Shown one piece after another: positions 1 through 64,000 of a DNA stretch of 64,000 nt. Under the pieces are notes generated by a model. It saw only the letters and a list, made by a program, of their open reading frames with translations, was not told the origin of the DNA and searched no databases. The position numbers and the translations under genes are program-made. The stretch is from positions 1-64,000 of the forward strand of contig NZ_RDSD01000018.1 of the NCBI RefSeq assembly GCF_003712195.1, in the 5' to 3' direction. Position 1 is the stretch's first letter. Every line of letters starts with the position of its first letter. The DNA is from Proteiniphilum sp. X52 (GTDB lineage: Bacteria > Bacteroidota > Bacteroidia > Bacteroidales > Dysgonomonadaceae).

Positions 1-59
1 ACAAAAGCAGCTTAAAAAATTAGGAAAAACTATCTTAACTAAAAGGAAAAATAGTCCAA

Positions 60-206
60 CTAAGTGGGAGTACTATATAGCACCGGGTTTTTCAGTGCTG
101 CGAAAGCGGGTGAGAACTGAAGAATGATCCCCTCTAATTCCGGATAACTCTTCAGTAGTTCAGCCACCTTTGTGTCGGGTGTGATATCGATTCTATCTCT
201 GCTCAT
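60..206 (-). pseudogene. DUF1858 domain protein, 3' truncated
   Basis: This 48-codon reading frame starts at 206 and overlaps the end of the DUF438 gene by 14 bases (ATGAGCAGAGATAG contains that gene's stop), which implies translational coupling. The visible start (MSRDRIDITPDTKVAELLK, then YPELEG and ALKNPV) matches the N-terminal half of DUF1858 proteins, small anaerobe proteins often found beside DUF438. In the family the NPVL segment continues for about 30 more residues. Here it turns into YSTPT and a stop, so homology ends near base 75-80. The AT-rich DNA to the left shows no relation to the family. I read this as a gene broken by an insertion or rearrangement whose other side lies outside the window. 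Confidence 0.7.
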
Positions 207-1428
207 ACGATAACAAACGTTGGTCGCCTTCCAGCTTTCGCATGGTGGTGATATCCTGTGTCACCTCCACCACACCGAGGTATTCACCCTCTTTCCCGCG
301 GACGGCGGAATATTCGATGTAAATAAAACGTCCCTGAAAATTCGACATCCAGAAAACAGCCTTGTTCTCTTTCCCGCTTTTGAAATCGGCGAGTATCTGC
401 TCCACTACATGCACGCTGCCGGGCGGGTGGCACATCCGCACATCGCGGCCAATGATGGACCGGTTGCGTTCGAAAACGCGGTTGGGACTGTGCGAGAAGA
501 AACGTACCTTGTCGTTCTTATCTACAAAGGTGATGTCGATCGGTAAGTGCAGGAACAGAGCCTCCAACTCGTCCAGATTGAATGCGCCTGAAGAGAGACG
601 GATGGCATCGGCTGTCACATATTCCTGTTTTTCCACCTTCACACCGCCCGGCGCCCATTCATCCACCGGATCGATCAGGCAATAACCAAATTCCGGCGTC
701 TCCTGATAGATTTTGTACCATTCATCTTCAGTAAGCGTATCCATAGACATCGGCAAGAGAATCTCTTCCTCTTTCATGATCATCCCGGCAATCATCTCTA
801 CCGTGTGGTCAAGCACCAACTGTATAATCGATTTTAACTCTTCCGCCCCGGAAATGGGTGATGCAAGCGCTTCATGCGAATTTTTCAGCAGTTCCCGCGT
901 CTCATCATGCTTGCCCCACATCACTTTGGGAGGGCCGGTAATCAGATGTTTTTCCAGAAACGGGAAAAGCTGGTATTCCTTCCGTTTGTAATGCTTGTCA
1001 ATATCGGAGAAGTTGTTGAAGATGGTGCGCAGTTGGAGCACATATCCGGGCACTTCCGCGTCGGAGATATTCGCAACCTTTTCCTTTACCTCCTCGTAGG
1101 CTTTGATCTGTTGCCGGATAGCCATATTCTCTTTCTTGAAAGTGTCTACCGGATGACCTGCAGGTATTTCTTTTGCCCCTTGCTGGTCAATGCTTCCGTC
1201 GAGTACGGCCGTATGCAGGTCGCAGAATTCAAGTATCTCCTGTTCAGTAAGTGCATGGCTGTTGATTAGTTCCTGCTCTACTTCCACTACTTCGTGATAG
1301 GGGATGCTTCTCAGCACTTCGATCAACCGTTGACGTAATATTTCGGGGTTGTCTCCTTCATGTAGCCTGAGAAGGAGGTGGCGCAGCATCTCTTTGCGCT
1401 GCGTTGAGTTATTGATGAATTCGCTCAT
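193..1428 (-). CDS. DUF438 / hemerythrin / PAS domain protein
   Basis: The 411-residue protein has three parts. Residues 1-75 form the DUF438 domain. Residues about 90-240 form a hemerythrin-like HHE helical bundle with His/Glu residues in HYKRKEYQLFPFLEKH, WGKHDETRELL and MKEEEILLP. Residues about 285-400 form a PAS domain with the usual FVDKNDKVRFFS and RSIIGRDVRMCHPP signatures. Such proteins are thought to sense oxygen, NO or redox state through a di-iron site and a bound ligand; the exact partner is unknown. It has no signal peptide or membrane segment, so it is cytoplasmic. It is second in an operon behind the cupin gene (36-base gap) and overlaps the DUF1858 fragment. Confidence is high for the family and low for a specific role. 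Confidence 0.92.
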   Translation of the reverse strand: MSEFINNSTQRKEMLRHLLLRLHEGDNPEILRQRLIEVLRSIPYHEVVEVEQELINSHALTEQEILEFCDLHTAVLDGSIDQQGAKEIPAGHPVDTFKKENMAIRQQIKAYEEVKEKVANISDAEVPGYVLQLRTIFNNFSDIDKHYKRKEYQLFPFLEKHLITGPPKVMWGKHDETRELLKNSHEALASPISGAEELKSIIQLVLDHTVEMIAGMIMKEEEILLPMSMDTLTEDEWYKIYQETPEFGYCLIDPVDEWAPGGVKVEKQEYVTADAIRLSSGAFNLDELEALFLHLPIDITFVDKNDKVRFFSHSPNRVFERNRSIIGRDVRMCHPPGSVHVVEQILADFKSGKENKAVFWMSNFQGRFIYIEYSAVRGKEGEYLGVVEVTQDITTMRKLEGDQRLLSYEQR

Positions 1429-1464
1429 ATATAAAGTTTATTTTACCGGTCAGTTCTTGCCTTC

Positions 1465-1794
1465 TTATTCTTCTCCGCGGATCATGGTGAGTAACATCTT
1501 GAATCGCTCCGCGGCTGTCAGTGCATGCGGTATATTGGCCGGCATAATAATACAGTCCCCTTTCTTCAGGAGATGGGGGGTGCCGTCGATCCGTATTTCC
1601 GCCTCACCATCCAGTATTTGTACAAAAGCGTCGTAGTTTGCGGTATGTTCGGTCAGTCCCTGGCCTTTATCGAAAGAGAAGAGAGTGATATTCCCGACTT
1701 TGTTTTTTGTAACTTGTTTGCTGACTACCCCGCCGGAAGCGTAATCTATCGATTCTTCGAGGGCGATGACTGTTGATTTTTCGTATGTTGCCAT
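1465..1794 (-). CDS. Cupin-fold protein
   Basis: This 109-residue single-domain beta-barrel protein shows both cupin motifs: motif 1 around GQGLTEHTANYDAFVQILDGEAEI and motif 2 around IIMPANIPHALTA. The His and Glu positions allow metal binding, but the second histidine of motif 1 is replaced, so metal content is uncertain. Small cupins of this kind commonly precede DUF438/DUF1858 genes in anaerobic Bacteroidetes; their substrate is not known. It is the first gene of the operon, with a roughly 100-base leader, a -7 box at 1901-1908 and an upstream CRP/FNR-like palindrome. An oxygen- or nitrosative-stress-linked role is inferred only from that context. Confidence 0.88.
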   Translation of the reverse strand: MATYEKSTVIALEESIDYASGGVVSKQVTKNKVGNITLFSFDKGQGLTEHTANYDAFVQILDGEAEIRIDGTPHLLKKGDCIIMPANIPHALTAAERFKMLLTMIRGEE

Positions 1795-1900
1795 AATTTC
1801 TGTTTTTTAGTTGTTAATTATACCGGATATTTTCAGATTGCTGTATATACCGGTAAATCCGATCTATATATGTTAGGTTTTAAAGACTACATGTTTCTTG

Positions 1901-1908
1901 CAAAAATA
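1901..1908 (-). promoter_or_regulatory. -7 box TATTTTTG for the cupin operon
   Basis: Read on the minus strand this is TATTTTTG, a match to the Bacteroidetes TAnnTTTG box. Transcription would start near 1894-1896 and give a leader of about 100 bases before the cupin start at 1794. Confidence 0.55.
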
Positions 1909-1929
1909 CTATTTAGAACCACTATAAAT

Positions 1930-1945
1930 TGTAACCGAAGTTACA
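1930..1945. promoter_or_regulatory. CRP/FNR-type operator palindrome
   Basis: TGTAACCGAAGTTACA is a perfect 6-4-6 inverted repeat, the size and symmetry of sites bound by Crp/Fnr-family dimers. Its centre lies about 42 bases upstream of the start predicted from the -7 box at 1901-1908, the class II activator position. The Crp/Fnr regulator encoded at 12083-12748 is a possible binder (inference). The rest of the gene-free stretch 1795-2220 shows only a short remnant of the start-codon repeat family near 2082-2094. Confidence 0.55.
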
Positions 1946-2181
1946 TAAACTGTGGTTTAATGTATTTTAATATGATTTATCGGGTGATTTTGATATAATC
2001 TGTCAGGTGATTTTGATTCTTTTTGACAACAATACTGCGCTAGAGGTGAAAAGTAGACTCTTTTCTGGAAGCATAATTCTCATGCTCGTTTCATCCTTGT
2101 AGGATTGTCAGTAGTTATGCCCCTATTTTCCGGATGGGAAACTATTTCCCCCTCGATCCATCTATAAATCGATATTTTGTA

Positions 2182-2189
2182 TACATTTG
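2182..2189 (+). promoter_or_regulatory. -7 box TACATTTG for the ECF sigma gene
   Basis: TACATTTG fits TAnnTTTG and lies 32 bases before the ATG at 2221. It supports that start over upstream in-frame codons, because an earlier start would lie at or before the promoter. Confidence 0.55.
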
Positions 2190-2220
2190 CACACGATATG
2201 CATGCAAATCACACCGTATT

Positions 2221-2811
2221 ATGAACGTTTCCGCTTCCGATCATACCAGCTTATTCACAAGATTCAAGAAAGGGGATGATAATGCATTTTCCTTTTTTTA
2301 TCAATTTTATATAAATGATTTGTACGCTTACGGAATAAGCTTGGGAGGGGAAAAAGAAGTTGTAAAGGATACCATTCAGGATATATTCCTGAAAATATAT
2401 TTCGAAGAAAAAGATTTTTCTTCTATCGATCACTTGAAGTATTTTTTACTGAAATCTCTTAAAAACAGGCTTTATAACATCTATAAATCTAAAGCTGTTT
2501 CGACCACTACCGATATTTCTGAAGATGTTCTCAGCTTTTCCATCACGACAACCGTATTAGATAGGATTATCGATGAAGAAGACCGCGTTATTATTAAACA
2601 GCAGATAGATGACCTCCTTTCAAAACTTACTTCCCGCCAAAAGGAAGCTATATATCTCCGTTTTATGCAGGAACTGGAATATGAGGAAATTGCCGAAATA
2701 ATGGATATAACACAACATGCCGCACGGAAGCTGATTTCCCGTTCCCTGAAACGGTTGAGGGACGACGAACAACTACTATTGATCTGTTTATTTATGCTGA
2801 TCTTTTCTTAA
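2221..2811 (+). CDS. ECF sigma factor of a SusCD locus
   Basis: This 196-residue sigma-70 family protein has region 2 around KKGDDNAFSFFYQFYINDLYAYG and VKDTIQDIFLKIY, and region 4 with a helix-turn-helix around YEEIAEIMDITQHAARKLISRSLKRL. It directs RNA polymerase to target promoters and is normally held inactive by the FecR-like protein encoded next. The start at 2221 is chosen because the -7 box sits just upstream; the longer in-frame extension is untranslated. The C-terminus ends in a short hydrophobic tail (LLLICLFMLIFS) not needed for sigma function, which might contact the membrane. It is the first gene of the sigma/FecR/SusC/SusD/GH43 set. Confidence 0.9.
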   Translation: MNVSASDHTSLFTRFKKGDDNAFSFFYQFYINDLYAYGISLGGEKEVVKDTIQDIFLKIYFEEKDFSSIDHLKYFLLKSLKNRLYNIYKSKAVSTTTDISEDVLSFSITTTVLDRIIDEEDRVIIKQQIDDLLSKLTSRQKEAIYLRFMQELEYEEIAEIMDITQHAARKLISRSLKRLRDDEQLLLICLFMLIFS

Positions 2812-2863
2812 TTTTCATTTTTTTTTGAGAAAATGGGTATAAAAAATTATTCCGTTTGTATAT

Positions 2864-3059
2864 ATAGAAACGAGCATGATAACTGTTCTCACACAAGAGC
2901 ATGATTAAAAGCGAGTTCCATACACCGACAAGAAAAAAATAAAATAATCGTATGAAACGAGCATGATAATCATTATCACAGAAGATCATGACTAAAGCGA
3001 TGTTGCCTCCGGTTTTGATATCAATGGAAGTCGGCGATTTCGCTTCGCTCAATTCCATA
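2864..3059 (+). repeat. Start-codon palindromic repeats, two tandem units
   Basis: Two units of the family lie between the sigma and FecR genes. Unit 1 spans 2864-2922: GAAACGAGC ... GCGAGTTCCATA around a GTTCTCACACAAGAGC hairpin. Unit 2 spans 2951-3059 and carries about 50 extra bases, including a GAAGTCGGCG stretch that resembles the 29-bp repeats at 32675. The unit starts are 87 bases apart. Each unit is followed after about 30 A-rich bases by ATGAAA: first the start of unit 2, then the ATG at 3091, which opens a 10-codon frame overlapping the FecR start. Confidence 0.7.
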
Positions 3060-3110
3060 TGACAACATTGAAAATAAATATTTTTAGTCAGATGAAAACA
3101 GACGGGATAA

Positions 3111-4301
3111 ATGCAGGCAGATAAATATATAAACTATACGGCGACAGATTTCCTCAAAGACAAGGATTTTATCAGGTGGCAGTTCTTAAGTGGTGAAGAA
3201 GACATGCTGTTTTGGAACGATGTTGTTGAAAAATATCCGTTTCTGACATTGCCGATAGAGGAGGCTATTATCCTGTATAAGGAGAACATCCGGTTCAATG
3301 ATTTCAGCATGTCCGATCCGGAAATATCGGCGTGCATCATTTCATTACAAAACCAGATTCGTCTTAAAAAGAAAAGAAGAAACTCAAAGCGTATTGTTTT
3401 GAGTATATCCGCCATAGCCGCGAGTGTTGCCATCATCCTATCCCTACCGCTTCTCTTCAACAAAAACAATAACGTGCAGGATATTTCCACCTTTGCCCGG
3501 GCATTACCTGACAGGAACGATTTCTATTCATCCGACACTAAACTGATCCTGTCGGAAAACAATACTGTCGCTTTAAATAACAAAGAATCTTCCATCCAAT
3601 ACGAAGAAGATGGGATAAAAGCTGACGACAACCTTATCCTAAAGGAAGAGTCGGCGCCTTATAACCAGTTGATCACACCTTATGGCAAACGCTCCGTCAT
3701 AACTTTCTCCGACGGGACAAAAGCATGGGTTAATGCGGGCAGCAGGCTTGTGTATCCTGCCGAATTCAGCAAAGGAAAAAGGGAGATCCATGTGGATGGG
3801 GAGATCTATATAGAAGTTGCCGAAGACAAGAAACGCCCGTTTGTGATAAAAACGAGGCAGGTGGATATCGAGGTATTGGGTACGAAGTTCAATGTGTCGG
3901 CATATCAAGCCGATAAAACAAATAGTGTTGTACTCTTATCCGGCTCGGTAAGCATTTCCTCCAACTCCCGGAAAAATAGTATCATCCTGAAACCGGATCA
4001 GATGTATTCCGATACCGGGGGGAGCCATACCGTTGAAAACGTGGATGCCGGCATCTATGTGTTATGGACACAAGGATTATATCAATTCGAAAGCGAGAAA
4101 TTGACTAATATCGTCACCCGCCTTGAGCGCTATTACGGCATACCGATCGAATGTGATGCCGCCTTGGCGGGCTTGAATTGTTCCGGAAAACTCGACCTGA
4201 AAGACGACATGAACAAATTGCTGGAGGAACTATCCCGCGCGTTACCCATAACGTGTCGGAAAAACACCGATGGGAGTTATGCGATAAGCGCGATATCCTG
4301 A
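3111..4301 (+). CDS. FecR-family anti-sigma factor
   Basis: This 396-residue inner-membrane regulator has a cytoplasmic N-terminus (about 1-95) that would bind the sigma factor. One membrane helix follows at about 96-113 (IVLSISAIAASVAIILSLPL). The periplasmic FecR domain is at about 190-300, with LITPYGKRSVITFSDGTKAW, NAGSRLVYP and VLGTKFNVSAY. A C-terminal DUF4974-type domain (about 325-396) receives the signal from the receptor's STN domain. It sits between its sigma factor and the SusC receptor, the usual order for trans-envelope signalling. The start at 3111 is slightly uncertain because the upstream region consists of repeats and an overlapping small frame. Confidence 0.92.
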   Translation: MQADKYINYTATDFLKDKDFIRWQFLSGEEDMLFWNDVVEKYPFLTLPIEEAIILYKENIRFNDFSMSDPEISACIISLQNQIRLKKKRRNSKRIVLSISAIAASVAIILSLPLLFNKNNNVQDISTFARALPDRNDFYSSDTKLILSENNTVALNNKESSIQYEEDGIKADDNLILKEESAPYNQLITPYGKRSVITFSDGTKAWVNAGSRLVYPAEFSKGKREIHVDGEIYIEVAEDKKRPFVIKTRQVDIEVLGTKFNVSAYQADKTNSVVLLSGSVSISSNSRKNSIILKPDQMYSDTGGSHTVENVDAGIYVLWTQGLYQFESEKLTNIVTRLERYYGIPIECDAALAGLNCSGKLDLKDDMNKLLEELSRALPITCRKNTDGSYAISAIS

Positions 4302-4447
4302 ATTTTAAACAACTGAATTTAAAAGGAAAATGCCTATGAAGAAAATCTGACTTGTAAAAAAGCAACCGGATGATAGGTTCAGTATCATCCGGCCAAGACT
4401 TAAATGTAAAACCAGTTAAAGTTTCAAATTTAAATCATGACAAATGT

Positions 4448-7400
4448 ATGACAAAAATCAAACACCTTGGCTTAAAAAAAGCTAATATTAGAAGGACTTG
4501 TCGAATTATGAGAGTATTTCTTTTATTCTTTACGTTGGGTATTAGTGTTTGCTTCTCCAATAACAGTTATTCCCAGTCGACAAAGATATCCCTTAACCTA
4601 AAGAACAAGACTGTTAAACAGGTCTTCTCCGAAATAGAAAAGAACAGCGAATTTATTTTCTTTTATCAGGACGATATTCTCGACGTGAACAGGAAAGTTA
4701 CGGTCAATACCGAAAACGGGACAATCGAGCAGATCCTCAACGAGGTCCTCAGCCCTACGGGGAATACATATTTTGTTTCCGACCGTTCCATTTACATTGT
4801 GAAAAAAGCCCCGGATAATATTGTGCATGAAGAAGATGTTGTCCAACAACAAAAAAAGACAATTACCGGCACCATTACCGATAAAGATGGAGCAGCCATT
4901 ATCGGTGCCAATATCGTGGAAAAAGGGACCACAAATGGGACCGTTACCGATGTAGATGGTCGCTACTCGTTGCAGGTGGAAAATAACGCCATACTTCAGG
5001 TTTCTTATATCGGCTATCTTTCACAGGAAATTAATACGGAAGGAAAAACTACATTGAATATCACTTTGCGTGAAGATACCAAAGCGTTGGACGAGTTGGT
5101 GGTTGTGGGATATGGAATACAAAAAAAAGTTAATCTTACTGGTGCTGTATCATCTGTTGATTTTTCTAAAGAATCAAAATCCCGTCCATTAGTGAATGCC
5201 GCACAAGCATTGAGTGGCTTAGCTCCAGGATTGCAAGTCATGCAGGGATCAGGGAATCCTTATTCTGAAAACTTCTCTTTGAATATTCGAGGCATCGGTA
5301 CACTCAATAACTCCAATCCATTGGTGTTGGTCGATGGTATGGAGCAATCCCTGGGCAATGTAAATCCCGTCGATATTGAATCTGTGTCTATTTTGAAAGA
5401 TGCTGCTTCTTGTGCTATTTATGGCAATCGGGGAGCCAATGGCGTGATTTTAATAACGACAAAGGCCGGAGGAAAGAAAGATAAAGTCAATATAGATGTC
5501 TCTACCAAATTATCCATAAATTCACCAATGAGAATTCCGAGACTGGTAAGCAACTACGCCGATTACATGGAACTAATCAATGAATCCTATACGAATCTGG
5601 GACGTCCGATTGCTTTCACCGACGCTACCATCAATTTATGGCGAGAAAAAGAAAAGGACCCTTATGGCTTCGCTGACTCCGGGTATCCCAACCATGTAGC
5701 ATATCCCAATACTGACTGGTACGATGTAATTTATGATAACAGTCTCATGCAAGAGCATACCATCCAGGCATCGGGAGCAACTGACAAGTCGGGTTATAAC
5801 TTTTCGTTTGGATATCTTGATAACCCCGGCATTCTGAAAGATTCAGGATTCAAACGTTTCTTCGTTCGTAGTAATGTCTATACAGATATTGCAAAGCGGC
5901 TGCGCGTAGGTAGTCGCATATGGGGTTATAACACCGATCGAGATCGTATTGGTACGGGCTCTTTGACCGGTATTGACATGACAAAAGTTGTACCGGGTAC
6001 CTATCCCTATTACGATGGAAAGTATGGAGCCCCTGAAGCCAACGAAGAAGACCCGCAATCGCATAATCCGCTGTGGGATATGAATTTTGAGCATGGAGAC
6101 ATGAAGTATACTCAAATATTTACCAACTTCTACACTTCTTTGAAATTCCTCAAACATTTCAGCTATGATTTTGGATTCTGGTACAAACATTACATTTATG
6201 ATGGAAAATATGCTTCAAATGCATTTCCGAAATGGAGTTTTGGCTTGAACGAAATCACAGCGAATCCCATCGACCTGAAAATCGCAACCACCGGTCAGAC
6301 CTATAATCGTGAGAATTATTGGAAATTAAATCATGTCCTTAATTATGCACAAAGTTTCGGAAAACACGATATTACAGCTATGGCCGGTGTCGAACAAGAA
6401 CGGTTTTGGAGCCGGACAGCAAACGTTACGCTGCAAGGATTGATCGATCCTGAAATAGATGACCTTGATGTAGGAACAGAGTACAAATCATCCTATGGGG
6501 CTAGTAACGAATATACTGCGCAGTCTTACTTCGGCAGAGCAACTTATGCATATGCCAGCCGCTACTTATTTGAAGTGAATATGCGTAATGACGGTTCCTC
6601 GAAATTTGCTCCGAATAATCGATGGGGTTTTTTCCCCGCAGTATCTGCCGGATGGAGAGTTTCCGAAGAGTCATTTATGAGCGGTAGTAGAAACTGGTTG
6701 GACAATTTCAAGATACGCGTTTCTTGGGGTAAACTTGGCAATAACAGCATTGGTAATTATGAGTGGCAACAGACATATGGTCTGGTGAACTATCCTTTTA
6801 ATAGCAGTACAAACCTGGGCCTTGCTCCCACAGCACAGGCAAATACTCATTTGCAATGGGAGAGGTCAACGACTACGGACATTGGTTTTGATTTTGGTGT
6901 ATTAAATAATCGACTATTCGGTACACTCGATTATTATAACAGGGAAACTTCCGGTATCCTTTATCGCCCCTCTATCATGTTGATAAATGGTAATATAACG
7001 GCTGCTCGTCAAAATATTGCAGAAGTTACAAACCAGGGGATGGAATTACAACTGACATGGAATGACCGTATTCATGATTTTCATTACAGCATCAGCGGTA
7101 ACGTTTCATACAATAGGAATCTGGTGAGTAAATATAAAGGAAAACTTGTGCGTGGTTGGCAAACAAATGAGAAAGGGGAGGAAGTATATGTGACGAATCT
7201 GGGGGATGTGTCAACAGGAACCACCAACCGTGTATTGGAAGGTCATATGATTAACGAATATTATATGCTGCAACCTTATCATGGCAATCAGAATTATTTC
7301 AACCAGGACGGCTCGGTTGATCCAAACGGAGGCCCCTCAACAGGGATGATTCGCACAGAAGATGATATGAAATGGTTGAATGCGATGGCCAATGCCGGTT

Positions 7401-8035
7401 ATACATTTTATCCGAACCAAAAAATAGGTAAAGATGGGATCTGGTATGGTGATTATATTTATGCAGATACCAATGGTGATGGTATTTATGGTAATACCCA
7501 TGATAACGATTTTGTTGGAAGTTCATCCATGCCCAAATGGAATTTCGGCACACAATTGACAGCGAGCTGGAAAGGGTTCGATATGTCAATGAATTGGTTT
7601 GGAGTGGCAGGAAACAAGCTTTATTTTTACCGTAATGGGCACAATGCCAGTACAACGATCAAGGGTTATGCCATAGGGAAAGGTGTCGCTGAGAATCACT
7701 ACTTCTATGATCCGGAAAATCCTTCAGATCCCCGGACCAATCTGTATTCAGACAACCCTCGTCTGACCAATAATTCCGGTAGCAGCCAAAGTGAATTGAC
7801 AAATACCAGGTGGTTGTATAAAGGAGATTTCTTGAAACTCAAAAATTTAACATTCGGATATACACTTCCGAAAAGCCTGGTACAAAAGATTTACATACAA
7901 AACATGCGTGTCTTCTTATCGGGGGAAAATCTATGGACAATTACCAGTTATCCCGGTATTGACCCCGAGATGCGTGCTTCTATAGGTTATTTGACTTACC
8001 GCCAACTCTCATTTGGCGCAAATATTACATTTTAA
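4448..8035 (+). CDS. SusC/RagA TonB-dependent outer-membrane receptor
   Basis: The start at 4448 (MTKIKHLGLKKANIRR) gives 1195 residues. A signal peptide (VFLLFFTLGISVCFSNNSYSQ) is followed by an STN domain (about 45-110) for contact with FecR. Next come a carboxypeptidase-regulatory-like domain (KTITGTITDKDGAAIIGANI), the plug with the SusC hallmark (DELVVVGYGIQKKVNLTGAV) and ILKDAASCAIYGNRGANGVI, and a long beta-barrel. It imports oligosaccharides together with the SusD lipoprotein 11 bases downstream. The STN domain marks it as a transducing receptor feeding the FecR/sigma pair upstream. The GH43 gene suggests an arabinose- or xylose-containing glycan, but specificity cannot be read from the sequence. 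Confidence 0.95.
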   Translation: MTKIKHLGLKKANIRRTCRIMRVFLLFFTLGISVCFSNNSYSQSTKISLNLKNKTVKQVFSEIEKNSEFIFFYQDDILDVNRKVTVNTENGTIEQILNEVLSPTGNTYFVSDRSIYIVKKAPDNIVHEEDVVQQQKKTITGTITDKDGAAIIGANIVEKGTTNGTVTDVDGRYSLQVENNAILQVSYIGYLSQEINTEGKTTLNITLREDTKALDELVVVGYGIQKKVNLTGAVSSVDFSKESKSRPLVNAAQALSGLAPGLQVMQGSGNPYSENFSLNIRGIGTLNNSNPLVLVDGMEQSLGNVNPVDIESVSILKDAASCAIYGNRGANGVILITTKAGGKKDKVNIDVSTKLSINSPMRIPRLVSNYADYMELINESYTNLGRPIAFTDATINLWREKEKDPYGFADSGYPNHVAYPNTDWYDVIYDNSLMQEHTIQASGATDKSGYNFSFGYLDNPGILKDSGFKRFFVRSNVYTDIAKRLRVGSRIWGYNTDRDRIGTGSLTGIDMTKVVPGTYPYYDGKYGAPEANEEDPQSHNPLWDMNFEHGDMKYTQIFTNFYTSLKFLKHFSYDFGFWYKHYIYDGKYASNAFPKWSFGLNEITANPIDLKIATTGQTYNRENYWKLNHVLNYAQSFGKHDITAMAGVEQERFWSRTANVTLQGLIDPEIDDLDVGTEYKSSYGASNEYTAQSYFGRATYAYASRYLFEVNMRNDGSSKFAPNNRWGFFPAVSAGWRVSEESFMSGSRNWLDNFKIRVSWGKLGNNSIGNYEWQQTYGLVNYPFNSSTNLGLAPTAQANTHLQWERSTTTDIGFDFGVLNNRLFGTLDYYNRETSGILYRPSIMLINGNITAARQNIAEVTNQGMELQLTWNDRIHDFHYSISGNVSYNRNLVSKYKGKLVRGWQTNEKGEEVYVTNLGDVSTGTTNRVLEGHMINEYYMLQPYHGNQNYFNQDGSVDPNGGPSTGMIRTEDDMKWLNAMANAGYTFYPNQKIGKDGIWYGDYIYADTNGDGIYGNTHDNDFVGSSSMPKWNFGTQLTASWKGFDMSMNWFGVAGNKLYFYRNGHNASTTIKGYAIGKGVAENHYFYDPENPSDPRTNLYSDNPRLTNNSGSSQSELTNTRWLYKGDFLKLKNLTFGYTLPKSLVQKIYIQNMRVFLSGENLWTITSYPGIDPEMRASIGYLTYRQLSFGANITF

Positions 8036-8046
8036 AAATAAGAGTT

Positions 8047-9834
8047 ATGAAGATTATAAGATATTTTTTATTGGGATTACTTTATACGCTTGCGCTAGTG
8101 GGATGTGATTCCAGTTTTTTGGATACAGCTCCCCGTAATGCGGTTAGCGACTCAAATATATGGACAAGTTCCATTTTGGCGAGACAAGCAGTAGCAGGTG
8201 TTTACAACTCTTTAGTCGGTTGGTATGCCGCGGGCTATGTCAACAATGCCGGCCGCGTGTGGGATGGCTATTCCTCTGTTATGGACATTGACTTGAACTG
8301 GATATCCCAGAATTCTCTCGTCAGAGGGACTGCCACTCCATCCAACAGTCAATTCAGTAATTTATATAAGGCTGGTTATACAATGATTAACCGAGCCAAC
8401 GATGTAATAACAAATATAAACAATGTACCCGACATGACCGATGCCGAGAAAGCTCGCTATATTGCAGAGTGCAAATTCCTGCGTGGTTGGGCATATAATC
8501 GTCTCAATATCCTATTCAAAGGAATACCCCTTATTTTAAAACCAATATATAACGAGGATGAAGCCAAAGTTCCGAGGGCAACTGAAGCGGAAATTTGGGA
8601 TCAAATTGTGAAAGACCTGACCGATGCAATCAATGAGCCCAATTTACCCAGTAAATATAAAGCGTCGGATGCCAATTATGGTCATGTTACGAAGGGTGCC
8701 GCACACGCTTTTCGAGGACAAGTCTACCTTTGGTTGGAGAAATGGGAAAATGCTGCCGACGACTTTAAAGCTGTCGAGGATTGTGGTTACTCACTTTTTA
8801 CAACCGGGGGATCAATTGCATTTAAGAATCTGTTGAAAATAGCGAATGAGCAATGTGATGAAATGATTTTTTCAGTGCAATGCGAACAATATTCTGTAGC
8901 AAACCCTTTGAATGTAAATTACGGAAACCGGAATACAGGAGGTTCTATGTGGAACAACTATTTACCCAATCCTTATTTTGTTGAATCTTTTGAAACTAAG
9001 GATGGCACTCCGTTCAATTGGGATGATTATTGCCCCGGATACAGTTCTATGACGCCATTGCAACGTTCCGTGTTTTTCCTTCGGGATGGTATGACCAATG
9101 CCGAAATTACTAAAATGGCTACTTACGGAGCTGATATGAGCAAGTATTTACCGAATGGGAATGAAACCCGTATCCGTAAAGCTTATGAAGATAGGGATCC
9201 AAGACTCATGATGTCTATAATTACCCCTTATTCCACCTACTTGGGATCTTCAGGAGGCGTAGAGAATACTTACACATTGCGTTGGCCCTATCGTGGCTTT
9301 GACGGGCGTGAACCTTTTGATATTCGTACAGATGCAAATAATTATTTTTATTACTTATGGCGTAAATTTGTTCCGGAAGGAAATGAATGGCCATACCGGG
9401 ATACTTATGGTCTGGATGTAAATTTAATACGTTATGGACAAGTTCTGCTTGGATATGCCGAGGCTTTGAATGAAATGGGACAAACAGACAAAGCCATCCA
9501 ACAAATCAACAAATTACGCACACGCTGTGGGGCGCAATTACTGAACAGTAATGAGCCGACAACAGTGAAAGGTCAAGCAGATATGCGCGAACGAATCCGT
9601 AATGAGTATTATTGGGAGCTTGCAGGTGAAAACGTAATGTATTGGAATGAACTTCGATGGAAAACTTGGAAAGAAAAGAAATTCAGGGATAACAAGAATG
9701 GCTTGATGCAAATTTGGGGCACAACTACTTATACTTGGTCTTGGCTAGGTGAACAATGCTGGGTTTGGCCCATTCCCTCTTCCGAGAGAGAAAAAAATCC
9801 GAATTTGACACAAAACCAAGGATGGAACGATTAA
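8047..9834 (+). CDS. SusD/RagB glycan-binding lipoprotein
   Basis: This 595-residue surface lipoprotein has the signal peptide MKIIRYFLLGLLYTLALVGC with the lipobox cysteine at residue 20. The SusD N-terminal fold follows (NRANDVITNI, YIAECKFLRGWAYNRLNILFKGIPLIL), with TPR-like helices (TKGAAHAFRGQVYLWLEKWENAADDF). The C-terminal segment is typical (ELAGENVMYWNELRWKTW, CWVWPIPSSEREKNPNLTQN). It forms the lid over the SusC channel and binds the target glycan at the surface. The gene follows SusC after 11 bases and is surely co-transcribed. The 167-base gap after it holds no feature I recognise. Confidence 0.95.
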   Translation: MKIIRYFLLGLLYTLALVGCDSSFLDTAPRNAVSDSNIWTSSILARQAVAGVYNSLVGWYAAGYVNNAGRVWDGYSSVMDIDLNWISQNSLVRGTATPSNSQFSNLYKAGYTMINRANDVITNINNVPDMTDAEKARYIAECKFLRGWAYNRLNILFKGIPLILKPIYNEDEAKVPRATEAEIWDQIVKDLTDAINEPNLPSKYKASDANYGHVTKGAAHAFRGQVYLWLEKWENAADDFKAVEDCGYSLFTTGGSIAFKNLLKIANEQCDEMIFSVQCEQYSVANPLNVNYGNRNTGGSMWNNYLPNPYFVESFETKDGTPFNWDDYCPGYSSMTPLQRSVFFLRDGMTNAEITKMATYGADMSKYLPNGNETRIRKAYEDRDPRLMMSIITPYSTYLGSSGGVENTYTLRWPYRGFDGREPFDIRTDANNYFYYLWRKFVPEGNEWPYRDTYGLDVNLIRYGQVLLGYAEALNEMGQTDKAIQQINKLRTRCGAQLLNSNEPTTVKGQADMRERIRNEYYWELAGENVMYWNELRWKTWKEKKFRDNKNGLMQIWGTTTYTWSWLGEQCWVWPIPSSEREKNPNLTQNQGWND

Positions 9835-10001
9835 TTTCTTCGGATAATGATATGTGGAACAAGTCGGAAAACATTTTACCGGCTCATATTTTCAGTAAAA
9901 CAGATCATTAATCAGGAGATATGTATAATATTAGAGAAATAGTTGGAGATAAAGCAAACTTATGGACGGATTAAACTGCCGATTCTTTTAAATGACTAAA
10001 T

Positions 10002-11045
10002 ATGAAAAAAAACAAGCTTTTAATTTTTTTAATGCTGTTTGTGCTGGCAGCATGCGGCAATATTGATGACGAAAGGAAGAAAGGTTCTGATGGCGACGGA
10101 AATTCAGCCACCATTCTTACTTATAAGAATCCCATTATCAATGCGAACTGTCCTGATCCTTCGATCATTAAAGCAAACGATGGTTATTTCTATGTCTATA
10201 GTACACAGGACAATTTACCGGGCAATACTCGTTATATTCCCATACACAGGTCTAAAGATCTGGTTAACTGGGATGATGTGGGAACTGTCTTTGATGAGAG
10301 TAATCGTCCGACCTGGGTTTCCAATGCGAGATTATGGGCTCCCGATGTGAATTACATTAATGGGAAATATGTGCTCTATTTCTCTATGGGGGTATGGGGT
10401 GGAACTTACGACTCAGCTATTGGGGTGGCCACGGCGGATAAACCTGAAGGGCCCTTTACTGACCAAGGCAAAATATTGGATTATGCATCCCATGGAGTGA
10501 ACAACTCTATTGATCAATTTTATATTGAAGAGAATGGTCATAAGTATTTAGTGTGGGGCAGTTTTTATGGTATTTATGCGATTGAACTGACCAGTGATGG
10601 ATTAGCGGTAAAGGAGGGGACCGAAAAAGTGAAGCTTGCTGGCAATCAAATGGAAGGATCCTATATTGTACAACGTGACAAATATTTTTACCTGATTGGT
10701 TCATCTGGAACCTGCTGTGAAGGAAAAAAAAGCACTTATCATTTGATTTTCGGGAGATCGGAGAATGTATTGGGACCTTATGTGACACAAGAAGGCAAGC
10801 GTATGCTTGATGGAGCTGGAGATTTATTATTACAAGGGAATGATGCGTGGGCTGGTCCGGGGCATAATGCCGAATTTGTACAAGACGATGAAGGAAATGA
10901 TTGGATTATCTATCATGCTTATAAGAAATCTGATGATTCGATGGGGCGTTTACTGATGCTTGATAGGATTTATTGGAATGATTGGGGCCCATACATACAA
11001 GGCAATACTCCCTCCATCACAGCCAAATCTCCCGTATTCAAATAA
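10002..11045 (+). CDS. GH43-family lipoprotein glycosidase
   Basis: The 347-residue protein starts with a lipoprotein signal (LLIFLMLFVLAAC, cysteine at residue 19). It continues as a single five-bladed propeller of glycoside hydrolase family 43. The three acidic residues of the family are visible: Asp in NCPDPSIIKANDGYFYVY (base), Asp in WAPDVNYINGKYVLYF (pKa modulator) and Glu in QMEGSYIVQRDKYFYLIG (acid). GH43 members act as alpha-L-arabinofuranosidases, endo-arabinanases or beta-xylosidases; the sequence alone does not decide. The gene closes the first SusCD locus and is its only enzyme gene here, so either the rest of the degradation set is elsewhere or the locus has shrunk. Confidence 0.9.
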   Translation: MKKNKLLIFLMLFVLAACGNIDDERKKGSDGDGNSATILTYKNPIINANCPDPSIIKANDGYFYVYSTQDNLPGNTRYIPIHRSKDLVNWDDVGTVFDESNRPTWVSNARLWAPDVNYINGKYVLYFSMGVWGGTYDSAIGVATADKPEGPFTDQGKILDYASHGVNNSIDQFYIEENGHKYLVWGSFYGIYAIELTSDGLAVKEGTEKVKLAGNQMEGSYIVQRDKYFYLIGSSGTCCEGKKSTYHLIFGRSENVLGPYVTQEGKRMLDGAGDLLLQGNDAWAGPGHNAEFVQDDEGNDWIIYHAYKKSDDSMGRLLMLDRIYWNDWGPYIQGNTPSITAKSPVFK

Positions 11046-11053
11046 AAAGAAAC

Positions 11054-11182
11054 GGACTCTTACCGGATGGTAAAACAATCAAAGTTAAAACGTACTCCCC
11101 TCTATTCGGGATTTCTCCGTCTACTCGCCATTTGGCACACCGCACGGAGCCATATGATCAGTTTGATATCGAATTGAAATAG
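11054..11182 (+). pseudogene. 3' remnant of a metallophosphoesterase gene
   Basis: A frame right after the GH43 gene reads GLLPDGKTIKVKTYSPLFG, then SPSTRHLAHRTEPYDQFDIEL and a stop. The pattern (V-x-T-Y-S-P near the end, then a Q-F-D-[IL] beta-strand) resembles the C-terminus of secreted calcineurin-like phosphoesterases often found in SusCD loci. No upstream part of such a gene exists, and the frame has no start of its own. I interpret it as the tail of a deleted gene; the family assignment is tentative. Confidence 0.45.
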
Positions 11183-11484
11183 ATTACCCGGGTGAGGAAA
11201 CAGTTGAGGAAGTGCGCCCTTTTCCCGGATATGTCTCATATACTTAGGCGTTTGAGAGAGAAAGTCGCGATGAGGCGCTGGGTTCTCAGGTGCGAGGTAA
11301 TCCAGGAAGTCATAAATTCATGAAGGTTTATTGCCGGATTAAGAAGAATTTATAACTTGCCAAAACGTCATTGATCTTAATTTTGGATTTTCTACATTCA
11401 AATTCTTTCCGTCCTGTTTTGAGGGTAACTCTATCTCCTGTAAATGGACTTGCTTCTATATTCTGTCTTTCTACTCGCCCGTTT
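11183..11484. other. Gene-free stretch
   Basis: About 300 bases between the phosphoesterase remnant and the HigB-HigA fusion. I see no convincing coding frame, RNA gene, hairpin terminator or repeat here. It may be decayed sequence from the end of the first SusCD locus. Confidence 0.4.
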
Positions 11485-11979
11485 TCAAACAATAAACTCC
11501 TTCTTTGGGGAAAGTTGATCCGGTTCTCTTACTCTGGGTTTATTTATCCGGGCAATGCGTAACATATCAAGATCGTATTGCACTTGAAAACGAAACCAAT
11601 ATTCGGCGGAAATGCCAAATATTTCTTCTAATCCGAGGGCTAAAGAGGCATTGATGGCACGTTTCCCATTAATCACCTCGCTCAAATAAGATGGAGTGAC
11701 ACCTAAAGATGAGGCGAGTTCTTTTTGTGTAGTATCACCCATTTCAATGAGTTCATCTTTAATGAGTGTTCCTGGATGGGTGGGATATTTTGGAATATTG
11801 TGTTCATAATGTAAACTCCTGATAATGAATAGATCTTCGATTCGATTAGCGGCACGAAGTTTATCCACAGTCTCGATGTATTTACGGACCACTTCAGGCG
11901 GAAAACTATATTTTTTCGATTTTGCTTTTCCTGTAGTGTACAACTCTTCCAGATACCCCTTTTCGAAAATAATCTTCAC
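11485..11979 (-). CDS. HigB toxin fragment fused to HigA antitoxin
   Basis: Residues 1 to about 62 match the N-terminal half of a HigB/RelE-type toxin (MKIIFEKGYLEELYTTGKAK, YIETVDKLRAANRIEDLFII, SLHYEHN). From about residue 65 the protein is a HigA-type XRE antitoxin: HPGTLIKDELIEMG, then helix-turn-helix TQKELASSLGVTPSYLSEVI with NGKRAINASLALGLEEIFGI. In ordinary systems these are two genes and the toxin is near 100 residues long. Here the toxin's C-terminal part, which holds the RNase active-site strand, is missing and the rest is joined in frame to the antitoxin. The toxin is therefore probably dead and the product a DNA-binding relic, perhaps still autoregulating. Confidence 0.8.
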   Translation of the reverse strand: MKIIFEKGYLEELYTTGKAKSKKYSFPPEVVRKYIETVDKLRAANRIEDLFIIRSLHYEHNIPKYPTHPGTLIKDELIEMGDTTQKELASSLGVTPSYLSEVINGKRAINASLALGLEEIFGISAEYWFRFQVQYDLDMLRIARINKPRVREPDQLSPKKEFIV

Positions 11980-11998
11980 TTTTTGCTCTTTAATGATG

Positions 11999-12006
11999 CA
12001 AAGTTA
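11999..12006 (-). promoter_or_regulatory. -7 box TAACTTTG for the HigB-HigA fusion
   Basis: On the minus strand this reads TAACTTTG, fitting TAnnTTTG, 20 bases upstream of the start codon at 11979. It lies back to back with the box for the Crp/Fnr gene, leaving about 47 bases between the divergent boxes. Confidence 0.5.
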
Positions 12007-12053
12007 AAAGGACGATTTCTATTCGCCTGGGCGGTTTTAAAAAGAAAATCATG

Positions 12054-12061
12054 TAAATTTG
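12054..12061 (+). promoter_or_regulatory. -7 box TAAATTTG for the Crp/Fnr gene
   Basis: TAAATTTG fits TAnnTTTG. Transcription would begin near 12068, so the in-frame TTG at 12059 cannot be the start and the ATG at 12083 is preferred. Confidence 0.55.
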
Positions 12062-12082
12062 TATCAAAACGATGAAACTGTT

Positions 12083-12748
12083 ATGGCTGATTACGACATA
12101 TCTTCCTGCCCCCTTTTCTCTCGTCTCGCCGAAGAGGAGATAGATGAAATTCTGGAACGCTCCGTATCTGAGGTGCGTGAGGTGGATAAAGGCAATTATG
12201 TAGTGAGGAAGGGCGATACCGTCCGCTCCCTTTATCTGTTGATGGATGGCTTGGTGCGTACCGAGATGGTGACGAAAGAGGGCAATGTGCTGGAGATTGA
12301 GTTTATCGAGCCGGTGAGACCGCTGGCCCCCGCTTTCCTGGTTGCTACGGAAAATCGCTATCCGGTAGATGTGATCACTGTTGAAAAAAGCACCTTTTAT
12401 GTGATTCCCAAATCGATGTGGATGAGGGAAATGATGCGGAACGAGACGCTGATGACGAATTTTATGAAGGTCAACTCCAATATGACCGTCTTCCTTTCAA
12501 AAAAGGTGCAGATGATGTCTATCAAAAGCCTGAAAGGAAAATTATCCCTCTATATACTGGAAAACACGACCCCGCAGCACGATTCTTTTCTGTTAAGACG
12601 CACACAAACCCAACTGGCGGAATATTTCGGTGTACAGCGCCCCTCCTTGGCACGCACCCTCGGAGAGATGATCAGGGAAGGGATGATCTCTCTTTATAAA
12701 AGGGAGCTGAAAGTATTGAACAGGAAAAAACTGGAAGAATGGATTTGA
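12083..12748 (+). CDS. Crp/Fnr-family transcription regulator
   Basis: From the ATG at 12083 the protein has 221 residues. An N-terminal cyclic-nucleotide-binding-like beta-roll (YVVRKGDTVRSLYLLMDGLVR) is followed by a long dimer helix. The C-terminal winged helix has TQTQLAEYFGVQRPSLARTLGEMI as its DNA-reading part. It lacks the N-terminal cysteine cluster of FNR proteins that carry an iron-sulfur centre. It resembles the Bacteroidetes regulators of nitrosative and oxidative stress (HcpR-like), but I cannot separate subgroups by eye. A matching palindrome lies at 1930-1945. It stands alone, divergent from the HigB-HigA relic. Confidence 0.9.
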   Translation: MADYDISSCPLFSRLAEEEIDEILERSVSEVREVDKGNYVVRKGDTVRSLYLLMDGLVRTEMVTKEGNVLEIEFIEPVRPLAPAFLVATENRYPVDVITVEKSTFYVIPKSMWMREMMRNETLMTNFMKVNSNMTVFLSKKVQMMSIKSLKGKLSLYILENTTPQHDSFLLRRTQTQLAEYFGVQRPSLARTLGEMIREGMISLYKRELKVLNRKKLEEWI

Positions 12749-12803
12749 TTTTTTATTTTTACAATTTTTTCCGTTAAAAATAAGGGATTTGGCAATAAAA
12801 GCA

Positions 12804-12811
12804 TATATTTG
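12804..12811 (+). promoter_or_regulatory. -7 box TATATTTG for the Gfo/Idh/MocA gene
   Basis: TATATTTG fits TAnnTTTG and predicts a start near 12818 with a leader of about 105 bases. The palindromic repeat at 12824-12886 would lie within that leader. Confidence 0.55.
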
Positions 12812-12823
12812 CACCAGAAAACA

Positions 12824-12886
12824 ACTATTTCGGTAAGCGAATACAGAGGCAAAACTTGTTTTGACTCTGTTGAGTGTGGAAATAGT
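12824..12886 (+). repeat. ACTATTTC-type palindromic repeat
   Basis: The element begins ACTATTTCGG and ends GGAAATAGT, with a central ACAGAGGCAAAAC-TT-GTTTTGACTCTGT hairpin. Related copies are at 32760-32821, 48669-48862 and 57302-57367. This copy sits in the 5' untranslated region of the next gene. Confidence 0.6.
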
Positions 12887-12924
12887 CTGATGAAATCAAA
12901 CTATTATCATATTATCTAAAAGTC

Positions 12925-14247
12925 ATGAGTAATCAATTAACAAGAAGGAAGTTTTTGAAAACGGCGGCAATCGGTGCTGTGGGGGTGGCCGTATTCCCGC
13001 AGTTCGTAACGTCGTGTCAGAGCAAGAAAGCCGGTGAGGTTGCCGACGGGATTATCCGTCTGGGATTTATCGGCCTGGGACAGCAGGCCATGTATCTGTT
13101 GAATGGCTTTATGGGAATGCCGGGTGTGGAAGTGATAGCCGGAAGCGATGTGTACGGTGTCAAAAGGGAGCGTTTTCTGCAACGTGTGAATAAGCATTAC
13201 GCGGATGCTCAGCTGGAAGTGGCGGTGGAGGTATATGAGAACTACAAGGACCTGATCGCCCGTGAGGATATCGATGCCGTGGTGATTGCCACGCCTGACC
13301 ATTGGCACGCTTTTATGGCAATTGAGGCGTGCAGGGCCGGGAAAAACGTTTACCTGGAGAAACCGTTGACATTCACCATCAAGGAAGGTCAGGAACTGGT
13401 GAAAGCAGTAAGAAACAACGGTGTAATTCTTGCTGTTGGCAGTCAGCAGCGCTCAGATCCCAATTTCCAACATGCCGTGAAGATGGTGCAGGAAGGGAAA
13501 ATAGGTAAAATCGAGCGGGTGAATGCTTATGTGGGAGCCCCGCCGACACCGTACGACCTGCCTGAAGAACCCGTGCCGGCCGATCTGAACTGGCCGCTGT
13601 GGCTGGGTCCTTCCGAATACGTGCATTACAACGCGCAGTTGAATCCTCCCGTTTCCCTTGATCCCGAGCAGAACGAGCAGTTCTGGGGCGCATGGCGCTG
13701 GTACAAGGAACTGGGAGGCGGTTTCACCACCGACTGGGGCGCCCACATGTTCGACATTGCCCAATGGGCCTTGGGCATGGATAACAGCGGTCCGGTTGAG
13801 ATTATTCCCGCCGGATATCAGGACACTCAATATCTCACCTATAAATATGATAACGGCGTGGTAATGACCGAGGAACCTTTTGACGAAAAACTGACGAAGG
13901 GGGTGAAGTTCTGGGGCGACAAAGGTTGGATCGAGATCTCGAGAGGACATTTTCTCGCTTCGGACGACAGTCTGCTGCCTCCCACGGTGGAAGCGACGGA
14001 AGGTGCCTATGAAACGAAAATACCGCACCTCGAAAATTTCATCCATGCCGTGAAAACGAAGACCGATCCGGTGGTTCCCGTGGAAATAGGACACCGTTCC
14101 TGCACGGTTTGTACGCTGGGAAATATTGCGTACGACTTGGGACGTCCAGTTAAATGGGATCCTGCCGCAGAAAAGTTTGTGGATGACCCCGATGCGGAGG
14201 CAAACCGCCTGTTCAATAAGACTTACAGTGAAGGATATATCCTTTAA
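12925..14247 (+). CDS. Tat-exported Gfo/Idh/MocA oxidoreductase
   Basis: The 440-residue protein begins with a twin-arginine signal (TRRKFLKTAAIGAVGVAVF). A lipobox-like VTSC follows, so it may be a periplasmic lipoprotein exported in folded form with its cofactor. The NAD(P)-binding Rossmann part follows (IRLGFIGLGQQAMYLL, ATPDHWHAFMAIEACRAGK), then the family signature NVYLEKPLTFTIKEGQEL. The C-terminal alpha/beta domain includes GGGFTTDWGAHMFDIAQWAL. Exported members of this family in Bacteroidetes are linked to sugar and glycan turnover; the substrate is unknown. It has its own promoter and is followed by a bidirectional terminator shared with aspS. Confidence 0.92.
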   Translation: MSNQLTRRKFLKTAAIGAVGVAVFPQFVTSCQSKKAGEVADGIIRLGFIGLGQQAMYLLNGFMGMPGVEVIAGSDVYGVKRERFLQRVNKHYADAQLEVAVEVYENYKDLIAREDIDAVVIATPDHWHAFMAIEACRAGKNVYLEKPLTFTIKEGQELVKAVRNNGVILAVGSQQRSDPNFQHAVKMVQEGKIGKIERVNAYVGAPPTPYDLPEEPVPADLNWPLWLGPSEYVHYNAQLNPPVSLDPEQNEQFWGAWRWYKELGGGFTTDWGAHMFDIAQWALGMDNSGPVEIIPAGYQDTQYLTYKYDNGVVMTEEPFDEKLTKGVKFWGDKGWIEISRGHFLASDDSLLPPTVEATEGAYETKIPHLENFIHAVKTKTDPVVPVEIGHRSCTVCTLGNIAYDLGRPVKWDPAAEKFVDDPDAEANRLFNKTYSEGYIL

Positions 14248-14265
14248 AGTAAAGAGGATTGGACC

Positions 14266-14293
14266 AAAAAGCTGCTTCCGGGCAGCTTTTTTT
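14266..14293. terminator. Bidirectional intrinsic terminator
   Basis: AAAAAGCTGC TTCCG GGCAGCTTTTTTT forms a stem with A-runs and T-runs on its two sides. It can end transcription from both converging genes, and the minus-strand aspS stop codon lies within it. Confidence 0.8.
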
Positions 14294-16034
14294 ATGACAG
14301 GGCAATGCCTAACTCTTCCAATTGTCCCTGTTCCACACGAGACGGAGCGTCGATCATCACATCGCGTCCGCTGGTGTTCTTCGGGAAGGCGATGCAATCG
14401 CGGATGCTATCCAGTCCCGCGAAGACGGAGACAAACCGGTCCAGCCCGAAGGCGATCCCGCCGTGGGGAGGCGCCCCGTATTGGAAGGCATCCATCAGAA
14501 AACCGAATTGCTCCTGCGCCCGCTCCTCGGTGAAACCGAGTACGGAGAACATCTTCTTCTGCAGCCCGCTGTCGTGGATACGGATGGAACCGCCGCCTAT
14601 TTCCACGCCGTTGATCACCATGTCGTAGGCGTTGGCGCGAACGGCGCCGGGATTGGTGTCGAGCAGCGGGATATCTTCCGGCTTGGGTGAGGTGAAAGGG
14701 TGGTGTTTTGCGAAAAAGCGGTTCAACTCTTCATCTTTCTCCAATAATGGGAAATCTGTCACCCACAGGCATTTGTAGTTGTTCTTGTCTCTCAATCCCA
14801 GGCGTGTGCCCATTTCCAGTCGCAGTTCACACAATTGTTTTTGTGTCTTTTCCGTTTCGCCGCCCAGTATCAGTATCAGGTCGCCCGGCCGGGCATCGCA
14901 TCGTTCCGCCCATTTTTTGAGATCCTCTTCACGGTAGAATTTGTCGACGGACGATTTCAACGAGCCGTCTTCATTATATCGCAGGTAGATCAGCCCTTTC
15001 GCCCCGATCTGGGGGCGTTTCACGAAATCCGTCAATTCGTCGAGTTGCTTGCGGGTGTAAGAAGCGCATCCCCTCGCGCGGATGGCCCCTACATATTCTG
15101 CCGAATCGAATACCCCGAAACCGTGTCCGGCGGTAATATCTTTTATCTCCGTAAGCGTCATTTCGAATCGGGTATCCGGTTTGTCCGACCCGTACAGCCG
15201 CATGGCGTCAGCATAACTTATCCGGGGGAAATCGGGTATTTCGATGTCCTTGATCGATTTGAACAGGTGTTTGGTCAATCCTTCAAAGGTTTGCAATACA
15301 TCTTCCTGGTTGACGAATGACATTTCACAGTCGATCTGGGTGAATTCCGGCTGGCGGTCGGCCCTCAGGTCCTCGTCACGGAAGCATTTCACGATCTGGA
15401 AATAGCGGTCGAATCCCGATACCATCAGCAACTGCTTGAACAATTGTGGGGATTGCGGCAGCGCGTAGAATTCGCCCGGATTCATGCGGGAAGGAACAAT
15501 AAAGTCGCGTGCTCCTTCGGGGGTGGATCCGATCAGTACCGGTGTTTCCACTTCCAGGAATCCTCGCTGGTCGAGGTACCGGCGTGTCTCGAAAGCCATC
15601 TTGTGACGTAGTTCCAGGTTCTGCCTCACCACATTACGGCGCAGGTCGAGGTAACGGTATTTCATCCGCAATTCGTCCCCCCCGTCGGTGTCGGTCTCGA
15701 TGGTGAAGGGAGGTGTCCTGGAAGCGTTTAGTACGGTCAGGGTGGAGACGATGATCTCGATGTCGCCGGTGGGGATATGAGGGTTTTTGCTACTGCGTTC
15801 CCTGACGCCACCCGTGATCCGGATCACCCATTCACGTCCCAGCTTGTTGGCCCGATCGCACAGGTCCGGATCCACTTCCTGGTTGAATGACAATTGTGTG
15901 ATGCCATACCGGTCGCGCAGGTCGATGAAGGTCATCCCCCCCATCTTGCGGATTTTGGACACCCATCCGGCCAAAGTAACCTCTTTCTCTACGTCGGCCA
16001 ACCGCAGTTCGCCGCATGTGTTGCTTCTGTACAT
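14292..16034 (-). CDS. aspS: Aspartyl-tRNA synthetase
   Basis: From [19 protein letters not shown] the enzyme has 580 residues, normal for bacterial AspRS. An anticodon-binding OB fold ([20 protein letters not shown]) is followed by the class II catalytic core. Visible core parts are motif 2 ([21 protein letters not shown]), the GAD insertion domain typical of bacterial forms, and motif 3 ([17 protein letters not shown]). It charges tRNA-Asp with aspartate in the cytoplasm. The in-frame codons upstream of 16034 are discarded because the -7 box CAAATTTA (minus: TAAATTTG) at 16064-16071 lies inside them. Confidence 0.98.
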
Positions 16035-16063
16035 AAGATATTTTCGTTTGATGTATTGGACTG

Positions 16064-16071
16064 CAAATTTA
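16064..16071 (-). promoter_or_regulatory. -7 box TAAATTTG for aspS
   Basis: The minus-strand match to TAnnTTTG lies 30 bases upstream of the aspS start codon and decides for the shorter start. Confidence 0.5.
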
Positions 16072-16144
16072 CACAATTCTCGCGTGAATCACGCCGTTAA
16101 ATAAAAAAACCGCTGAGATGTCGAGATTATCGGGAAAATAGTTG

Positions 16145-16152
16145 TACTTTTG
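16145..16152 (+). promoter_or_regulatory. -7 box TACTTTTG for tRNA-Pro
   Basis: TACTTTTG fits TAnnTTTG and ends 11 bases before the mature 5' end of the tRNA, as expected for a short tRNA leader. Confidence 0.5.
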
Positions 16153-16162
16153 CATCCGATTT

Positions 16163-16237
16163 CGGGGTGTAGCACAGTCCGGTTAGTGTACCTGCTTTGG
16201 GAGCAGGGGGTCGCGAGTTCGAATCCCGCCACCCCGA
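16163..16237 (+). tRNA. tRNA-Pro (TGG anticodon)
   Basis: A 75-base cloverleaf. The acceptor stem is CGGGGTG/CACCCCG with discriminator A. The D arm is AGCACAGTCCGGTTAGTGT, the anticodon stem-loop is CCTGC-TTTGGGA-GCAGG with anticodon TGG, and the T arm contains GTTCGAATC. CCA is not encoded. The 160 bases downstream, up to the DMP19 gene, show no gene or repeat that I recognise. Confidence 0.96.
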
Positions 16238-16396
16238 CGAAATCTAAAGGGCTTATATATAGCCGAATACTCAGAAGGCGAGTTGGTGCCATGGAGCAAA
16301 CCGGAGTAAAACCAGGACGCAACGGTTTCGAAAAAGGCGAAGACCCCGAGGCAAAACGCTTATGTAAGTTTGTCTCACTCGTTTTTGGAAAAGAGG

Positions 16397-16897
16397 TTAT
16401 TGCACGACCTCCGCAAAATCTTCCAGATTCTCATCCACGTATTGCGCGATAAGGGAGATCTCTTCCTCTTCCATATAGAAGAACTTCTCCTCCAATTCAT
16501 CGAACTGTTCAAAGTCGGTATACATCGCCATGAATTCTTCCTCCGTTGTTTCCCGTTCCAGTTCCGTACGATGGGCGTCGTATATTTCTTTGGCCTTATA
16601 GAGTATCTTTGAAAATCCTTTCGCGCCCATCTGTTTCAACGCTTTTGCGACCGGATTATCAAAAATATACCCTCCGTAGCCATTCTGGATGAGCTGTACG
16701 AATCCGCCTTCATTCACTTCTTCGGTAAAGAAACGAAGCGCCAGCAGTGTGTGCTGGTACCCGTTCAGACGATCCATGTTTTCCGCTGTGATCTCCCCGT
16801 CCAACGCTTCAAGATAAGCGTCGGTAAATATCTTCAGAAATTGGTCCATCCCTTTTTCAGCAGCCTCAATAAGTTTGTTTTCGTGAATCTGTATCAT
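16397..16897 (-). CDS. DMP19 family protein (DUF4375)
   Basis: The 166-residue acidic, all-helical protein fits the DMP19/DUF4375 family (RLNGYQHTLLALRFFTEEVNEG, GGFVQLIQNGYG, KALKQMGAKGFSKIL and a Glu-rich C-terminus). DMP19 of Neisseria is a DNA-mimic protein that blocks a repressor; whether this homologue does so is unknown. The strong negative charge (EELEEKFFYMEEEEI) is at least compatible with nucleic-acid mimicry. It has no signal peptide. It is a single gene between tRNA-Pro and a divergent DUF1015 gene. Confidence 0.75.
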   Translation of the reverse strand: MIQIHENKLIEAAEKGMDQFLKIFTDAYLEALDGEITAENMDRLNGYQHTLLALRFFTEEVNEGGFVQLIQNGYGGYIFDNPVAKALKQMGAKGFSKILYKAKEIYDAHRTELERETTEEEFMAMYTDFEQFDELEEKFFYMEEEEISLIAQYVDENLEDFAEVVQ

Positions 16898-17040
16898 GTG
16901 ACCCTTGTTTAATGGTTGTGTGAGAAGCTTATCATGCGGGAGTTAACCTGTTTGCGTCGTACACCCTGTTTCTCCCCGACAAATGTAACGGTTTTTTCTT
17001 AAATGGCTTTGTGTTGTTCCTTTATTCGGTAGAAAATAGC

Positions 17041-17048
17041 TATATTTG
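17041..17048 (+). promoter_or_regulatory. -7 box TATATTTG for the DUF1015 gene
   Basis: The TAnnTTTG match overlaps the upstream in-frame GTG at 17048, which rules that codon out and supports the ATG at 17078. Confidence 0.55.
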
Positions 17049-17077
17049 TGCAAAAATCTTTTAAGAATGAACCTAAG

Positions 17078-18319
17078 ATGAAAGTAAAACCTTTTAAGGG
17101 TATTCGCCCGCCGAAATCACTGGTAAAAGAGGTGGCATCCCGTCCCTATGATGTGCTGAATTCAGAAGAGGCCCGTAAAGAGGCCGAGGGAAATGAGAAA
17201 TCACTGTATCGTATCATCAAGCCGGAGATCGATTTCCCCGTAGGAAAGGACGAGCATGATGCGGATGTATATGAAAAAGCCGCCGAAAATCTGAAGCTGT
17301 TCCGGGATAACGGGTGGCTCGTGCAGGACGACAGAGAGATGTATTATGTGTATGCGCAGACAATGAATGGAAAAACCCAGTACGGTTTGGTGGTGGGAGC
17401 TTACGTGGAGGATTACATGACCGGGAAAATCAAGAAACATGAGTTGACACGCCGCGATAAGGAAGAGGACCGTATGAAACATGTGTGGGTGACCGATGCC
17501 AATATGGAACCTGTTTTCTTTGCCTATCCTGACAATAAGGAGTTGAATGAAATCGTGGATAAGGTGAAGGCCCGTGAGCCTGAATATGATTTTGTTTCGG
17601 CCGACGGGGTAGGGCATCACTTCTGGTTGATACCGGATGAGGAAACTATCCGGCGGGTCACGGAGATATTCGAAGCCGTTCCGGCAATGTATATTGCCGA
17701 CGGTCATCATCGTTCTGCCGCTGCGGCGTTGGTGGGAGCCGAGAAAGCAAAGAACAACCCCAACCACAGGGGAGATGAGGAGTACAATTATTTTATGGCG
17801 GTTTGCTTCCCCGACAGTCAACTTACCATTATCGATTATAACCGGGTGGTGAAAGATCTCAACGGACTCACTCCCGATGAATTCATACAAAAATTAGAGA
17901 AAAACTTCGTGGTGGAGCCTGCCGGATCGGAGATACGGAGACCGCAAAACCTCCATCAATTTTCTATCTATCTTGACGGACGTTCCTTTAGCGTCACCGC
18001 AAAACCCGGTACATACGACGATAATGACCCTATCGGTCAACTCGACGTGACCATTACTTCCAACCTGATACTGGATGAGATATTGGGTATCAAAGATCTG
18101 CGGAGTGATAAACGGATCGACTTCGTGGGAGGCATCCGTGGCCTGGGGGAACTGAAGGAACGGGTAGACAGCGGCGAAATGGCGCTTGCCATCGCTTTAT
18201 ATCCTGTCTCAATGAAACAGTTAATGGATATTGCCGATACGGGTAATATCATGCCGCCCAAAACGACCTGGTTTGAACCGAAATTGCGCTCGGGACTGGT
18301 AATACATCAATTACACTAA
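17078..18319 (+). CDS. DUF1015 family protein
   Basis: From MKVKPFKGIRPPKSLVKEVASRPYDV the protein has 413 residues and is collinear with DUF1015 along its length, including the conserved AMYIADGHHRSAAAALVGAEK and SRPYDVL segments. Its biochemical role is not established. In Bacteroidetes it is often found next to the serine biosynthesis genes serC/serA, which are absent here. It is cytoplasmic. The Lrp/AsnC regulator follows after 23 bases, so the two are probably one transcript and the pair may concern amino-acid metabolism (inference). Confidence 0.9.
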   Translation: MKVKPFKGIRPPKSLVKEVASRPYDVLNSEEARKEAEGNEKSLYRIIKPEIDFPVGKDEHDADVYEKAAENLKLFRDNGWLVQDDREMYYVYAQTMNGKTQYGLVVGAYVEDYMTGKIKKHELTRRDKEEDRMKHVWVTDANMEPVFFAYPDNKELNEIVDKVKAREPEYDFVSADGVGHHFWLIPDEETIRRVTEIFEAVPAMYIADGHHRSAAAALVGAEKAKNNPNHRGDEEYNYFMAVCFPDSQLTIIDYNRVVKDLNGLTPDEFIQKLEKNFVVEPAGSEIRRPQNLHQFSIYLDGRSFSVTAKPGTYDDNDPIGQLDVTITSNLILDEILGIKDLRSDKRIDFVGGIRGLGELKERVDSGEMALAIALYPVSMKQLMDIADTGNIMPPKTTWFEPKLRSGLVIHQLH

Positions 18320-18342
18320 TAATATTCAATTCAAAACGATCT

Positions 18343-18816
18343 ATGGCACATCATGAATTAGACGAACTGGATGAGAAAATCCTCAGGATGATAGTGGATA
18401 ACGCGCGTATTCCTTTTCTGGAGGTGGCACGGGCATGTGGTGTCTCGGGTGCGGCTATCCATCAACGGGTACAAAAACTTACCGGATTAGGCGTGCTCAA
18501 AGGTTCGGAGTTCCTTCTGGATGCCGAAAAGATCGGTTATGAGACCTGCGCTTATGTGGGGATATTCCTTACTTCTCCCTCCACTTTTGAGTATGTTGTA
18601 AAAGAATTGGAAAAAATACCTGAAGTGGTGGAGTGTTATTATACTACCGGCCAATATGATGTTTTGATCAAAGTGTTCGCGAAAAACAACAAAGATCTGT
18701 TGCGCGTCATCCATAGCGAGTTGCAACCACTTGGTTTGTCAAGAACCGAAACATTGATATGTTTTAAAGAAGGATTCCGCAAAAAACTGCCGATTCAATT
18801 TATTGAAAAGGGGTAA
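18343..18816 (+). CDS. Lrp/AsnC-family transcription regulator
   Basis: The 157-residue protein has an N-terminal helix-turn-helix (LDEKILRMIVDNARIPFLEV and VSGAAIHQRVQKLTGLGVLKG). A C-terminal RAM domain (about 70-150) has VVECYYTTGQYDVLIKVFAKNN, the fold that binds amino acids and forms octamers. It is likely to respond to an amino acid and may control its own operon with the DUF1015 gene 23 bases upstream. The effector cannot be predicted from the sequence. Confidence 0.93.
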   Translation: MAHHELDELDEKILRMIVDNARIPFLEVARACGVSGAAIHQRVQKLTGLGVLKGSEFLLDAEKIGYETCAYVGIFLTSPSTFEYVVKELEKIPEVVECYYTTGQYDVLIKVFAKNNKDLLRVIHSELQPLGLSRTETLICFKEGFRKKLPIQFIEKG

Positions 18817-18853
18817 TGTTTTTTTCGTGACAGGGCTAACTTTCACATGTTTT

Positions 18854-18887
18854 CCATAATCCCGGCAATAATTGTCCGGGATTATGG
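18854..18887. terminator. Strong hairpin after the Lrp gene
   Basis: CCATAATCCCGG caataattgt CCGGGATTATGG is a perfect 12-bp stem with a 10-base loop, 38 bases after the Lrp stop. It has no T-run, so it may be a rho-independent-like end without a tail, an mRNA 3' stabiliser or a binding site. Confidence 0.5.
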
Positions 18888-19398
18888 TACGACGGTAATA
18901 TTCGGATAGTTATAAACAATATTTCCGTTATTGAGTTTTTCTATTAATTTCCCATCTTCGTCCCTTCACGTCTTATTCTCTATTTTCAGCATCGTATTCT
19001 CCGCGACCGGTTGCTTCACCTCCTCTATTAACCTGTTGACGGTTTTAATCTGATATCTCTTCTTCCCGGAGTGGTGTTGATCCCAACATCGCACCTCTTC
19101 CGGCGATCAGCCCTATGGAATGAGGCCCGTTGAAGATCATCTTCTCATCCTGCCGATTGGGGAAAGAGAGCATGTCAGGTGACTTTCTCTGATGCGTATC
19201 GGGGAGTAGATGTTTTAAAATCTTAATAAATACAATCAATAATGAATATAGAGATAAAATAGTTGCATACCTTCTCAGGAACTTCTATTTTAGTCCTCCG
19301 TTTTTCAAATCGTTTCAGTAACAGGAATCACGATACAACCCTTTTATTGTTTTATAGCTTCCAAATCCGATCAGAATAGTATAATAACTAACATAATT
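18888..19398. other. Gene-free stretch, possibly decayed coding DNA
   Basis: About 510 bases without an accepted gene. A 64-codon minus-strand frame at 19045-19239 (SPDMLSFPNRQDEKMIFNGP, then LIAGRGAMLGSTPLREEE) looks protein-like, but I cannot match it to a family. Stops interrupt it downstream. It could be the remnant of a lost gene next to the mannosidase cluster. Confidence 0.35.
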
Positions 19399-20847
19399 AT
19401 GACAACGCGTAGAAATTTTATTAAAAAAACCGCTGTAGGGCTGACGGCGCTGGCTGTTCGTCCTGCTTGGGCAGCCTCACCGGTAAGAGGCGCATCCATG
19501 AAGGAGAAATTTGTTTCCAACCGCCCCGCAACGGGTGACCGGCATTTTACTTCGGCAGCCGTGGAACAAACCATTACAAGGGTCAAGGCAAAGATAAAAG
19601 ACCCCAAACTGGCATGGATGTTTGAGAACTGTTTTCCCAATACGCTGGACACAACGGTAAGTTTCAGCATGAAGAACGGCAAACCGGACACCTTTGTGAT
19701 CACCGGCGATATCGATGCCATGTGGCTCCGGGATTCGTCGGCACAGGTATGGCCTTACTTGCCGCTCACCCAATCCGATGCGAGGCTGAAGCAATTGATC
19801 GCGGGATTAGTCAACCGCCAAACACAATGCATTCTGATCGATCCTTATGCCAACGCCTTCTACAATGAACCCAGGCCGGAGGGTTCATGGCAAAAAGACT
19901 ATACCAAAATGACGCCAATGCTGCATGAACGCAAATGGGAGATAGACTCGCTCTGCTATCCTGTGAGACTTGCATACCACTACTGGAAGACTACCGGCGA
20001 CACTTCCGTGTTTGACGCTGATTGGAAAAAGGCAATGGGCCTTGTGATACAGACGTTCAAAGAGCAACAGCGTAAGGATGCTCTTGGCCCTTACAAGTTT
20101 CAAAGGGTGACGGAGCGTCAGTCAGACACGGTGAACAACGATGGATATGGTAATCCTGTAAAACCGGTGGGGTTGATTGTTTCCACTTTCCGTCCTTCCG
20201 ATGATGCTACCACCTTTCAGTTTCTAGTGCCATCCAACTTTTTTGCCGTGACTTCACTCAATCAGATTGCTGAAATAGCGGAGAAGGTGGTCCGTGATAA
20301 CGCACTCGCGGCTGAAAGCAAGGCCTTGGCCGATGAGGTGTATAATGCCCTTAGGCAATATGCCGTTGTGGAGCATCCCAAATATGGGAAAGTGTATGCC
20401 TTTGAAGTGGATGGTTTTGGTAACGCCTACTTCATGGATGATGCCAATATACCCAGCCTGTTGGCGCTACCTTATCTGGGTGGAGTGGAGAAAAGCGATC
20501 CTGTTTACCGGAATACGCGTAAGCTGGTATGGAGCGAAGATAATCCTTACTTCTTTAAAGGAGCTGCGGGAGAGGGTATCGGAGGCCCGCATATCGGATA
20601 TGATATGGTCTGGCCGATGAGCATCATTATGCGGGCGCAAACCAGCAACAGCGACGAAGAGATCCGGGATTGCCTGCGGATGCTGCGCGACACCGACGCC
20701 GATACGGGCTTTATGCATGAGTCGTTCCATAAGGACGATCCGACTCAATTTACCCGGAAATGGTTTGCGTGGGTAAATACCCTGTTCGGCGAGCTGATCG
20801 TGGATCTGGAAGGCAAAGGAAAAATGGATTTGGTCAATTCGATATAG
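19399..20847 (+). CDS. GH125 exo-alpha-1,6-mannosidase
   Basis: The 482-residue protein starts with a Tat-like signal (TTRRNFIKKTAVGLTALAV, cleavage near AWA). The GH125 catalytic (alpha/alpha)6 barrel follows: FENCFPNTLDTTVSF, the signature DIDAMWLRDSSAQVWPY, NEPRPEGSWQKDYT, HERKWEIDSLCYPVRLAYHY and GPHIGYDMVWPMSIIMRA. GH125 enzymes are metal-independent inverting exo-mannosidases that remove alpha-1,6-linked mannose from N-glycans or mannan cores. The GH92 gene follows after 21 bases, so the pair would trim alpha-1,2 and alpha-1,6 branches together in the periplasm. Confidence 0.94.
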   Translation: MTTRRNFIKKTAVGLTALAVRPAWAASPVRGASMKEKFVSNRPATGDRHFTSAAVEQTITRVKAKIKDPKLAWMFENCFPNTLDTTVSFSMKNGKPDTFVITGDIDAMWLRDSSAQVWPYLPLTQSDARLKQLIAGLVNRQTQCILIDPYANAFYNEPRPEGSWQKDYTKMTPMLHERKWEIDSLCYPVRLAYHYWKTTGDTSVFDADWKKAMGLVIQTFKEQQRKDALGPYKFQRVTERQSDTVNNDGYGNPVKPVGLIVSTFRPSDDATTFQFLVPSNFFAVTSLNQIAEIAEKVVRDNALAAESKALADEVYNALRQYAVVEHPKYGKVYAFEVDGFGNAYFMDDANIPSLLALPYLGGVEKSDPVYRNTRKLVWSEDNPYFFKGAAGEGIGGPHIGYDMVWPMSIIMRAQTSNSDEEIRDCLRMLRDTDADTGFMHESFHKDDPTQFTRKWFAWVNTLFGELIVDLEGKGKMDLVNSI

Positions 20848-20868
20848 TCCGATAATCAATAAAAAGGA

Positions 20869-23166
20869 ATGATAAGAAAATTATTTGTCATTGCGGCTGT
20901 ATTGTCGCTGTATGCGGGGTACGCGGGAAAGGCCGCGACACAATCAGAGAACACGCCGGTGGATTACGTGAATATCCTGATGGGAACCATGTCCGAGTTT
21001 CCCCTGTCTCACGGGAATACCTACCCGGCCATAGCGGTCCCCTGGGGGATGAACTTCTGGACCCCCCAGACCCGCAAGATGGGCGATGGCTGGCAATATG
21101 TATATACCGACTATAAGCTGAACGGATTCAAGCAAACGCACCAGCCCAGCCCGTGGATGAACGACTACGGGCAGTTCTCCATCTTCCCGATGACCGGCAG
21201 GATGGAGTTCGACCAGGAAAAGCGGGCCAGCTGGTATTCGCACAAGGCGGAAGAGGCAAAGCCTTATTACTATGGCGTTTATCTTGCCGATTATGACGTC
21301 ACCGCGGAGATTACACCGACCGAACGGGCTGCCGTTTTCCGTTTCACGTTTCCCGAAACGGAAAAAGCCTATGTGCTGGTCGACGCATTCGACAAGGGAT
21401 CGGCAGTGGAGATCCTGGCTGAAAAGAATGCCATCATCGGTTATACAACACGCAACAGCGGAGGCGTGCCGGAAAACTTCAAGAATTATTTTGTGATCGT
21501 GTTCGATAAACCGTTCCAATACAAACATGTGGTGAAAGACGGCGAGATCCAGCAGCAGGGCGATAAGGCCGAAGCCAATCATGCCGCTGCCTTTATCGGC
21601 TTTGCCACCCGAAAAGAGGAAAAGGTAATTGCAAAAGTGGCATCTTCCTTTATCAGTCACGAGCAGGCCTGGCAGAACCTGGGAGAGGTGGCCGAAAAAG
21701 ATTTTGAAACAGTGAAGCAGGAAGGACGTGAGGCATGGAATGAGGTGCTCGGCAAGATAGAGATAGAGGGTGGCGACCTCGACCAGAGACGCACGTTCTA
21801 TTCCACCTTTTACCGCTCCACGCTGTTCCCCCGCAAGTTCTACGAGATCGATGCGGCGGGAAATATCATCCATTACAGCCCCTACAACGGGGAAGTCCTT
21901 CCCGGATATATGTATACCGATACCGGATTCTGGGATACCTTCCGTGCCCTTTTCCCGTTCCTGAACCTGGTCTACCCGTCGGTGAACGTGGAGATGCAGG
22001 AGGGGTTGGTGAATGCGTACAAGGAGAGCGGATTCCTGCCGGAGTGGGCAAGTCCCGGTCATCGCGGAGTCATGATCGGCAACAATTCGGCGTCGGTAGT
22101 GGCTGACGCCTATTTAAAGGGTTTGCGCGGATACGATATCGAGACGCTTTACGAGGCGATGCTGCACGGTGCCGAGAATGTACATCCCCAGGTTTCCTCC
22201 ACAGGGCGTTTAGGCCATGAGTATTACAATACGTTAGGCTATGTTCCCTATGATGTGAATATCCACGAAAATGCCGCGCGTACGCTGGAGTATGCCTATG
22301 CCGACTGGGCCATTTATAAGCTGGCCAAGGCGCTGAACCGCCCGCGGGAGGAGATCGACCGGTTTGCCCAACGGAGCCGGAACTACCGGAACCTTTATTC
22401 GCCGGAGCATAAGCTGATGCGCGGACGCAATAAAGACGGCTCGTTCCAGTCCCCTTTCACTCCCACGAAATGGGGAGACGCCTTTACGGAAGGGAATAGC
22501 TGGCACTACACATGGTCGGTCTTCCACGACCCGCAGGGATTGATCGACCTGATGGGTGGCAAGAAGGAGTTTGTGAATATGCTCGATTCCGTGTTTGTGA
22601 CGCCTCCTGTTTTCGATGACAGCTACTATGGGGGAGTGATCCATGAGATCCGTGAGATGCAGGTGATGAATATGGGACAGTATGCGCACGGCAATCAACC
22701 CATCCAGCACATGATCTATCTTTATAATTATGCCGGAGAACCCTGGAAAGCCCAGTATTGGGCGCGGGAGGTGATGGATAAGCTCTATAGCCCTCATCCT
22801 GACGGTTACTGCGGGGACGAGGACAATGGGCAAACCTCAGCGTGGTATCTCTTCTCCGCTCTCGGATTTTACCCGGTTTGTCCCGGTACCGACCAGTATG
22901 TGATCGGCTCCCCGTTGTTCAGCAAGATGACCGTTCATCTGGAAAACGGGAATACCATCGAGATCAATGCGACGGATAACGGCAAGGAAACAAGGTATGT
23001 TTCCGGCATCACCATCAACGGAAAGGAGTATTCCAAGAACTACTTTACGCATGGCCAGTTGATGAACGGAGCCAAAATCGATTTCTCCATGTCCGCCACA
23101 CCCAATAAAACACGCGGCATCAATGAGTCCGATTTTCCCTATTCGTTTTCTAACGAAAAGGAGTGA
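20869..23166 (+). CDS. GH92 alpha-mannosidase (with GH125)
   Basis: The 765-residue enzyme has the signal peptide MIRKLFVIAAVLSLYAGYAG. The N-terminal beta-sandwich (VDYVNILMGTMSEFPLSHGN, TYPAIAVPWGMNFWTPQT) is followed by the (alpha/alpha)6 catalytic domain. Family hallmarks are WDTFRALFPFLNLVYP, the Glu in FTEGNSWHYTWSVFHD, and GDEDNGQTSAWYLFSALGFY with its acidic residues. GH92 enzymes are calcium-dependent inverting exo-mannosidases, mostly alpha-1,2 or alpha-1,3. The protein ends just before a terminator-like hairpin. It is only distantly similar to the second GH92 at 28603-30891, which suggests separate specificities. Confidence 0.95.
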   Translation: MIRKLFVIAAVLSLYAGYAGKAATQSENTPVDYVNILMGTMSEFPLSHGNTYPAIAVPWGMNFWTPQTRKMGDGWQYVYTDYKLNGFKQTHQPSPWMNDYGQFSIFPMTGRMEFDQEKRASWYSHKAEEAKPYYYGVYLADYDVTAEITPTERAAVFRFTFPETEKAYVLVDAFDKGSAVEILAEKNAIIGYTTRNSGGVPENFKNYFVIVFDKPFQYKHVVKDGEIQQQGDKAEANHAAAFIGFATRKEEKVIAKVASSFISHEQAWQNLGEVAEKDFETVKQEGREAWNEVLGKIEIEGGDLDQRRTFYSTFYRSTLFPRKFYEIDAAGNIIHYSPYNGEVLPGYMYTDTGFWDTFRALFPFLNLVYPSVNVEMQEGLVNAYKESGFLPEWASPGHRGVMIGNNSASVVADAYLKGLRGYDIETLYEAMLHGAENVHPQVSSTGRLGHEYYNTLGYVPYDVNIHENAARTLEYAYADWAIYKLAKALNRPREEIDRFAQRSRNYRNLYSPEHKLMRGRNKDGSFQSPFTPTKWGDAFTEGNSWHYTWSVFHDPQGLIDLMGGKKEFVNMLDSVFVTPPVFDDSYYGGVIHEIREMQVMNMGQYAHGNQPIQHMIYLYNYAGEPWKAQYWAREVMDKLYSPHPDGYCGDEDNGQTSAWYLFSALGFYPVCPGTDQYVIGSPLFSKMTVHLENGNTIEINATDNGKETRYVSGITINGKEYSKNYFTHGQLMNGAKIDFSMSATPNKTRGINESDFPYSFSNEKE

Positions 23167-23187
23167 GTTATGTCAGCTATCAAATGG

Positions 23188-23225
23188 AAAAAGTGTCGCC
23201 GGATTTTTTTCGGTGGCGCTTTTTG
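23188..23225 (+). terminator. Intrinsic terminator after the GH125-GH92 operon
   Basis: AAAAAGTGTCGCCGG ATTTTTTT CGGTGGCGCTTTTT can fold with G-U pairs into a long stem ending in a T-run, 22 bases after the GH92 stop. The A-run on the left gives it some bidirectional character. Confidence 0.7.
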
Positions 23226-23379
23226 CATGTGAAGAGGGTCTTCACCATAAAACCAGCCATATCAACTTTTTTCCTTATTTTCGCGGCGGCCCGATTGTCA
23301 CAAGGTTACGGACAATAACAGCGGGTGTTGTTGGATTGCGGCAGGAGAGATAAATTTAAGAATCAAATCGGGATCACAA

Positions 23380-23982
23380 ATGTTGTTTTCAGTATTGGAT
23401 ATAATCGGCACGATAGCTTTTGCCATTTCAGGAGCGCTTACCGCCATAGAGAAACGGTTCGATATTTTCGGGATTGCTATTATCGCGGCCGTGACGGCTA
23501 TAGGTGGCGGAACATTGAGAGATATGCTTATCGGGAATACTCCGGTAATGTGGTTGCTGCATCTTGAATATCTCTACATCGTGATCGCTACCATTATTGT
23601 CACGGTCTTTTTCCGGAAGAGTTTGAATAAACTTCGGACATCCCTTTTACTGTTTGACACAATGGGGATCGGTATTTTTACGCTTATCGGGATACAAAAA
23701 GGGTTGTTAATCGGATTGCACCCCGTAGTATGTATCCTCTTGGGTACGGTGACAGCCTGTTTTGGTGGGGTGATCAGGGATACACTTTGTAACGAGGTGC
23801 CTATTATCTTTAAGAAAGAGATATATGCTACTCCCTGTATTATCGGTGGAGGTGTGTTTTTTCTGGTTCAATACATCGGATTCACCCAGGATATCGTCTA
23901 TTTGGCCACCATTATATCCATTATTACCATTCGCCTTTTTGCCGTACGTTTGCATTGGTCATTGCCCGTGGTGAAACTATAG
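23380..23982 (+). CDS. TRIC/UPF0126 family membrane channel
   Basis: The 200-residue inner-membrane protein has about seven hydrophobic segments in two pseudo-repeats: LDIIGTIAFAISGALTAI, then AIGGGTLRDMLIGNTPVMWL, mirrored by LGTVTACFGGVIRDTLCNEV. The GGGTLRDML and GGVIRDTL motifs mark prokaryotic trimeric intracellular cation channel (YicG-like) proteins, which conduct monovalent cations. It may also move small solutes; the in vivo role is unclear. It is a stand-alone gene between two terminators, with no clear promoter box. Confidence 0.88.
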   Translation: MLFSVLDIIGTIAFAISGALTAIEKRFDIFGIAIIAAVTAIGGGTLRDMLIGNTPVMWLLHLEYLYIVIATIIVTVFFRKSLNKLRTSLLLFDTMGIGIFTLIGIQKGLLIGLHPVVCILLGTVTACFGGVIRDTLCNEVPIIFKKEIYATPCIIGGGVFFLVQYIGFTQDIVYLATIISIITIRLFAVRLHWSLPVVKL

Positions 23983-24034
23983 GAAGTGTCAGGACCACTA
24001 ACGGCTCGACCCGTATGGACACAAATAAGCCTAC

Positions 24035-24068
24035 AAAAAAAGCCGGCTCTCTGTCGCGAAAGCCGGCA
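24035..24068 (-). terminator. Intrinsic terminator of the tRNA-fMet gene
   Basis: Read on the minus strand, GCCGGCT ttcgcgacagag AGCCGGC followed by TTTTTTT is a 7-bp GC-rich stem with a seven-T tail, 13 bases downstream of the tRNA. Confidence 0.85.
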
Positions 24069-24080
24069 TCTATTTGATTG

Positions 24081-24153
<73 letters not shown>

Positions 24154-24178
24154 ATCTGTTTTTTTCTTAATTGGACTG

Positions 24179-24186
24179 CAAAGGTA
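24179..24186 (-). promoter_or_regulatory. Promoter of tRNA-fMet
   Basis: On the minus strand TTTG, 19 bases, TACCTTTG: a full match to the Bacteroidetes -33/-7 promoter. The box given here is the -7 part, 25 bases from the tRNA 5' end. Confidence 0.7.
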
Positions 24187-24247
24187 AATCTTTTTATTCA
24201 GAAAACAAAATATTCCCCGAACTTTTTTATTTGTGGCCGAAAAATCG

Positions 24248-24255
24248 TACTTTTG
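24248..24255 (+). promoter_or_regulatory. -7 box TACTTTTG for the GT2-pyrC operon
   Basis: A match to TAnnTTTG that ends 16 bases before the ATG at 24272, giving a very short leader. Confidence 0.5.
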
Positions 24256-24271
24256 AAAAAATTTCCCCTTT

Positions 24272-25042
24272 ATGTCAGATAGTGCAGATAGTATAGTACT
24301 TATACCTACCTACAATGAGAAAGAGAATATCGAGAACATCATCAGGGCGGTCTTCGCCCTGGGGAAGGATTTTCATATTCTGGTAATTGATGACGGATCG
24401 CCCGACGGAACGGCTTCCATCGTCCACGATTTAATATCGGAGGAGTTCAGCGGCCGCCTGTTCATTGAGGAAAGAAAAGGAAAACTCGGCTTGGGTACGG
24501 CTTATATTCATGGATTTAAGTGGGCGTTGGCTCGTGCTTACAGTTATATCTTTGAGATGGATGCCGATTTTTCACACAATCCCGAAGATCTTCCCAAGTT
24601 ATACTCCGCCTGTCACGACGAAGGATACGATGTTTCCGTCGGATCAAGGTACTGCACCGGCGTGAACGTGGTGAACTGGCCGATGGGGCGTGTGCTGATG
24701 TCTTTCTTTGCATCCAAATACGTGCGTTTTGTTACCCGGCTGAATGTGAAAGATACGACTGCCGGTTTTGTCTGTTACCGGAGAAAAGTATTGGAAACCA
24801 TTGATCTTGACCGTGTCAAGTTCAAAGGATATGCGTTTCAGATTGAAATGAAATATACGGCACATGTGCTCGGATTCAGGATCAAAGAGGTGTCGGTGAT
24901 CTTTGTGAACAGGAGGCTCGGTGCCTCAAAAATGAATTCGAGCATTTTCGGCGAGGCATTTTTCGGTGTGATCGATCTGCGCTGGCGTAAAATTACCGGG
25001 AAAATAAAACCCCATCCCGAACGAATGGCCCACACATCATGA
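24272..25042 (+). CDS. Polyprenol-phosphate mannosyltransferase (GT2, DPM1-like)
   Basis: The 256-residue GT-A glycosyltransferase begins DSIVLIPTYNEKENIENII with the nucleotide-binding DDGSPDGTA. The acceptor/metal site EMDADFSHNPEDLPKL follows, then GSRYCTGVNVVNWPMGR and DTTAGFVCYRRKVLETIDLD, all as in dolichol/polyprenol-phosphate mannose synthases. It would transfer a sugar, probably mannose from GDP-mannose, to a lipid carrier on the cytoplasmic face. It lacks the C-terminal membrane helices found in some relatives. The last four bases overlap the start of pyrC (ATGA), so the two are translationally coupled. Confidence 0.9.
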   Translation: MSDSADSIVLIPTYNEKENIENIIRAVFALGKDFHILVIDDGSPDGTASIVHDLISEEFSGRLFIEERKGKLGLGTAYIHGFKWALARAYSYIFEMDADFSHNPEDLPKLYSACHDEGYDVSVGSRYCTGVNVVNWPMGRVLMSFFASKYVRFVTRLNVKDTTAGFVCYRRKVLETIDLDRVKFKGYAFQIEMKYTAHVLGFRIKEVSVIFVNRRLGASKMNSSIFGEAFFGVIDLRWRKITGKIKPHPERMAHTS

Positions 25043-26379
25043 TTCTTATCCACAAAGCTACCATAATCAATGAGGGAAGCAGCTTTCCCGGATCCCTGCT
25101 TCTGGAAGGTGATCGTATTTCCCGTGTTTTCAGGGAAGAAGTGCCGGAAGCGGTATTGAATGCTTGTCGCGAGGTGATCGATGCCCGCGGTTTGTGGCTG
25201 ATGCCGGGTGTGATCGACGACCAGGTGCATTTCCGGGACCCGGGATTGACCCATAAAGGAGATATTCACACGGAAAGCCGCGCGGCGGTGGCGGGAGGAG
25301 TGACCTCCTATATGGAAATGCCCAATACCCATCCGCAGACGGTCACATGGGACGCCCTTTGCCAAAAGATGGAGCTGGCTGCCCGAAAATCGGTCGCCAA
25401 TTTCTCATTTTACCTGGGAGCTACCAATGATAATATGGCGGAACTGAGAAAAGCGGATCTTAAAAAGATTTGCGGAGTGAAAGTCTTTATGGGTTCTTCC
25501 ACCGGAAATATGCTGGTTGATAACGATAAAGCCCTCCAACGGATCTTTGCCGAAGTCGATACGCTGATCGCTACCCATTGTGAGAAAGAAGAGATCATCC
25601 GGAAAAATATCGATACTTATAAAAAAGAGCACGGAGAGTTTATTCCCGTCAAATATCATCCGCTGATCCGCAGTGCGGAAGCATGTTATCAATCGTCGGC
25701 ACATGCCGTGGAACTGGCTGACAAATATGGTGCAAAGCTGCATGTGCTGCATCTCTCCACTGCCCGCGAACTGAGCCTTTTTGATACGAAACCGTTGGGA
25801 GAGAAGAAGATCACGGCGGAAGCATGCGTGCATCATCTCTGGTTTTCCGATGGTGATTATGAAAGGCTGGGGACACGGATCAAGTGGAATCCTGCCATAA
25901 AGACAGCGGAAGACAGGGATGCCTTGCGGGAAGGATTGAAAACCGGTAAGCTCGATGTGGTGGCTACCGATCATGCGCCCCACTTGTTGAGCGAGAAAGA
26001 GGGTGGGGCGTTGCAGGCGGCCTCAGGAGGGCCGCTGGTGCAACATTCGCTTCAGGTGATGCTTGAGCTGGCGAGAAAAGGACTCTATACCAAGGAGCTG
26101 GTGGCGGAAAAGATGTGTCATGCGCCGGCGCAACTCTTTCAGGTGCACAAAAGAGGTTATATCAGAGAAGGTTATTATGCTGACCTTGTACTGATAGATC
26201 CTTCCACGCCATATACCGTCACTCCGGAAACCCTTTTCTACAAATGCGGCTGGTCGCCTTTTGAAGGTGAGACCTTTGGTTGTTCCATCCATGCCACTTT
26301 TGTCAACGGCAATATTGTTTACCGGAACGGGGTTGTGACCGAAGGTCTGTTTGGAAAAGCGCTTGAATTCGACAAGTGA
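25039..26379 (+). CDS. pyrC: Dihydroorotase
   Basis: This 446-residue amidohydrolase closes carbamoyl-aspartate to dihydroorotate in pyrimidine synthesis. The metal-binding motif is DDQVHFRDPGLTHKGDIHTE, followed by AAVAGGVTSYMEMPNT. Later metal and catalytic positions lie in ATHCEKEEIIR, LHVLHLSTAREL and DVVATDHAPHL. The sequence belongs to the longer, class I/allantoinase-like type. It follows the lipid-mannosyl transferase with a 4-base overlap, a pairing I believe recurs in Bacteroidales. Confidence 0.94.
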   Translation: MILIHKATIINEGSSFPGSLLLEGDRISRVFREEVPEAVLNACREVIDARGLWLMPGVIDDQVHFRDPGLTHKGDIHTESRAAVAGGVTSYMEMPNTHPQTVTWDALCQKMELAARKSVANFSFYLGATNDNMAELRKADLKKICGVKVFMGSSTGNMLVDNDKALQRIFAEVDTLIATHCEKEEIIRKNIDTYKKEHGEFIPVKYHPLIRSAEACYQSSAHAVELADKYGAKLHVLHLSTARELSLFDTKPLGEKKITAEACVHHLWFSDGDYERLGTRIKWNPAIKTAEDRDALREGLKTGKLDVVATDHAPHLLSEKEGGALQAASGGPLVQHSLQVMLELARKGLYTKELVAEKMCHAPAQLFQVHKRGYIREGYYADLVLIDPSTPYTVTPETLFYKCGWSPFEGETFGCSIHATFVNGNIVYRNGVVTEGLFGKALEFDK

Positions 26380-26390
26380 GAAAACATTCA

Positions 26391-26430
26391 AACAAGTTTG
26401 TCTTTTCTCCCGGCTTTCACTATTTTTGTA
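26391..26430 (+). repeat. Covarying hairpin joined to a promoter (copy 1)
   Basis: CAAAC-AA-GTTTG lies inside a longer GAGAAAA ... TTTTCTC stem just after pyrC. It leads into CGGCTTTCACTATTTTTGT, where TATTTTTG (26421-26428) is a -7 box for the next gene. The same arrangement occurs before recO (45731-45770) with CAAGC-AA-GCTTG, so the stem is kept by compensatory changes. It may act as the pyrC terminator as well as an upstream promoter part. Confidence 0.6.
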
Positions 26431-26459
26431 CTGAAGTTCCTATTTAAAAATCTTGACGA

Positions 26460-27554
26460 GTGAGGTTTCTGTTTACTGTGCAGGGTGAGGGGAGAGGCCA
26501 TTTTACACAGGCACTTTCCCTGGCTGCCGTACTTCGTAAGCATGGCCACGAGGTGGTTGCCGTGCTGATCGGGAAAAGTGATTCCAGGCAAATCCCCGCT
26601 TTCTTCATCGACAAGATCGGAGCGCCCCTCTTTGAGTTTGATAGTCCCAGTTTCACCTCCTTCTATAAGCAGAAACGTCCCAATATCCTGGTCAGCATGG
26701 CGAATAATATCTCCCGCCCGTTTGTCTTCAAGGACAGCCTGCAATTTATCAAACACAAAATTGAGGAGTTGAAACCCGATAGGGTGATCAATTTCTATGA
26801 GATGATCACCGGTATGGCGTATGGTGTCTACCGTTTCGACAAGAGAATGGGAATAGAGATGATTACCATCGCGCACCAGTATGTCTTGCTCAATCCCCAT
26901 TATAAGACGACTGCCGAACAGGACGTGAAATTCTATTTTCTTCGAATGCTTTCCAAAATCACTTCTACACGGGCATCTAAGATTTTGGCTCTCTCTTTCA
27001 GGGATATGCCGGGCTCGAAAAAGAATAGGATTGTCACCGTTCCTCCTTTATTGCGGTCCGAGGTATTTGAAGTGGAACCTGCCAAAGGTGATTATATTCA
27101 CGGTTATATGCTGAATGCCGGTTACTTCGACGAGCTGTTGGAGTGGCACACACAACATCCCGCCATTCCTTTGCGTTTTTTTTGGGATAAGAAAGATGCG
27201 GAAGAGGTGACGCTTGTCGACGATAACTTCTCGTTGCATAAGTTGAACGACAAGAGTTTTTTGCAAAGTATGGCCGGCTGTATGGGATATGCTACCACCT
27301 CGGGGTTTGAATCTCTATGCGAAGCGCTTTATTACCGGAAACCCGCCCTTATGGTGCCCGTTCATGTGGAGCAGGAGTTCAACGCCTACGACGCGAGCCT
27401 CTCGGGTGTGGGTGTTTCGGCCAAGAAGTTCAAATTGAGCAAGTTGATCGAATTTATACCCCACTATGCACCCGATGAGCATTTCAGGGAATGGGTTCAC
27501 CAGGCAGAAGAGCGGTTTATCCGCGAGATTGCAGACCCCAAGAACAAAGATTAA
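26460..27554 (+). CDS. GT28-like glycosyltransferase family protein
   Basis: The 364-residue protein begins with GTG (MRFLFTVQGEGRGHFTQAL). The GEGRGH loop is typical of GT-B enzymes of the MurG/UGT type (CHP00661 group). The C-terminal half has the donor-binding pattern FLQSMAGCMGYATTSGFESL, followed by ALYYRKPALMVPVHVEQEFN. It has no signal peptide or membrane helix. It probably moves a sugar to a lipid or envelope acceptor; donor and acceptor are unknown. The start is fixed by the -7 box at 26421 and the absence of an ATG before the GEGRGH loop. Confidence 0.8.
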   Translation: MRFLFTVQGEGRGHFTQALSLAAVLRKHGHEVVAVLIGKSDSRQIPAFFIDKIGAPLFEFDSPSFTSFYKQKRPNILVSMANNISRPFVFKDSLQFIKHKIEELKPDRVINFYEMITGMAYGVYRFDKRMGIEMITIAHQYVLLNPHYKTTAEQDVKFYFLRMLSKITSTRASKILALSFRDMPGSKKNRIVTVPPLLRSEVFEVEPAKGDYIHGYMLNAGYFDELLEWHTQHPAIPLRFFWDKKDAEEVTLVDDNFSLHKLNDKSFLQSMAGCMGYATTSGFESLCEALYYRKPALMVPVHVEQEFNAYDASLSGVGVSAKKFKLSKLIEFIPHYAPDEHFREWVHQAEERFIREIADPKNKD

Positions 27555-27555
27555 T

Positions 27556-27663
27556 TCAATTTGTATGGGTTTGTTTGATACTGCTTTCCACTTGTAGCTG
27601 ATCCCTTAGTATTTTATTTTCTTCCTTCAGGTCACTAATCTCTTTTTCATGCTGAATTAGGTA
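27556..27663 (-). pseudogene. Coiled-coil tail of a lost regulator gene
   Basis: An open frame without a start reads HEKEISDLKEENKILRDQLQ and ends with a stop just past the glycosyltransferase gene. Such coils end XRE-type phage or toxin-antitoxin regulators in Bacteroidetes. It is most likely the leftover 3' end of such a gene. The call rests only on coil character and position. Confidence 0.3.
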
Positions 27664-27695
27664 AATGGGTCATCATTCAAAGCAAGAATTAAACA

Positions 27696-28580
27696 ATGAG
27701 CAATAACAGCAAAATATCCATCCGTTTTTTCAACGACTGCGAAGTTCGTGCCGTTTGGGACGAGGAAAACAACAAATGGTGGTTTAATGTTGTAGATATA
27801 GTTGCTGTACTTTACGGTCAAGAAGACTATACAAAGGCAAGTAATTATTGGCGCTGGTTGAAGCGCAAATTTATCAAAGAACAAAATCAACTTGTGAGTG
27901 CCACTCACAGTTTCAAATTCACGGCACGAGATGGGAAGAAACGTTCAGCCGACACTCTTGATAGTGAAGGGGTTATTGCATTGGCGAAGCATTTCCCAAA
28001 CACCAAAGCAGTAGAATTTCTTGATTGGTTCACGTATAGCGATAATAGCATTGACGGACAAAGCAAGAAAAAAGCATATTCCTTTTTTGAAAATAACTTG
28101 ATTGCTAATGAAGAAATCGGCACAACCAAAAGCCTACAACAAATCCACGCCTACCTTTTCGGCGGACTTTACGACTTTGCCGGACAGATAAGACAAAAGA
28201 ATATTTCGAAAGGCGGTTTTCAATTTGCCGTGGCGCACTTTTTAGGCAACACGTTGAGACAAATTGAGCAGATGCCCGAAAACAATTTCGAGGAAATTGT
28301 AGATAAATACATTGAGATGAACCTTGCGCATCCGTTTATGGAAGGCAACGGACGCAGTACCCGAATTTGGTTGGATTTGATTCTTAAAAAACGATTGGAA
28401 CGACGCGTGGATTGGAGTAAAATCAGCAAAAAAGATTACCTGAACGCTATGGTTAAAAGTTCCACAAACAGCGTCCAGTTAAAAGAATTACTTCGCAATG
28501 CCCTTACGGATGAAATAAACAGTCGCGAAATGTTTATGAAAGGCATAGACTACTCGTATTATTACGAGGAAAATGAATGA
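27696..28580 (+). CDS. Fic-domain AMPylase with BRO-N-like N-terminus
   Basis: Residues 1 to about 112 form a BRO-N-like domain ([49 protein letters not shown]), a DNA-binding type usually seen in phage and selfish elements. Residues about 130-260 form a Fic domain with the complete active-site motif [12 protein letters not shown] (His212) and the flap [11 protein letters not shown]. Intact Fic proteins transfer AMP (or another nucleotide part) to target hydroxyls. No inhibitory (S/T)xxxE(G/N) helix is evident by eye. The gene lies between a regulator remnant and the GH92 gene, with no partner antitoxin visible, and looks like accessory DNA. Confidence 0.88.
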
Positions 28581-28602
28581 TTAAAGTGTCCTTTTTCAAA
28601 CT

Positions 28603-30891
28603 TTAAAAGTTGAGTGAAGGGGGAATAGAATCATCCGAAGAGGCCCATTGTTTGTTAGGTGTATTTCCCATTTCAAAGATTAGTTTGCCACCACGGATAA
28701 TATCATTGTGGTGAATATAACTTTTATTATAAGGCTCTCCATTGAATGTGGCAGATTGAATGTAAATATTTTCCTTATTGAAATTATCCGCCTGAATGAT
28801 AAACTTCTTACCATCCTCCATCGTTATTGAACTTTTTTCAAACGACGGACTTCCTATTACATAATAAGGCGTTCCCGGACAAACAGGATAAAACCCCAGC
28901 ATACTAAATACCAGCCATGCGGACATCTGTCCGGCATCTTCATTACCGGATAATCCATCTGGACTTATAAGATATTCATTTTCAATGATTTCGTGGATCC
29001 ATTTTTGAGTTTTCCAAGGTTCCTGCACATATGCATAAAGATAAGCAATATGATGTCCGGGCTCATTTCCATGCCAATAATGACCACCTTCGAAAAATTT
29101 GTCGAGTTGGTTTGTAAATCGTTTTTTTCCTCCTATATGGTCTATAAGACCTGCCACATCCTGCGGTACATACCATGTGTAATGATAGGGTGTTCCTTCA
29201 CAGATAAACGGGGCGAAGGCAAAAGGGTTGAAAGGTTCGATCCAACGTCCGTCACTATGGCGACCGCGGGCATATCCTGTTTCAGGATCAATTACATTTT
29301 TGTAATTAAGCGCCCTTTCTTTAAGTTGAGTGTAATCATTTGCCTTATTTAATTTTTTAGCCACTTGTGATAAGACAAAGTCATCATAAGCATATTCCAA
29401 TGTTCTTGATACCTGTTCTTGTTTATGGAATGCGTCTTTTACCGGATCTTCCAGGGGTATGTAATTATGTTTCAGATAGGATTCCATTGCCCGTCTGCCT
29501 TTTCCATCGCGGTAACTTGTTGAATCTGTATTAATGTCAAAAGCATTTTTGCGCATAACCTCATATGCTTCTTCATAATCAAATCCGGGTGTGTCTTTTA
29601 TGATGGCATCACCAATCATAGAAATGCAATGATCACCAATCATGGCGGCTGTATAGCTATTCCATGACGGAAAGATAGGCAGCCATCCGCCTTGCTTGGC
29701 TTTCAGAACAAGAGAATTGGCCATGTGTCCGTTACGGGTTGGATGAAGGAGGGAAAATAATGGATGTACGGCACGATAAGTGTCCCATTGTGAAAAATCG
29801 CAATAATACTCCCCATCTTCTATCGTCAAAATCGATTCTGCGCCATCAAATTTCGGGTAAGTCCCATCGACATCACTAAATACGCGTGGAAGAAAATGAG
29901 TTTCATATAAAGCGGTGTAAAATTTTATTTTATTCTCGTGAATGTTGCTTTCTATTTCAATTTTCCCTAATGTTTTATTCCAAATATCTGAAGATTGCTG
30001 CCTGACACTATTAAAATCCCAATGCGGAATTTCAGCCTGGAGATTTTTTCTCGCATTTTCAATATTGGTAAAAGATGTTCCGATCTTTACTCCGATTTTT
30101 TTTGATTTTGAGGTGGAGAGCTTAATCCATGCTCCAATAGGATAATCATCTCCCTTGGCTTCCCTTTTTCCTTTATGACTATTTTTCCCCTCCCATATTC
30201 CGAACTCTTCAATATCATCATTCAACTGGATTACAAAGTGACCCGAAAAACCAGCGGGCATACCATATCCCTGATATATCCTGTGAACCGGGTTATATCC
30301 TATAATTTCTTTTTTCTCAGGATTTATTTTGATATAAGCTAATCCCTCATCACTGTTGGGTTCAATAACAATATAATGGTTTCCTTCTTGCCTGAAGTCA
30401 AATTGCATAATTCCGGAACGCGATAATCCTGTGATTTCTGCTTTAATATTATAATCTTTCAGCTCTACAGAATAATACGAGGGAGTAGCAGTTTCATCTT
30501 CATGTGAGAAAGCCGATGCTCGTGCGGCCGGATCAAGTTCAAGAATATTATTCAGGGGCATAATGGTTACGCTTCCATAATCCTGGGTACAAGATCCATT
30601 CATCCAGTGACTGGCTCTGAAGCCCTGGAAATGGGATTGAAAATAATAATAGGGTGGATGGCATTTCTGTTCCGTTGCCTGCGTTTGAGCAACCCAGTTT
30701 GTCATTGCGTGAGGAACTCCCACCGCAGGAGTTACCTGCCCTCGTTCCTCGGTAGAATTTTTATCTTTTCCCTCTACAACTCTTGCATCTGTTCCGATAA
30801 GCGGATTTACATAATTTTCAAATTGTTGAGAATTTGAAAACTGTGAAATGGATAAATAAAAGATTGCTATAAATAAGATTCTTATTTTCAT
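28603..30891 (-). CDS. GH92 alpha-mannosidase of the mannan SusCD locus
   Basis: The 762-residue enzyme has a signal peptide (MKIRILFIAIFYLSISQFSNS). The beta-sandwich (ENYVNPLIGTDARVVEGKDK, GVPHAMTNWVAQTQAT) is followed by the catalytic barrel: WDTYRAVHPLFSLLHPTRNG, the Glu in CEGTPYHYTWYVPQDVAG, and GNEDAGQMSAWLVFSMLGFY. It is the last gene of the sigma/FecR/SusC/SusD/GH92 set and points to alpha-mannan or high-mannose N-glycans as substrate. A palindromic repeat lies 20 bases upstream of its start. It differs strongly from the other GH92 in this window. Confidence 0.95.
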   Translation of the reverse strand: MKIRILFIAIFYLSISQFSNSQQFENYVNPLIGTDARVVEGKDKNSTEERGQVTPAVGVPHAMTNWVAQTQATEQKCHPPYYYFQSHFQGFRASHWMNGSCTQDYGSVTIMPLNNILELDPAARASAFSHEDETATPSYYSVELKDYNIKAEITGLSRSGIMQFDFRQEGNHYIVIEPNSDEGLAYIKINPEKKEIIGYNPVHRIYQGYGMPAGFSGHFVIQLNDDIEEFGIWEGKNSHKGKREAKGDDYPIGAWIKLSTSKSKKIGVKIGTSFTNIENARKNLQAEIPHWDFNSVRQQSSDIWNKTLGKIEIESNIHENKIKFYTALYETHFLPRVFSDVDGTYPKFDGAESILTIEDGEYYCDFSQWDTYRAVHPLFSLLHPTRNGHMANSLVLKAKQGGWLPIFPSWNSYTAAMIGDHCISMIGDAIIKDTPGFDYEEAYEVMRKNAFDINTDSTSYRDGKGRRAMESYLKHNYIPLEDPVKDAFHKQEQVSRTLEYAYDDFVLSQVAKKLNKANDYTQLKERALNYKNVIDPETGYARGRHSDGRWIEPFNPFAFAPFICEGTPYHYTWYVPQDVAGLIDHIGGKKRFTNQLDKFFEGGHYWHGNEPGHHIAYLYAYVQEPWKTQKWIHEIIENEYLISPDGLSGNEDAGQMSAWLVFSMLGFYPVCPGTPYYVIGSPSFEKSSITMEDGKKFIIQADNFNKENIYIQSATFNGEPYNKSYIHHNDIIRGGKLIFEMGNTPNKQWASSDDSIPPSLNF

Positions 30892-30911
30892 GTGATTATT
30901 TTATTTCGGCA

Positions 30912-30985
30912 TATGGAATTTTTGATTTGCAAAATATTCATTCCCTTGGGGTGTGTAATGATTCTTGTAAACATTTCGGTTTCAT
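30912..30985 (-). repeat. Start-codon palindromic repeat before GH92
   Basis: Read on the minus strand it begins ATGAAACCGA-like sequence and ends ATTCCATA, with inner arms TTTACAAGAATCATT and ATGAATATTTTGCAAA. The ATG of the GH92 gene follows after 20 A-rich bases. The rest of the gap up to 31115 is AT-rich and otherwise featureless. Confidence 0.7.
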
Positions 30986-31115
30986 TTAATTATAATGAAT
31001 TTATGATCAATTCTATTCAGGAGAAATTGCCAATATAGTTAATTATTGGCAATTTCTGCCGTATTATTTGGTGAAGATAGAAAATATGGCGGATATGACT
31101 AATAAAAAAATACTA

Positions 31116-32600
31116 TTATTTAGGTTCTATTCTATAATCATTTTGAGTTAACTTAGGATTTACATCAATCTGTTTTTGAGGAATTGGGCAAATAAGATTT
31201 GTTTCATTTAAGGAAAAACCTTTACTCTTCATTACTTCAACAGCCCGACCAGTCCGGATTAAGTCGAACCAGCGATGGTTCTCAAAAGCTAATTCCACCC
31301 GGCGTTCTTGTTCAATCAACAAAATGAATTCTTCCTTGCTGGCCGTATATAAATCTACAGGACTAGATTCTGTCGTCTGGTAACCAAATCCGCGTCTTCT
31401 GGTCATATTCAGATAATTGCACGCCTGGGCGGTTTTTCCATTCATATTAAGAGCTTCTGCATACATTAATACCACATCAGAATATCGTATTACAGGATAA
31501 TTGTTGCTTGCATCGTTATTCTGATAAGGGACATCCATGAATTTGCTGATATAACGGGAGTCTACCCACTCACCGTCCTTGCGGTTATCATAATACCCTA
31601 AAGCCATTGAAAAATCGCGACGCAAATCACCTTCCTCAAAAGCATTATAAATATCCATTTCCGGGATATTATTTCCTCCGGTACTTCCTACTGCAACAAC
31701 ATTCGTCCCGGAGTTCTCAGGAGCAAAATTATTGGCAAAGTTTGAACCTTCACCGTATCCTCCTTTCAGATATTGTATCTCAAACACACCTTCTCTGCTG
31801 TTATGATTTACAGGACTAAAAACACTTTTGTATCCGTCGATATTCAGGCTGCCGGCTGTATTTTCCAAAAGGGCATAGATGCCACTATTTATCACTTCAC
31901 CCAAAACTAACTCTGCTTCTTCATATCGGTGTAAAGTCAGGTAAATCTCTCCTAAAAGAGCTTTGGCCGCACCTTTTGTGGCACGTCCGCTTTCTTCCGG
32001 AGGATAAGAATCGGAAAGATTTTGTGCCGCTTCTTTTAAGTCTGCAATTATTTGATTATAAATATTCTCTTTCAAATCCCTTGAATAATCATAGGCTTCA
32101 CTAATGGTTATTTCTTTTAGTACAAGTGGGACATCTCCATACACACGAACAAGATTGAAATACATCAATGAACGAATAAATTTACACTCTAACTTATATT
32201 GTGTTGCAAGTGCTTCATTCATATCAATACCATCAATTCTTCCCAGTACCGTATTGGCCCTGTTGATCACATTGTAGGCTGCAGCCCAAAAACTGCTTAT
32301 ATAACTATTTTGGGTGTCAATATAGAACTGATCGAATTCATTTTGACTAGTAACTGAACCGGAAAGTTGGTTGCGTGTGTTGTCAGAAGGAATTTCAGCA
32401 AACACGTACCAATTACCATAAATATCCGATTCTTGTAATCCGGAATAAATCCCATTTACTGCGGATGTTATATCATCGGCGGTCTTATAGAAATCATTTT
32501 CACTTAAATCTGTTAAAGGATTCAATTCTAAAAAATCACTGCAAGACCACAACAAGAAAATTGTCAGGACAAAGTTTAGAATAGTATATTTTAGTTTCAT
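31116..32600 (-). CDS. SusD/RagB glycan-binding lipoprotein
   Basis: The 494-residue surface lipoprotein has the signal TILNFVLTIFLLWSC with the lipobox cysteine near residue 20. Family segments are NVINRANTVLGRIDGID, YKLECKFIRSLMYFNLVRVY, GDVPLVL, TKGAAKALLGEIYLTLHRYE and the C-terminal LLIEQERRVELAFENHRWFD with LICPIPQKQIDVNPKLTQN. It acts with the SusC receptor encoded upstream. The intergenic region between them is unusually long (282 bases) and filled with repeats, so expression of SusC and SusD may not be tightly coupled. Confidence 0.95.
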   Translation of the reverse strand: MKLKYTILNFVLTIFLLWSCSDFLELNPLTDLSENDFYKTADDITSAVNGIYSGLQESDIYGNWYVFAEIPSDNTRNQLSGSVTSQNEFDQFYIDTQNSYISSFWAAAYNVINRANTVLGRIDGIDMNEALATQYKLECKFIRSLMYFNLVRVYGDVPLVLKEITISEAYDYSRDLKENIYNQIIADLKEAAQNLSDSYPPEESGRATKGAAKALLGEIYLTLHRYEEAELVLGEVINSGIYALLENTAGSLNIDGYKSVFSPVNHNSREGVFEIQYLKGGYGEGSNFANNFAPENSGTNVVAVGSTGGNNIPEMDIYNAFEEGDLRRDFSMALGYYDNRKDGEWVDSRYISKFMDVPYQNNDASNNYPVIRYSDVVLMYAEALNMNGKTAQACNYLNMTRRRGFGYQTTESSPVDLYTASKEEFILLIEQERRVELAFENHRWFDLIRTGRAVEVMKSKGFSLNETNLICPIPQKQIDVNPKLTQNDYRIEPK

Positions 32601-32629
32601 ATGAATTATTTTATTGTTTTATTTCGGTA

Positions 32630-32870
32630 TATGGAACCTTTGATGTGCAAAATATTCACTAAAGTTAGATATTTGAGTCGCCTTCGCTCCTCGATTTTCA
32701 ATTGAGTCGCCTTCGCTCCTCGATTTTCAATTGAGTCGCCTTCGCTCCTCGATTTTCAATTCCTCGCTATGGCATAGTCCAAACAAGTTTGTCCTTTGCT
32801 CATTGAACTTATCGGAAATACTCATTCCCTTGGGATGTGTAATGATTCTTGTAAACATGTCGGTTTCATA
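32630..32870 (-). repeat. Start-codon palindromic repeat split by an insertion
   Basis: The outer arms of the family are at 32630-32659 (TATGGAACCTTTGATG) and 32820-32870 (ending CGGTTTCATA), matching the intact copy at 30912-30985. About 160 bases have entered between them: three 29-bp repeats and a degenerate ACTATTTC-type element (32760-32821) with CCAAACAAGTTTGTC. The SusD ATG lies 29 bases past the outer arm. Confidence 0.65.
32675..32761. repeat. Three 29-bp tandem repeats
   Basis: GAGTCGCCTTCGCTCCTCGA plus TTTTCAATT is repeated three times without a base change (32675-32703, 32704-32732, 32733-32761) and without spacers. A related sequence occurs once at about 3027-3053. Perfect identity suggests recent expansion. 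Confidence 0.9.
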
Positions 32871-32882
32871 TTCCATGAACTT

Positions 32883-35800
32883 TTAGAATGTTAAATTAAT
32901 TCCAAGCATGTAAGTGCGGTATAATGGATACATACCGTAATCAGTTCCCGGAGCTGTCACATTATCTTCCCTAAAACTTGTTTCAGGATTATAACCGCTA
33001 TAATTGGTTATGGTAAAAAGATTTTGTGCTGCAATATATATTCTCGTGTGCTGTAAATGATATTTTTTTGTAACTAAAGAAGGAAGAGTATAACCAAAAG
33101 AAAGGTTATTTAATCTAAGGAAACTTCCATCTTCAACCCAGCGGGAGGAAATGGCATTATTTTGACCGGTTGGCTGTGAATTGGCCCTGGGAATTAATCC
33201 ATTACCAGGATTGCTCACGGATTGCCAGCGATTAAGCATTTCCCGCAACTGATTTTGATTTCCCTCACCCTGAGTATAAAAACGCCGTCCTAAGTGTAAC
33301 ACCTCATTTCCTACCACGCCTTGTAATGAGAAACTTGCATCGAAATTACCAAAAGAGAAGCTATTTATTAATCCCCAAGTGAAATCAGGCATATTATTGC
33401 CCAGGATTGTTCTGTCATCGGCATTCATTTCGCCATCTTCATTCACATCCTCAAATTTGACATCTCCCACCCGTGTATTCGAAAAATGAGGATATTTATC
33501 CAACTCTTCCTCAGTCATGAAAATACCAATCATCCTGTATCCGTAAAAAGCACCAATAGGTTTGCCAATCATGGTAATATGAGTAGTTCCTGCGCCTCCA
33601 TCGCCAAAGACAGGATCTCCTGTCGGACCTAAGGCTAATACTTTGTTTCTGTTAATAGATAAATTTCCAGAAATATCCCATGTGAAGTCTCTGGAATTGA
33701 AAGGAATTCCTGTGACAGTGATTTCAACCCCTCTATTTCTCATTTTACCGATGTTTTGCATTGCATTGCTGAATCCTGTAATGGTGGGGATATCAACATT
33801 CATCAGCAAATCTGTGGTTAACCGGTTGTAATAGTCGACAAATAAAGACAACCGGTTATTGAAAGTCGATACATCTATTCCGATATCTGTTTGACGGGTC
33901 TTTTCCCATGTCAAATCAAGATTTGAGAAACTTCTTTTTGAAGCTCCATTCACAATATTTCCCGTCCCTGTTCCCAAAACATAATTTGAGTTTTGCATTA
34001 TACCTATCGCTGCATAATCTCCAATATTATTGTTACCGGTAGTACCATAACTCGCGCGTATTTTCAAATCTGTCAACCAACTTGCATCTTTCATGAAATT
34101 CTCCTGAGAAATTCTCCATGCAACTGATGCGGAAGGGAAATATCCATATCTGTTGTTACTTCCAAATCTGGAAGAACCATCAGCACGAATTGACGCGGTG
34201 AAATAGTATTTATTATCATACCGATAATTTGCGCGGGCTAAATAAGAGAGTAATGTCCAGGAAGCACGGGATGAGGTGCTACTTTTTACTGTAGCATTAT
34301 TAATCGTCTGAATCTTATCGTTAGGGAAATCAGAACCGTTTGCCTGTGTGTATCTGTATAGATTTTTCTGGGCGGTGATTCCAGCAAGGGCATCAACTTC
34401 ATGTTTATCCCAGTTGCCGAAATAGGTGATTGTGTTTTCGTTCAACCAGTTGAGGGTCTCGTATGAAGTTTCAGTGGCACTCCTTTTGGTAGAAGGCAAT
34501 GGGGCTATATTACCATTGTCGGGAATAGTGGATGGCCTAAAGTATTCATTCCTGTATTCCCTGATATCTGTCCCGATTGTTGATTTGATTTGTAAATTTT
34601 TCAAGGGACTAATTTCGACATATCCGTTTGTAAATAAACTTAAATTTGTATTATAATTACGTATGTGCGTTAATGCAACGGCGTTTGGTACTCCGGTCAA
34701 TCCGTCACTTGCTACTGCATACATCGCTTGTGATGCCCAACTCCCGTCTTCATTTCTCACGGGTACGGCGGGGCTTGTCGCCAAGGCGGCATTCACAACT
34801 CCATCACTGGCCCAATGTCCTTGTGTTGTCTTATTTGCATTATTATATGAGGGCGCCACATTAATACCCACTTTCAGCCAGTTATTTAATTCACTGTCAA
34901 TTTTTGCCCTTGCCGAGTACCGTTTGTAATTACTATTGATAATAATACCTTCCTGATCAAAATACCCAAGTGAAAATAAGAATTTTGATTTTTCACTTCC
35001 TCCGGATACGGAGAGTTGATAATTCTGGACAGGTGATGTTCTGAATATTTCATCTTGCCAATCAGTCCCCGCTCCTAATGAAGCAACATACGAGGCATCG
35101 TCATAGAAAGCAGGATATCTATAACGATATCCGGAAGGACGACTCCCCACCGGATCATTAATTGAGGCATTGGGGAAATCATCAAGATAGTGATTGTTGA
35201 ATGCTTCACGGCTAAATTCAATAAATTCTTGGGCATCCATCAAGTCCAGTTTTTTTGTTACATCCTGCATCCCCCAATACATATCGAGTGATACGTTTGT
35301 ACGACCCTGTTTTCCTGATTTTGTGGTGACGAGAACAACTCCATTTGCTGCCCGTGAACCATAAATTGCCGCTGCGGATGCATCTTTTAAGACTTCGATT
35401 GATTCGATGTCATTGGGATTTACCATATTTAAATTTTGTTCTCCAAGCGGATACCCGTCAACTACATACAGAGGCGCGCTGGATGCGGTGATTGAACCGG
35501 AACCCCTAACTCTTATGGTGGCGGATTGACCAGGCTGTCCCCCTACTTGCTGTATCTGTACTCCGGCTAATTTTCCAGCCATCGCTTCAGTTGGATGAGA
35601 GACTCTCAAATCTTTAAATGATTTATTGCCCAATTGTGCCACCGAACCTGTTAAATCCTTTTTTCTTACAATACCATACCCAATGACAACTAATTCCTCA
35701 AGAGATTCCATATCCTCCTGTAATACAATATTTATGGTTGTTTTGCCTACAGAGGAGACATCTTGTGTTACGTACCCGATATACGAAATACGAAGGGTGG

Positions 35801-36341
35801 CATCTTCTTCCACACTTAACGAAAAGTTTCCATCTACATCGGTTACGGTACCATTGGTTGTGCTTTGTTCCACAATATTGGCACCGATAATCGGCTCTCC
35901 TTGCACATCGGTAACTTTTCCCGTAATTGTCTTCTTTGTCTGTTGTTGAGGTTGAAGCGATCGAGCCGGGGCCATTTCCTTCCGTTTATTGATCAGGATA
36001 TACCGGTCGTTGATCTTGTATTCATAGATAGCGGGAAGCGCTTGCTCCAACACAGTTTTAATGTCTGCATTTTTTGCTTTGACACTCACTTTCACCGATG
36101 TGTTTACCTGATCGTTGTTATAGAAGAATTCAAATTCGCTTTGCCGGCGGATAGCATCGAAGACCTCTTCCAGTTCCACATTCCTGAGATCCAGATCCAA
36201 CGATGTAATCTGGGCGTAGGTCTGTCCGGCCCACACTAAATTGGAACTCAACAGCAAAAAGAAAAAAACCAGTTTCATGATACAAAATAGTTTTTTTAAT
36301 TCCCGCAGGGGGAATTTTTGTTTAAGTCTCTTTTTTTTCAT
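32883..36341 (-). CDS. SusC/RagA TonB-dependent receptor of the mannan locus
   Basis: This 1152-residue outer-membrane receptor has a signal peptide (LVFFFLLLSSNLVWAGQTYAQ) and an STN domain (about 48-118: SLDLDLRNVELEEVFDAIRR). A carboxypeptidase-like beta-sandwich (KTITGKVTDVQGEPIIGANI), the plug (EELVVIGYGIVRKKDLTGSV, DASAAAIYGSRAANGVVLVT) and the barrel follow. The STN domain and the adjacent FecR/sigma genes show a signalling receptor. The likely cargo is mannose-containing oligosaccharide, inferred from the GH92 gene. Its ATG lies 28 bases downstream of a palindromic repeat with a perfect 15-bp inner stem. Confidence 0.95.
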   Translation of the reverse strand: MKKKRLKQKFPLRELKKLFCIMKLVFFFLLLSSNLVWAGQTYAQITSLDLDLRNVELEEVFDAIRRQSEFEFFYNNDQVNTSVKVSVKAKNADIKTVLEQALPAIYEYKINDRYILINKRKEMAPARSLQPQQQTKKTITGKVTDVQGEPIIGANIVEQSTTNGTVTDVDGNFSLSVEEDATLRISYIGYVTQDVSSVGKTTINIVLQEDMESLEELVVIGYGIVRKKDLTGSVAQLGNKSFKDLRVSHPTEAMAGKLAGVQIQQVGGQPGQSATIRVRGSGSITASSAPLYVVDGYPLGEQNLNMVNPNDIESIEVLKDASAAAIYGSRAANGVVLVTTKSGKQGRTNVSLDMYWGMQDVTKKLDLMDAQEFIEFSREAFNNHYLDDFPNASINDPVGSRPSGYRYRYPAFYDDASYVASLGAGTDWQDEIFRTSPVQNYQLSVSGGSEKSKFLFSLGYFDQEGIIINSNYKRYSARAKIDSELNNWLKVGINVAPSYNNANKTTQGHWASDGVVNAALATSPAVPVRNEDGSWASQAMYAVASDGLTGVPNAVALTHIRNYNTNLSLFTNGYVEISPLKNLQIKSTIGTDIREYRNEYFRPSTIPDNGNIAPLPSTKRSATETSYETLNWLNENTITYFGNWDKHEVDALAGITAQKNLYRYTQANGSDFPNDKIQTINNATVKSSTSSRASWTLLSYLARANYRYDNKYYFTASIRADGSSRFGSNNRYGYFPSASVAWRISQENFMKDASWLTDLKIRASYGTTGNNNIGDYAAIGIMQNSNYVLGTGTGNIVNGASKRSFSNLDLTWEKTRQTDIGIDVSTFNNRLSLFVDYYNRLTTDLLMNVDIPTITGFSNAMQNIGKMRNRGVEITVTGIPFNSRDFTWDISGNLSINRNKVLALGPTGDPVFGDGGAGTTHITMIGKPIGAFYGYRMIGIFMTEEELDKYPHFSNTRVGDVKFEDVNEDGEMNADDRTILGNNMPDFTWGLINSFSFGNFDASFSLQGVVGNEVLHLGRRFYTQGEGNQNQLREMLNRWQSVSNPGNGLIPRANSQPTGQNNAISSRWVEDGSFLRLNNLSFGYTLPSLVTKKYHLQHTRIYIAAQNLFTITNYSGYNPETSFREDNVTAPGTDYGMYPLYRTYMLGINLTF

Positions 36342-36369
36342 ACGATTAATTAATTTTTTCTTGTGGGTG

Positions 36370-36444
36370 TATGGAACCTTTGATATTTAAAATAATCCTT
36401 TCCTTCGGATGTTGAATGATTATTTTAAATATGTCGGTTTCATA
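36370..36444 (-). repeat. Start-codon palindromic repeat before SusC
   Basis: The outer arms TATGGAACC and GGTTTCATA (plus strand) enclose a perfect 15-bp inverted repeat, ATATTTAAAATAATC (36383-36397) and GATTATTTTAAATAT (36418-36432). On plus-strand RNA the outer arms pair completely with one G-U; on minus-strand RNA there is one A-C mismatch. The SusC ATG follows after 28 bases. Confidence 0.8.
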
Positions 36445-36513
36445 CATTTGAGCGCTTTAAATGAATTGTTGATTGATAATTTTAAAAAGGTAACAGTTTT
36501 TTTAATGCACCAC

Positions 36514-36542
36514 ACTGCCCGAAAGGCCTAAGATCGGACAGT
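36514..36542. terminator. Hairpin between FecR and SusC genes
   Basis: ACTGCCCGA aaggcctaaga TCGGACAGT forms a 9-bp stem just after the FecR stop. The T-rich tail (CTTTTAT) is on the plus-strand side, so minus-strand termination is not assured. It may separate FecR from SusC expression. Confidence 0.4.
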
Positions 36543-36550
36543 CTTTTATC

Positions 36551-37717
36551 TTATTTGTACAGGATTATTTTATCTCCTTCAGATTTGTATTGGATATCTG
36601 TAACCGCCTGTATCTGATCCAGCAGATAATTAAGCGGCCTTGCTTTCTCGGCGCTTCCGGTAAACCGCATTTTCCCTATCTCCGGGCTTTCATAGATGAT
36701 CCTGAAGTCATACCATCTTTCCAATTGGGCAAATATTTCGGTTAAGGGCTGGTTCCTGAACACGAACTCTCCTTTTACCCAGGCTGTGTAAATATCCGTA
36801 TTTACCTGCCGGACGGATATTTCGTCGGATGATTTATCCAGCCGGAAATTGTGCGCGGGTTGTAGCAAAAAGGGTTCCTGGTTTTCAGGCAAACGGATAC
36901 GGATGCTGCCTTCCACTAAGGTGGCATTGACATACGGATTTGTCTGGTATGCGTTGATATTGAACGAGGTTCCCATCACTTCGATAGTAAGATCCGGAGT
37001 CTGTATAATAAATGGTTTCCCGTCTTTTTTGACTTCAAAATAAGCTTCGCCCGACAACTCCACGTGGCGGGTGTCCCCTTCAAAATAAGAGGGAAATGTC
37101 AATTGCGACTCTGAATTAAGAAAGACTTTAGATCCATCTGACAATATCAGTTCATATTCACCGCATTTAGGTACATATATTGTTTGGTGTTCTATTCTCT
37201 TTTTAAAAGGTGTTGTCTTTTGGAAACTTATAACCCCTTCGCTATTATTTGAAATAATGGTGCCATCCTCTTTTCTCACTTCAAAAGATTCGGACAGGTC
37301 GATCTTTTCACCTTGCATTGAGAGAAGATATGCTTTTTTAGACCCAGGATCAAAAATATTTTTTTCCACTTTTTTGGGGAGCCTGTCTTCCTGAAAGCTG
37401 AAATAATTTAGTGCCATAATAAATAGCGCGATGACTGCGGCAGAAGAAACAGCGTATTTAAACCCTTTTTTTTGATATAAGGGCGTTTTCCTCTCGATAT
37501 TCAGGCAGAGCTTACCGGAAATAGTATTGAAAACCTTATCCTTATCAAATAGTTCGTCATTTTCTCTTCCTTCTTTTAATGATCGGTAAAGCTTTCTGTT
37601 TTCTGTATCTTCATTAAGCCAATGTTGAAAATGTCTGTCATCTTCAGGTATCTCTTCACTTAATACCTTTAATAACAGTTTCCATTTATCAATGACGTTT
37701 TTTTCTATCTTCAACAT
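36551..37717 (-). CDS. FecR-family anti-sigma factor
   Basis: The 388-residue regulator has a cytoplasmic N-terminus (HFQHWLNEDTENRKLYRSLK) and one membrane helix at about 87-106 (FKYAVSSAAVIALFIMALNY). The periplasmic FecR domain spans about 180-290 (VPKCGEYELILSDGSKVFLN, ESQLTFPSYFEGDTRHVELS, GEAYFEVKKDGKPF, VMGTSFNINAY). A DUF4974-like C-terminal domain (TEIFAQLERWYDFRIIYE) would touch the receptor's STN domain. It transmits receptor occupancy to the sigma factor encoded 64 bases upstream. Confidence 0.93.
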   Translation of the reverse strand: MLKIEKNVIDKWKLLLKVLSEEIPEDDRHFQHWLNEDTENRKLYRSLKEGRENDELFDKDKVFNTISGKLCLNIERKTPLYQKKGFKYAVSSAAVIALFIMALNYFSFQEDRLPKKVEKNIFDPGSKKAYLLSMQGEKIDLSESFEVRKEDGTIISNNSEGVISFQKTTPFKKRIEHQTIYVPKCGEYELILSDGSKVFLNSESQLTFPSYFEGDTRHVELSGEAYFEVKKDGKPFIIQTPDLTIEVMGTSFNINAYQTNPYVNATLVEGSIRIRLPENQEPFLLQPAHNFRLDKSSDEISVRQVNTDIYTAWVKGEFVFRNQPLTEIFAQLERWYDFRIIYESPEIGKMRFTGSAEKARPLNYLLDQIQAVTDIQYKSEGDKIILYK

Positions 37718-37781
37718 ATTGCTTGCTTGTTTACCCTATAACACAACGATTTTTAAAAAGTATTATTTACATCCCGAATCT

Positions 37782-38303
37782 TTATCCTATTTTTTCTTTT
37801 AAAATCCGATAAGCCTTGGATACCTGCACTTTAACAGTATTGACGGAGATGCCCAACAAATCGGCCACCTCGACGTATTTCTTCTTTTCCAGGGTTGTCA
37901 TCACAAATATTTTTTTGCATCTGTCCGGTAATTCGTCAATGGCTTTCAGGAGTAACCTTTTCAATTCTTCAATATCTTCGTCGTGCACATCGTCGTCAAT
38001 CAGATCTATTGTGATTTCATAACCGTACACGAAACGTTTATTATCCCTGAGGTAATTCAATGACGCGTTGAAAACGGATTTATAAGCGTAGGCTTTAAAA
38101 GAACATTTGTCAGGTAGTATATCCCTCTTTTCCCAGCAACGGATAAAAAAATCCTGTACGATATCGGCCGATGCCGGGGAGTCGCCGGTTATGTTGTATG
38201 CCCAGACGAAAAGCCTGTCGCTATAGCGATAGAAGATCTTCTTAAAGGCTTCTTCATCACCGGTCTTTAATTTTTTTATCAACTTGTTCTCTTCGTTTTT
38301 CAT
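37782..38303 (-). CDS. ECF sigma factor of the mannan locus
   Basis: The 173-residue ECF sigma factor has region 2 (KTGDEEAFKKIFYRYSDRLF, SADIVQDFFIRCWEKRD) and region 4 (LPDRCKKIFVMTTLEKKKYV, EVADLLGISVNTVKVQVSKA). It would be released by the adjacent FecR protein when the SusC receptor binds ligand. It heads the sigma-FecR-SusC-SusD-GH92 run. Two tandem palindromic units lie directly before its ATG, the nearer one 31 bases away. Unlike the sigma at 2221 it has no hydrophobic tail. Confidence 0.93.
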   Translation of the reverse strand: MKNEENKLIKKLKTGDEEAFKKIFYRYSDRLFVWAYNITGDSPASADIVQDFFIRCWEKRDILPDKCSFKAYAYKSVFNASLNYLRDNKRFVYGYEITIDLIDDDVHDEDIEELKRLLLKAIDELPDRCKKIFVMTTLEKKKYVEVADLLGISVNTVKVQVSKAYRILKEKIG

Positions 38304-38334
38304 ACGATTAAAATTATTTATTTTAAAGGTATCG

Positions 38335-38481
38335 TATGGAACTCGCTTTTAATCGTGTTCTTGTGTGAGAACAATTATCATGCTCGTTTCATATGACTAA
38401 AATATTTATTCTCAAAGGTATCGTATGGAGCTCGCTTTGATCATGTTTTTGTGAACGAACAATTCTAGTGCTCGTTTCATA
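38335..38481 (-). repeat. Start-codon palindromic repeats, two tandem units
   Basis: Unit 1 (38335-38393) and unit 2 (38424-38481) begin 89 bases apart. Each has TATGGA(A/G)CTCGC at one end and GCTCGTTTCATA at the other, with an inner hairpin (GTTCT-CACACA-AGAAC in unit 1, minus strand). The spacers are alike (AAAGGTATCG). Together with 2864-3059 they form the GAAACGAGC subgroup, tied to sigma genes in both loci. The remaining gap up to 38755 shows only a short remnant at about 38600-38615. Confidence 0.75.
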
Positions 38482-38755
38482 GATACTTTCCGCAAAAGAT
38501 ATGTAAAAGGAAACACGGGTAGAAGTGAAAAGTGTTATTTTAAAATTAAATTTAACGTTTTTTAGGTGGTGGGGTGTTCCAGAGGCTTGGAACAATGTAG
38601 CATGTTCGTTTCAAAATGTCCGGAGCGGTAAATGATTATCCGGCCAAAATTTTGACTTTTCTTATGTGATCTATTAGGGTTTCATTCCCCGCTAGTTCTT
38701 TTCCAGATTACATCATCGTTTTTGAATAAATCCAGCCCTCATTGTTTGATAATTT

Positions 38756-38948
38756 AGAAGCTGTTTTGAATTTTTTCATCCATTGTTTTTTAGCCATTTT
38801 TTGATGGATTTGGATTTTCATTGATTGAAATGTGGCGGGCCACTTAAAAGAAATGAAAGTTCAAAGGCGCGAAAAAGGGCAAAAAACAAGATGAAAGAGT
38901 CGAAAAATAAGCGTAAAATAATTATTCGTAAAATTCAAAACAGTTTCT
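38756..38948. mobile_element. 193-bp MITE-like element (copy 1)
   Basis: The element has 19-bp terminal inverted repeats, AGAAGCTGTTTTGAATTTT and AGAAACTGTTTTGAATTTT, one base apart. It has no coding frame. A second copy at 49888-50080 has the same length and differs at about four positions. It lies immediately downstream of aroB (20 bases from its stop). A clear target-site duplication is not visible. Confidence 0.8.
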
Positions 38949-38968
38949 TAAATTAAAATCAGGGATCA

Positions 38969-40024
38969 TTACAATCCCGCCGAATCCCTGTAGAAGTCGA
39001 GCGCTTCGAAAAGCAATTCCTTGTTCGTTGTGCGGTCGATACGCACATCCCCTATATCGCTCAACAGTGTGAAATGGATGGTGTCGCCTATATTTTTTTT
39101 GTCGTGCCGGGCTATTTCGTACAATGCCTCATAATCGTCGCAGGAGATGGGGAATGCGCCGTAGTGCTCCTGAATGAAACGGACGCTCTTTTGTAATTTT
39201 TCTTTGGGGAAACCACAGAGCCTGTATGAGAGCCAGAGTTCCACAATCATCCCCCAGGCCACGGCATAACCATGCGGCACAGGCTTCTCGCGGTTCATGG
39301 CAAAACTCTCAAAGGCATGGGCTGTGGTGTGGCCGAAATTCAATGCTTTGCGGATATTTTTTTCGTACGGATCTTTATCCACCACACCTTGCTTGATATT
39401 CACCGACCGGAAAACGAGCTCATTCAGCTTTGAAAAATCCGCCTCATGGAAAGGATAAGCAAGCACCTCTTCCCATTCCGCCGTTGAGTGGATCAACGCA
39501 TGCTTGATCATCTCCGCGTATCCCGATAAAATGTCGGGGTGACCAAGTGTATGGAAAAAATCGGACGAGATGATCACAGCCTCGGAGGGATAAAAGGAGC
39601 CTATCTCATTTTTATATCCTTCGAAATTGATACCGGTCTTCCCGCCCACGGCTGCGTCCACGGCTCCGAGCAGCGTGGTGGGGATATTGATATAGCTGAT
39701 GCCCCGCTTAAAGGTCGCTGCTGCAAATCCTCCCAAATCGGTGACCATGCCTCCTCCCAGATTTACCAGTAATGAATGGCGTGTCGCACCGTTTTCAGTG
39801 AGGAGTTGCCATACCCTGGTGAGGTTTTCAATGGTTTTGTTGGTATCGCCGGCAGGGATTACAATTTCTTTGGCATCGCGCATGAATGGTATGCCCGCAA
39901 GCAGGGGAAAACAACGCGTATGCGTATTTTCATCCGTGAGAATAAACAGTTTGTCGTGCCTGATGTTTTGAATGGCTTTTTCCACATCGGTTACAAGATG
40001 GTCGCTTTTGATGATTTGCTGCAT
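38969..40024 (-). CDS. aroB: 3-Dehydroquinate synthase
   Basis: The 351-residue enzyme converts DAHP to 3-dehydroquinate, step two of the shikimate pathway, in the cytoplasm. NAD-binding parts are visible (VIPAGDTNKTIENLTRVWQL, VNLGGGMVTDLGGFAAATFK, RGISYINIPTTLLGAVDAAVG), and metal ligands in GYAEMIKHALIH and LNFGHTTAHAFES. It is slightly shorter at the N-terminus than the E. coli enzyme but complete. It lies 11 bases downstream of the GH3 fusion gene and may be co-transcribed with it. Confidence 0.96.
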   Translation of the reverse strand: MQQIIKSDHLVTDVEKAIQNIRHDKLFILTDENTHTRCFPLLAGIPFMRDAKEIVIPAGDTNKTIENLTRVWQLLTENGATRHSLLVNLGGGMVTDLGGFAAATFKRGISYINIPTTLLGAVDAAVGGKTGINFEGYKNEIGSFYPSEAVIISSDFFHTLGHPDILSGYAEMIKHALIHSTAEWEEVLAYPFHEADFSKLNELVFRSVNIKQGVVDKDPYEKNIRKALNFGHTTAHAFESFAMNREKPVPHGYAVAWGMIVELWLSYRLCGFPKEKLQKSVRFIQEHYGAFPISCDDYEALYEIARHDKKNIGDTIHFTLLSDIGDVRIDRTTNKELLFEALDFYRDSAGL

Positions 40025-40035
40025 AGCTTATATTT

Positions 40036-43020
40036 CTAATCGGTTGTTATCGGGCTTTTTATTGTCTTCAAGGCGTGATATAACTCTTCCTGGATACGCT
40101 CTCTGATGCTAAGAGTAGAAAAGCGGTTGGGACTCCTTGAAGGATTTACCCTATTGGAGAGAAAGATATAAATCATATTGTGGGTGGGGTCGACCCAGAA
40201 GCTGGTGCCGGTGAAGCCGGTGTGGCCATATACTTCGATGGGGGTTCCCGGGCTGGCCGGGCTGTATCGGCTGTTGGTGGGATCGGGTTTGTCGAATCCC
40301 AAACCGCGGCGGCTGATGCTGCTTTTCGTCGTGGTAAAGAGCCTGACCGTCTCTTCACTCAAATAACGCTCTCCTCCATATTCGCCTCCGTTAAGCCACA
40401 TCTGATAGAGTTTGGCCAGGTCGTTGGCATTGGAAAAAAGACCTGCATTACCCGATATGCCGCCGAAAAGGGCGGCGCCTTCATCATGGACGTACCCCCG
40501 TACGTGTTGTTTGCGGAAAAAAGGATCATTTTCAGTCGCAGGAATTCTTTCAATGGGTATATGCTTTAACGGTTGGAAAGTAGCAGATGCTCCCAGCTTA
40601 TGGTAGAAATTCTGTTTCACGTAAGTATCCAGATCGGTTCCCGACACAGACTCCACCGCTTCCTTCAAAAGCATGAAATTAAGGCAGCTGTATCGGTAAC
40701 TCCCTTTCCGGCTCAACGGAGTATCGATGACCTCTTTCAACAGTTTGTCGCGCATCTCGTTGCTTGCATACAGTCCTTTGGCGACGGGAAGATGAAATTG
40801 CTCCGATTCACGCGTGGAGATCAGTTCGGGTAGGAACTTATAGTCAGTACGGCCCCAGGCTCCCGCATAACGGACATGATAGATTGCCGATTGCTTGCCG
40901 AACAGGGAACCGGAGTAGCTCTTTTCGTCAATAGCTGCGGCATAGTAAGGGATAAAAGCACTTACCCCTGTTTCATGCAACAGCAGTGAGCGTATGGTAA
41001 GATTCGCCTTGTTGCTGCCCTTAGTCTGCGAGACGAATTTACCGAGCGGATCCTGAAGGCGTATTTTTTTCTCGTCATACAATTTCATGATAGCAGGGAG
41101 GGTCGCGGTTGCCTTGGTAACCGATGCCAGGTCGTAGACTGTTTCGTCCGTCACGTCAGGGCTTTCCCCGTAATCGAATTTGCCGAACTCCCTTTCATAG
41201 ATCACCACCCCGTCTTTTGCCACCAGGATCTGACATCCGGGATAGGCCCGCTGTCTGATCCCTTCCATTGCGATACTCTCTATCTCACTGAATCTTTCCG
41301 AAGCCAACCCTGTCTCTTCGGGCATGGAATAGCCCAGGCGTATCTTTTTTGTGTTAAGGCCTGTGCCTTCCTTGATAGCAGTAGTCGATACCGGAAGCTT
41401 ACCACTGATACCAATTCCTCCGAAAATACCTTGGGCCACACTCATCTGCGCGAAATCAGCAGCATCGTAGCCTATGAGGGTTGCTGTGGTGTTGTTGAAT
41501 GATGCTTGAAAATGATCTATCCTGTAAGGAGAGGTGAAAAATGCAAGTATGGTCTTCCGGTTTTTTGTCAGTTGTTGTAACGCTTCCGCGTCAACGGCAT
41601 TGCTTGAGTGGATGGAGATAATAATCAGGTCATACTCTTTCAACGCTTTTATTTCGGAGAGTGCTGCTGTGGATTGAGCGTTGAAAGTGGTTAGGGGGGC
41701 GTATTTTTTCAGATACTTGTGGAACGTGTTGTCGGCAGGAGCACCGATGGAGACGGCGGCGATCTTTGTCTGGTCGAGTTTCCTCACCGGGATCAACTCA
41801 TTCTCATTTTTGAGAAGCGTGACAGCCCCGTCATAAATCTTCCGCCGTATCCATTCTGCGGAAGGGGCATTCACTTTGTTATGAATGGTGGAAGTATTGA
41901 TAGGTGTAAACTTGTTTGCACCCAGGATATATTTGTAAGACAGTATTTTCCGTACTTTTTCTTCGAGGAGTGAAGTTGGAATCGTACCCTCTTCGACTGC
42001 TTTTTTCACCGATGCGAACTCTTTTCCCTGGTTCACCACTCCTAATATGATGTCATTGCCGGCCAACAGGGCTTTTATGCTTGCTTCGGGTTGATCAGAG
42101 ACGCCCTTCATGGCCATACCGTCGGTAAAAGTGAGTCCGGTGAACCCCATTTCCTTTTTGAGAAGGTGCGTGCCTACTTCAGGGGAAAGCGACGCGGGCA
42201 TACCTTTTGTCTGTAATGCCGGCACGTTCAGGTGACCTGTCATCATTCCCGACAATCCGGCACGGATATACTCACGGAATGGAAAAAGTTCTATCTGTTC
42301 CAATCGTCCGCGGTTATGCGGGATAGTCGGCAATGTCTTGTGAGAGTCTTCAGAGGTGTCGCCATGACCGGGGAAATGTTTCGCTACAGACATCACGCCG
42401 TTTTCCTCCAATCCTTTTGCATAGGCAATTCCTTTCTTTGCCGTATTGAGCGGATTTTCTCCGTAGGAACGGGTACCGATAACGGGATTTTTAGGATTAG
42501 TATGGACGTCGAGAGAAGGGGAGAAATTTACATGAATACCCATTTCTCTGCATTGGCGTGCTATTTCCTTTCCATAGAGTTTCACTATCTCTTCATCCTG
42601 TATGGCTCCGATGATCATATTCCTGGGATATTTCGGGGCGTCAGTCAATCGCATGGACAAACCCCACTCACCGTCGAGGGAAATCAAAAGCGGTATGTCG
42701 GCAAGTTGTTGGGCATAATTAGTGATATCGGCCTGCTGGGCCAATGTTCCCTTTGAAAAGAGTAATCCTCCCACTTTCTGATTCCGGATATACCCCGATA
42801 TTCTATCCTTCCAACCACTATTGGGTTCTACTATGGGCATAAAAAGCTGCCCAACCTTTTCGTCGAGGGTCATTTTCGTATATACCGAATCCACCCACCG
42901 GGTCATTCCCCCTTTATCCGTCTGTTCATACAGGTTGGTAGGCACCTGCGCTGACAAAAGCACCGGATATATAATAGAAATGCATAAAAAAATTGTCTTC
43001 TTCCTCATAGGTCTCTTCAT
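40036..43020 (-). CDS. GH3 glycosidase fused to a serine beta-lactamase-like hydrolase
   Basis: The 994-residue secreted protein has a signal peptide (TIFLCISIIYPVLLSAQ); translation may start at 43020 or at the Met at 43008. Residues about 35-370 are a GH3 catalytic domain of the NagZ type, with VAKHFPGHGDTSEDSHKTLP and the nucleophile Asp in TFTDGMAMKGV. Residues about 385-560 match the GH3 C-terminal region. Residues about 590-980 form a class C beta-lactamase/esterase fold with SVTK and HTGFTG. The usual Tyr-x-Asn triad appears as YSC. Such fusions occur in Bacteroidetes and are thought to act on peptidoglycan fragments. Confidence 0.92.
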   Translation of the reverse strand: MKRPMRKKTIFLCISIIYPVLLSAQVPTNLYEQTDKGGMTRWVDSVYTKMTLDEKVGQLFMPIVEPNSGWKDRISGYIRNQKVGGLLFSKGTLAQQADITNYAQQLADIPLLISLDGEWGLSMRLTDAPKYPRNMIIGAIQDEEIVKLYGKEIARQCREMGIHVNFSPSLDVHTNPKNPVIGTRSYGENPLNTAKKGIAYAKGLEENGVMSVAKHFPGHGDTSEDSHKTLPTIPHNRGRLEQIELFPFREYIRAGLSGMMTGHLNVPALQTKGMPASLSPEVGTHLLKKEMGFTGLTFTDGMAMKGVSDQPEASIKALLAGNDIILGVVNQGKEFASVKKAVEEGTIPTSLLEEKVRKILSYKYILGANKFTPINTSTIHNKVNAPSAEWIRRKIYDGAVTLLKNENELIPVRKLDQTKIAAVSIGAPADNTFHKYLKKYAPLTTFNAQSTAALSEIKALKEYDLIIISIHSSNAVDAEALQQLTKNRKTILAFFTSPYRIDHFQASFNNTTATLIGYDAADFAQMSVAQGIFGGIGISGKLPVSTTAIKEGTGLNTKKIRLGYSMPEETGLASERFSEIESIAMEGIRQRAYPGCQILVAKDGVVIYEREFGKFDYGESPDVTDETVYDLASVTKATATLPAIMKLYDEKKIRLQDPLGKFVSQTKGSNKANLTIRSLLLHETGVSAFIPYYAAAIDEKSYSGSLFGKQSAIYHVRYAGAWGRTDYKFLPELISTRESEQFHLPVAKGLYASNEMRDKLLKEVIDTPLSRKGSYRYSCLNFMLLKEAVESVSGTDLDTYVKQNFYHKLGASATFQPLKHIPIERIPATENDPFFRKQHVRGYVHDEGAALFGGISGNAGLFSNANDLAKLYQMWLNGGEYGGERYLSEETVRLFTTTKSSISRRGLGFDKPDPTNSRYSPASPGTPIEVYGHTGFTGTSFWVDPTHNMIYIFLSNRVNPSRSPNRFSTLSIRERIQEELYHALKTIKSPITTD

Positions 43021-43034
43021 AAAGCTCTCTACTT

Positions 43035-43275
43035 GAACTTGGAACTTGGAACTTGGAACTTGGAACTTAGAACTTGGAACTTAGAACTTAGAACTTGGAA
43101 CTTGGAACTTGGAACCGGGAACTGGAAAGTGAAGAAATTTAAAAGTCTTGGTTCTTGGCTCTTGGTTCTTGGTTCTTGACTCTTGGCTCTTTGCTCTAAT
43201 ATTTACTTTCACTTTTAGATTCCCACTTTTCCATCTTTCCATCTTTCCACCTTTCCACCATTTCACCATTTCACC
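43035..43275. repeat. Short tandem repeat arrays (7, 7 and 8 bp)
   Basis: Eleven GAACTT(G/A) heptads run from 43035 to 43111. A second stretch (about 43146-43193) repeats TCTTGGY-like heptads. A third (about 43228-43275) repeats eight-base CATCTTTC/CACCATTT units. The arrays fill the gap between the 5'-nucleotidase domain gene and the GH3 gene. Confidence 0.85.
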
Positions 43276-43278
43276 ATT

Positions 43279-44112
43279 TCACCGCTTTGTTTTCTCCAAT
43301 TTCACATCTATTCTCCCTACATAGATTCCTCGACCGCTGGTCTGGTAAATCATTACCTCCTTATCATCCAGGTTTTTGCGTATTTCCGGCTCTTTCATAT
43401 AAGTGTGGCTGTGCCCGCCAATGATCAGGTCGATATTTCGGGTTGATTCCGCTAATATGAGATCCTGCGGGTAACCCAGGTGGGAGAGGCAAATCACCAT
43501 GTCGCATTTATGTTGTGACCGGAGTTGTTCGGCCAATTGGTTGGCTGTCTTCACCGGATCAAGGAATTCCATTCCCTTATAATTCTCTGCGGCGATCAAT
43601 CCCCGGGGACGCACGCAGATACCGATGACCCCTATACGAACGCCATCTTTTTTCAGGATAATATAGGGCTTGACGAGTCCTGCCAATGCTGTCCGGGAAA
43701 AATCGTAATTGCTGGAGACAATGGGGAAATCGGCTTTACGTACCACCTCTTCGAGCACTTCCATCCCGTAATCGAACTCATGGTTACCCAGCGTGGCGGC
43801 ATCATACTTCATCAGGTTCATTGCTTTCACTTCCACTTCTCCTTTGAAGAGGTTGAAATAGGGTGTGCCTTGCAGGAAATCACCCGCGTCGAAGAGAAGC
43901 ACGTTTTTATTCTCCTTCCTGACTTTATCCAGAAAGGAGGCGCGTCGCACCACTCCTCCTTTGTCGGCAGCTGTCCCGTCAGTCTCAGGCAGAGGGTCTA
44001 TTCGACTGTGGGTGTCGTTGGTGTGAAGGATCACAATCTTCTTTTGCGGGAATGCCTGAAAAGAAAGAAACAGGGAGAGGGCGAATATGACAAGTCGGTT
44101 TGTTGAATGCAT
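43279..44112 (-). CDS. 5'-Nucleotidase metallophosphatase domain protein
   Basis: The 277-residue secreted protein has a signal peptide (LVIFALSLFLSFQAFPQ). It is the N-terminal, di-metal catalytic domain of the 5'-nucleotidase/UshA family: ILHTNDTHSR, FDAGDFLQGTPYF, ATLGNHEFDYGMEV, ICLSHLGYPQD and IIGGHSHTYM. It would hydrolyse nucleotides or other phosphoesters in the periplasm. The substrate-binding C-terminal domain is missing from this chain but is encoded separately by the gene 59 bases upstream (44172-44924). The two products probably work together. Confidence 0.92.
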   Translation of the reverse strand: MHSTNRLVIFALSLFLSFQAFPQKKIVILHTNDTHSRIDPLPETDGTAADKGGVVRRASFLDKVRKENKNVLLFDAGDFLQGTPYFNLFKGEVEVKAMNLMKYDAATLGNHEFDYGMEVLEEVVRKADFPIVSSNYDFSRTALAGLVKPYIILKKDGVRIGVIGICVRPRGLIAAENYKGMEFLDPVKTANQLAEQLRSQHKCDMVICLSHLGYPQDLILAESTRNIDLIIGGHSHTYMKEPEIRKNLDDKEVMIYQTSGRGIYVGRIDVKLEKTKR

Positions 44113-44171
44113 GTTTTTAGAGTGAAAAGTGAAAAATTAAAAAAGAATTCGGTTTCTGGGGATGGACGATT

Positions 44172-44924
44172 TTAATTTTTAATGACAATGCGTCCATCGA
44201 GTTGGGATTTGATCTCTTCTCCACGGCGGGTCTGTTCCTTTATCCAGTCGATCATCACATCACGCAACGTAATGCCAGTGTTGACGCTGCTGACAGCATC
44301 GCGGAAGGCGCCCATATTGTCGTTCCCCTCAGCCAGATAGTCGAGTGTGACGATGTGGTAAATTTTGTTCCTGTCAATGGGTTGCCCGTCGATGGTCACA
44401 CTCTTTACTTTTCTCTTGTCGATGACCAGTTTCACGTTCGAAGAGATGCCAGCCCCTCCTATGCGCGCATAGGCGTCGAACATCTTCTCCAGGTCACTTC
44501 CCTTCAGCTCCAGGAAGGTGATGGTATTGTCGAAAGAGTATATTTCGTAAAAGTTGCCTATGGTCACCTCTCCCGCGGGGAGGGTCGCGCGGTGTCCGTG
44601 GACATTCATCACTCCCATGTCCGCTCCACCCTGCAAATGTTCATCTCCATATGATTTCATAACATCCGAAGTGAGGTTGGTCAGCAGGCTTTCAGGCCTC
44701 TTGTAATCCATGAATTGCGCGGATCTGCCGATTGCCACGTTCATCTCCCGGTCGAGTTCTGTTTTATAGGATTGCACGAGCTCCTCCATCTGCCGGTGAG
44801 GGTATGTGTCGAAAGAAGAATTCATCTCGACAATAGTGCCGGACATCTCAGTGATCCGGTATTGCTGATTACAAGAAAGAAGCAAGATCGCCATGCAGGC
44901 AATCCACATTGTTTTTAGTCGCAT
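44172..44924 (-). CDS. 5'-Nucleotidase C-terminal domain lipoprotein
   Basis: From MRLKTMWIACMAILLLSC, a clear lipoprotein signal, the protein has 250 residues. It is the 5'_nucleotid_C substrate-binding domain: SLLTNLTSDVMKSYG, GADMGVMNVHGHRATLPAGE, VTIGNFYEIYSFDNTITFLE and the C-terminal YLAEGNDNMGAF. The upstream in-frame extension (to 44993) would spoil the signal peptide and is rejected. A membrane-tethered binding domain with a separate catalytic chain (43279-44112) is a split version of a normally single enzyme. Confidence 0.9.
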   Translation of the reverse strand: MRLKTMWIACMAILLLSCNQQYRITEMSGTIVEMNSSFDTYPHRQMEELVQSYKTELDREMNVAIGRSAQFMDYKRPESLLTNLTSDVMKSYGDEHLQGGADMGVMNVHGHRATLPAGEVTIGNFYEIYSFDNTITFLELKGSDLEKMFDAYARIGGAGISSNVKLVIDKRKVKSVTIDGQPIDRNKIYHIVTLDYLAEGNDNMGAFRDAVSSVNTGITLRDVMIDWIKEQTRRGEEIKSQLDGRIVIKN

Positions 44925-45041
44925 GTTGTATGTAATTGTAGAAAACAGGTCAAAAGTACATTTTTTTACCTTCTGCGTCAAGACGTAGATCAAAAATAAA
45001 CATTAAATTGTGTTTTGTGCGGAAAATTATGGAAAATTTCC

Positions 45042-45049
45042 TACCTTTG
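45042..45049 (+). promoter_or_regulatory. -7 box TACCTTTG for rplS
   Basis: A match to TAnnTTTG that predicts a start near 45056 and a leader of about 78 bases containing the two-step stem at 45061-45095. Confidence 0.6.
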
Positions 45050-45060
45050 CATCCGCTTTG

Positions 45061-45095
45061 CGCAATCTCTGTCGGCCACAGGCCGTTATATTGCG
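45061..45095 (+). promoter_or_regulatory. Structured 5' leader of rplS
   Basis: CGCAAT (45061-45066) pairs with ATTGCG (45090-45095). Inside, CGGCC-ACA-GGCCG (45073-45085) forms a second stem, leaving an internal loop. A two-tier hairpin at the 5' end of an L19 mRNA resembles ribosomal-protein autoregulatory leaders, where L19 would bind its own message. The fold is visible; the function is inferred. Confidence 0.5.
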
Positions 45096-45133
45096 TTCAA
45101 AAGGGTTAATTATTAACATAAAGCTTGACAAAA

Positions 45134-45484
45134 ATGGATTTAATAAAAATCGCGGAAGAGGCTTTCGCGGGAGAAAAAAAAGAATTTCCCAAATTCAAGA
45201 GCGGCGACACCATCACAGTGGCTTATCGTATTGCTGAGGGGAACAAAGAGCGTATACAGCAGTATCGCGGAGTGGTGATCAAAATCGTCGGTCACGGAGA
45301 CGCCAAGCGTTTTACCGTAAGAAAGATGTCTGATAATATCGGTGTGGAACGTATCTTCCCGATGAACTCCCCCTTCATTGATAGTATTGTGCTTAACAGC
45401 GAAGGTAAAGTACGCAGAACTAAATTGTATTACCTGCGCAAACTGCGTGGAAAAGCTGCCCGTATCAAGAAAAAACTATATTGA
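45134..45484 (+). CDS. rplS: 50S ribosomal protein L19
   Basis: The 116-residue L19 begins MDLIKIAEEAFAGEKKEFPK, as in other Bacteroidetes. It keeps SGDTITVAYRIAEGNKERIQ, RGVVIKIVGHGDAKRFTVRK and KLYYLRKLRGKAARIKKKL. It sits at the 30S/50S interface. The ATG at 45134 is preferred over an in-frame TTG nine bases upstream because it gives the conserved start. The gene is alone, behind a structured leader and followed by a clear terminator. Confidence 0.98.
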   Translation: MDLIKIAEEAFAGEKKEFPKFKSGDTITVAYRIAEGNKERIQQYRGVVIKIVGHGDAKRFTVRKMSDNIGVERIFPMNSPFIDSIVLNSEGKVRRTKLYYLRKLRGKAARIKKKLY

Positions 45485-45507
45485 TATACCACAGTGTAAG
45501 ATATATG

Positions 45508-45532
45508 AGCTCCGGATTTTTCGGAGCTTTTT
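45508..45532 (+). terminator. Intrinsic terminator of rplS
   Basis: AGCTCCG gattttt CGGAGCT followed by TTTT, 24 bases after the rplS stop codon. Confidence 0.85.
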
Positions 45533-45613
45533 ATGTTTTTACATCTGACAAATTATCAGGGTGTTGTGCTGTTTAATAATGGTAGGCCATATTTCTTTCT
45601 TTACCGACACCCT

Positions 45614-45720
45614 GAATTTCCTTATTTTTTGAGAACATGGCATGCGCCCAAGCATCCCCACGAAAAAGGTAATATCAGTGTGACCAAATTCCCTTAATTT
45701 TAGAGAACATGGCATGCGCC
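45614..45720. repeat. Direct repeat pair upstream of recO
   Basis: AATT(T)CC-T-ATTTT-GAGAACATGGCATGCGCC occurs at about 45614-45648 and again at about 45686-45720, roughly 35 bases with few changes. The ATGGCAT part also appears in the ACTATTTC-type elements at 32760 and 57302. Confidence 0.65.
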
Positions 45721-45730
45721 TCTGAAAACT

Positions 45731-45770
45731 CAAGCAAGCTTGGCTTTTCTCTCGGCTTTCACTATATTTG
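45731..45770 (+). repeat. Covarying hairpin joined to a promoter (copy 2)
   Basis: CAAGC-AA-GCTTG within GAAAA ... TTTTC is followed by CTCGGCTTTCACTATATTTGTCCTG. TATATTTG (45763-45770) is the -7 box for recO. It is the partner of 26391-26430; the two differ at paired stem positions (A-T against G-C) while the flanking promoter sequence is nearly identical. Confidence 0.6.
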
Positions 45771-45801
45771 TCCTGCTATTCTATAAACGGTAACCTGTAG
45801 C

Positions 45802-46524
45802 ATGTTATTCAAGACAGAAGGCATAGTACTCGGCACTACTTCCTATAGCGATACTTACTCTATTACGCATCTTTTCACGCGTGATTTCGGTAAGGTCTCC
45901 TACCTGTTGCCCATATCGCGCGGGAAAAAGACGAAAATGCGCTCTTCGCTTTTCTTTCCATTGTCGGTACTGCGCCTGGAAGTAGAGCATATGCCGTTGC
46001 GCGATGTGCAGAGGCTGAAGGAGGTGGAGAGGCAGTTTCCGTTATATGAATTGTGTACCAATATGACCAAGGTGTCGATGGCTTTTTTTATTTCGGAATT
46101 TTTATCGTTTGTGCTCCGAGAGTCAGACAATAATGAGTTGACATTCGATTACCTGAAGAACTCGATCGAGACGCTGGAGGCAGCCGAAAACGGGATCGCG
46201 AACTTCCATCTGGCGCTTATGATGGGATTGACACGTTTTCTGGGAATCTATCCCAACACGGAATTTACAGGGAATTATTCTTTCTTTGATCTGCAGCATG
46301 GAGAGTTCGTGGTGAATGAACCGACGCATTCTTATTATCTGGACAGGAGAGGGAGTAATTACCTGCGGGATCTGTACCGCATCAACTACAGCAATATGCA
46401 TCTTTTCAAACTATCACGGAATAACCGCAATGAGATCATAGATCAGTTGCTGGACTACTACCGGTTACACGTCTATAACTTCCCGCCGCTGAAATCGCTG
46501 GAAGTCCTACGTGAAATGGGGTGA
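45802..46524 (+). CDS. recO: DNA repair protein RecO
   Basis: The 240-residue RecO begins with an OB fold (MLFKTEGIVLGTTSYSDTYS, LFTRDFGKVSYLLP) and continues into the helical C-terminal domain (MTKVSMAFFISEFLSFVLRE, LMMGLTRFLGIYPN). It helps RecA load on SSB-coated gaps in recombinational repair. The zinc-finger cysteines of some RecO proteins are absent, as in many Bacteroidetes. The start is set by the -7 box 31 bases upstream. The 90-base gap after it holds a weak hairpin (ATCCACTCACTGAGAGTGGGTGGAT). Confidence 0.92.
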   Translation: MLFKTEGIVLGTTSYSDTYSITHLFTRDFGKVSYLLPISRGKKTKMRSSLFFPLSVLRLEVEHMPLRDVQRLKEVERQFPLYELCTNMTKVSMAFFISEFLSFVLRESDNNELTFDYLKNSIETLEAAENGIANFHLALMMGLTRFLGIYPNTEFTGNYSFFDLQHGEFVVNEPTHSYYLDRRGSNYLRDLYRINYSNMHLFKLSRNNRNEIIDQLLDYYRLHVYNFPPLKSLEVLREMG

Positions 46525-46614
46525 TAAAGTTGGTTTCAATCCACTCACTGAGAGTGGGTGGATGTCAACTCCCGGGATTCCGGGTCAAATTAGGGTAAAT
46601 GAACGCGGCGGGAA

Positions 46615-47241
46615 TTATCTATGTGCTTGGAAAACAATGACTCTTCCTTCGGGGTCAATGCTGAAAGAATCTCCCAACGACTCATTTAATGACCCCTGCC
46701 ACCAGTTTGTCAATATCCTTCCCTCGACCGGATATTTGAGATTGTGTGTGGTGAGCTTTTTAGGGTCGATGGAGAAAATGGAAACCTGTTCTCCCTTGTA
46801 ACTTTTAAACACCGTGGTAGAGTGAATGGGAGTGAAGATGCCCCAATTGGTCAGCATGATGACCTCTGCTAACTCTGCATAGTCGGCCAATAGCGATATG
46901 TTCCCAAGGGTGTGGTCTTCACGTTTTCCGGTTCCACCTACAATAATAATTTCCCGTCTGCCGTTTTCCACACAAAACTGTACTGATTTGGTGAGATCAT
47001 TTGTTTCCTGGTCGGGGTTGGGATGAAGGATATCCGCAAAACGGATCCTGTTCTCTTCCGAGATCGAATCACAGTCGCCCACAATGGCATCGGGTACCCC
47101 TCCCCGGGCGATGAAGTCGTTGGCCGCTCCATCGCAGCAGATAATAAACTCTGCCTCTTTGATGCAGGATAGGGGAACGGGGTGGCTGGGAAACCGTCCG
47201 TTGGCAATAATTACCGTTGTGGCTGTCTTGTTTTTGTTCAT
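46615..47241 (-). CDS. thiN: Thiamine pyrophosphokinase
   Basis: The 208-residue enzyme transfers pyrophosphate from ATP to thiamine, making the active cofactor in one step from salvaged vitamin. Family residues are visible in EFIICCDGAANDFIARGGVP, DAIVGDCDSISEENRIRFAD, NPDQETNDLTKSVQFCVENG and VGGTGKREDHTLGNI. The C-terminal TPK B1-binding beta-sandwich follows. It has no riboswitch of its own. The riboswitch-controlled thiamine importer lies 7 kb away at 54082-57173, so uptake and activation are encoded nearby but separately. Confidence 0.93.
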   Translation of the reverse strand: MNKNKTATTVIIANGRFPSHPVPLSCIKEAEFIICCDGAANDFIARGGVPDAIVGDCDSISEENRIRFADILHPNPDQETNDLTKSVQFCVENGRREIIIVGGTGKREDHTLGNISLLADYAELAEVIMLTNWGIFTPIHSTTVFKSYKGEQVSIFSIDPKKLTTHNLKYPVEGRILTNWWQGSLNESLGDSFSIDPEGRVIVFQAHR

Positions 47242-47340
47242 CTTTTACAACTTTGGCTCCATTTCCATTGAATGCAACAGTTACCGCAAAGGTATAAAAG
47301 ATGTGCCAATGAAAGATAACCGCCGGCATGAATTCTCCCG

Positions 47341-47433
47341 CTAACACAAAAGACTCATGACTATCTTTCCTAGTACGGCAAACCATATCCCTACCGCCAG
47401 TACAAATGCAATCCATAATTTCATCTGTGTCAT
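47341..47433 (-). CDS. Putative 30-residue membrane peptide
   Basis: A short frame (MTQMKLWIAFVLAVGIWFAV, then LGKIVMSLLC) codes for one hydrophobic helix with a lysine near its end. It sits between the membrane protein at 47460 and thiN, 26 bases downstream of the former, on the same strand. Small single-helix proteins of this kind are real in bacteria but easily predicted by chance. No family is recognised. Confidence 0.35.
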   Translation of the reverse strand: MTQMKLWIAFVLAVGIWFAVLGKIVMSLLC

Positions 47434-47459
47434 ACTAAATCATTTTTAAGTTGGAGCTT

Positions 47460-47921
47460 TTATGATATGATGCGGATTGATCTTAAAAAAAGAATACCTG
47501 TGATGATCAGGCAGGCAACCTTGACTACTTCTGTTGCCACATAGTAAAAATGGAGAGGTGATGACGGTACTTCAAGCCCTTGTTGGTAAAGCGGAATGCG
47601 TGCGTCGAGTGCGGGTAGTAGCCAAAGGGTTTGTATGATGAGTATCAGTAGTGCGGTCAGGAATAATATCCCGGGTGGGTTTATCCCTATTCCACGATGA
47701 AGCAGGAACAGATCCACCGCCATAAGAATGGCAAATACCCATTCTACTTTGTTCAACGCTTTAAATATCAGGCTCCCGATACCCAGCCCTAACGGGAGGG
47801 TTACCCCCGGCGCCCTGAATTTTAACCACGCCTCCATGAAACTGATGGCACACACAAATCCTATCCAGAGAAAAACAATAGGGAATGCCAGCATGTAAAG
47901 TTGAATCTCTTTCGTTTGCAT
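47460..47921 (-). CDS. Four-helix membrane protein of unknown function
   Basis: The 153-residue protein has four hydrophobic segments: YMLAFPIVFLWIGFVCAISF; VEWVFAILMAVDLFLL; ILFLTALLILIIQTLWLLPA; EVVKVACLIITGILFL. A short charged loop (AWLKFRAPG) follows helix 1. I do not recognise the family. Its position behind an Rrf2-type regulator remnant, with the palindrome at 48016-48041 upstream, suggests it was the regulator's target; a heme- or redox-linked membrane function is only a guess. Confidence 0.75.
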   Translation of the reverse strand: MQTKEIQLYMLAFPIVFLWIGFVCAISFMEAWLKFRAPGVTLPLGLGIGSLIFKALNKVEWVFAILMAVDLFLLHRGIGINPPGILFLTALLILIIQTLWLLPALDARIPLYQQGLEVPSSPLHFYYVATEVVKVACLIITGILFLRSIRIIS

Positions 47922-48015
47922 CTTTTCTGATTTTAGCTGTGATTATGAATGTTGTTTGACTATTCTGTTTTTGGTATGCCTGGTAAAACCAGGCGGGTTG
48001 ATCTTCTTTTTATTT

Positions 48016-48041
48016 CAGATAATTTTGTCGTAAATTATCTG
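48016..48041. promoter_or_regulatory. Palindrome upstream of the membrane-protein gene
   Basis: CAGATAATTT-TGTCGT-AAATTATCTG has 10-bp arms. On the minus strand it contains TTTACGACA, also found in the palindrome at 48325-48348. It lies 95 bases before the membrane-protein start and 7 bases after the Rrf2 remnant's stop, so it could be an operator or a 3' hairpin. A further small hairpin (GCCTGGT-AAA-ACCAGGC) is at 47978-47994. Confidence 0.45.
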
Positions 48042-48047
48042 AAAAAA

Positions 48048-48326
48048 TTATCGCTTCAGCAGGGTTTCCCTGTTTTTAATTTCCATTGCCAGCTCGTAAG
48101 CTGTGGTATTTTGCAGGACAACTCTCATCTCTTTCCTGATCTCTTCCACAGGATAATGCATGGGACAGGGTCGTTTTTCATCACATTGCTCCAATCCCAG
48201 TGCGCAACCTTCGGAAAAAGTATTTCCATCGATAGTCCTGACGATATCGGCTACAGTGACAGAATGAAGATTTTCACGTTTGATCTCAAAGCCGCCCTGT
48301 TTTTGCCAAAGATATATTATTTTTAT
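48048..48326 (-). pseudogene. Rrf2-family regulator, N-terminal half missing
   Basis: A frame without a start codon reads GGFEIKRENLHSVTVADIVR, TIDGNTFSEGCALGLEQCDE and KRPCPMHYPVEEIRKEMR before its stop at 48048. This is the wing and C-terminal half of an Rrf2 regulator, with the three-cysteine pattern (C-x7-C-x5-C) that holds an iron-sulfur cluster. The helix-turn-helix (about 65 residues) is absent: upstream lie a stop, a palindrome and a repeat array. A deletion, perhaps linked to the repeat expansion at 48370, seems likely. The product could not bind DNA. Confidence 0.8.
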
Positions 48327-48348
48327 TTACGACAAAAATGTCGTAAAT
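48325..48348. promoter_or_regulatory. Perfect palindrome, likely former Rrf2 operator
   Basis: ATTTACGACA-AAAA-TGTCGTAAAT has perfect 10-bp arms. It directly abuts the broken end of the Rrf2 remnant and shares TTTACGACA with the palindrome at 48016-48041. It may be the autoregulatory operator left after deletion of the N-terminal coding part. Confidence 0.45.
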
Positions 48349-48369
48349 ATTTTTATAATCCTGAATTTT

Positions 48370-48516
48370 TCCCTCTTCCCTCTTCATTCTTCCCTCTTCA
48401 TTCTTCCCTCTTCACTTTTCATTCTTCATTCTTCATTCTTCATTCTTCATTTTTCATTTTTCATTTTTCATTCTTCACTTTTCATTCTTCATTCTTCACT
48501 TTTCATTCTTCACTTC
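48370..48516. repeat. Heptanucleotide repeat array
   Basis: About 147 bases made of roughly twenty CTTCATT-like heptads (variants CTTCCCT, TTTCATT, CTTCACT). The apparent plus-strand coding frame across it is a product of the repeat (Phe-, Ser- and His-rich) and is not counted as a gene. Confidence 0.9.
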
Positions 48517-48668
48517 AAAAAGTCTTGATTCCTGATTCAGGGCTCTATAGCCAATAAATATTTAATAAAACATAAAAGCAGGGCTTTTTCAAACAATAGG
48601 ATTGAAAAACTGTTCTTATGTAGAATTGTTCTAATTATTAAAGGATACACAAAGACATATTTATAGAG

Positions 48669-48862
48669 CGTTTTCGTTAAGCTAAATGAGCGGAAGACAG
48701 CTGACGACAAGCTGGAACCCAACACAAACTTCTTTGAGTTTTGGGGAGGTGCGAAGGAGGAAGACGAAGTCAACCTTGCTTGGAGTATGCATTCGCGGGA
48801 ACTATTTCTTTAAGTGGGTACAGAGGCAAAATCTGCTTTAACTATGTCGAGGGAAGAGGACT
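48669..48862 (+). repeat. ACTATTTC-type palindromic repeats, degenerate tandem
   Basis: A first unit starts TTTCGTTAAGCTAAATGAGC and is interrupted by about 70 bases before CTTGCTTGGAGTATGCATTC and GCGGGAACTATTTC. A second unit follows (ACTATTTC ... ACAGAGGCAAAATCTGCTTT), close to the copy at 12824-12886. It lies directly upstream of the E1alpha gene. The remaining DNA from 48517 to 48668 shows no feature. Confidence 0.5.
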
Positions 48863-48890
48863 AATTTTAATGAAATGAAAGTAAGCTGCT

Positions 48891-49883
48891 ATGGCCAGAA
48901 CAAAATCAAAAGAAAGTGAATTAACAAAAGAGAAAATGTTGCACATGCATCGGTTGATGCTGGATATCCGGAATTTCGACAGCAAGGTGAACCGGCTTGT
49001 GAAAAAGGGGAAGATACCCGGGATGACGCATTTCTCCATAGGGGAGGAAGCTGCTAATGTGGGTGCGATTGGCGCGATAAAGGCCGGATTTGACCTGATT
49101 ACTTCCAATCACCGCGGACACGGGCAAAGTATTGCCTTGGAGATAGACCTCAACGGAATGATGGCTGAAATCATGGGGAAAGCTACGGGAACCTGTAAAG
49201 GGAAAGGGGGCTCCATGCATATTGCCGATCTCGACGGAGGGAATCTAGGTGCGAACGGGATTGTAGGCGGAGGGATGGGAATGGCCGTCGGCGCCGCACT
49301 CACTCAGAAAATGAAAAAAACGGGAAAGATCGTTCTCTGTTGTTTTGGCGATGGTGCCTGTAACGAAGGAACTTTCCATGAGACATTGAATATGGCCTCC
49401 ATCTGGAAGTTGCCGGTGATTTTCTATTCCATAAATAATATGTATGGGATCAGTACCCCGATTAAAGATGTGATCAACATCGATTACAATTATCAACGCG
49501 CGTGTGCTTATGGAATTCCGGGACACTTTATTGAAGATGGGAATGATTTGCTTTCTGTCTACCATAAATTCGAGGAGATAGTGCAGTATGTACGTGATGG
49601 CAATGGTCCGGTACTGGTGGAAGCGGTCACCTACAGGTGGTTAGGGCATTCCACCTCGGATCCCGGAAAATACCGGACTAAAGAAGAGGTGGATGAATGG
49701 AAACAAAAAGATCCGATTGAGCGTTTCAAGAGATACCTTCTTGAAAACAAAACAGCTACCGCGCAGGAGATCGAGGCGATAGAGAAAGCATCCGAGGACG
49801 CGGTGGAAGAATCTGTGAAATTTGCATTAAGCAGTCCGGAACCGACACTGGAATCGGCATTTGAAGACATTTTTGCAGATTAA
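48891..49883 (+). CDS. pdhA: 2-Oxoacid dehydrogenase E1 alpha subunit
   Basis: The 330-residue thiamine-diphosphate enzyme subunit has the ThDP motif GDGACNEGTFHETLNMASIW ending at NN. Substrate-site residues lie in SIGEEAANVGAIGAI and SNHRGHGQSIALEIDL, and YRWLGHSTSDPGKYRTKEEV forms the phosphorylation-loop region. With E1beta it decarboxylates pyruvate (or acetoin; the families are close) and passes the acyl group to lipoyl. It is the first gene of an E1a/E1b/E2/E3 operon. A MITE-like element begins five bases after its stop codon. Confidence 0.93.
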   Translation: MARTKSKESELTKEKMLHMHRLMLDIRNFDSKVNRLVKKGKIPGMTHFSIGEEAANVGAIGAIKAGFDLITSNHRGHGQSIALEIDLNGMMAEIMGKATGTCKGKGGSMHIADLDGGNLGANGIVGGGMGMAVGAALTQKMKKTGKIVLCCFGDGACNEGTFHETLNMASIWKLPVIFYSINNMYGISTPIKDVINIDYNYQRACAYGIPGHFIEDGNDLLSVYHKFEEIVQYVRDGNGPVLVEAVTYRWLGHSTSDPGKYRTKEEVDEWKQKDPIERFKRYLLENKTATAQEIEAIEKASEDAVEESVKFALSSPEPTLESAFEDIFAD

Positions 49884-49887
49884 TTTT

Positions 49888-50080
49888 AGAAGCTGTTTTG
49901 AATTTTTTCATCGATTGTTTTTTAGCCATTTTTTGATGGATTTGGATTTTCATTGATTGAAATGTGGCGGGCCACTTAAAAGAAATGAAAGTTCAAAGGC
50001 GCGAAAAAGGGCAAAAAACAAAATGAAAGAGTGGAAAAATAAGCGTAAAATAATTACTCGTAAAATTCAAAACAGTTTCT
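49888..50080. mobile_element. 193-bp MITE-like element (copy 2)
   Basis: Same length and inverted ends as copy 1 at 38756-38948 (AGAAGCTGTTTTGAATTTT / AGAAACTGTTTTGAATTTT), about 98% identical. It sits between the E1alpha and E1beta genes and stretches their gap to 283 bases, while the other operon gaps are 9 and 33 bases. It shows no coding frame. Confidence 0.8.
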
Positions 50081-50166
50081 TACAATGGACCCCAATAAAA
50101 ATGACAGTATGCGGAGACTTCATCGTCTTTGTCGCTTATACAAAATAACAACAGCAGAAAAAACAG

Positions 50167-51168
50167 ATGGAAAATAAAACAAAGCTCATGTCTGTCCGCG
50201 ATGCCATTATCATGGCAATGTCGGAAGAGATGCGTCGTGATGAGAACGTGTTCCTGATGGGAGAAGATGTGGGTATTTTCGGAGGCGATTTCGGAACATC
50301 GGTAGGGATGCTCGAAGAGTTCGGCAAGGAACGTGTGCGTGACACGCCTATTTCAGAAAATGCCATTTCCGGCGCAGCCATAGGGGCGGCCATGACCGGG
50401 ATGCGACCCATTGTGGATGTCACATTTATGGACTTTATCGTCTATATGATGGATAATATTGTGAATCAGGCTGCCAAAACAAGATATATGTTCGGTGGGA
50501 AAGGGCGGATACCGGTGGTGTTCCGCGCCGCCGCGGGAGGCGGCGTTGGTTCGGCCGCGCAACACTCTCAATCGCTTGAGGCCTGGTTTACCCATATCCC
50601 CGGGCTCAAAGTGATTGCCCCGGGTACGCCGGCCGACGTGAAAGGATTGCTCAAGGCGGCTATCCGCGATAATAATCCGGTCATCTTCCTCGAATATAAA
50701 GCACAATATAATATGAAAGGTGAAGTGCCCCTTGATCCGGACTTTGTATTGCCCATCGGGAAAGCTGAAATTAAGAAGGAAGGGAAAGATGTAACGGTCA
50801 TCACCTATGGGCGTATGCTGGAGAGGGTGATGCAGGCGGCCAAAGAGGTAGAAGAAGGCGAAGGGGTTAGTGTGGAGGTGGTAGACCTGCGTACCTTGGC
50901 GCCGCTTGACAAAGAGGCGGTACTTGAGTCGGTGAAGAAGACCGGGAAGGTGTTGCTGGTAAACGATGCGCATAAAACAGGCGGTTTCATCGGCGAGATA
51001 GCCGCCATGATTGCCGAAAGCGACGCGTTCGATTTTCTGGATGGACGGATATTGCGTCTTGCCGGTGAGGATGTGCCCATCCCCTATAACCAGACACTGG
51101 AGGCCGCCATGATACCCAATGTGGCGCGGATCAAGAAATACATCCTCAAATTAGTGAATAACCGATAA
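50167..51168 (+). CDS. pdhB: 2-Oxoacid dehydrogenase E1 beta subunit
   Basis: The 333-residue transketolase-like beta subunit begins VRDAIIMAMSEEMRRDENVF and continues MGEDVGIFGGDFG. The pyrimidine- and subunit-contact region is RVRDTPISENAISGAAIGAA. GGGVGSAAQHSQSLEAWFTH and GRILRLAGEDVPIPYNQTLE follow, as in pyruvate/acetoin E1beta. It pairs with the E1alpha subunit encoded upstream. The MITE-like element sits between the two genes, so balanced expression depends on reading through it or on a promoter within it. Confidence 0.95.
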   Translation: MENKTKLMSVRDAIIMAMSEEMRRDENVFLMGEDVGIFGGDFGTSVGMLEEFGKERVRDTPISENAISGAAIGAAMTGMRPIVDVTFMDFIVYMMDNIVNQAAKTRYMFGGKGRIPVVFRAAAGGGVGSAAQHSQSLEAWFTHIPGLKVIAPGTPADVKGLLKAAIRDNNPVIFLEYKAQYNMKGEVPLDPDFVLPIGKAEIKKEGKDVTVITYGRMLERVMQAAKEVEEGEGVSVEVVDLRTLAPLDKEAVLESVKKTGKVLLVNDAHKTGGFIGEIAAMIAESDAFDFLDGRILRLAGEDVPIPYNQTLEAAMIPNVARIKKYILKLVNNR

Positions 51169-51177
51169 AAGGGAGTG

Positions 51178-52278
51178 ATGGAAAATAAAAGATTGAGAGC
51201 AACACCGGCGGCCAGGGCTTTGGCGAGACGTCTGGGAGTGGATTTGCTCAGTGTGACCGGCACAGGTTACAAGGGACGTATCCATAAGGACGATATAGCC
51301 AATTTCAATTACGAGGAGAAAACACATATTTCTCCGCTTGCCCGCCATATTGCCGAAGTGCACAATATAGACCTGAAAGGGGTAAAAGGATCGGGACACC
51401 GCGATAAGATCATGAAAGATGATGTCTTGCAACTCATTTCCGATCCCGACCTGAAAACCAGATTCACGCTCAATGATTTTGGAGAAGTGTCCGTCTCCCA
51501 ACCAGATCAGGTTACGGCCAAACCCACAACAGAGGCATCACAGAAGGCGCCTGCCGCGTCACAGGATGTGCCGGTTGCGGGAGAAACCGAGACTGTGCCG
51601 ATGACCCAGATGCGGAAAATCATCGCCAAACGGATGTCGGAAAGCTATTTCGGCATACCCACTTTTATCCAGACATGGGAAGTGGACATGACCGAGATGC
51701 TGGCGTTACGTAAACGGTTGATCGAACCCATACAGGAGAAAACCGGGAAAAAACTGACCGTGACCGACCTGATCTCGCTGGCGGTAGTGAAAACGCTGTT
51801 GAGACACAAGTATATCAATGCCAGTCTCAATCCCGAAGGAACGGAACTGACCTTCCACAATCATGTGCATCTGGGAATGGCGGTCGGCCTGGACGAAGGT
51901 CTGCTGGTGCCGGTAGTGAAGAACGCCCACCAAATGTCTCTCAGCGAATTTGTGGTCGCATTGAAAGATTTGACGGAACGCACTTTTTCAAAGAAACTGT
52001 TGCCCGACGAGCAGGCCGGAAGCACATTTACGATCAGTAACCTGGGGATGTACCCTGTAGATGAATTCACTGCCATCATCAACCAACCCAACGCCGCCAT
52101 TTTGAGTGTCGCCTCGACAAAGGAAAAACTGGTGCCGGTGAACGGCGAGGCGGTGGTGCGGCCCATCATGAAGATGAGCCTTACCAGCGATCACCGTATC
52201 ATCGACGGGCTGACAGCAGCGAAATTCATGACCGAGCTGAAAAAATTGATGGAAGATCCGATCACTTTATTGATTTAA
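51178..52278 (+). CDS. pdhC: E2 acyltransferase without a lipoyl domain
   Basis: From the ATG at 51178 (the in-frame GTG three bases earlier is less likely) the protein has 366 residues. It opens with two peripheral-subunit-binding domains in tandem: about 3-42 (RLRATPAARALARRLGVDLL) and about 46-86 (HISPLARHIAEVHNIDLKGV). A linker rich in Ala, Thr and Gln follows. The catalytic domain (about 140-366) contains MTQMRKIIAKRMSESYFGIP and the active-site DHRIIDG. No lipoyl domain precedes the binding domains, although E2 normally carries one to three. In this operon the lipoyl domain is found on E3 instead. Confidence 0.93.
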   Translation: MENKRLRATPAARALARRLGVDLLSVTGTGYKGRIHKDDIANFNYEEKTHISPLARHIAEVHNIDLKGVKGSGHRDKIMKDDVLQLISDPDLKTRFTLNDFGEVSVSQPDQVTAKPTTEASQKAPAASQDVPVAGETETVPMTQMRKIIAKRMSESYFGIPTFIQTWEVDMTEMLALRKRLIEPIQEKTGKKLTVTDLISLAVVKTLLRHKYINASLNPEGTELTFHNHVHLGMAVGLDEGLLVPVVKNAHQMSLSEFVVALKDLTERTFSKKLLPDEQAGSTFTISNLGMYPVDEFTAIINQPNAAILSVASTKEKLVPVNGEAVVRPIMKMSLTSDHRIIDGLTAAKFMTELKKLMEDPITLLI

Positions 52279-52311
52279 GAGTGGCAATAGGAAATACAAA
52301 AAAACAGATAT

Positions 52312-54021
52312 ATGGCTTATGAAATAATCATGCCCAAGGCCGGTATTGACATGACCGAAGGGCAAGTGGTGAAATGGTTGAAGAAAGAGGGTGATCCGGT
52401 AAAAGAAGGCGAGATTATTCTTGAGATAATGACCGACAAAACCAGTATGGAGATCGAAGCGGAAGCATCGGGTATCCTGTTGAAGATCGTGCATCCCGAT
52501 GGTGATACCGTACCGGTAACAGAAGTGATCGGCTATATCGGGGCGGAGAACGAGTCGGTTGACACGCTGATGCCCGAAGTGATTGAGGATACCGGAGAGA
52601 AGGAGAGTGAGGAAGACAAGCGGATGATCCGTCTTGAGGACAATTACAATGTGGTGGTGATAGGAGGAGGCCCCGCCGGATATGTGGCCGCCATTAAGGC
52701 GGCGCAATTGGGAGCCAGGGTGGCCATTGTGGAGAAAGGCGAGTTTGGCGGTACCTGTCTGAATGTGGGATGTATCCCCACCAAAGCATATCTGAAGAAT
52801 GCCGAGATCATCGAACATATCCGCGAAGCATCCACAAGAGGGATTCTCATCGACAGTTCACAGATCAAAGTGGATATGGAGAAAGTGCAGGAGTACAAAA
52901 ACGGGGTAGTGAAAAAACTGACCAGCGGTGTTGTGGCACTCCTCAAGAGCAATGGTGTGGACATTTATCAGGGCATTGGCAAGATCAACAAGAATAAAGA
53001 TGTGGTAGTGAACGACTCGCAGATCCTCAAAGCCGACAAGATTATCCTGGCAGGTGGCTCCAAAGCATCCAAGATCAATATCCCCGGTATCGAGAGCGAC
53101 AAGGTGCTCACCAGCGACGATCTTCTCGCTATCAAGGAGGTGCCCGAGACACTGGCTGTCATTGGCGGTGGCGTGATCGGCACTGAGATGGGACAATCGT
53201 TTGCCGGCCTCGGATCCAAAGTGATTATCATCGAGATGATGGATCGTATTGTGCCGCCTCTTGACCATGAGGTTTCTGCCGAATTGACCAAGATCATCAA
53301 GAAGAAAGGCATGACAGTAATTACCTCTGCCCGTATTACTGAAATCGTGGATAAAGGTGATAAACTGGAGATCAAGATCGACGGGAAAGAGTCGGTGATC
53401 GCCGATAAGGCGTTGATCTCTATTGGCCGTGTACCCGATCTGGAAGGGATGGGTGAGATGAAATTCGAAACCGAGCGGGGCAAGATAAAGGTGGACAAAT
53501 ACATGGAGACGAGCGTGAAAGGGATTTACGCGCCCGGCGACGTAAACGGCATCAAGATGCTTGCGCACGTGGCTTTCCGCATGGGTGAGGTAGCCGCCGA
53601 AAATGTGGTAAAGGGCAATCATCGTTCCATCAAGTTGCTTTCAGCTCCGTCGGTGGTCTATACCTCTCCGGAGGTCGCGATGGTCGGCCTGACCGAAGAA
53701 GAAGCGCGGGCGAAGTATGACGATATCCGTATCGGGCGGTTCAACTTTGCCGCCAACGGTCGTGCTTTGGCGTCAAGTGAAGCGTATGGTTTCGTGAAAG
53801 TGATTGCTGATAACCGCTATGGTGAAGTGCTGGGGGTGCATATCATTGGCCCGTCTGCCGCGGAAATCATTACCCAGGCGTCGTTGATCATGGAAATGGA
53901 GATTACCGTGGATGAAGTGATAAAGACCATCTACGGGCATCCCACCTATTCCGAAGCGTTGTTCGAGGCATTTGCCGATGTGCTGGGTGAAGCGGTGCAT
54001 ATCCCCAAAAAGAAGAAGTAA
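52312..54021 (+). CDS. lpdA: Dihydrolipoamide dehydrogenase with N-terminal lipoyl domain
   Basis: The 569-residue protein starts with a biotinyl/lipoyl domain (about 1-80) whose lipoylated residue would be Lys43 in EIMTDKTSMEIEAEASG. A charged linker precedes the flavoprotein part (from about 108): YNVVVIGGGPAGYVAAIKAA, the redox disulfide GGTCLNVGCIPTKA (Cys149/Cys154) and the NAD site VIGGGVIGTEMGQSFAGLGS. The C-terminal base is in YGHPTYSEALFEAF. It reoxidises dihydrolipoamide with NAD. With a lipoyl-free E2, this arm must serve E1, E2 and E3. It ends the operon before a strong terminator. Confidence 0.95.
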   Translation: MAYEIIMPKAGIDMTEGQVVKWLKKEGDPVKEGEIILEIMTDKTSMEIEAEASGILLKIVHPDGDTVPVTEVIGYIGAENESVDTLMPEVIEDTGEKESEEDKRMIRLEDNYNVVVIGGGPAGYVAAIKAAQLGARVAIVEKGEFGGTCLNVGCIPTKAYLKNAEIIEHIREASTRGILIDSSQIKVDMEKVQEYKNGVVKKLTSGVVALLKSNGVDIYQGIGKINKNKDVVVNDSQILKADKIILAGGSKASKINIPGIESDKVLTSDDLLAIKEVPETLAVIGGGVIGTEMGQSFAGLGSKVIIIEMMDRIVPPLDHEVSAELTKIIKKKGMTVITSARITEIVDKGDKLEIKIDGKESVIADKALISIGRVPDLEGMGEMKFETERGKIKVDKYMETSVKGIYAPGDVNGIKMLAHVAFRMGEVAAENVVKGNHRSIKLLSAPSVVYTSPEVAMVGLTEEEARAKYDDIRIGRFNFAANGRALASSEAYGFVKVIADNRYGEVLGVHIIGPSAAEIITQASLIMEMEITVDEVIKTIYGHPTYSEALFEAFADVLGEAVHIPKKKK

Positions 54022-54042
54022 ATAAATTATATATTGCTTGTG

Positions 54043-54084
54043 GCGGGTTCCGGCAGAAAGATGACCGGGGCCCGCTCTTTTTTA
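54043..54084. terminator. Intrinsic terminator between convergent operons
   Basis: GCGGG-TT-CCGG ... CCGG-GG-CCCGC followed by TCTTTTTT. It closes the dehydrogenase operon. The stop codon of the convergent pnuT gene lies in the T-run. Confidence 0.85.
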
Positions 54085-54672
54085 TCCTTTTTCCCCTTTC
54101 ATCATCCGTTTCCATTTGAAATAACCGAATACGGAGATCACCGAATAGATCGCGAAGAGAATGGAAGTGGGGTAGAGTCCTTTCCATATATAAAGTCCGC
54201 AGGAAACAATATTCACCAAGAACCAAAACCACCATTGTTCCACATGTTTGTGGGCAAGCAACCACATTCCGAGGATGCTAAGCGCTGTGGTGAAGCTGTC
54301 GCCGTAGGGGACGGGACTGTCGGTGAAACGGATCAGTATAAAGGCGATAACTGCAAAAACAACAGTGCCTATCAACGACAGAGGCAGGATATAGTGTCGG
54401 GGGGTGTGGCTGATCGGCAGCTCCGATCCTTCCGATTGATGCTTTGTCCATCGCATCCAGCCGTAGATAGTGGCGAAGAAGTAGTACACATTAATTCCCA
54501 TGTCGGCATAGAACTTGCTCTGGAAGAATATCCACACATAGACGACAGGCATCAGCACACCCACCGGCCACAACCATTTGCTGGCATTGTATTCCAGATA
54601 CAGATAGAGTAGTCCGATCACCGCGCCGATAATTTCAATGGTCTGCATGATTTGGTTTTTATGTAAAGGCAA
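54082..54672 (-). CDS. pnuT: PnuC-family transporter, probably thiamine (PnuT)
   Basis: The 196-residue inner-membrane protein has about seven helices: IIGAVIGLLYLYLEYNASKW, WPVGVLMPVVYVWIFFQSKF, YADMGINVYYFFATIYGWMR and ILPLSLIGTVVFAVIAFILI, then the family's W-rich end HKHVEQWWFWFLVNIVSCGL. PnuC relatives carry nicotinamide riboside, riboflavin or thiamine by facilitated diffusion, coupled to phosphorylation in the cell. Thiamine is inferred because the gene follows a riboswitch-controlled TonB receptor in the same operon, 51 bases downstream. The thiamine kinase at 46615 could trap the substrate. Confidence 0.88.
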   Translation of the reverse strand: MPLHKNQIMQTIEIIGAVIGLLYLYLEYNASKWLWPVGVLMPVVYVWIFFQSKFYADMGINVYYFFATIYGWMRWTKHQSEGSELPISHTPRHYILPLSLIGTVVFAVIAFILIRFTDSPVPYGDSFTTALSILGMWLLAHKHVEQWWFWFLVNIVSCGLYIWKGLYPTSILFAIYSVISVFGYFKWKRMMKGEKG

Positions 54673-54723
54673 ACGGATTTCCCCGGTGAAGGGAGAAAAT
54701 CCGTTTACTATGTATATGATTTC

Positions 54724-56958
54724 CTAGAAACTTAACGTAAGCCGCGCCGTATAATTCCTGGGTGCCTGAGGATAGTATCCAGTCCGATTGATGGTGCTTC
54801 CGTTCTCAAAAGCATCTGTGGATGCCCATCCATTGGCTACATATTTCTTGTTGAACAGGTTATTGACAAAAACCTGGAGGTTGAGAGTTCCCAGGGCCGA
54901 TGGCTTAAAGGTATAACCGGCGGAAAAGTTACTCACGAAATAGGCGTCGATCGATTTTGCATCGTCCGATGTGTTGTCGAGATACTGTTTGCTTACATAT
55001 TTCCCTATCAGGTTTAGGTAGAGAGCGTTTGTGGGCTGCCAGGTAACTCCTATGGCACTCACCAGGCTGGGTGAGAATGAAATGTCGGTCGTCCCGTAAT
55101 CTTCGGATATCTGTCCTATCCTCTTGCTATCCTCCTCGTTATGATACAGGTCAAAGTAGGCCGTGTAGTTGTCGATCTTGTTCCGGCTGAGTGTGGTGTT
55201 GGCGTCCAAGAAGAATGTGTTGTTAAAGAGGGGTATGGCTGCTTCCAGTTCAATGCCGACCCGGTAGCTGTCTTTTACATTTTCCATCAATTTGTATCCT
55301 ATGTCGCTGAGCTTTCCGGTCTGTACCATTTGGTTATGGTAATCCATGTAATAGAGGTTTGCTCCTAATCGGATACCACTCTCTCCCTGATGTCGGTACC
55401 CCAACTCATAGTCGATCATCCGTTCTGGCTTGATGGGATTGACAGCGCCTCCTTTTATCCCATCTTTCAGGTCGGTTCGGAGAGGTTCGCGTTGTCCTAC
55501 GGCGGCCGAGGCATAGAACCGGTTATGGTCGTTCATCCGGAACGAAAGGCCGGCTTTCGGGTTCACGAAGTTGTAATTGAATTCTCCCGTCAGATCCATC
55601 AAATCGTCATCGACACCGCGGAAACGGTAGCCAATGCGGCGGTATTGCAGGTCACCGAAAAGAGAGAGTTTCCCGTTCAGTTGGTATTCTGCCTTGGCAA
55701 AGAGGTTCATTTCCGATTTTTCACCCACGTTGCGGTACCACTCGTAATTCTCGGGTATATTCTCCGAGTGTTTTATCCAGGGGAGCCTTCCGTAATGGTC
55801 GCCGTCATAGAAACTGTACATTCCGCCAAAGGTCACTTCCAGGTTATTCTTTGTATAGTTGAAACTGAGGTTGGCCACGTAAAAATCATTTTTCATCAAC
55901 TTTTGCCGTACGAAGTCGGTGCGGCTATAGGTGCTGTCGCCAATTGTCTGCGGCTTTAACCCGAAATCGGAATATTTTCTGTTGTAGCGGTAATTTTCGT
56001 AGTAGCCGTAACCATGGTTGTAGCTGAGTCCCGCGTTCATCGTTAGATTCCGGCCCAGTTCCCTTGCAAGGGTGAGTTGCAGGATATCGGAGTAATAATT
56101 GTCGGTTTCATTGTCATAGTAGAGCCTGTTGCCCGCGTCGTCTTTGTATTCCCCGGCCGGATTGTAACGCCGTCCATACTCTTGGTCCTTCATTTGCTTT
56201 TCAGAAACACCCACCCAGGTGATGCCGGTATGTTGAATCCCTTTCATGTAGATCATACGAAACAGCTGCTTGTCAGTGTAATGGGATAATGCGGCATACA
56301 GGTTGGTGTGGTCCACCTTCCCGTTTCTTATATAGCCATCGGCCAACACACGGGAATAGCGGGTGTCGAACGAAAATCCATTCTTCAATATCCCTGTTCC
56401 CGCGGCTATATTGGACAAGAATGTGCCATAACTGCCTACCGCGGTAGAAGCTTCCCCATAGGCCTCGGAACGCGCCCCGGCCGTTTGCAGGGAGATGCTG
56501 GCTCCAAAAGCGGCCGATCCATTGGTGGATGTTCCCACCCCCCGCTGTATCTGGATGTTCTGTAATGAGTGGGATAGATCGGGCAAGTTTACCCAATAGA
56601 CCTCCTGGCTTTCGGGATTGTTCAACGGTACCCCGTTGAGGGTCACGTTGATGCGCGTGGCGTCGGTGCCCCTGATCCTGAATGCCGCATTGCCTACGCC
56701 TAATCCGTCCTCGGTAAAAGAGACCAATGACGGGGTAGTTTGCAGGATAGCCGGAATATTTCGGGCCGCATTCTGTTTCCGTATCTCTGACGAAGAGATG
56801 TTGGAATAGGCCACCGGTGTGTTTTGCCCGGCGCGGGTGGCGGAAACAATTACCTCTTCCAGTTGAATTTGACTAAGAGTGTCGGATGGCACCTCATGTG
56901 CCTTTGCTTGATAGACCAATGCCAACAGGATTGCCGGCAATAAAAAAACCTTTTTCAT
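54724..56958 (-). CDS. TonB-dependent outer-membrane receptor for thiamine
   Basis: The 744-residue receptor has a signal peptide (VFLLPAILLALVYQAKA). The plug contains EEVIVSATRAGQNTPVAYSN, IPAILQTTPSLVSFTEDGLG, AFRIRGTDATRINVTLNGVP and QRGVGTSTNGSAAFGASISL. The beta-barrel ends GYYPQAPRNYTARLTLSF. Unlike the SusC proteins here it lacks an STN domain and the carboxypeptidase-like domain, so it is a plain importer of the BtuB/FepA type. The TPP riboswitch in its leader shows that thiamine or a thiamine precursor is the likely cargo (inference from regulation). Confidence 0.92.
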   Translation of the reverse strand: MKKVFLLPAILLALVYQAKAHEVPSDTLSQIQLEEVIVSATRAGQNTPVAYSNISSSEIRKQNAARNIPAILQTTPSLVSFTEDGLGVGNAAFRIRGTDATRINVTLNGVPLNNPESQEVYWVNLPDLSHSLQNIQIQRGVGTSTNGSAAFGASISLQTAGARSEAYGEASTAVGSYGTFLSNIAAGTGILKNGFSFDTRYSRVLADGYIRNGKVDHTNLYAALSHYTDKQLFRMIYMKGIQHTGITWVGVSEKQMKDQEYGRRYNPAGEYKDDAGNRLYYDNETDNYYSDILQLTLARELGRNLTMNAGLSYNHGYGYYENYRYNRKYSDFGLKPQTIGDSTYSRTDFVRQKLMKNDFYVANLSFNYTKNNLEVTFGGMYSFYDGDHYGRLPWIKHSENIPENYEWYRNVGEKSEMNLFAKAEYQLNGKLSLFGDLQYRRIGYRFRGVDDDLMDLTGEFNYNFVNPKAGLSFRMNDHNRFYASAAVGQREPLRTDLKDGIKGGAVNPIKPERMIDYELGYRHQGESGIRLGANLYYMDYHNQMVQTGKLSDIGYKLMENVKDSYRVGIELEAAIPLFNNTFFLDANTTLSRNKIDNYTAYFDLYHNEEDSKRIGQISEDYGTTDISFSPSLVSAIGVTWQPTNALYLNLIGKYVSKQYLDNTSDDAKSIDAYFVSNFSAGYTFKPSALGTLNLQVFVNNLFNKKYVANGWASTDAFENGSTINRTGYYPQAPRNYTARLTLSF

Positions 56959-57077
56959 TTACTTTTACTTTAAATTTTAGGATGGACAACGCGACTTGCA
57001 TCGTGCATCGTTAATGAGTGAAATAAAAAAGGGGATTTGTGAAGATGTATACCAGAAAAACCACGAAGTGTGGACTA

Positions 57078-57158
57078 TTATTCCCTACGCCGGCATTACC
57101 CGGATCAGGTGATTTGGGTATGATCTCAGCCCGTTTACTTGGGCACCCCCTGTCGAAT
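57078..57158 (-). promoter_or_regulatory. TPP riboswitch
   Basis: On the minus strand the core reads GGGGGTGCCC, GGGCTGAGATCATACCC, CCTGATCCGGGTAATGCC and GGCGTAGGGAA, the conserved THI-box elements in order. It binds thiamine pyrophosphate and would switch off the receptor/PnuT operon when the cofactor is plentiful. The 119 bases between it and the receptor ATG hold the expression platform; no strong T-tailed hairpin is apparent, so control of translation is more likely than termination. Confidence 0.97.
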
Positions 57159-57165
57159 GAGTAAA

Positions 57166-57173
57166 CAAAGATA
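57166..57173 (-). promoter_or_regulatory. -7 box TATCTTTG for the thiamine operon
   Basis: The minus-strand TAnnTTTG match places the transcript start at the 5' edge of the TPP riboswitch, as expected. Confidence 0.6.
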
Positions 57174-57301
57174 GGCCAATTTTGTTCAGAAGGAGAGTCA
57201 TCTGCTGTTTTTTAACATCCGAAATAGTTGTCAAGGCAAAAATAACCGGTTGGATAGGTGTTGTTTTTGGATTTATTTGTAATTTCGTTCACTTAAGTCA
57301 G

Positions 57302-57367
57302 ACTATTTCCCGCAATGGCATGATCCAAGCAAGCTTGTCTTCTGCTCATCTTGCTTAACGAAATAGT
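57302..57367 (-). repeat. ACTATTTC-type palindromic repeat (best-preserved copy)
   Basis: On the minus strand ACTATTTCGTTAAGC opens the 66-bp element and GCGGGAAATAGT closes it, with CAAGC-TT-GCTTG at the centre and ATGAGCAGAAG / ATCATGCCAT in the arms. The region 57174-57510 between the thiamine promoter and the RelA/SpoT gene otherwise shows nothing I recognise. Confidence 0.65.
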
Positions 57368-57510
57368 TTGCTGAAGGGAAATTTCCGGATTTTCATCGGG
57401 CTTTTTCCATACCTGCCGTATATGGCCGATGATCATACATTGATGAATGGTGAAAAAGCGGTTAAACGGCTCATTTTAATGAACGAGCATAAACAGGGTC
57501 AAAGAGGTAT

Positions 57511-59811
57511 ATGAACGAGGAAGAAAAACTGGTTGCGGAAGACCAGATGATTGAGGATGAGTTTCAGGCTCTTCTGAGCGATTATCTGAATTCGAATCAC
57601 CGGCGGAAGGTGGACATCATCACCCGCGCGTATAACATGGCGAAAGAAGCGCATAAAGGCGCGCGCCGGCGTTCGGGAGAACCTTATATCATGCATCCGC
57701 TGGCGGTAGCCCGTATTGTGTCGAAAGAAATGGGGTTGGGGTCTACCTCCATCTCCGCTTCCCTGTTGCATGATGTGGTGGAAGATACCGATTATACCGT
57801 GGAAGATATCCGCGCGCTGTTTGGCGAGAAGATCGCGCAGATTGTGGATGGTCTGACAAAAATCTCGCATGGCATGTTTGGGGAGAATGTGTCGGCGCAG
57901 GCAGAGAACTTCAGAAAACTGCTGCTGACCATGTCGGATGATATCCGCGTGATCCTTATCAAGATCGCGGACCGGCTGCACAATATGCGTACGCTCTCTT
58001 CCATGACGATTGCCAAACAGTACAAGATCACAGGGGAGACACTCTATATTTATGCCCCGTTAGCGCATCGCCTGGGGCTTTTTGCTATCAAAACCGAACT
58101 GGAAGAACTCTGTTTCAAGTATGAGCATCCTGAAACCTATGCCGACCTGACACGAAAGATTGAGGAGACAGCGCCGGAGCGAAACAAGATATATGAAAAT
58201 TTCGCCGTTCCAGTGATAAAGGCGCTCGATAAGATGGATATGGAATATGAGATGCGGGCGCGGGTCAAGTCGGTCTATTCCATTTGGAACAAGATGCAGA
58301 CCAAAGGGATTGAATTCTCGGAGGTGTACGACCTGTTTGCCGTGCGGATTATTTTCGAAGTACATCCCGGTATGGATGAGAAAAAGCAATGCTGGGACAT
58401 TTACTCCGCCATCACCGATATATACAAACTTCGTCCTGACCGTATTCGCGACTGGGTGAGCCATCCCAAGGCCAACGGTTATCAGGCGCTGCATCTTACG
58501 GTGATGGGGCCGGACGGAAAATGGATCGAAATACAGATCCGCAGCCGCCGGATGGACGATATTGCCGAAAAAGGATTTGCCGCCCACTGGAAATATAAGG
58601 AAAACAGGATTGAAGAGGACAATGAATTGGACAAATGGTTGAAAACCATCCAGGAGGTGCTGGCCAATCCGAATCCGAATGCCATCGACTTTCTGGATAC
58701 GGTAAAGATGAATCTTTTCTCGTCTGAAATTTTCGTGTTCACTCCCAAAGGCGAGATAAAAACCCTTCCGCAGGGAGCGACGGCACTCGATTTCGCCTAT
58801 ACCATCCATACCAGGGTAGGCGATCATTGTTTAGGCGCCAAGGTGAATCATACGCTGGTCCCACTCAGTCGGAAGCTAAGTAGTGGCGATCAGGTGGAGA
58901 TACTCACCTCTCAATCGGTCAACCCGCAGCCGGAATGGCTCAATTTCGTCACCACGGCCAAAGCCCGGACTAAGATTGAGGCGTCGTTGCGGCGGCAGCG
59001 GCGAAGGATTACCGAAAAGGGGCGGAAAATGCTTGAAGAGCTGTTTGAAAATGAACCTATCGACAACACAGTCTTTAATAAGATACTTCATGTGTATAAG
59101 GCTGAGAACAAAGATGACCTTTATTATCTGATCGGCAATAACGAAGTTTCGCTTCCTTCCAATAAAGAGGCCTTCTTTAAAATGAAGATCGAACCGGAGA
59201 AACAGGATAACCTGTTCGTGCGGTATATGAAACAGGCGATGAATGCCATCAAAAAGGCGCCGCCTGTCGATCAGAGGAATATAAAGAACGGACAAAAGGA
59301 ATCCGAAGCATCCGTGGTGTCGGAAGAGTTGGCGGGAGAAAGGGAGAAGATTGACCGGAAAGCTGATTTCCTGCTTACGGAAACCAATTTCCGCAAGAAT
59401 TTCATTGTTTCTTCCTGTTGTAACCCGCTTCCGGGTGACGAGGTATTCGGCTATGTGACCGAGAAAGAGGAGGTGGAGGTGCACAAACGTTCCTGCCGGA
59501 CAGGCTTGAAGTTGAAATCCAGTTTTGGTGACCGGATCATTGCGGTGAAATGGGGCGATTACCGGCAATATTCTTTTTTGGCATCCATCGTTTTTACGGG
59601 AATAGACCGGGTGGGGATATTGGGAACCATACTGTCGAAACTGTCAGAGGATGTGGTGGTGAACATACAGAGCGTAAATGTTTCCACCAATGACGGCATC
59701 TTTGAGGGCGTGTTCAATATACATGTCCATAGCGCGGAAGAAGTGAATCAACTCTGTGCCAAGATAGCAAAAGTGGACGGTGTAAGCACCGTCCACAGAT
59801 CCACTATTTAA
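57511..59811 (+). CDS. rsh: RelA/SpoT-family (p)ppGpp synthetase/hydrolase
   Basis: The 766-residue stringent-response enzyme has an HD hydrolase domain (about 35-190: GEPYIMHPLAVARIV, LLHDVVEDTDYTVEDI, VILIKIADRLHNMRTL). The synthetase domain spans about 230-350 (SEVYDLFAVRIIFEV, SHPKANGYQALHLTV, EIQIRSRRMDDIAEKGFAAH). A TGS domain (about 410-470) and a zinc-finger-like region (VSSCCNPLPGDEVFGYVTEK) lead to a C-terminal ACT domain. The HD motif is intact, so both synthesis and hydrolysis are expected. It is a single gene whose 3' end overlaps the convergent gene at 59804 by eight bases. Confidence 0.96.
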   Translation: MNEEEKLVAEDQMIEDEFQALLSDYLNSNHRRKVDIITRAYNMAKEAHKGARRRSGEPYIMHPLAVARIVSKEMGLGSTSISASLLHDVVEDTDYTVEDIRALFGEKIAQIVDGLTKISHGMFGENVSAQAENFRKLLLTMSDDIRVILIKIADRLHNMRTLSSMTIAKQYKITGETLYIYAPLAHRLGLFAIKTELEELCFKYEHPETYADLTRKIEETAPERNKIYENFAVPVIKALDKMDMEYEMRARVKSVYSIWNKMQTKGIEFSEVYDLFAVRIIFEVHPGMDEKKQCWDIYSAITDIYKLRPDRIRDWVSHPKANGYQALHLTVMGPDGKWIEIQIRSRRMDDIAEKGFAAHWKYKENRIEEDNELDKWLKTIQEVLANPNPNAIDFLDTVKMNLFSSEIFVFTPKGEIKTLPQGATALDFAYTIHTRVGDHCLGAKVNHTLVPLSRKLSSGDQVEILTSQSVNPQPEWLNFVTTAKARTKIEASLRRQRRRITEKGRKMLEELFENEPIDNTVFNKILHVYKAENKDDLYYLIGNNEVSLPSNKEAFFKMKIEPEKQDNLFVRYMKQAMNAIKKAPPVDQRNIKNGQKESEASVVSEELAGEREKIDRKADFLLTETNFRKNFIVSSCCNPLPGDEVFGYVTEKEEVEVHKRSCRTGLKLKSSFGDRIIAVKWGDYRQYSFLASIVFTGIDRVGILGTILSKLSEDVVVNIQSVNVSTNDGIFEGVFNIHVHSAEEVNQLCAKIAKVDGVSTVHRSTI

Positions 59812-60187
59812 TTCTTTTTCTTTTTCTACCGAACAGCATGGATGGAATCTTCCTGACAGCAAATGCTATGAGTGCCGGTTTGGCGACTTTCCATGAGAGG
59901 GATCCTATAAGAGGGAGATTCGACAAGGCGAGATTCAACCAGGGGTTGGTCCTCCTTGTCCCAAAAGGAGTGATGGAATAAGAAGAACCGCTCGACAAAT
60001 GATTTACTGTTTCGGCCAGTTTTGATTTTACCGAGGAAGTGATGCCTTTGGTGAGCATCGTTCCCCAGTTATCGTTCAAATACTGTAATTGATACGATAG
60101 CCGTTGACTTGCAATGACACGTTCTTCACGCAACCGTTTCTTTTCTAACCGAAGTTCCTCCAGCGGAGTCAATTTATAGGTACTCAT
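59804..60187 (-). CDS. Hypothetical protein of the YtxH/holin-like operon
   Basis: The 127-residue basic protein has a charged, coiled-coil-like start (LTPLEELRLEKKRLREERVI) and a weakly amphipathic middle (LTKGITSSVKSKLAETVNHL). The end is hydrophobic-to-basic (WLNLALSNLPLIGSLSW, RKIPSMLFGRKRKRIK). It has no clear family. It overlaps the holin-like gene by four bases (ATGA), so it is translated from the same message, and such triplets recur in Bacteroidetes. It may associate with the inner membrane; the function is unknown. Confidence 0.75.
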   Translation of the reverse strand: MSTYKLTPLEELRLEKKRLREERVIASQRLSYQLQYLNDNWGTMLTKGITSSVKSKLAETVNHLSSGSSYSITPFGTRRTNPWLNLALSNLPLIGSLSWKVAKPALIAFAVRKIPSMLFGRKRKRIK

Positions 60188-60561
60188 TTGTCACTCTTTT
60201 TATTATCCTTATCATCTTGCGCCATCAGAAAGCGTACTACCCCATTTGATATTTTCCGGTTGAAACGCTTTTTCAAAAGTAGCATGATCAGCAACACCAA
60301 AATGGAAAATGCGGATACAATGCCGAAGCCTGCCCAGAGGCTTTCAAGCAGTTCAGCCAGGTAGAGGGCTGCTGTTACCAGCGCGAAAAAAAGCGCTACC
60401 AAAGCGATCCATGCTATGATCAGACCATAACTGATCGAGGCTGAACCCAGACTCACTTTCTCATACACTTCCAGTTTCGCCAGTTCGAGCGAACTGGAGA
60501 TGAAGTTCGAAATATCATCCCGCATTTCCTCGAATAGCGTGCTCACTTTTTTCTCTTCCAT
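60184..60561 (-). CDS. Phage_holin_3_6-type membrane protein
   Basis: The 125-residue protein has two adjacent membrane helices (SYGLIIAWIALVALFFALVT and LWAGFGIVSAFSILVLLIML), an N-terminal amphipathic region (ISNFISSSLELAKLEVYEKV) and a charged tail (DDKDNKKSDK). It matches the superfamily named after holins (DUF1469). In chromosomal YtxH operons this is a household envelope protein and not a lysis gene; no other phage genes are nearby. It lies 30 bases downstream of the YtxH gene. Confidence 0.85.
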   Translation of the reverse strand: MEEKKVSTLFEEMRDDISNFISSSLELAKLEVYEKVSLGSASISYGLIIAWIALVALFFALVTAALYLAELLESLWAGFGIVSAFSILVLLIMLLLKKRFNRKISNGVVRFLMAQDDKDNKKSDK

Positions 60562-60591
60562 CGTTTTGTTCGGTTAAAGGATAAGATATAT

Positions 60592-60834
60592 TTATTGTTT
60601 TGCCAGCTCTTTCTTGGCTATTTCGGCAATGTCATCTATATCTTCCTTTAAATCCTGTACTTCGCTTTTCCCTTTGTAGATAGCGGTTTTGACATTGGCA
60701 CGTACTTTATCCGCAAACTCGTTAGCCTGCTCCAGCCACTCCTCTTTTCTGTCACTTCCCATAATGTAACCTACTGCAGCTCCGAGAGCAACGCCGATTC
60801 CTAAACCTAATAATAGTTTTGCTTCTGATTTCAT
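60592..60834 (-). CDS. YtxH domain-containing protein
   Basis: The 80-residue protein has an N-terminal glycine-rich membrane segment (LLLGLGIGVALGAAVGYIMG). A charged helix follows (SDRKEEWLEQANEFADKVRA, YKGKSEVQDLKEDIDDIAEI), as in YtxH/GvpP-like general-stress proteins. It is the first gene of a three-gene envelope operon (YtxH, holin-like, hypothetical). The function is unknown; stress induction is inferred from relatives. Confidence 0.85.
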   Translation of the reverse strand: MKSEAKLLLGLGIGVALGAAVGYIMGSDRKEEWLEQANEFADKVRANVKTAIYKGKSEVQDLKEDIDDIAEIAKKELAKQ

Positions 60835-60967
60835 AATTTTTGCGTTTAATAATTAATAGTTAGTTGTTTTGATATTCAATCAAGTTTTGTCGCTCCAATA
60901 CCTGTACTAAATAGAACACATTACCGGCAAAATTGTTTTTCGAAACTGTAATTTCCGGGATCGGTGA

Positions 60968-62317
60968 TTATTCTGTGGACAACGACTCTCCCAGCAATGT
61001 GGCGGGTGTAAAGCCGGTTATTCTCACCTTCACGAATTCTCCGATGCGGTGTTTTTTCTTGTCAAAAATAACTACCTTATTCTGGTCGGTACGGCCGAAG
61101 AGTTGTTCCCGGGAGCGCTTGGAGAATCCTTCCGTGAGTACCTCGAATTCCTTGCCCAGATCCTTTTCGTTGCTTTGCCGCGACAATTCCATTTGCAGGT
61201 CGATAATTTCTTGCAGACGTCTGCTTTTGACCTCTTCCGGCACATTGTCTTCCAATCTTTTTGCAGCGTAAGTGCCCGGTCGCTCCGAATATTTGAACAT
61301 GAAAGCCGAATCGAATCCCACTTCGCGCATCATGGAGAGTGTCTCCTGATGGTCTTCTTCCGTTTCGGAATGGAATCCGCACATGATGTCGGTGGAAAGT
61401 CCGCAACCGGGGATGATCCGTTTGATGGCTGCGATCCTGTCCATGTACCACTCCCTGTCGTATCTTCTGTTCATCAGTTTCATCATCCTTGAACTTCCCG
61501 ATTGTACGGGAAGGTGGATGTAGTTGCAGATGTTTTGGTATTGGGCGATGGTCTCCAGCGTTTTATCGGTCATGTCCCGTGGATGGGATGTGGTGAAACG
61601 GATCCGCATCCCGGGAGCGGCTTCAGCGACCATGACGAGCAGTGCGGGGAAATCGATCTTTCTGTCACTGTCCATAAAACGGTAGGAGTTCACATTCTGC
61701 CCCAATAGGGTCACTTCCCTGAATCCCTTTTCGCGCATGACGCGTAACTCGTTGAGGATACTCTCCGGCTCGCGGCTGCGCTCCCGCCCGCGGGTAAAGG
61801 GGACAATGCAGTAAGTGCAGAATTTGTCACATCCGCGCATGATGGAAATATATCCGGAGATGTTGCTCCCGTTCAATTTCAAGGGGATCACATCTTTGTA
61901 TGTCTCTGTCTTTGACAGTTGGATGTTGATGGCTTTCTCACCTCTTTCGGCCGCCCCCACTAAATTGGGAAGGTCGAGATAGGCATCGGGCCCTACCACC
62001 AGGTCGACATCATGATCGTCGATCAGGTCCGATTTTACCCTTTCGGCCATACATCCCAATACACCTACGATAAGAGGAGCCTTCCGTTTCCTTTTCAAGG
62101 CATTGAAATATTCCAGTCGCTGCACTACTCGCTGTTCTGCGTTATCCCTTATGGAACAGGTGTTCACGAAAATGGCGTCAGCGTCGCGGTCATTGTCGGT
62201 CAGCCGATAGCCATCCATCTCCATGATTGAGGCAACCACTTCCGTGTCCGCCACGTTCATTTGACAACCATAAGTCTCTATAAATAGTTTTTTTTCTTTT
62301 ACTTCGTTCGGATTCAT
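60968..62317 (-). CDS. miaB: tRNA-2-methylthio-N6-dimethylallyladenosine synthase
   Basis: From MNPNEVKEKKLFIETYGCQM the enzyme has 449 residues. The UPF0004 domain contributes three cluster cysteines (GCQMN, NTCSIRDNAEQ, GVLGCMAERVK). The radical-SAM domain carries CDKFCTYCIVPFTRGRERSR, and a TRAM domain (about 385-447) ends the protein. It methylthiolates i6A37 in tRNAs reading UNN codons. The 26 in-frame codons upstream fall within a palindromic repeat and its spacer and are not counted. Confidence 0.96.
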   Translation of the reverse strand: MNPNEVKEKKLFIETYGCQMNVADTEVVASIMEMDGYRLTDNDRDADAIFVNTCSIRDNAEQRVVQRLEYFNALKRKRKAPLIVGVLGCMAERVKSDLIDDHDVDLVVGPDAYLDLPNLVGAAERGEKAINIQLSKTETYKDVIPLKLNGSNISGYISIMRGCDKFCTYCIVPFTRGRERSREPESILNELRVMREKGFREVTLLGQNVNSYRFMDSDRKIDFPALLVMVAEAAPGMRIRFTTSHPRDMTDKTLETIAQYQNICNYIHLPVQSGSSRMMKLMNRRYDREWYMDRIAAIKRIIPGCGLSTDIMCGFHSETEEDHQETLSMMREVGFDSAFMFKYSERPGTYAAKRLEDNVPEEVKSRRLQEIIDLQMELSRQSNEKDLGKEFEVLTEGFSKRSREQLFGRTDQNKVVIFDKKKHRIGEFVKVRITGFTPATLLGESLSTE

Positions 62318-62344
62318 ACGATATTTTATTTTCTCATTTCGCTG

Positions 62345-62370
62345 TATGGAACCTTCATTCGCGGTTTCAT
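62345..62370 (-). repeat. Minimal start-codon palindromic repeat before miaB
   Basis: TATGGAACC ... GGTTTCAT on the plus strand keeps only the outer arms of the family, with eight bases between them. The miaB ATG follows after 27 A/T-rich bases ending ATCGT, as in the longer copies. It shows the repeat is not limited to SusCD loci. Confidence 0.6.
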
Positions 62371-62467
62371 CACTTATTCCTAAACTGTGAGGCATGTCAT
62401 AAAACTCCCGGAAAAGTTAAAATGTCAAATTATCGACAAAAAAGTTGCAATATTCTATTTTTCATGC

Positions 62468-62475
62468 TAACTTTG
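62468..62475 (+). promoter_or_regulatory. Promoter of the candidate small RNA
   Basis: GTTG at 62444-62447, a 20-base spacer and TAACTTTG fit the Bacteroidetes -33/-7 arrangement. Transcription would start near 62482. No coding gene starts before the terminator at 62527. Confidence 0.55.
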
Positions 62476-62481
62476 CCGTAA

Positions 62482-62559
62482 GGAAAAATAAAAATTTTTT
62501 CATAGTTAAGGTTTTGGTTAATTGCTCGAGAGTGACTGTGAAGTTGCTCTCGATTTTTA
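62482..62559 (+). ncRNA. Candidate small RNA of about 78 bases
   Basis: Between the promoter at 62444-62475 and a strong intrinsic terminator lies an AT-rich 45-base region without a reading frame. The terminator is an 11-bp stem, CGAGAGTGACT and AGTTGCTCTCG (62527-62552, two G-U pairs), closed by the GNRA-type loop GTGA and followed by ATTTTTAT. A promoter and terminator this close with no gene between them suggest a trans-acting RNA, or a leader attenuating the gene at 62628. It resembles no RNA family I can name. Confidence 0.5.
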
Positions 62560-62595
62560 TATCGACCATGTAACCTCCGATTCAGAAAAAATCAC

Positions 62596-62603
62596 TATTT
62601 TTG
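62596..62603 (+). promoter_or_regulatory. -7 box TATTTTTG for the gene at 62628
   Basis: A match to TAnnTTTG 24 bases before the ATG at 62628. It overlaps the end of the longer in-frame extension from 62601, which is rejected. Confidence 0.5.
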
Positions 62604-62627
62604 TCCGGTTGCAAAATTAATCAAAAT

Positions 62628-63125
62628 ATGGAGTCTGGAGATATTATTTATTTTATCCTTCTGGTATTTTTCATGATATTGGGTTTTTTTAATGATTCCC
62701 GCAAGAAAAAGCAACAGCAACAGAAGCAATCGGAAGCGCGAGAGCGGCCGGAAACTGAATTCCGCCCCTTTTTAGAAGGGGAGCAGGAGTTTATACCCCC
62801 CCGGTCAGAGGGCAAAAAGCGTAAAACTCCCCCGCCGATACCTGCTGCTTATTCGGCAAACGAAAGATACGATAATTTTCAGTCCTCAATCGATCTGGTA
62901 TCTATTCACGAAGAACCTTCTACCCTCTCGAGTTATACCTTTGATTATGATGTGAATTCCTTTTATGAGCTGGATCCGGCTTCACCTGATTCACCGGATA
63001 AAGTCCGGGAGGATCAATCAAGGAAATCATCGCATCCGTTGCTTCAGGATCTGAGAGAAGGAACAGGCCGGGAAGAACTTAAAAAAGGGTTGATTTACGG
63101 AGAGATTATGCAAAGGAAGTATTGA
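62628..63125 (+). CDS. Small membrane-anchored hypothetical protein
   Basis: From the ATG at 62628 the protein has 165 residues. One N-terminal membrane helix (IIYFILLVFFMILGFF) is followed by a Lys/Gln-rich stretch (DSRKKKQQQQKQSEARERPE). A long, acidic, Pro/Ser-rich and probably disordered region follows, and a short conserved-looking C-terminus (PLLQDLREGTGREELKKGLI, YGEIMQRKY). The tail is probably cytoplasmic. I recognise no family. It precedes the CoA-transferase gene by 39 bases and could be co-transcribed with it. Confidence 0.75.
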   Translation: MESGDIIYFILLVFFMILGFFNDSRKKKQQQQKQSEARERPETEFRPFLEGEQEFIPPRSEGKKRKTPPPIPAAYSANERYDNFQSSIDLVSIHEEPSTLSSYTFDYDVNSFYELDPASPDSPDKVREDQSRKSSHPLLQDLREGTGREELKKGLIYGEIMQRKY

Positions 63126-63164
63126 AAATATATCGATATCTAAACACAAAAATATTTACTGTTT

Positions 63165-64000
63165 ATGGCATTACAATTTATTAGCGCTGAAGAGGCTGCG
63201 GCACTCGTGAACAATGACGACAACGTAGGCTTCAGCGGTTTCACCCATGCCGGATGTCCCAAAGTGGTTCCGGTAGAGATTGCCAAAAGGGCGGAGGCAG
63301 AACATGCCAAAGGCAATCCTTTCAAGATCGGTGTATTCACGGGAGCATCCACGGGCGACTCCATAGACGGTGCGCTTGCCCGGGCGAAAGCGATCAAATT
63401 CCGCACACCTTACCAGACCAACAAGGATATGCGTGATGCGATCAACCGGGGAGAATTGGACTATTTCGATCTTCATCTTTCGCAGTTGGCCCAGGAAATC
63501 CGGTATGGTTTTCTCGGCAAGGTCAATGTGGCTGTCATAGAGGCATGTGAAGTGACCGGGAAAGGGGAGATCGTTCCCACCACGGCCGTGGGCATTACAC
63601 CCACCATCTGTCGGCTGGCGGATATCGTGATCGTGGAGCTTAACAAGCAAGTCCCCTCGAAATTACGTGGTATTCACGATATATACGAACTGCAGGATCC
63701 TCCCAAGCGGCGGGAAATACCTATATTCGAAGTACAGGCACGGGTGGGGCTCGATTATGTGAAGGTGGATCCGGAAAAGATATTTGTGGTGGAAACCGAC
63801 AGGGACGGCGAAGGAAGCGGTTTCGCTCCGGTGGATGAGGTTACCCGGCAGATAGGGAACAATGTGGCCGACTTTTTCGTCTCGGAGATGAAGGCGGGAC
63901 GTATTCCCGCCCATTTTCTGCCTATCCAGTCGGGAGTGGGAAATATTGCCAACGCTGTGTTGGCCTCGATGGGAAGCAATCCCGATATACCTCGTTTCGA
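63165..64000 (+). CDS. Succinate/acetate CoA-transferase (3' end outside window)
   Basis: The first 278 residues are present; the gene runs off the window at base 64000. The start MALQFISAEEAAALVNNDDN and the segments GFSGFTHAGCPKVVPVEIAK, FTGASTGDSIDGALARAKAI, RYGFLGKVNVAVIEACEV and GSGVGNIANAVL match the acetyl-CoA hydrolase/transferase family, which passes CoA between acetate, succinate or propionate. The catalytic glutamate lies beyond the window. In fermenting Bacteroidales this enzyme frees CoA at the end of the propionate/succinate route. The family is certain; the preferred acids are inferred. Confidence 0.92.
   Translation, partial: MALQFISAEEAAALVNNDDNVGFSGFTHAGCPKVVPVEIAKRAEAEHAKGNPFKIGVFTGASTGDSIDGALARAKAIKFRTPYQTNKDMRDAINRGELDYFDLHLSQLAQEIRYGFLGKVNVAVIEACEVTGKGEIVPTTAVGITPTICRLADIVIVELNKQVPSKLRGIHDIYELQDPPKRREIPIFEVQARVGLDYVKVDPEKIFVVETDRDGEGSGFAPVDEVTRQIGNNVADFFVSEMKAGRIPAHFLPIQSGVGNIANAVLASMGSNPDIPRF

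What the first reader, a model, noticed from the sequence alone, without database searches (positions are those of the whole stretch)
30912..38481. Palindromic repeat family placed 20-31 bases before start codons
Copies at 2864-3059 (two), 30912-30985, 32630-32870 (split), 36370-36444, 38335-38481 (two) and 62345-62370 share TATG(A/G)AAC...GTTCCATA ends. On the minus strand the ATG of GH92, SusD, SusC, sigma and miaB follows after 20, 29, 28, 31 and 27 bases, and the spacer is alike (AAAATAAAATAATCGT-ATG). The inner parts differ but stay self-complementary: 15 perfect base pairs before SusC, GTTCT/AGAAC before sigma. Four genes of one locus carry it separately, so it could be a shared post-transcriptional switch or a mobile element that supplies a translation start region. 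Seen: ends, spacing, stems. Inferred: function.
Basis: partly seen in the sequence, partly recalled or inferred. Interest (0 to 1): 0.82.

Follow-up and report, generated by a model that had tools for sequence, protein, structure and literature searches.

The report
Mobile hairpin element inserting at start codons
The repeats are copies of a roughly 95-110-base mobile DNA element, seen in many Bacteroidota, that inserts at the letters TATGAA, often a gene's start codon, recreating the start codon downstream and replacing the stretch of message just before it; what moves it is unknown.

Summary
The repeats are real and far above chance: 48 matches of GTTCCATA-N20-50-TATGAA in the genome against 1 for the reversed pattern. 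They are copies of a mobile element rather than a fixed leader. Unit: TATGAAAC, structured core, GTTCCATAY, A-rich tail, R, TATGAA. Orthologous loci give empty and filled sites: SusC empty in 5 of 5 relatives read, miaB filled in 3 of 30 loci, sigma start with 0, 1 or 2 units. Insertion leaves TATGAA at both ends; the downstream copy becomes the start codon. The target largely explains the placement: native non-coding TATGAA sites are start-like in 32 of 48 cases, element ends in 48 of 67. Relatives occur in many Bacteroidota. In 68 diverse units four helices show compensatory changes, including a pseudoknot to the bases just before the start codon and a stem over it. GTTCCATAY can pair with either TATGAA, as a guide would. 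No mobilising enzyme was found; only Y1/RAYT was searched, absent or broken in the genus genomes tested and not flanking the element elsewhere. The papers searched showed no earlier description.

The parts
30889..30986 (-). element copy (core A) at the GH92 start codon; left end AATGAAAC, right end CATGAAA
32598..32870 (-). element copy (core A) at the SusD start codon, hairpin split by a nested repeat
32658..32817 (-). nested second repeat family inside the SusD copy (approximate ends, by eye)
   Evidence: same insert in other genomic copies
36339..36444 (-). element copy (core A) at the SusC start codon; site empty in 5 of 5 relatives read
38301..38393 (-). element copy 2 (core B/C) at the sigma-factor start codon
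38387..38481 (-). element copy 1, tandem, upstream of copy 2; a single copy here in relative G014, none in G021, a damaged one in G007
62315..62371 (-). element copy with deleted hairpin loop at the miaB start codon; empty in G007
2863..2957 (+). element copy (core B), first of a tandem pair, altered left end
2951..3097 (+). element copy (core B, altered 3' part of hairpin), second of the pair, upstream of a FecR gene
2081..2094 (-). left-end remnant (ATGAAACGAGCATG)

Best explanation
A small (about 92-110 bases), non-autonomous, structured mobile element of Bacteroidota inserts at the sequence TATGAA. Shown by comparison of orthologous loci: after insertion TATGAA stands at both ends, the native leader and old start codon stay upstream, and the right-hand TATGAA is followed by the native codons, so the gene keeps its reading frame behind a new leader. 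Inferred: because TATGAA outside coding sequence is mostly a start codon, and insertions inside coding sequence are lost by selection or avoided, surviving copies look as if they were placed before start codons. Inferred mechanism of movement: the strand folds into a hairpin with a pseudoknot, and one internal segment (GTTCCATAY) pairs in turn with the left and the right TATGAA, presenting both ends to an endonuclease or recombinase acting in trans on single-stranded DNA, as the guide sequences of IS200/IS605-type elements do (recalled). Inferred side effect: in the mRNA the same pairing covers the start codon, so insertion probably lowers or tunes translation until the hairpin decays, as it has at miaB.
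For: Empty/filled orthologous sites: SusC own filled, G007, G011, G014, G021, G026 empty with near-identical flanks; sigma start, read in three relatives, empty in G021, one unit in G014, a damaged one in G007, two in own; miaB filled in own, G014, G021, empty in G007, no element in the other 26 of 30 loci read, one of them (L314) with only 112 upstream bases. Insertions inside another repeat family, with empty copies in the same genome: 5 of 23 ATGAAA-type sites filled in the loci held. Tandem arrays joined through TATGAA. Host genes heterogeneous (40 of the 43 element-started ORFs outside the window given to Pfam, one without a family; the 5 in the window). R2 matches in 33 of 37 genus genomes, own included; relatives in named Bacteroidota genomes. 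Structure: covariation score 0.231 against a shuffled mean of 0.104, 0 of 500 shuffles as high, slid controls 0.050-0.076; P2+P4 0.282 against 0.112, 0 of 500, slid 0.019-0.095; top MI pair 87-120 C-G 44, T-A 20 of 68; over all 125 units 119 are Watson-Crick there, with no G-T. Background of native TATGAA sites: 135 in CDS, 32 start-like, 16 other.
Against: No mobilising enzyme was identified, so the single-strand model is inference. The ends are ambiguous by six bases. TATGAAAC, GTTCCATA and TATGAA were fixed by the search pattern, so those pairs never vary by construction. Target strictness is weakly tested: in the repeat family 0 of 8 TAGGAAA sites are filled, but only 5 of 23 ATGAAA-type sites are, and one filled site reads GATGAAA; the own-genome copies in that family share variants and may come from one insertion copied with its host. 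In the multi-genome set 90 of 110 non-tandem ends are start-like, more than the 32 of 48 background (Fisher p 0.04; own genome 48 of 67, p 0.68), so some real preference for starts is possible. R2 reached only 4 of 24 genomes of other families of the order.
Confidence: 0.85

Rival explanations
1. A cis-regulatory RNA (translational switch) shared by a regulon, spread to many genes because it regulates them.
For: Many copies end exactly at start codons; covariation includes a pseudoknot with the bases just upstream of the start (51-57 with 114-120) and a stem over the start codon; predicted P(unpaired) of the start codon is 0.26 with the element and 0.42 in the flank-joined empty form, n=88.
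Against: Presence and absence at orthologous starts within one genus; no common function among host genes, which range from SusC/SusD and glycosidases to SOD, MlaE, glutamate dehydrogenase and phosphoglycerate mutase; copies inside another repeat and at non-starts; hairpin loop deleted at miaB; the wider start region (-15 to +12) is predicted no less open with the element, 0.56 against 0.54.
Confidence: 0.12
2. A REP-type element moved by a Y1 (HUH, RAYT) transposase, known from other bacteria and reported for Bacteroidetes with atypical structures.
For: Hairpin repeats of this kind with a fixed end sequence; subclass 2.6 TnpA genes of Bacteroidetes are reported to be flanked by atypical structures (PMC6006769, one section and passages read); Y1_Tnp matches occur in 11 of 12 element-bearing genomes outside the genus.
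Against: In the genus 12 of 13 relatives searched have no Y1_Tnp match at E<=0.001, including the one-contig G014 with 43 R2 matches; G017 has two broken copies and the own genome one fragment covering 50 of 121 profile positions. Loci were held for 30 of the 54 Y1 matches; 2 have an R2 match, each 0.8 kb or more away. Four subclass-2.6-like genes read are flanked by other palindromes, by eye.
Confidence: 0.1
3. A cassette-like element moved by a tyrosine recombinase through a folded single-stranded site, as integron cassettes are (recalled).
For: Identical short core at both junctions, tandem arrays, folded site with a conserved A-C mismatch.
Against: Ends do not fit the integron core-site consensus (recalled); no recombinase recognised by eye among recurrent neighbours in 119 loci; recombinase families were not searched in the genomes.
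Confidence: 0.15

Closest known systems
REP elements / RAYT (TnpA_Y1) systems
   Same: short, chromosomal, multi-copy palindromic repeats, non-autonomous, tandem combinations
   Different: no GTAG-type foot, target is TATGAA often as a start codon, has a pseudoknot and an A-rich tail with a new start, no adjacent Y1 gene seen
IS200/IS605 non-autonomous derivatives (mechanism recalled)
   Same: fixed short target, internal sequence complementary to the ends, folded ends
   Different: one internal segment complementary to both ends, identical left and right site, no intact Y1 transposase found in the genus genomes tested
MITEs of Bacteroidota such as that of Porphyromonas gingivalis (PMC4596501, listing and abstract start seen)
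   Same: small non-autonomous repeats
   Different: no terminal inverted repeats seen outside the duplicated bases; duplicated sequence is TATGAA at the three loci compared rather than arbitrary
Cis-regulatory RNAs overlapping the start codon (riboswitch or r-protein leaders, recalled)
   Same: covarying pseudoknot just upstream of the start codon
   Different: polymorphic insertion, heterogeneous genes; no Rfam match for the element in the window or in 10 related loci

Membership tests
REP/RAYT | Y1 (HUH) transposase gene flanked by the repeats | tested here: not met
   30 of 54 Y1 loci examined, 2 R2 matches, each 0.8 kb or more away; 4 subclass-2.6-like genes flanked by other palindromes
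REP/RAYT | GT[AG]G tetranucleotide at the hairpin foot | tested here: not met
   foot is TATGAAAC in alignments A1-A3 (fixed by the pattern in A3); definition from PMC6006769 passages, where classes 2.6 and 3 are said to lack it
IS200/IS605-type guide recognition (recalled) | internal sequence complementary to both cleavage sites | tested here: inconclusive
   GTTCCATAY complementary to left and right TATGAA; Y/R covaries with the right end; cleavage not tested
Mobile element | empty and filled orthologous sites | tested here: met
   SusC, sigma, miaB
Mobile element | mobilising enzyme | tested here: inconclusive
   only Y1_Tnp was searched; other recombinase families were not searched
Classical MITE (DDE transposon derivative, definition recalled) | terminal inverted repeats with a target duplication of variable sequence | tested here: not met
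   duplicated sequence is TATGAA at miaB, SusC and sigma; no inverted repeats seen by eye at the ends outside it
Known Rfam RNA family | match above gathering score | tested here: not met
Cis-regulatory RNA | effect on expression of the downstream gene | not testable with these tools
   only folding computed

The most novel reading that the evidence does not exclude
A new class of mobile element whose single strand is a two-state guide: one segment (GTTCCATAY) pairs either with the left or the right TATGAA, so the same fold directs insertion at start codons and, in the mRNA, acts as a translation switch that travels from gene to gene. The enzyme would be neither a Y1 transposase nor any recombinase known to use such sites.
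Probability: 0.3. Interest if true: 0.92.

Novelty: new variant of a known kind. Interest (0 to 1): 0.75.

Why it matters
It would be a natural system that rewrites the 5' leaders of many genes in Bacteroidota while keeping their reading frames, polysaccharide-utilisation genes among them. It offers empty/filled pairs for testing how Bacteroidota, which lack Shine-Dalgarno sequences (PMC6847099, abstract), start translation, and it points to an unidentified mobilising enzyme. It also warns that start-proximal conserved structure with strong covariation can come from a mobile element rather than a regulon.

Tried and rejected
RAYT/REPtron: rejected as direct partner. Phage or plasmid origin: blastn with one B unit (from L003, 95 bases) found nothing in the plasmid or phage collections; no other unit was tried. 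The 7 viral-contig pattern hits (L255-L261) lack the tail features by eye and were dropped as chance. Known RNA families: no Rfam match for the element. A recurrent neighbour gene as the enzyme: 726 ORFs of 119 loci clustered; 16 clusters span three or more loci, and by eye from their first residues none looked like a recombinase, none was checked by Pfam. Replication-strand bias in G014: GC skew of 20 stretches too noisy to place origin and terminus, abandoned. Strict need for TATGAA in the host repeat family: too few cases. The old upstream start codon's short frame stops before the new start in 110 of 123 units, about what AT-rich sequence would give by my rough estimate, not pursued. A phylum-wide sample (395 genomes, only 5 others of the same order) held the full exact pattern only in the own genome, and a short form in one genome against one control hit in another, so that short-form hit is at chance level by count. 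Literature: eight searches ran; their listings showed no such element. Four papers were opened: passages of PMC6006769 (plus its section 25), PMC3733652 and PMC2864571, and the abstract and outline of PMC6847099. Only open-licence papers are held. Rows dropped: L207 and L199 from the start-class, uORF and folding counts, and from A3; units above 86% similarity to one already taken from A3; three pattern hits read as chance (C5:126326, C11:82385, C55:163292) from the own-genome count; hits without a tail end (nested-insert halves, antisense, partial) from the right-end count. The 78 own right ends and their classes (11 tandem, 48 start, 4 in the host repeat, 15 other) were assigned by hand from the printout. 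Of those 15, 13 lie outside ORFs of 100 aa or more, one lies 60 bases inside the 5' end of an ORF that reads back into the element, one inside an opposite-strand ORF.
Full report
Observation. Each unit runs TATGAAAC, a self-complementary core, GTTCCATA, a tail rich in A, then TATGAA. Two main cores exist in this genome: A (units of 106-110 bases counted to TATGAA, 9 intact non-nested copies aligned) and B (92-95 bases, 14 copies aligned; lengths).

Whole genome. The pattern GTTCCATA-N20-50-TATGAA gives 48 places against 1 for the reversed pattern. Covariance models gave 62 (R1) and 37 (R2) matches at E<=0.01. Merging the three lists gave 99 distinct 3' ends, of which one had no sequence in hand. 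By hand I read 78 as right ends with a tail: 11 run into another unit, 48 are start codons of ORFs of 58 aa or more, 4 lie in another repeat family, 15 are other or decayed; of these 15, 13 lie outside ORFs of 100 aa or more.

Movement. In six relatives searched with the locus, five gave a SusC start, and all five are empty with nearly the same flank, TATGAAAAAAAAG preceded by CTCAAA and two bases; the own genome has the element between two copies of TATGAA. The sigma start was read in three of them: G021 is empty, G014 has one unit, G007 a damaged one; the own genome has two. At miaB, 30 loci were read: own, G014 and G021 are filled, G007 has the intact empty start, G011 an altered start, the remaining 25 show no element (checked by script, one locus with only 112 upstream bases). 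The filled miaB copies have lost the hairpin loop but keep the tail. In the other repeat family of the own genome, sites with the ATGAAA core are empty in 18 and filled in 5 of the copies held, and 8 sites with TAGGAAA are all empty, a difference too small to be evidence of strictness; two filled copies (L053, L055) share variants and may descend from one insertion.

Why starts. In the window plus 20 stretches of G014 (224,020 bases), native TATGAA sites fall 135 in coding sequence, 32 at start-like positions, 16 elsewhere, after setting aside 12 element-derived ones (at least one of the 16, at window 32600, is the reverse strand of an element end). So 67% of non-coding sites are start-like; the own element ends give 48 of 67 (72%, Fisher p 0.68), and the multi-genome set 90 of 110 (82%, p 0.04). 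Target choice plus rarity in coding sequence explains most of the pattern; a modest extra preference is not excluded. The gene calls behind the background are simple ORF calls.

Relatives. R2 matched 37 of 61 genomes: 33 of 37 of the genus, own included, and 4 of 24 from other families of the order, more weakly. NCBI places Proteiniphilum in Bacteroidales and Labilibaculum in Marinilabiliales. By my estimate some hits of so loose a pattern are chance; one (L207) was dropped as such. The window's own genus is probably Proteiniphilum; that is a guess from these hits, not tested.

Structure. From 68 diverse units strong mutual information lies at columns 87-120, 9-78, 54-117, 55-116, 57-114, 18-36 and 12-76. 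They form P1 (outer hairpin), P2 (5' hairpin), P3 (a pseudoknot between internal ATGATTAT and the tail ATAATCR just before the right TATGAA) and P4 (CCATAYG with CRTATG, covering the start codon). P1+P2+P3: 80.7% of cells paired, 141 cells changed on both sides against 57.9 shuffled, score 0.231 against 0.104, 0 of 500. P2+P4: 0.282 against 0.112, 0 of 500. Pairs with a change on both sides: P1 3 of 11, P2 5 of 5, P3 6 of 7, P4 2 of 6. The number of such pairs over the whole structure is itself not above shuffles (14 against 12.4, 75 of 500; 7 against 6.6, 313 of 500). Shuffles do not keep relatedness; slid controls do, and stay at 0.019-0.095. Position 87-120 has 64 Watson-Crick pairs of 68 and no G-T. 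Two shuffle tests on 123 units agree: inner helix mean 5.07 against 3.97 (maximum 4.24 of 200), tail to core complementarity 5.59 against 4.67 (maximum 4.92 of 200). P1 and P4 use the same GTTCCATA segment, so they exclude each other: the segment can hold either end. Caveats: the invariant columns were fixed by the search pattern, P1 gains its support from inner pairs only, and the columns were chosen on the same alignment that was then counted.

Likely working. The anatomy fits a folded single strand whose internal guide holds first one and then the other TATGAA for cleavage and rejoining; this is inference by analogy with IS200/IS605 (recalled). In RNA the same pairing would hide the start codon: predicted P(unpaired) 0.26 with the element against 0.42 in the joined empty form, paired test p about 4e-5, while the wider -15 to +12 region does not differ (0.56 against 0.54; pseudoknots are not in that model). 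For the A core the predicted minimum-energy fold leaves the start codon free (L030). The tail is A-rich like the left flanks, but has C at -3 in 86% of units, whereas A at -3 favours initiation in Flavobacterium (PMC6847099, abstract); so the tail is not an optimised leader.

Enzyme. Only Y1_Tnp was searched. Of 25 genomes, 12 have it; in the genus 1 of 13 relatives, broken, plus a fragment in the own genome (longest ORF there 71 aa from a start codon). In the 30 Y1 loci held, of 54 matches, the element does not flank the gene. Nothing recurrent next to elements looked like a recombinase by eye. The enzyme remains unknown.

Known work. The nearest published statement seen is that Bacteroidetes subclass 2.6 TnpA genes are flanked by atypical structures (PMC6006769; one section and passages read). 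The four such genes read here carry other palindromes. A list of candidate RNAs (PMC2864571, passages) names Bacteroidetes motifs, some not in Rfam (Bacteroides-2, GUCCY-hairpin), which were not compared here. The eight searches named above listed no paper that describes this element.

Noticed in passing
window 38753-38950 and 49885-50082: A ~200-base imperfect palindrome repeat family (38 places with its core motif in the genome) that carries a TATGAAA-like site and hosts some element copies; it looks like a MITE with a 19-codon frame.
   Followed up: partly
window 32658-32817: A nested repeat (palindromes CTATGGCATAG and CAAACAAGTTTG plus a 29-base unit repeated three times) inside the SusD copy; the same family sits in several other hairpins and by eye resembles palindromes flanking subclass-2.6 TnpA genes.
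   Followed up: partly
window 3092-3111: The right-end start codon of the second plus-strand copy opens a 10-codon frame out of phase with the FecR ORF at 3111; another FecR gene starts MKTD right at an element end (L337), so a small indel may have uncoupled this one.
   Followed up: no
window 43021-43190 and 48344-48546: Seven-base tandem repeat tracts (GAACTTG and TTCTTCA type), between predicted ORFs.
   Followed up: no
window 57064-57160, minus strand: TPP riboswitch match just above its gathering score.
   Followed up: no
L199:2324-2431: Tandem 54-base short form of the element in Chryseobacterium piscicola, with only P1 and P4 (pairing read by eye).
   Followed up: partly
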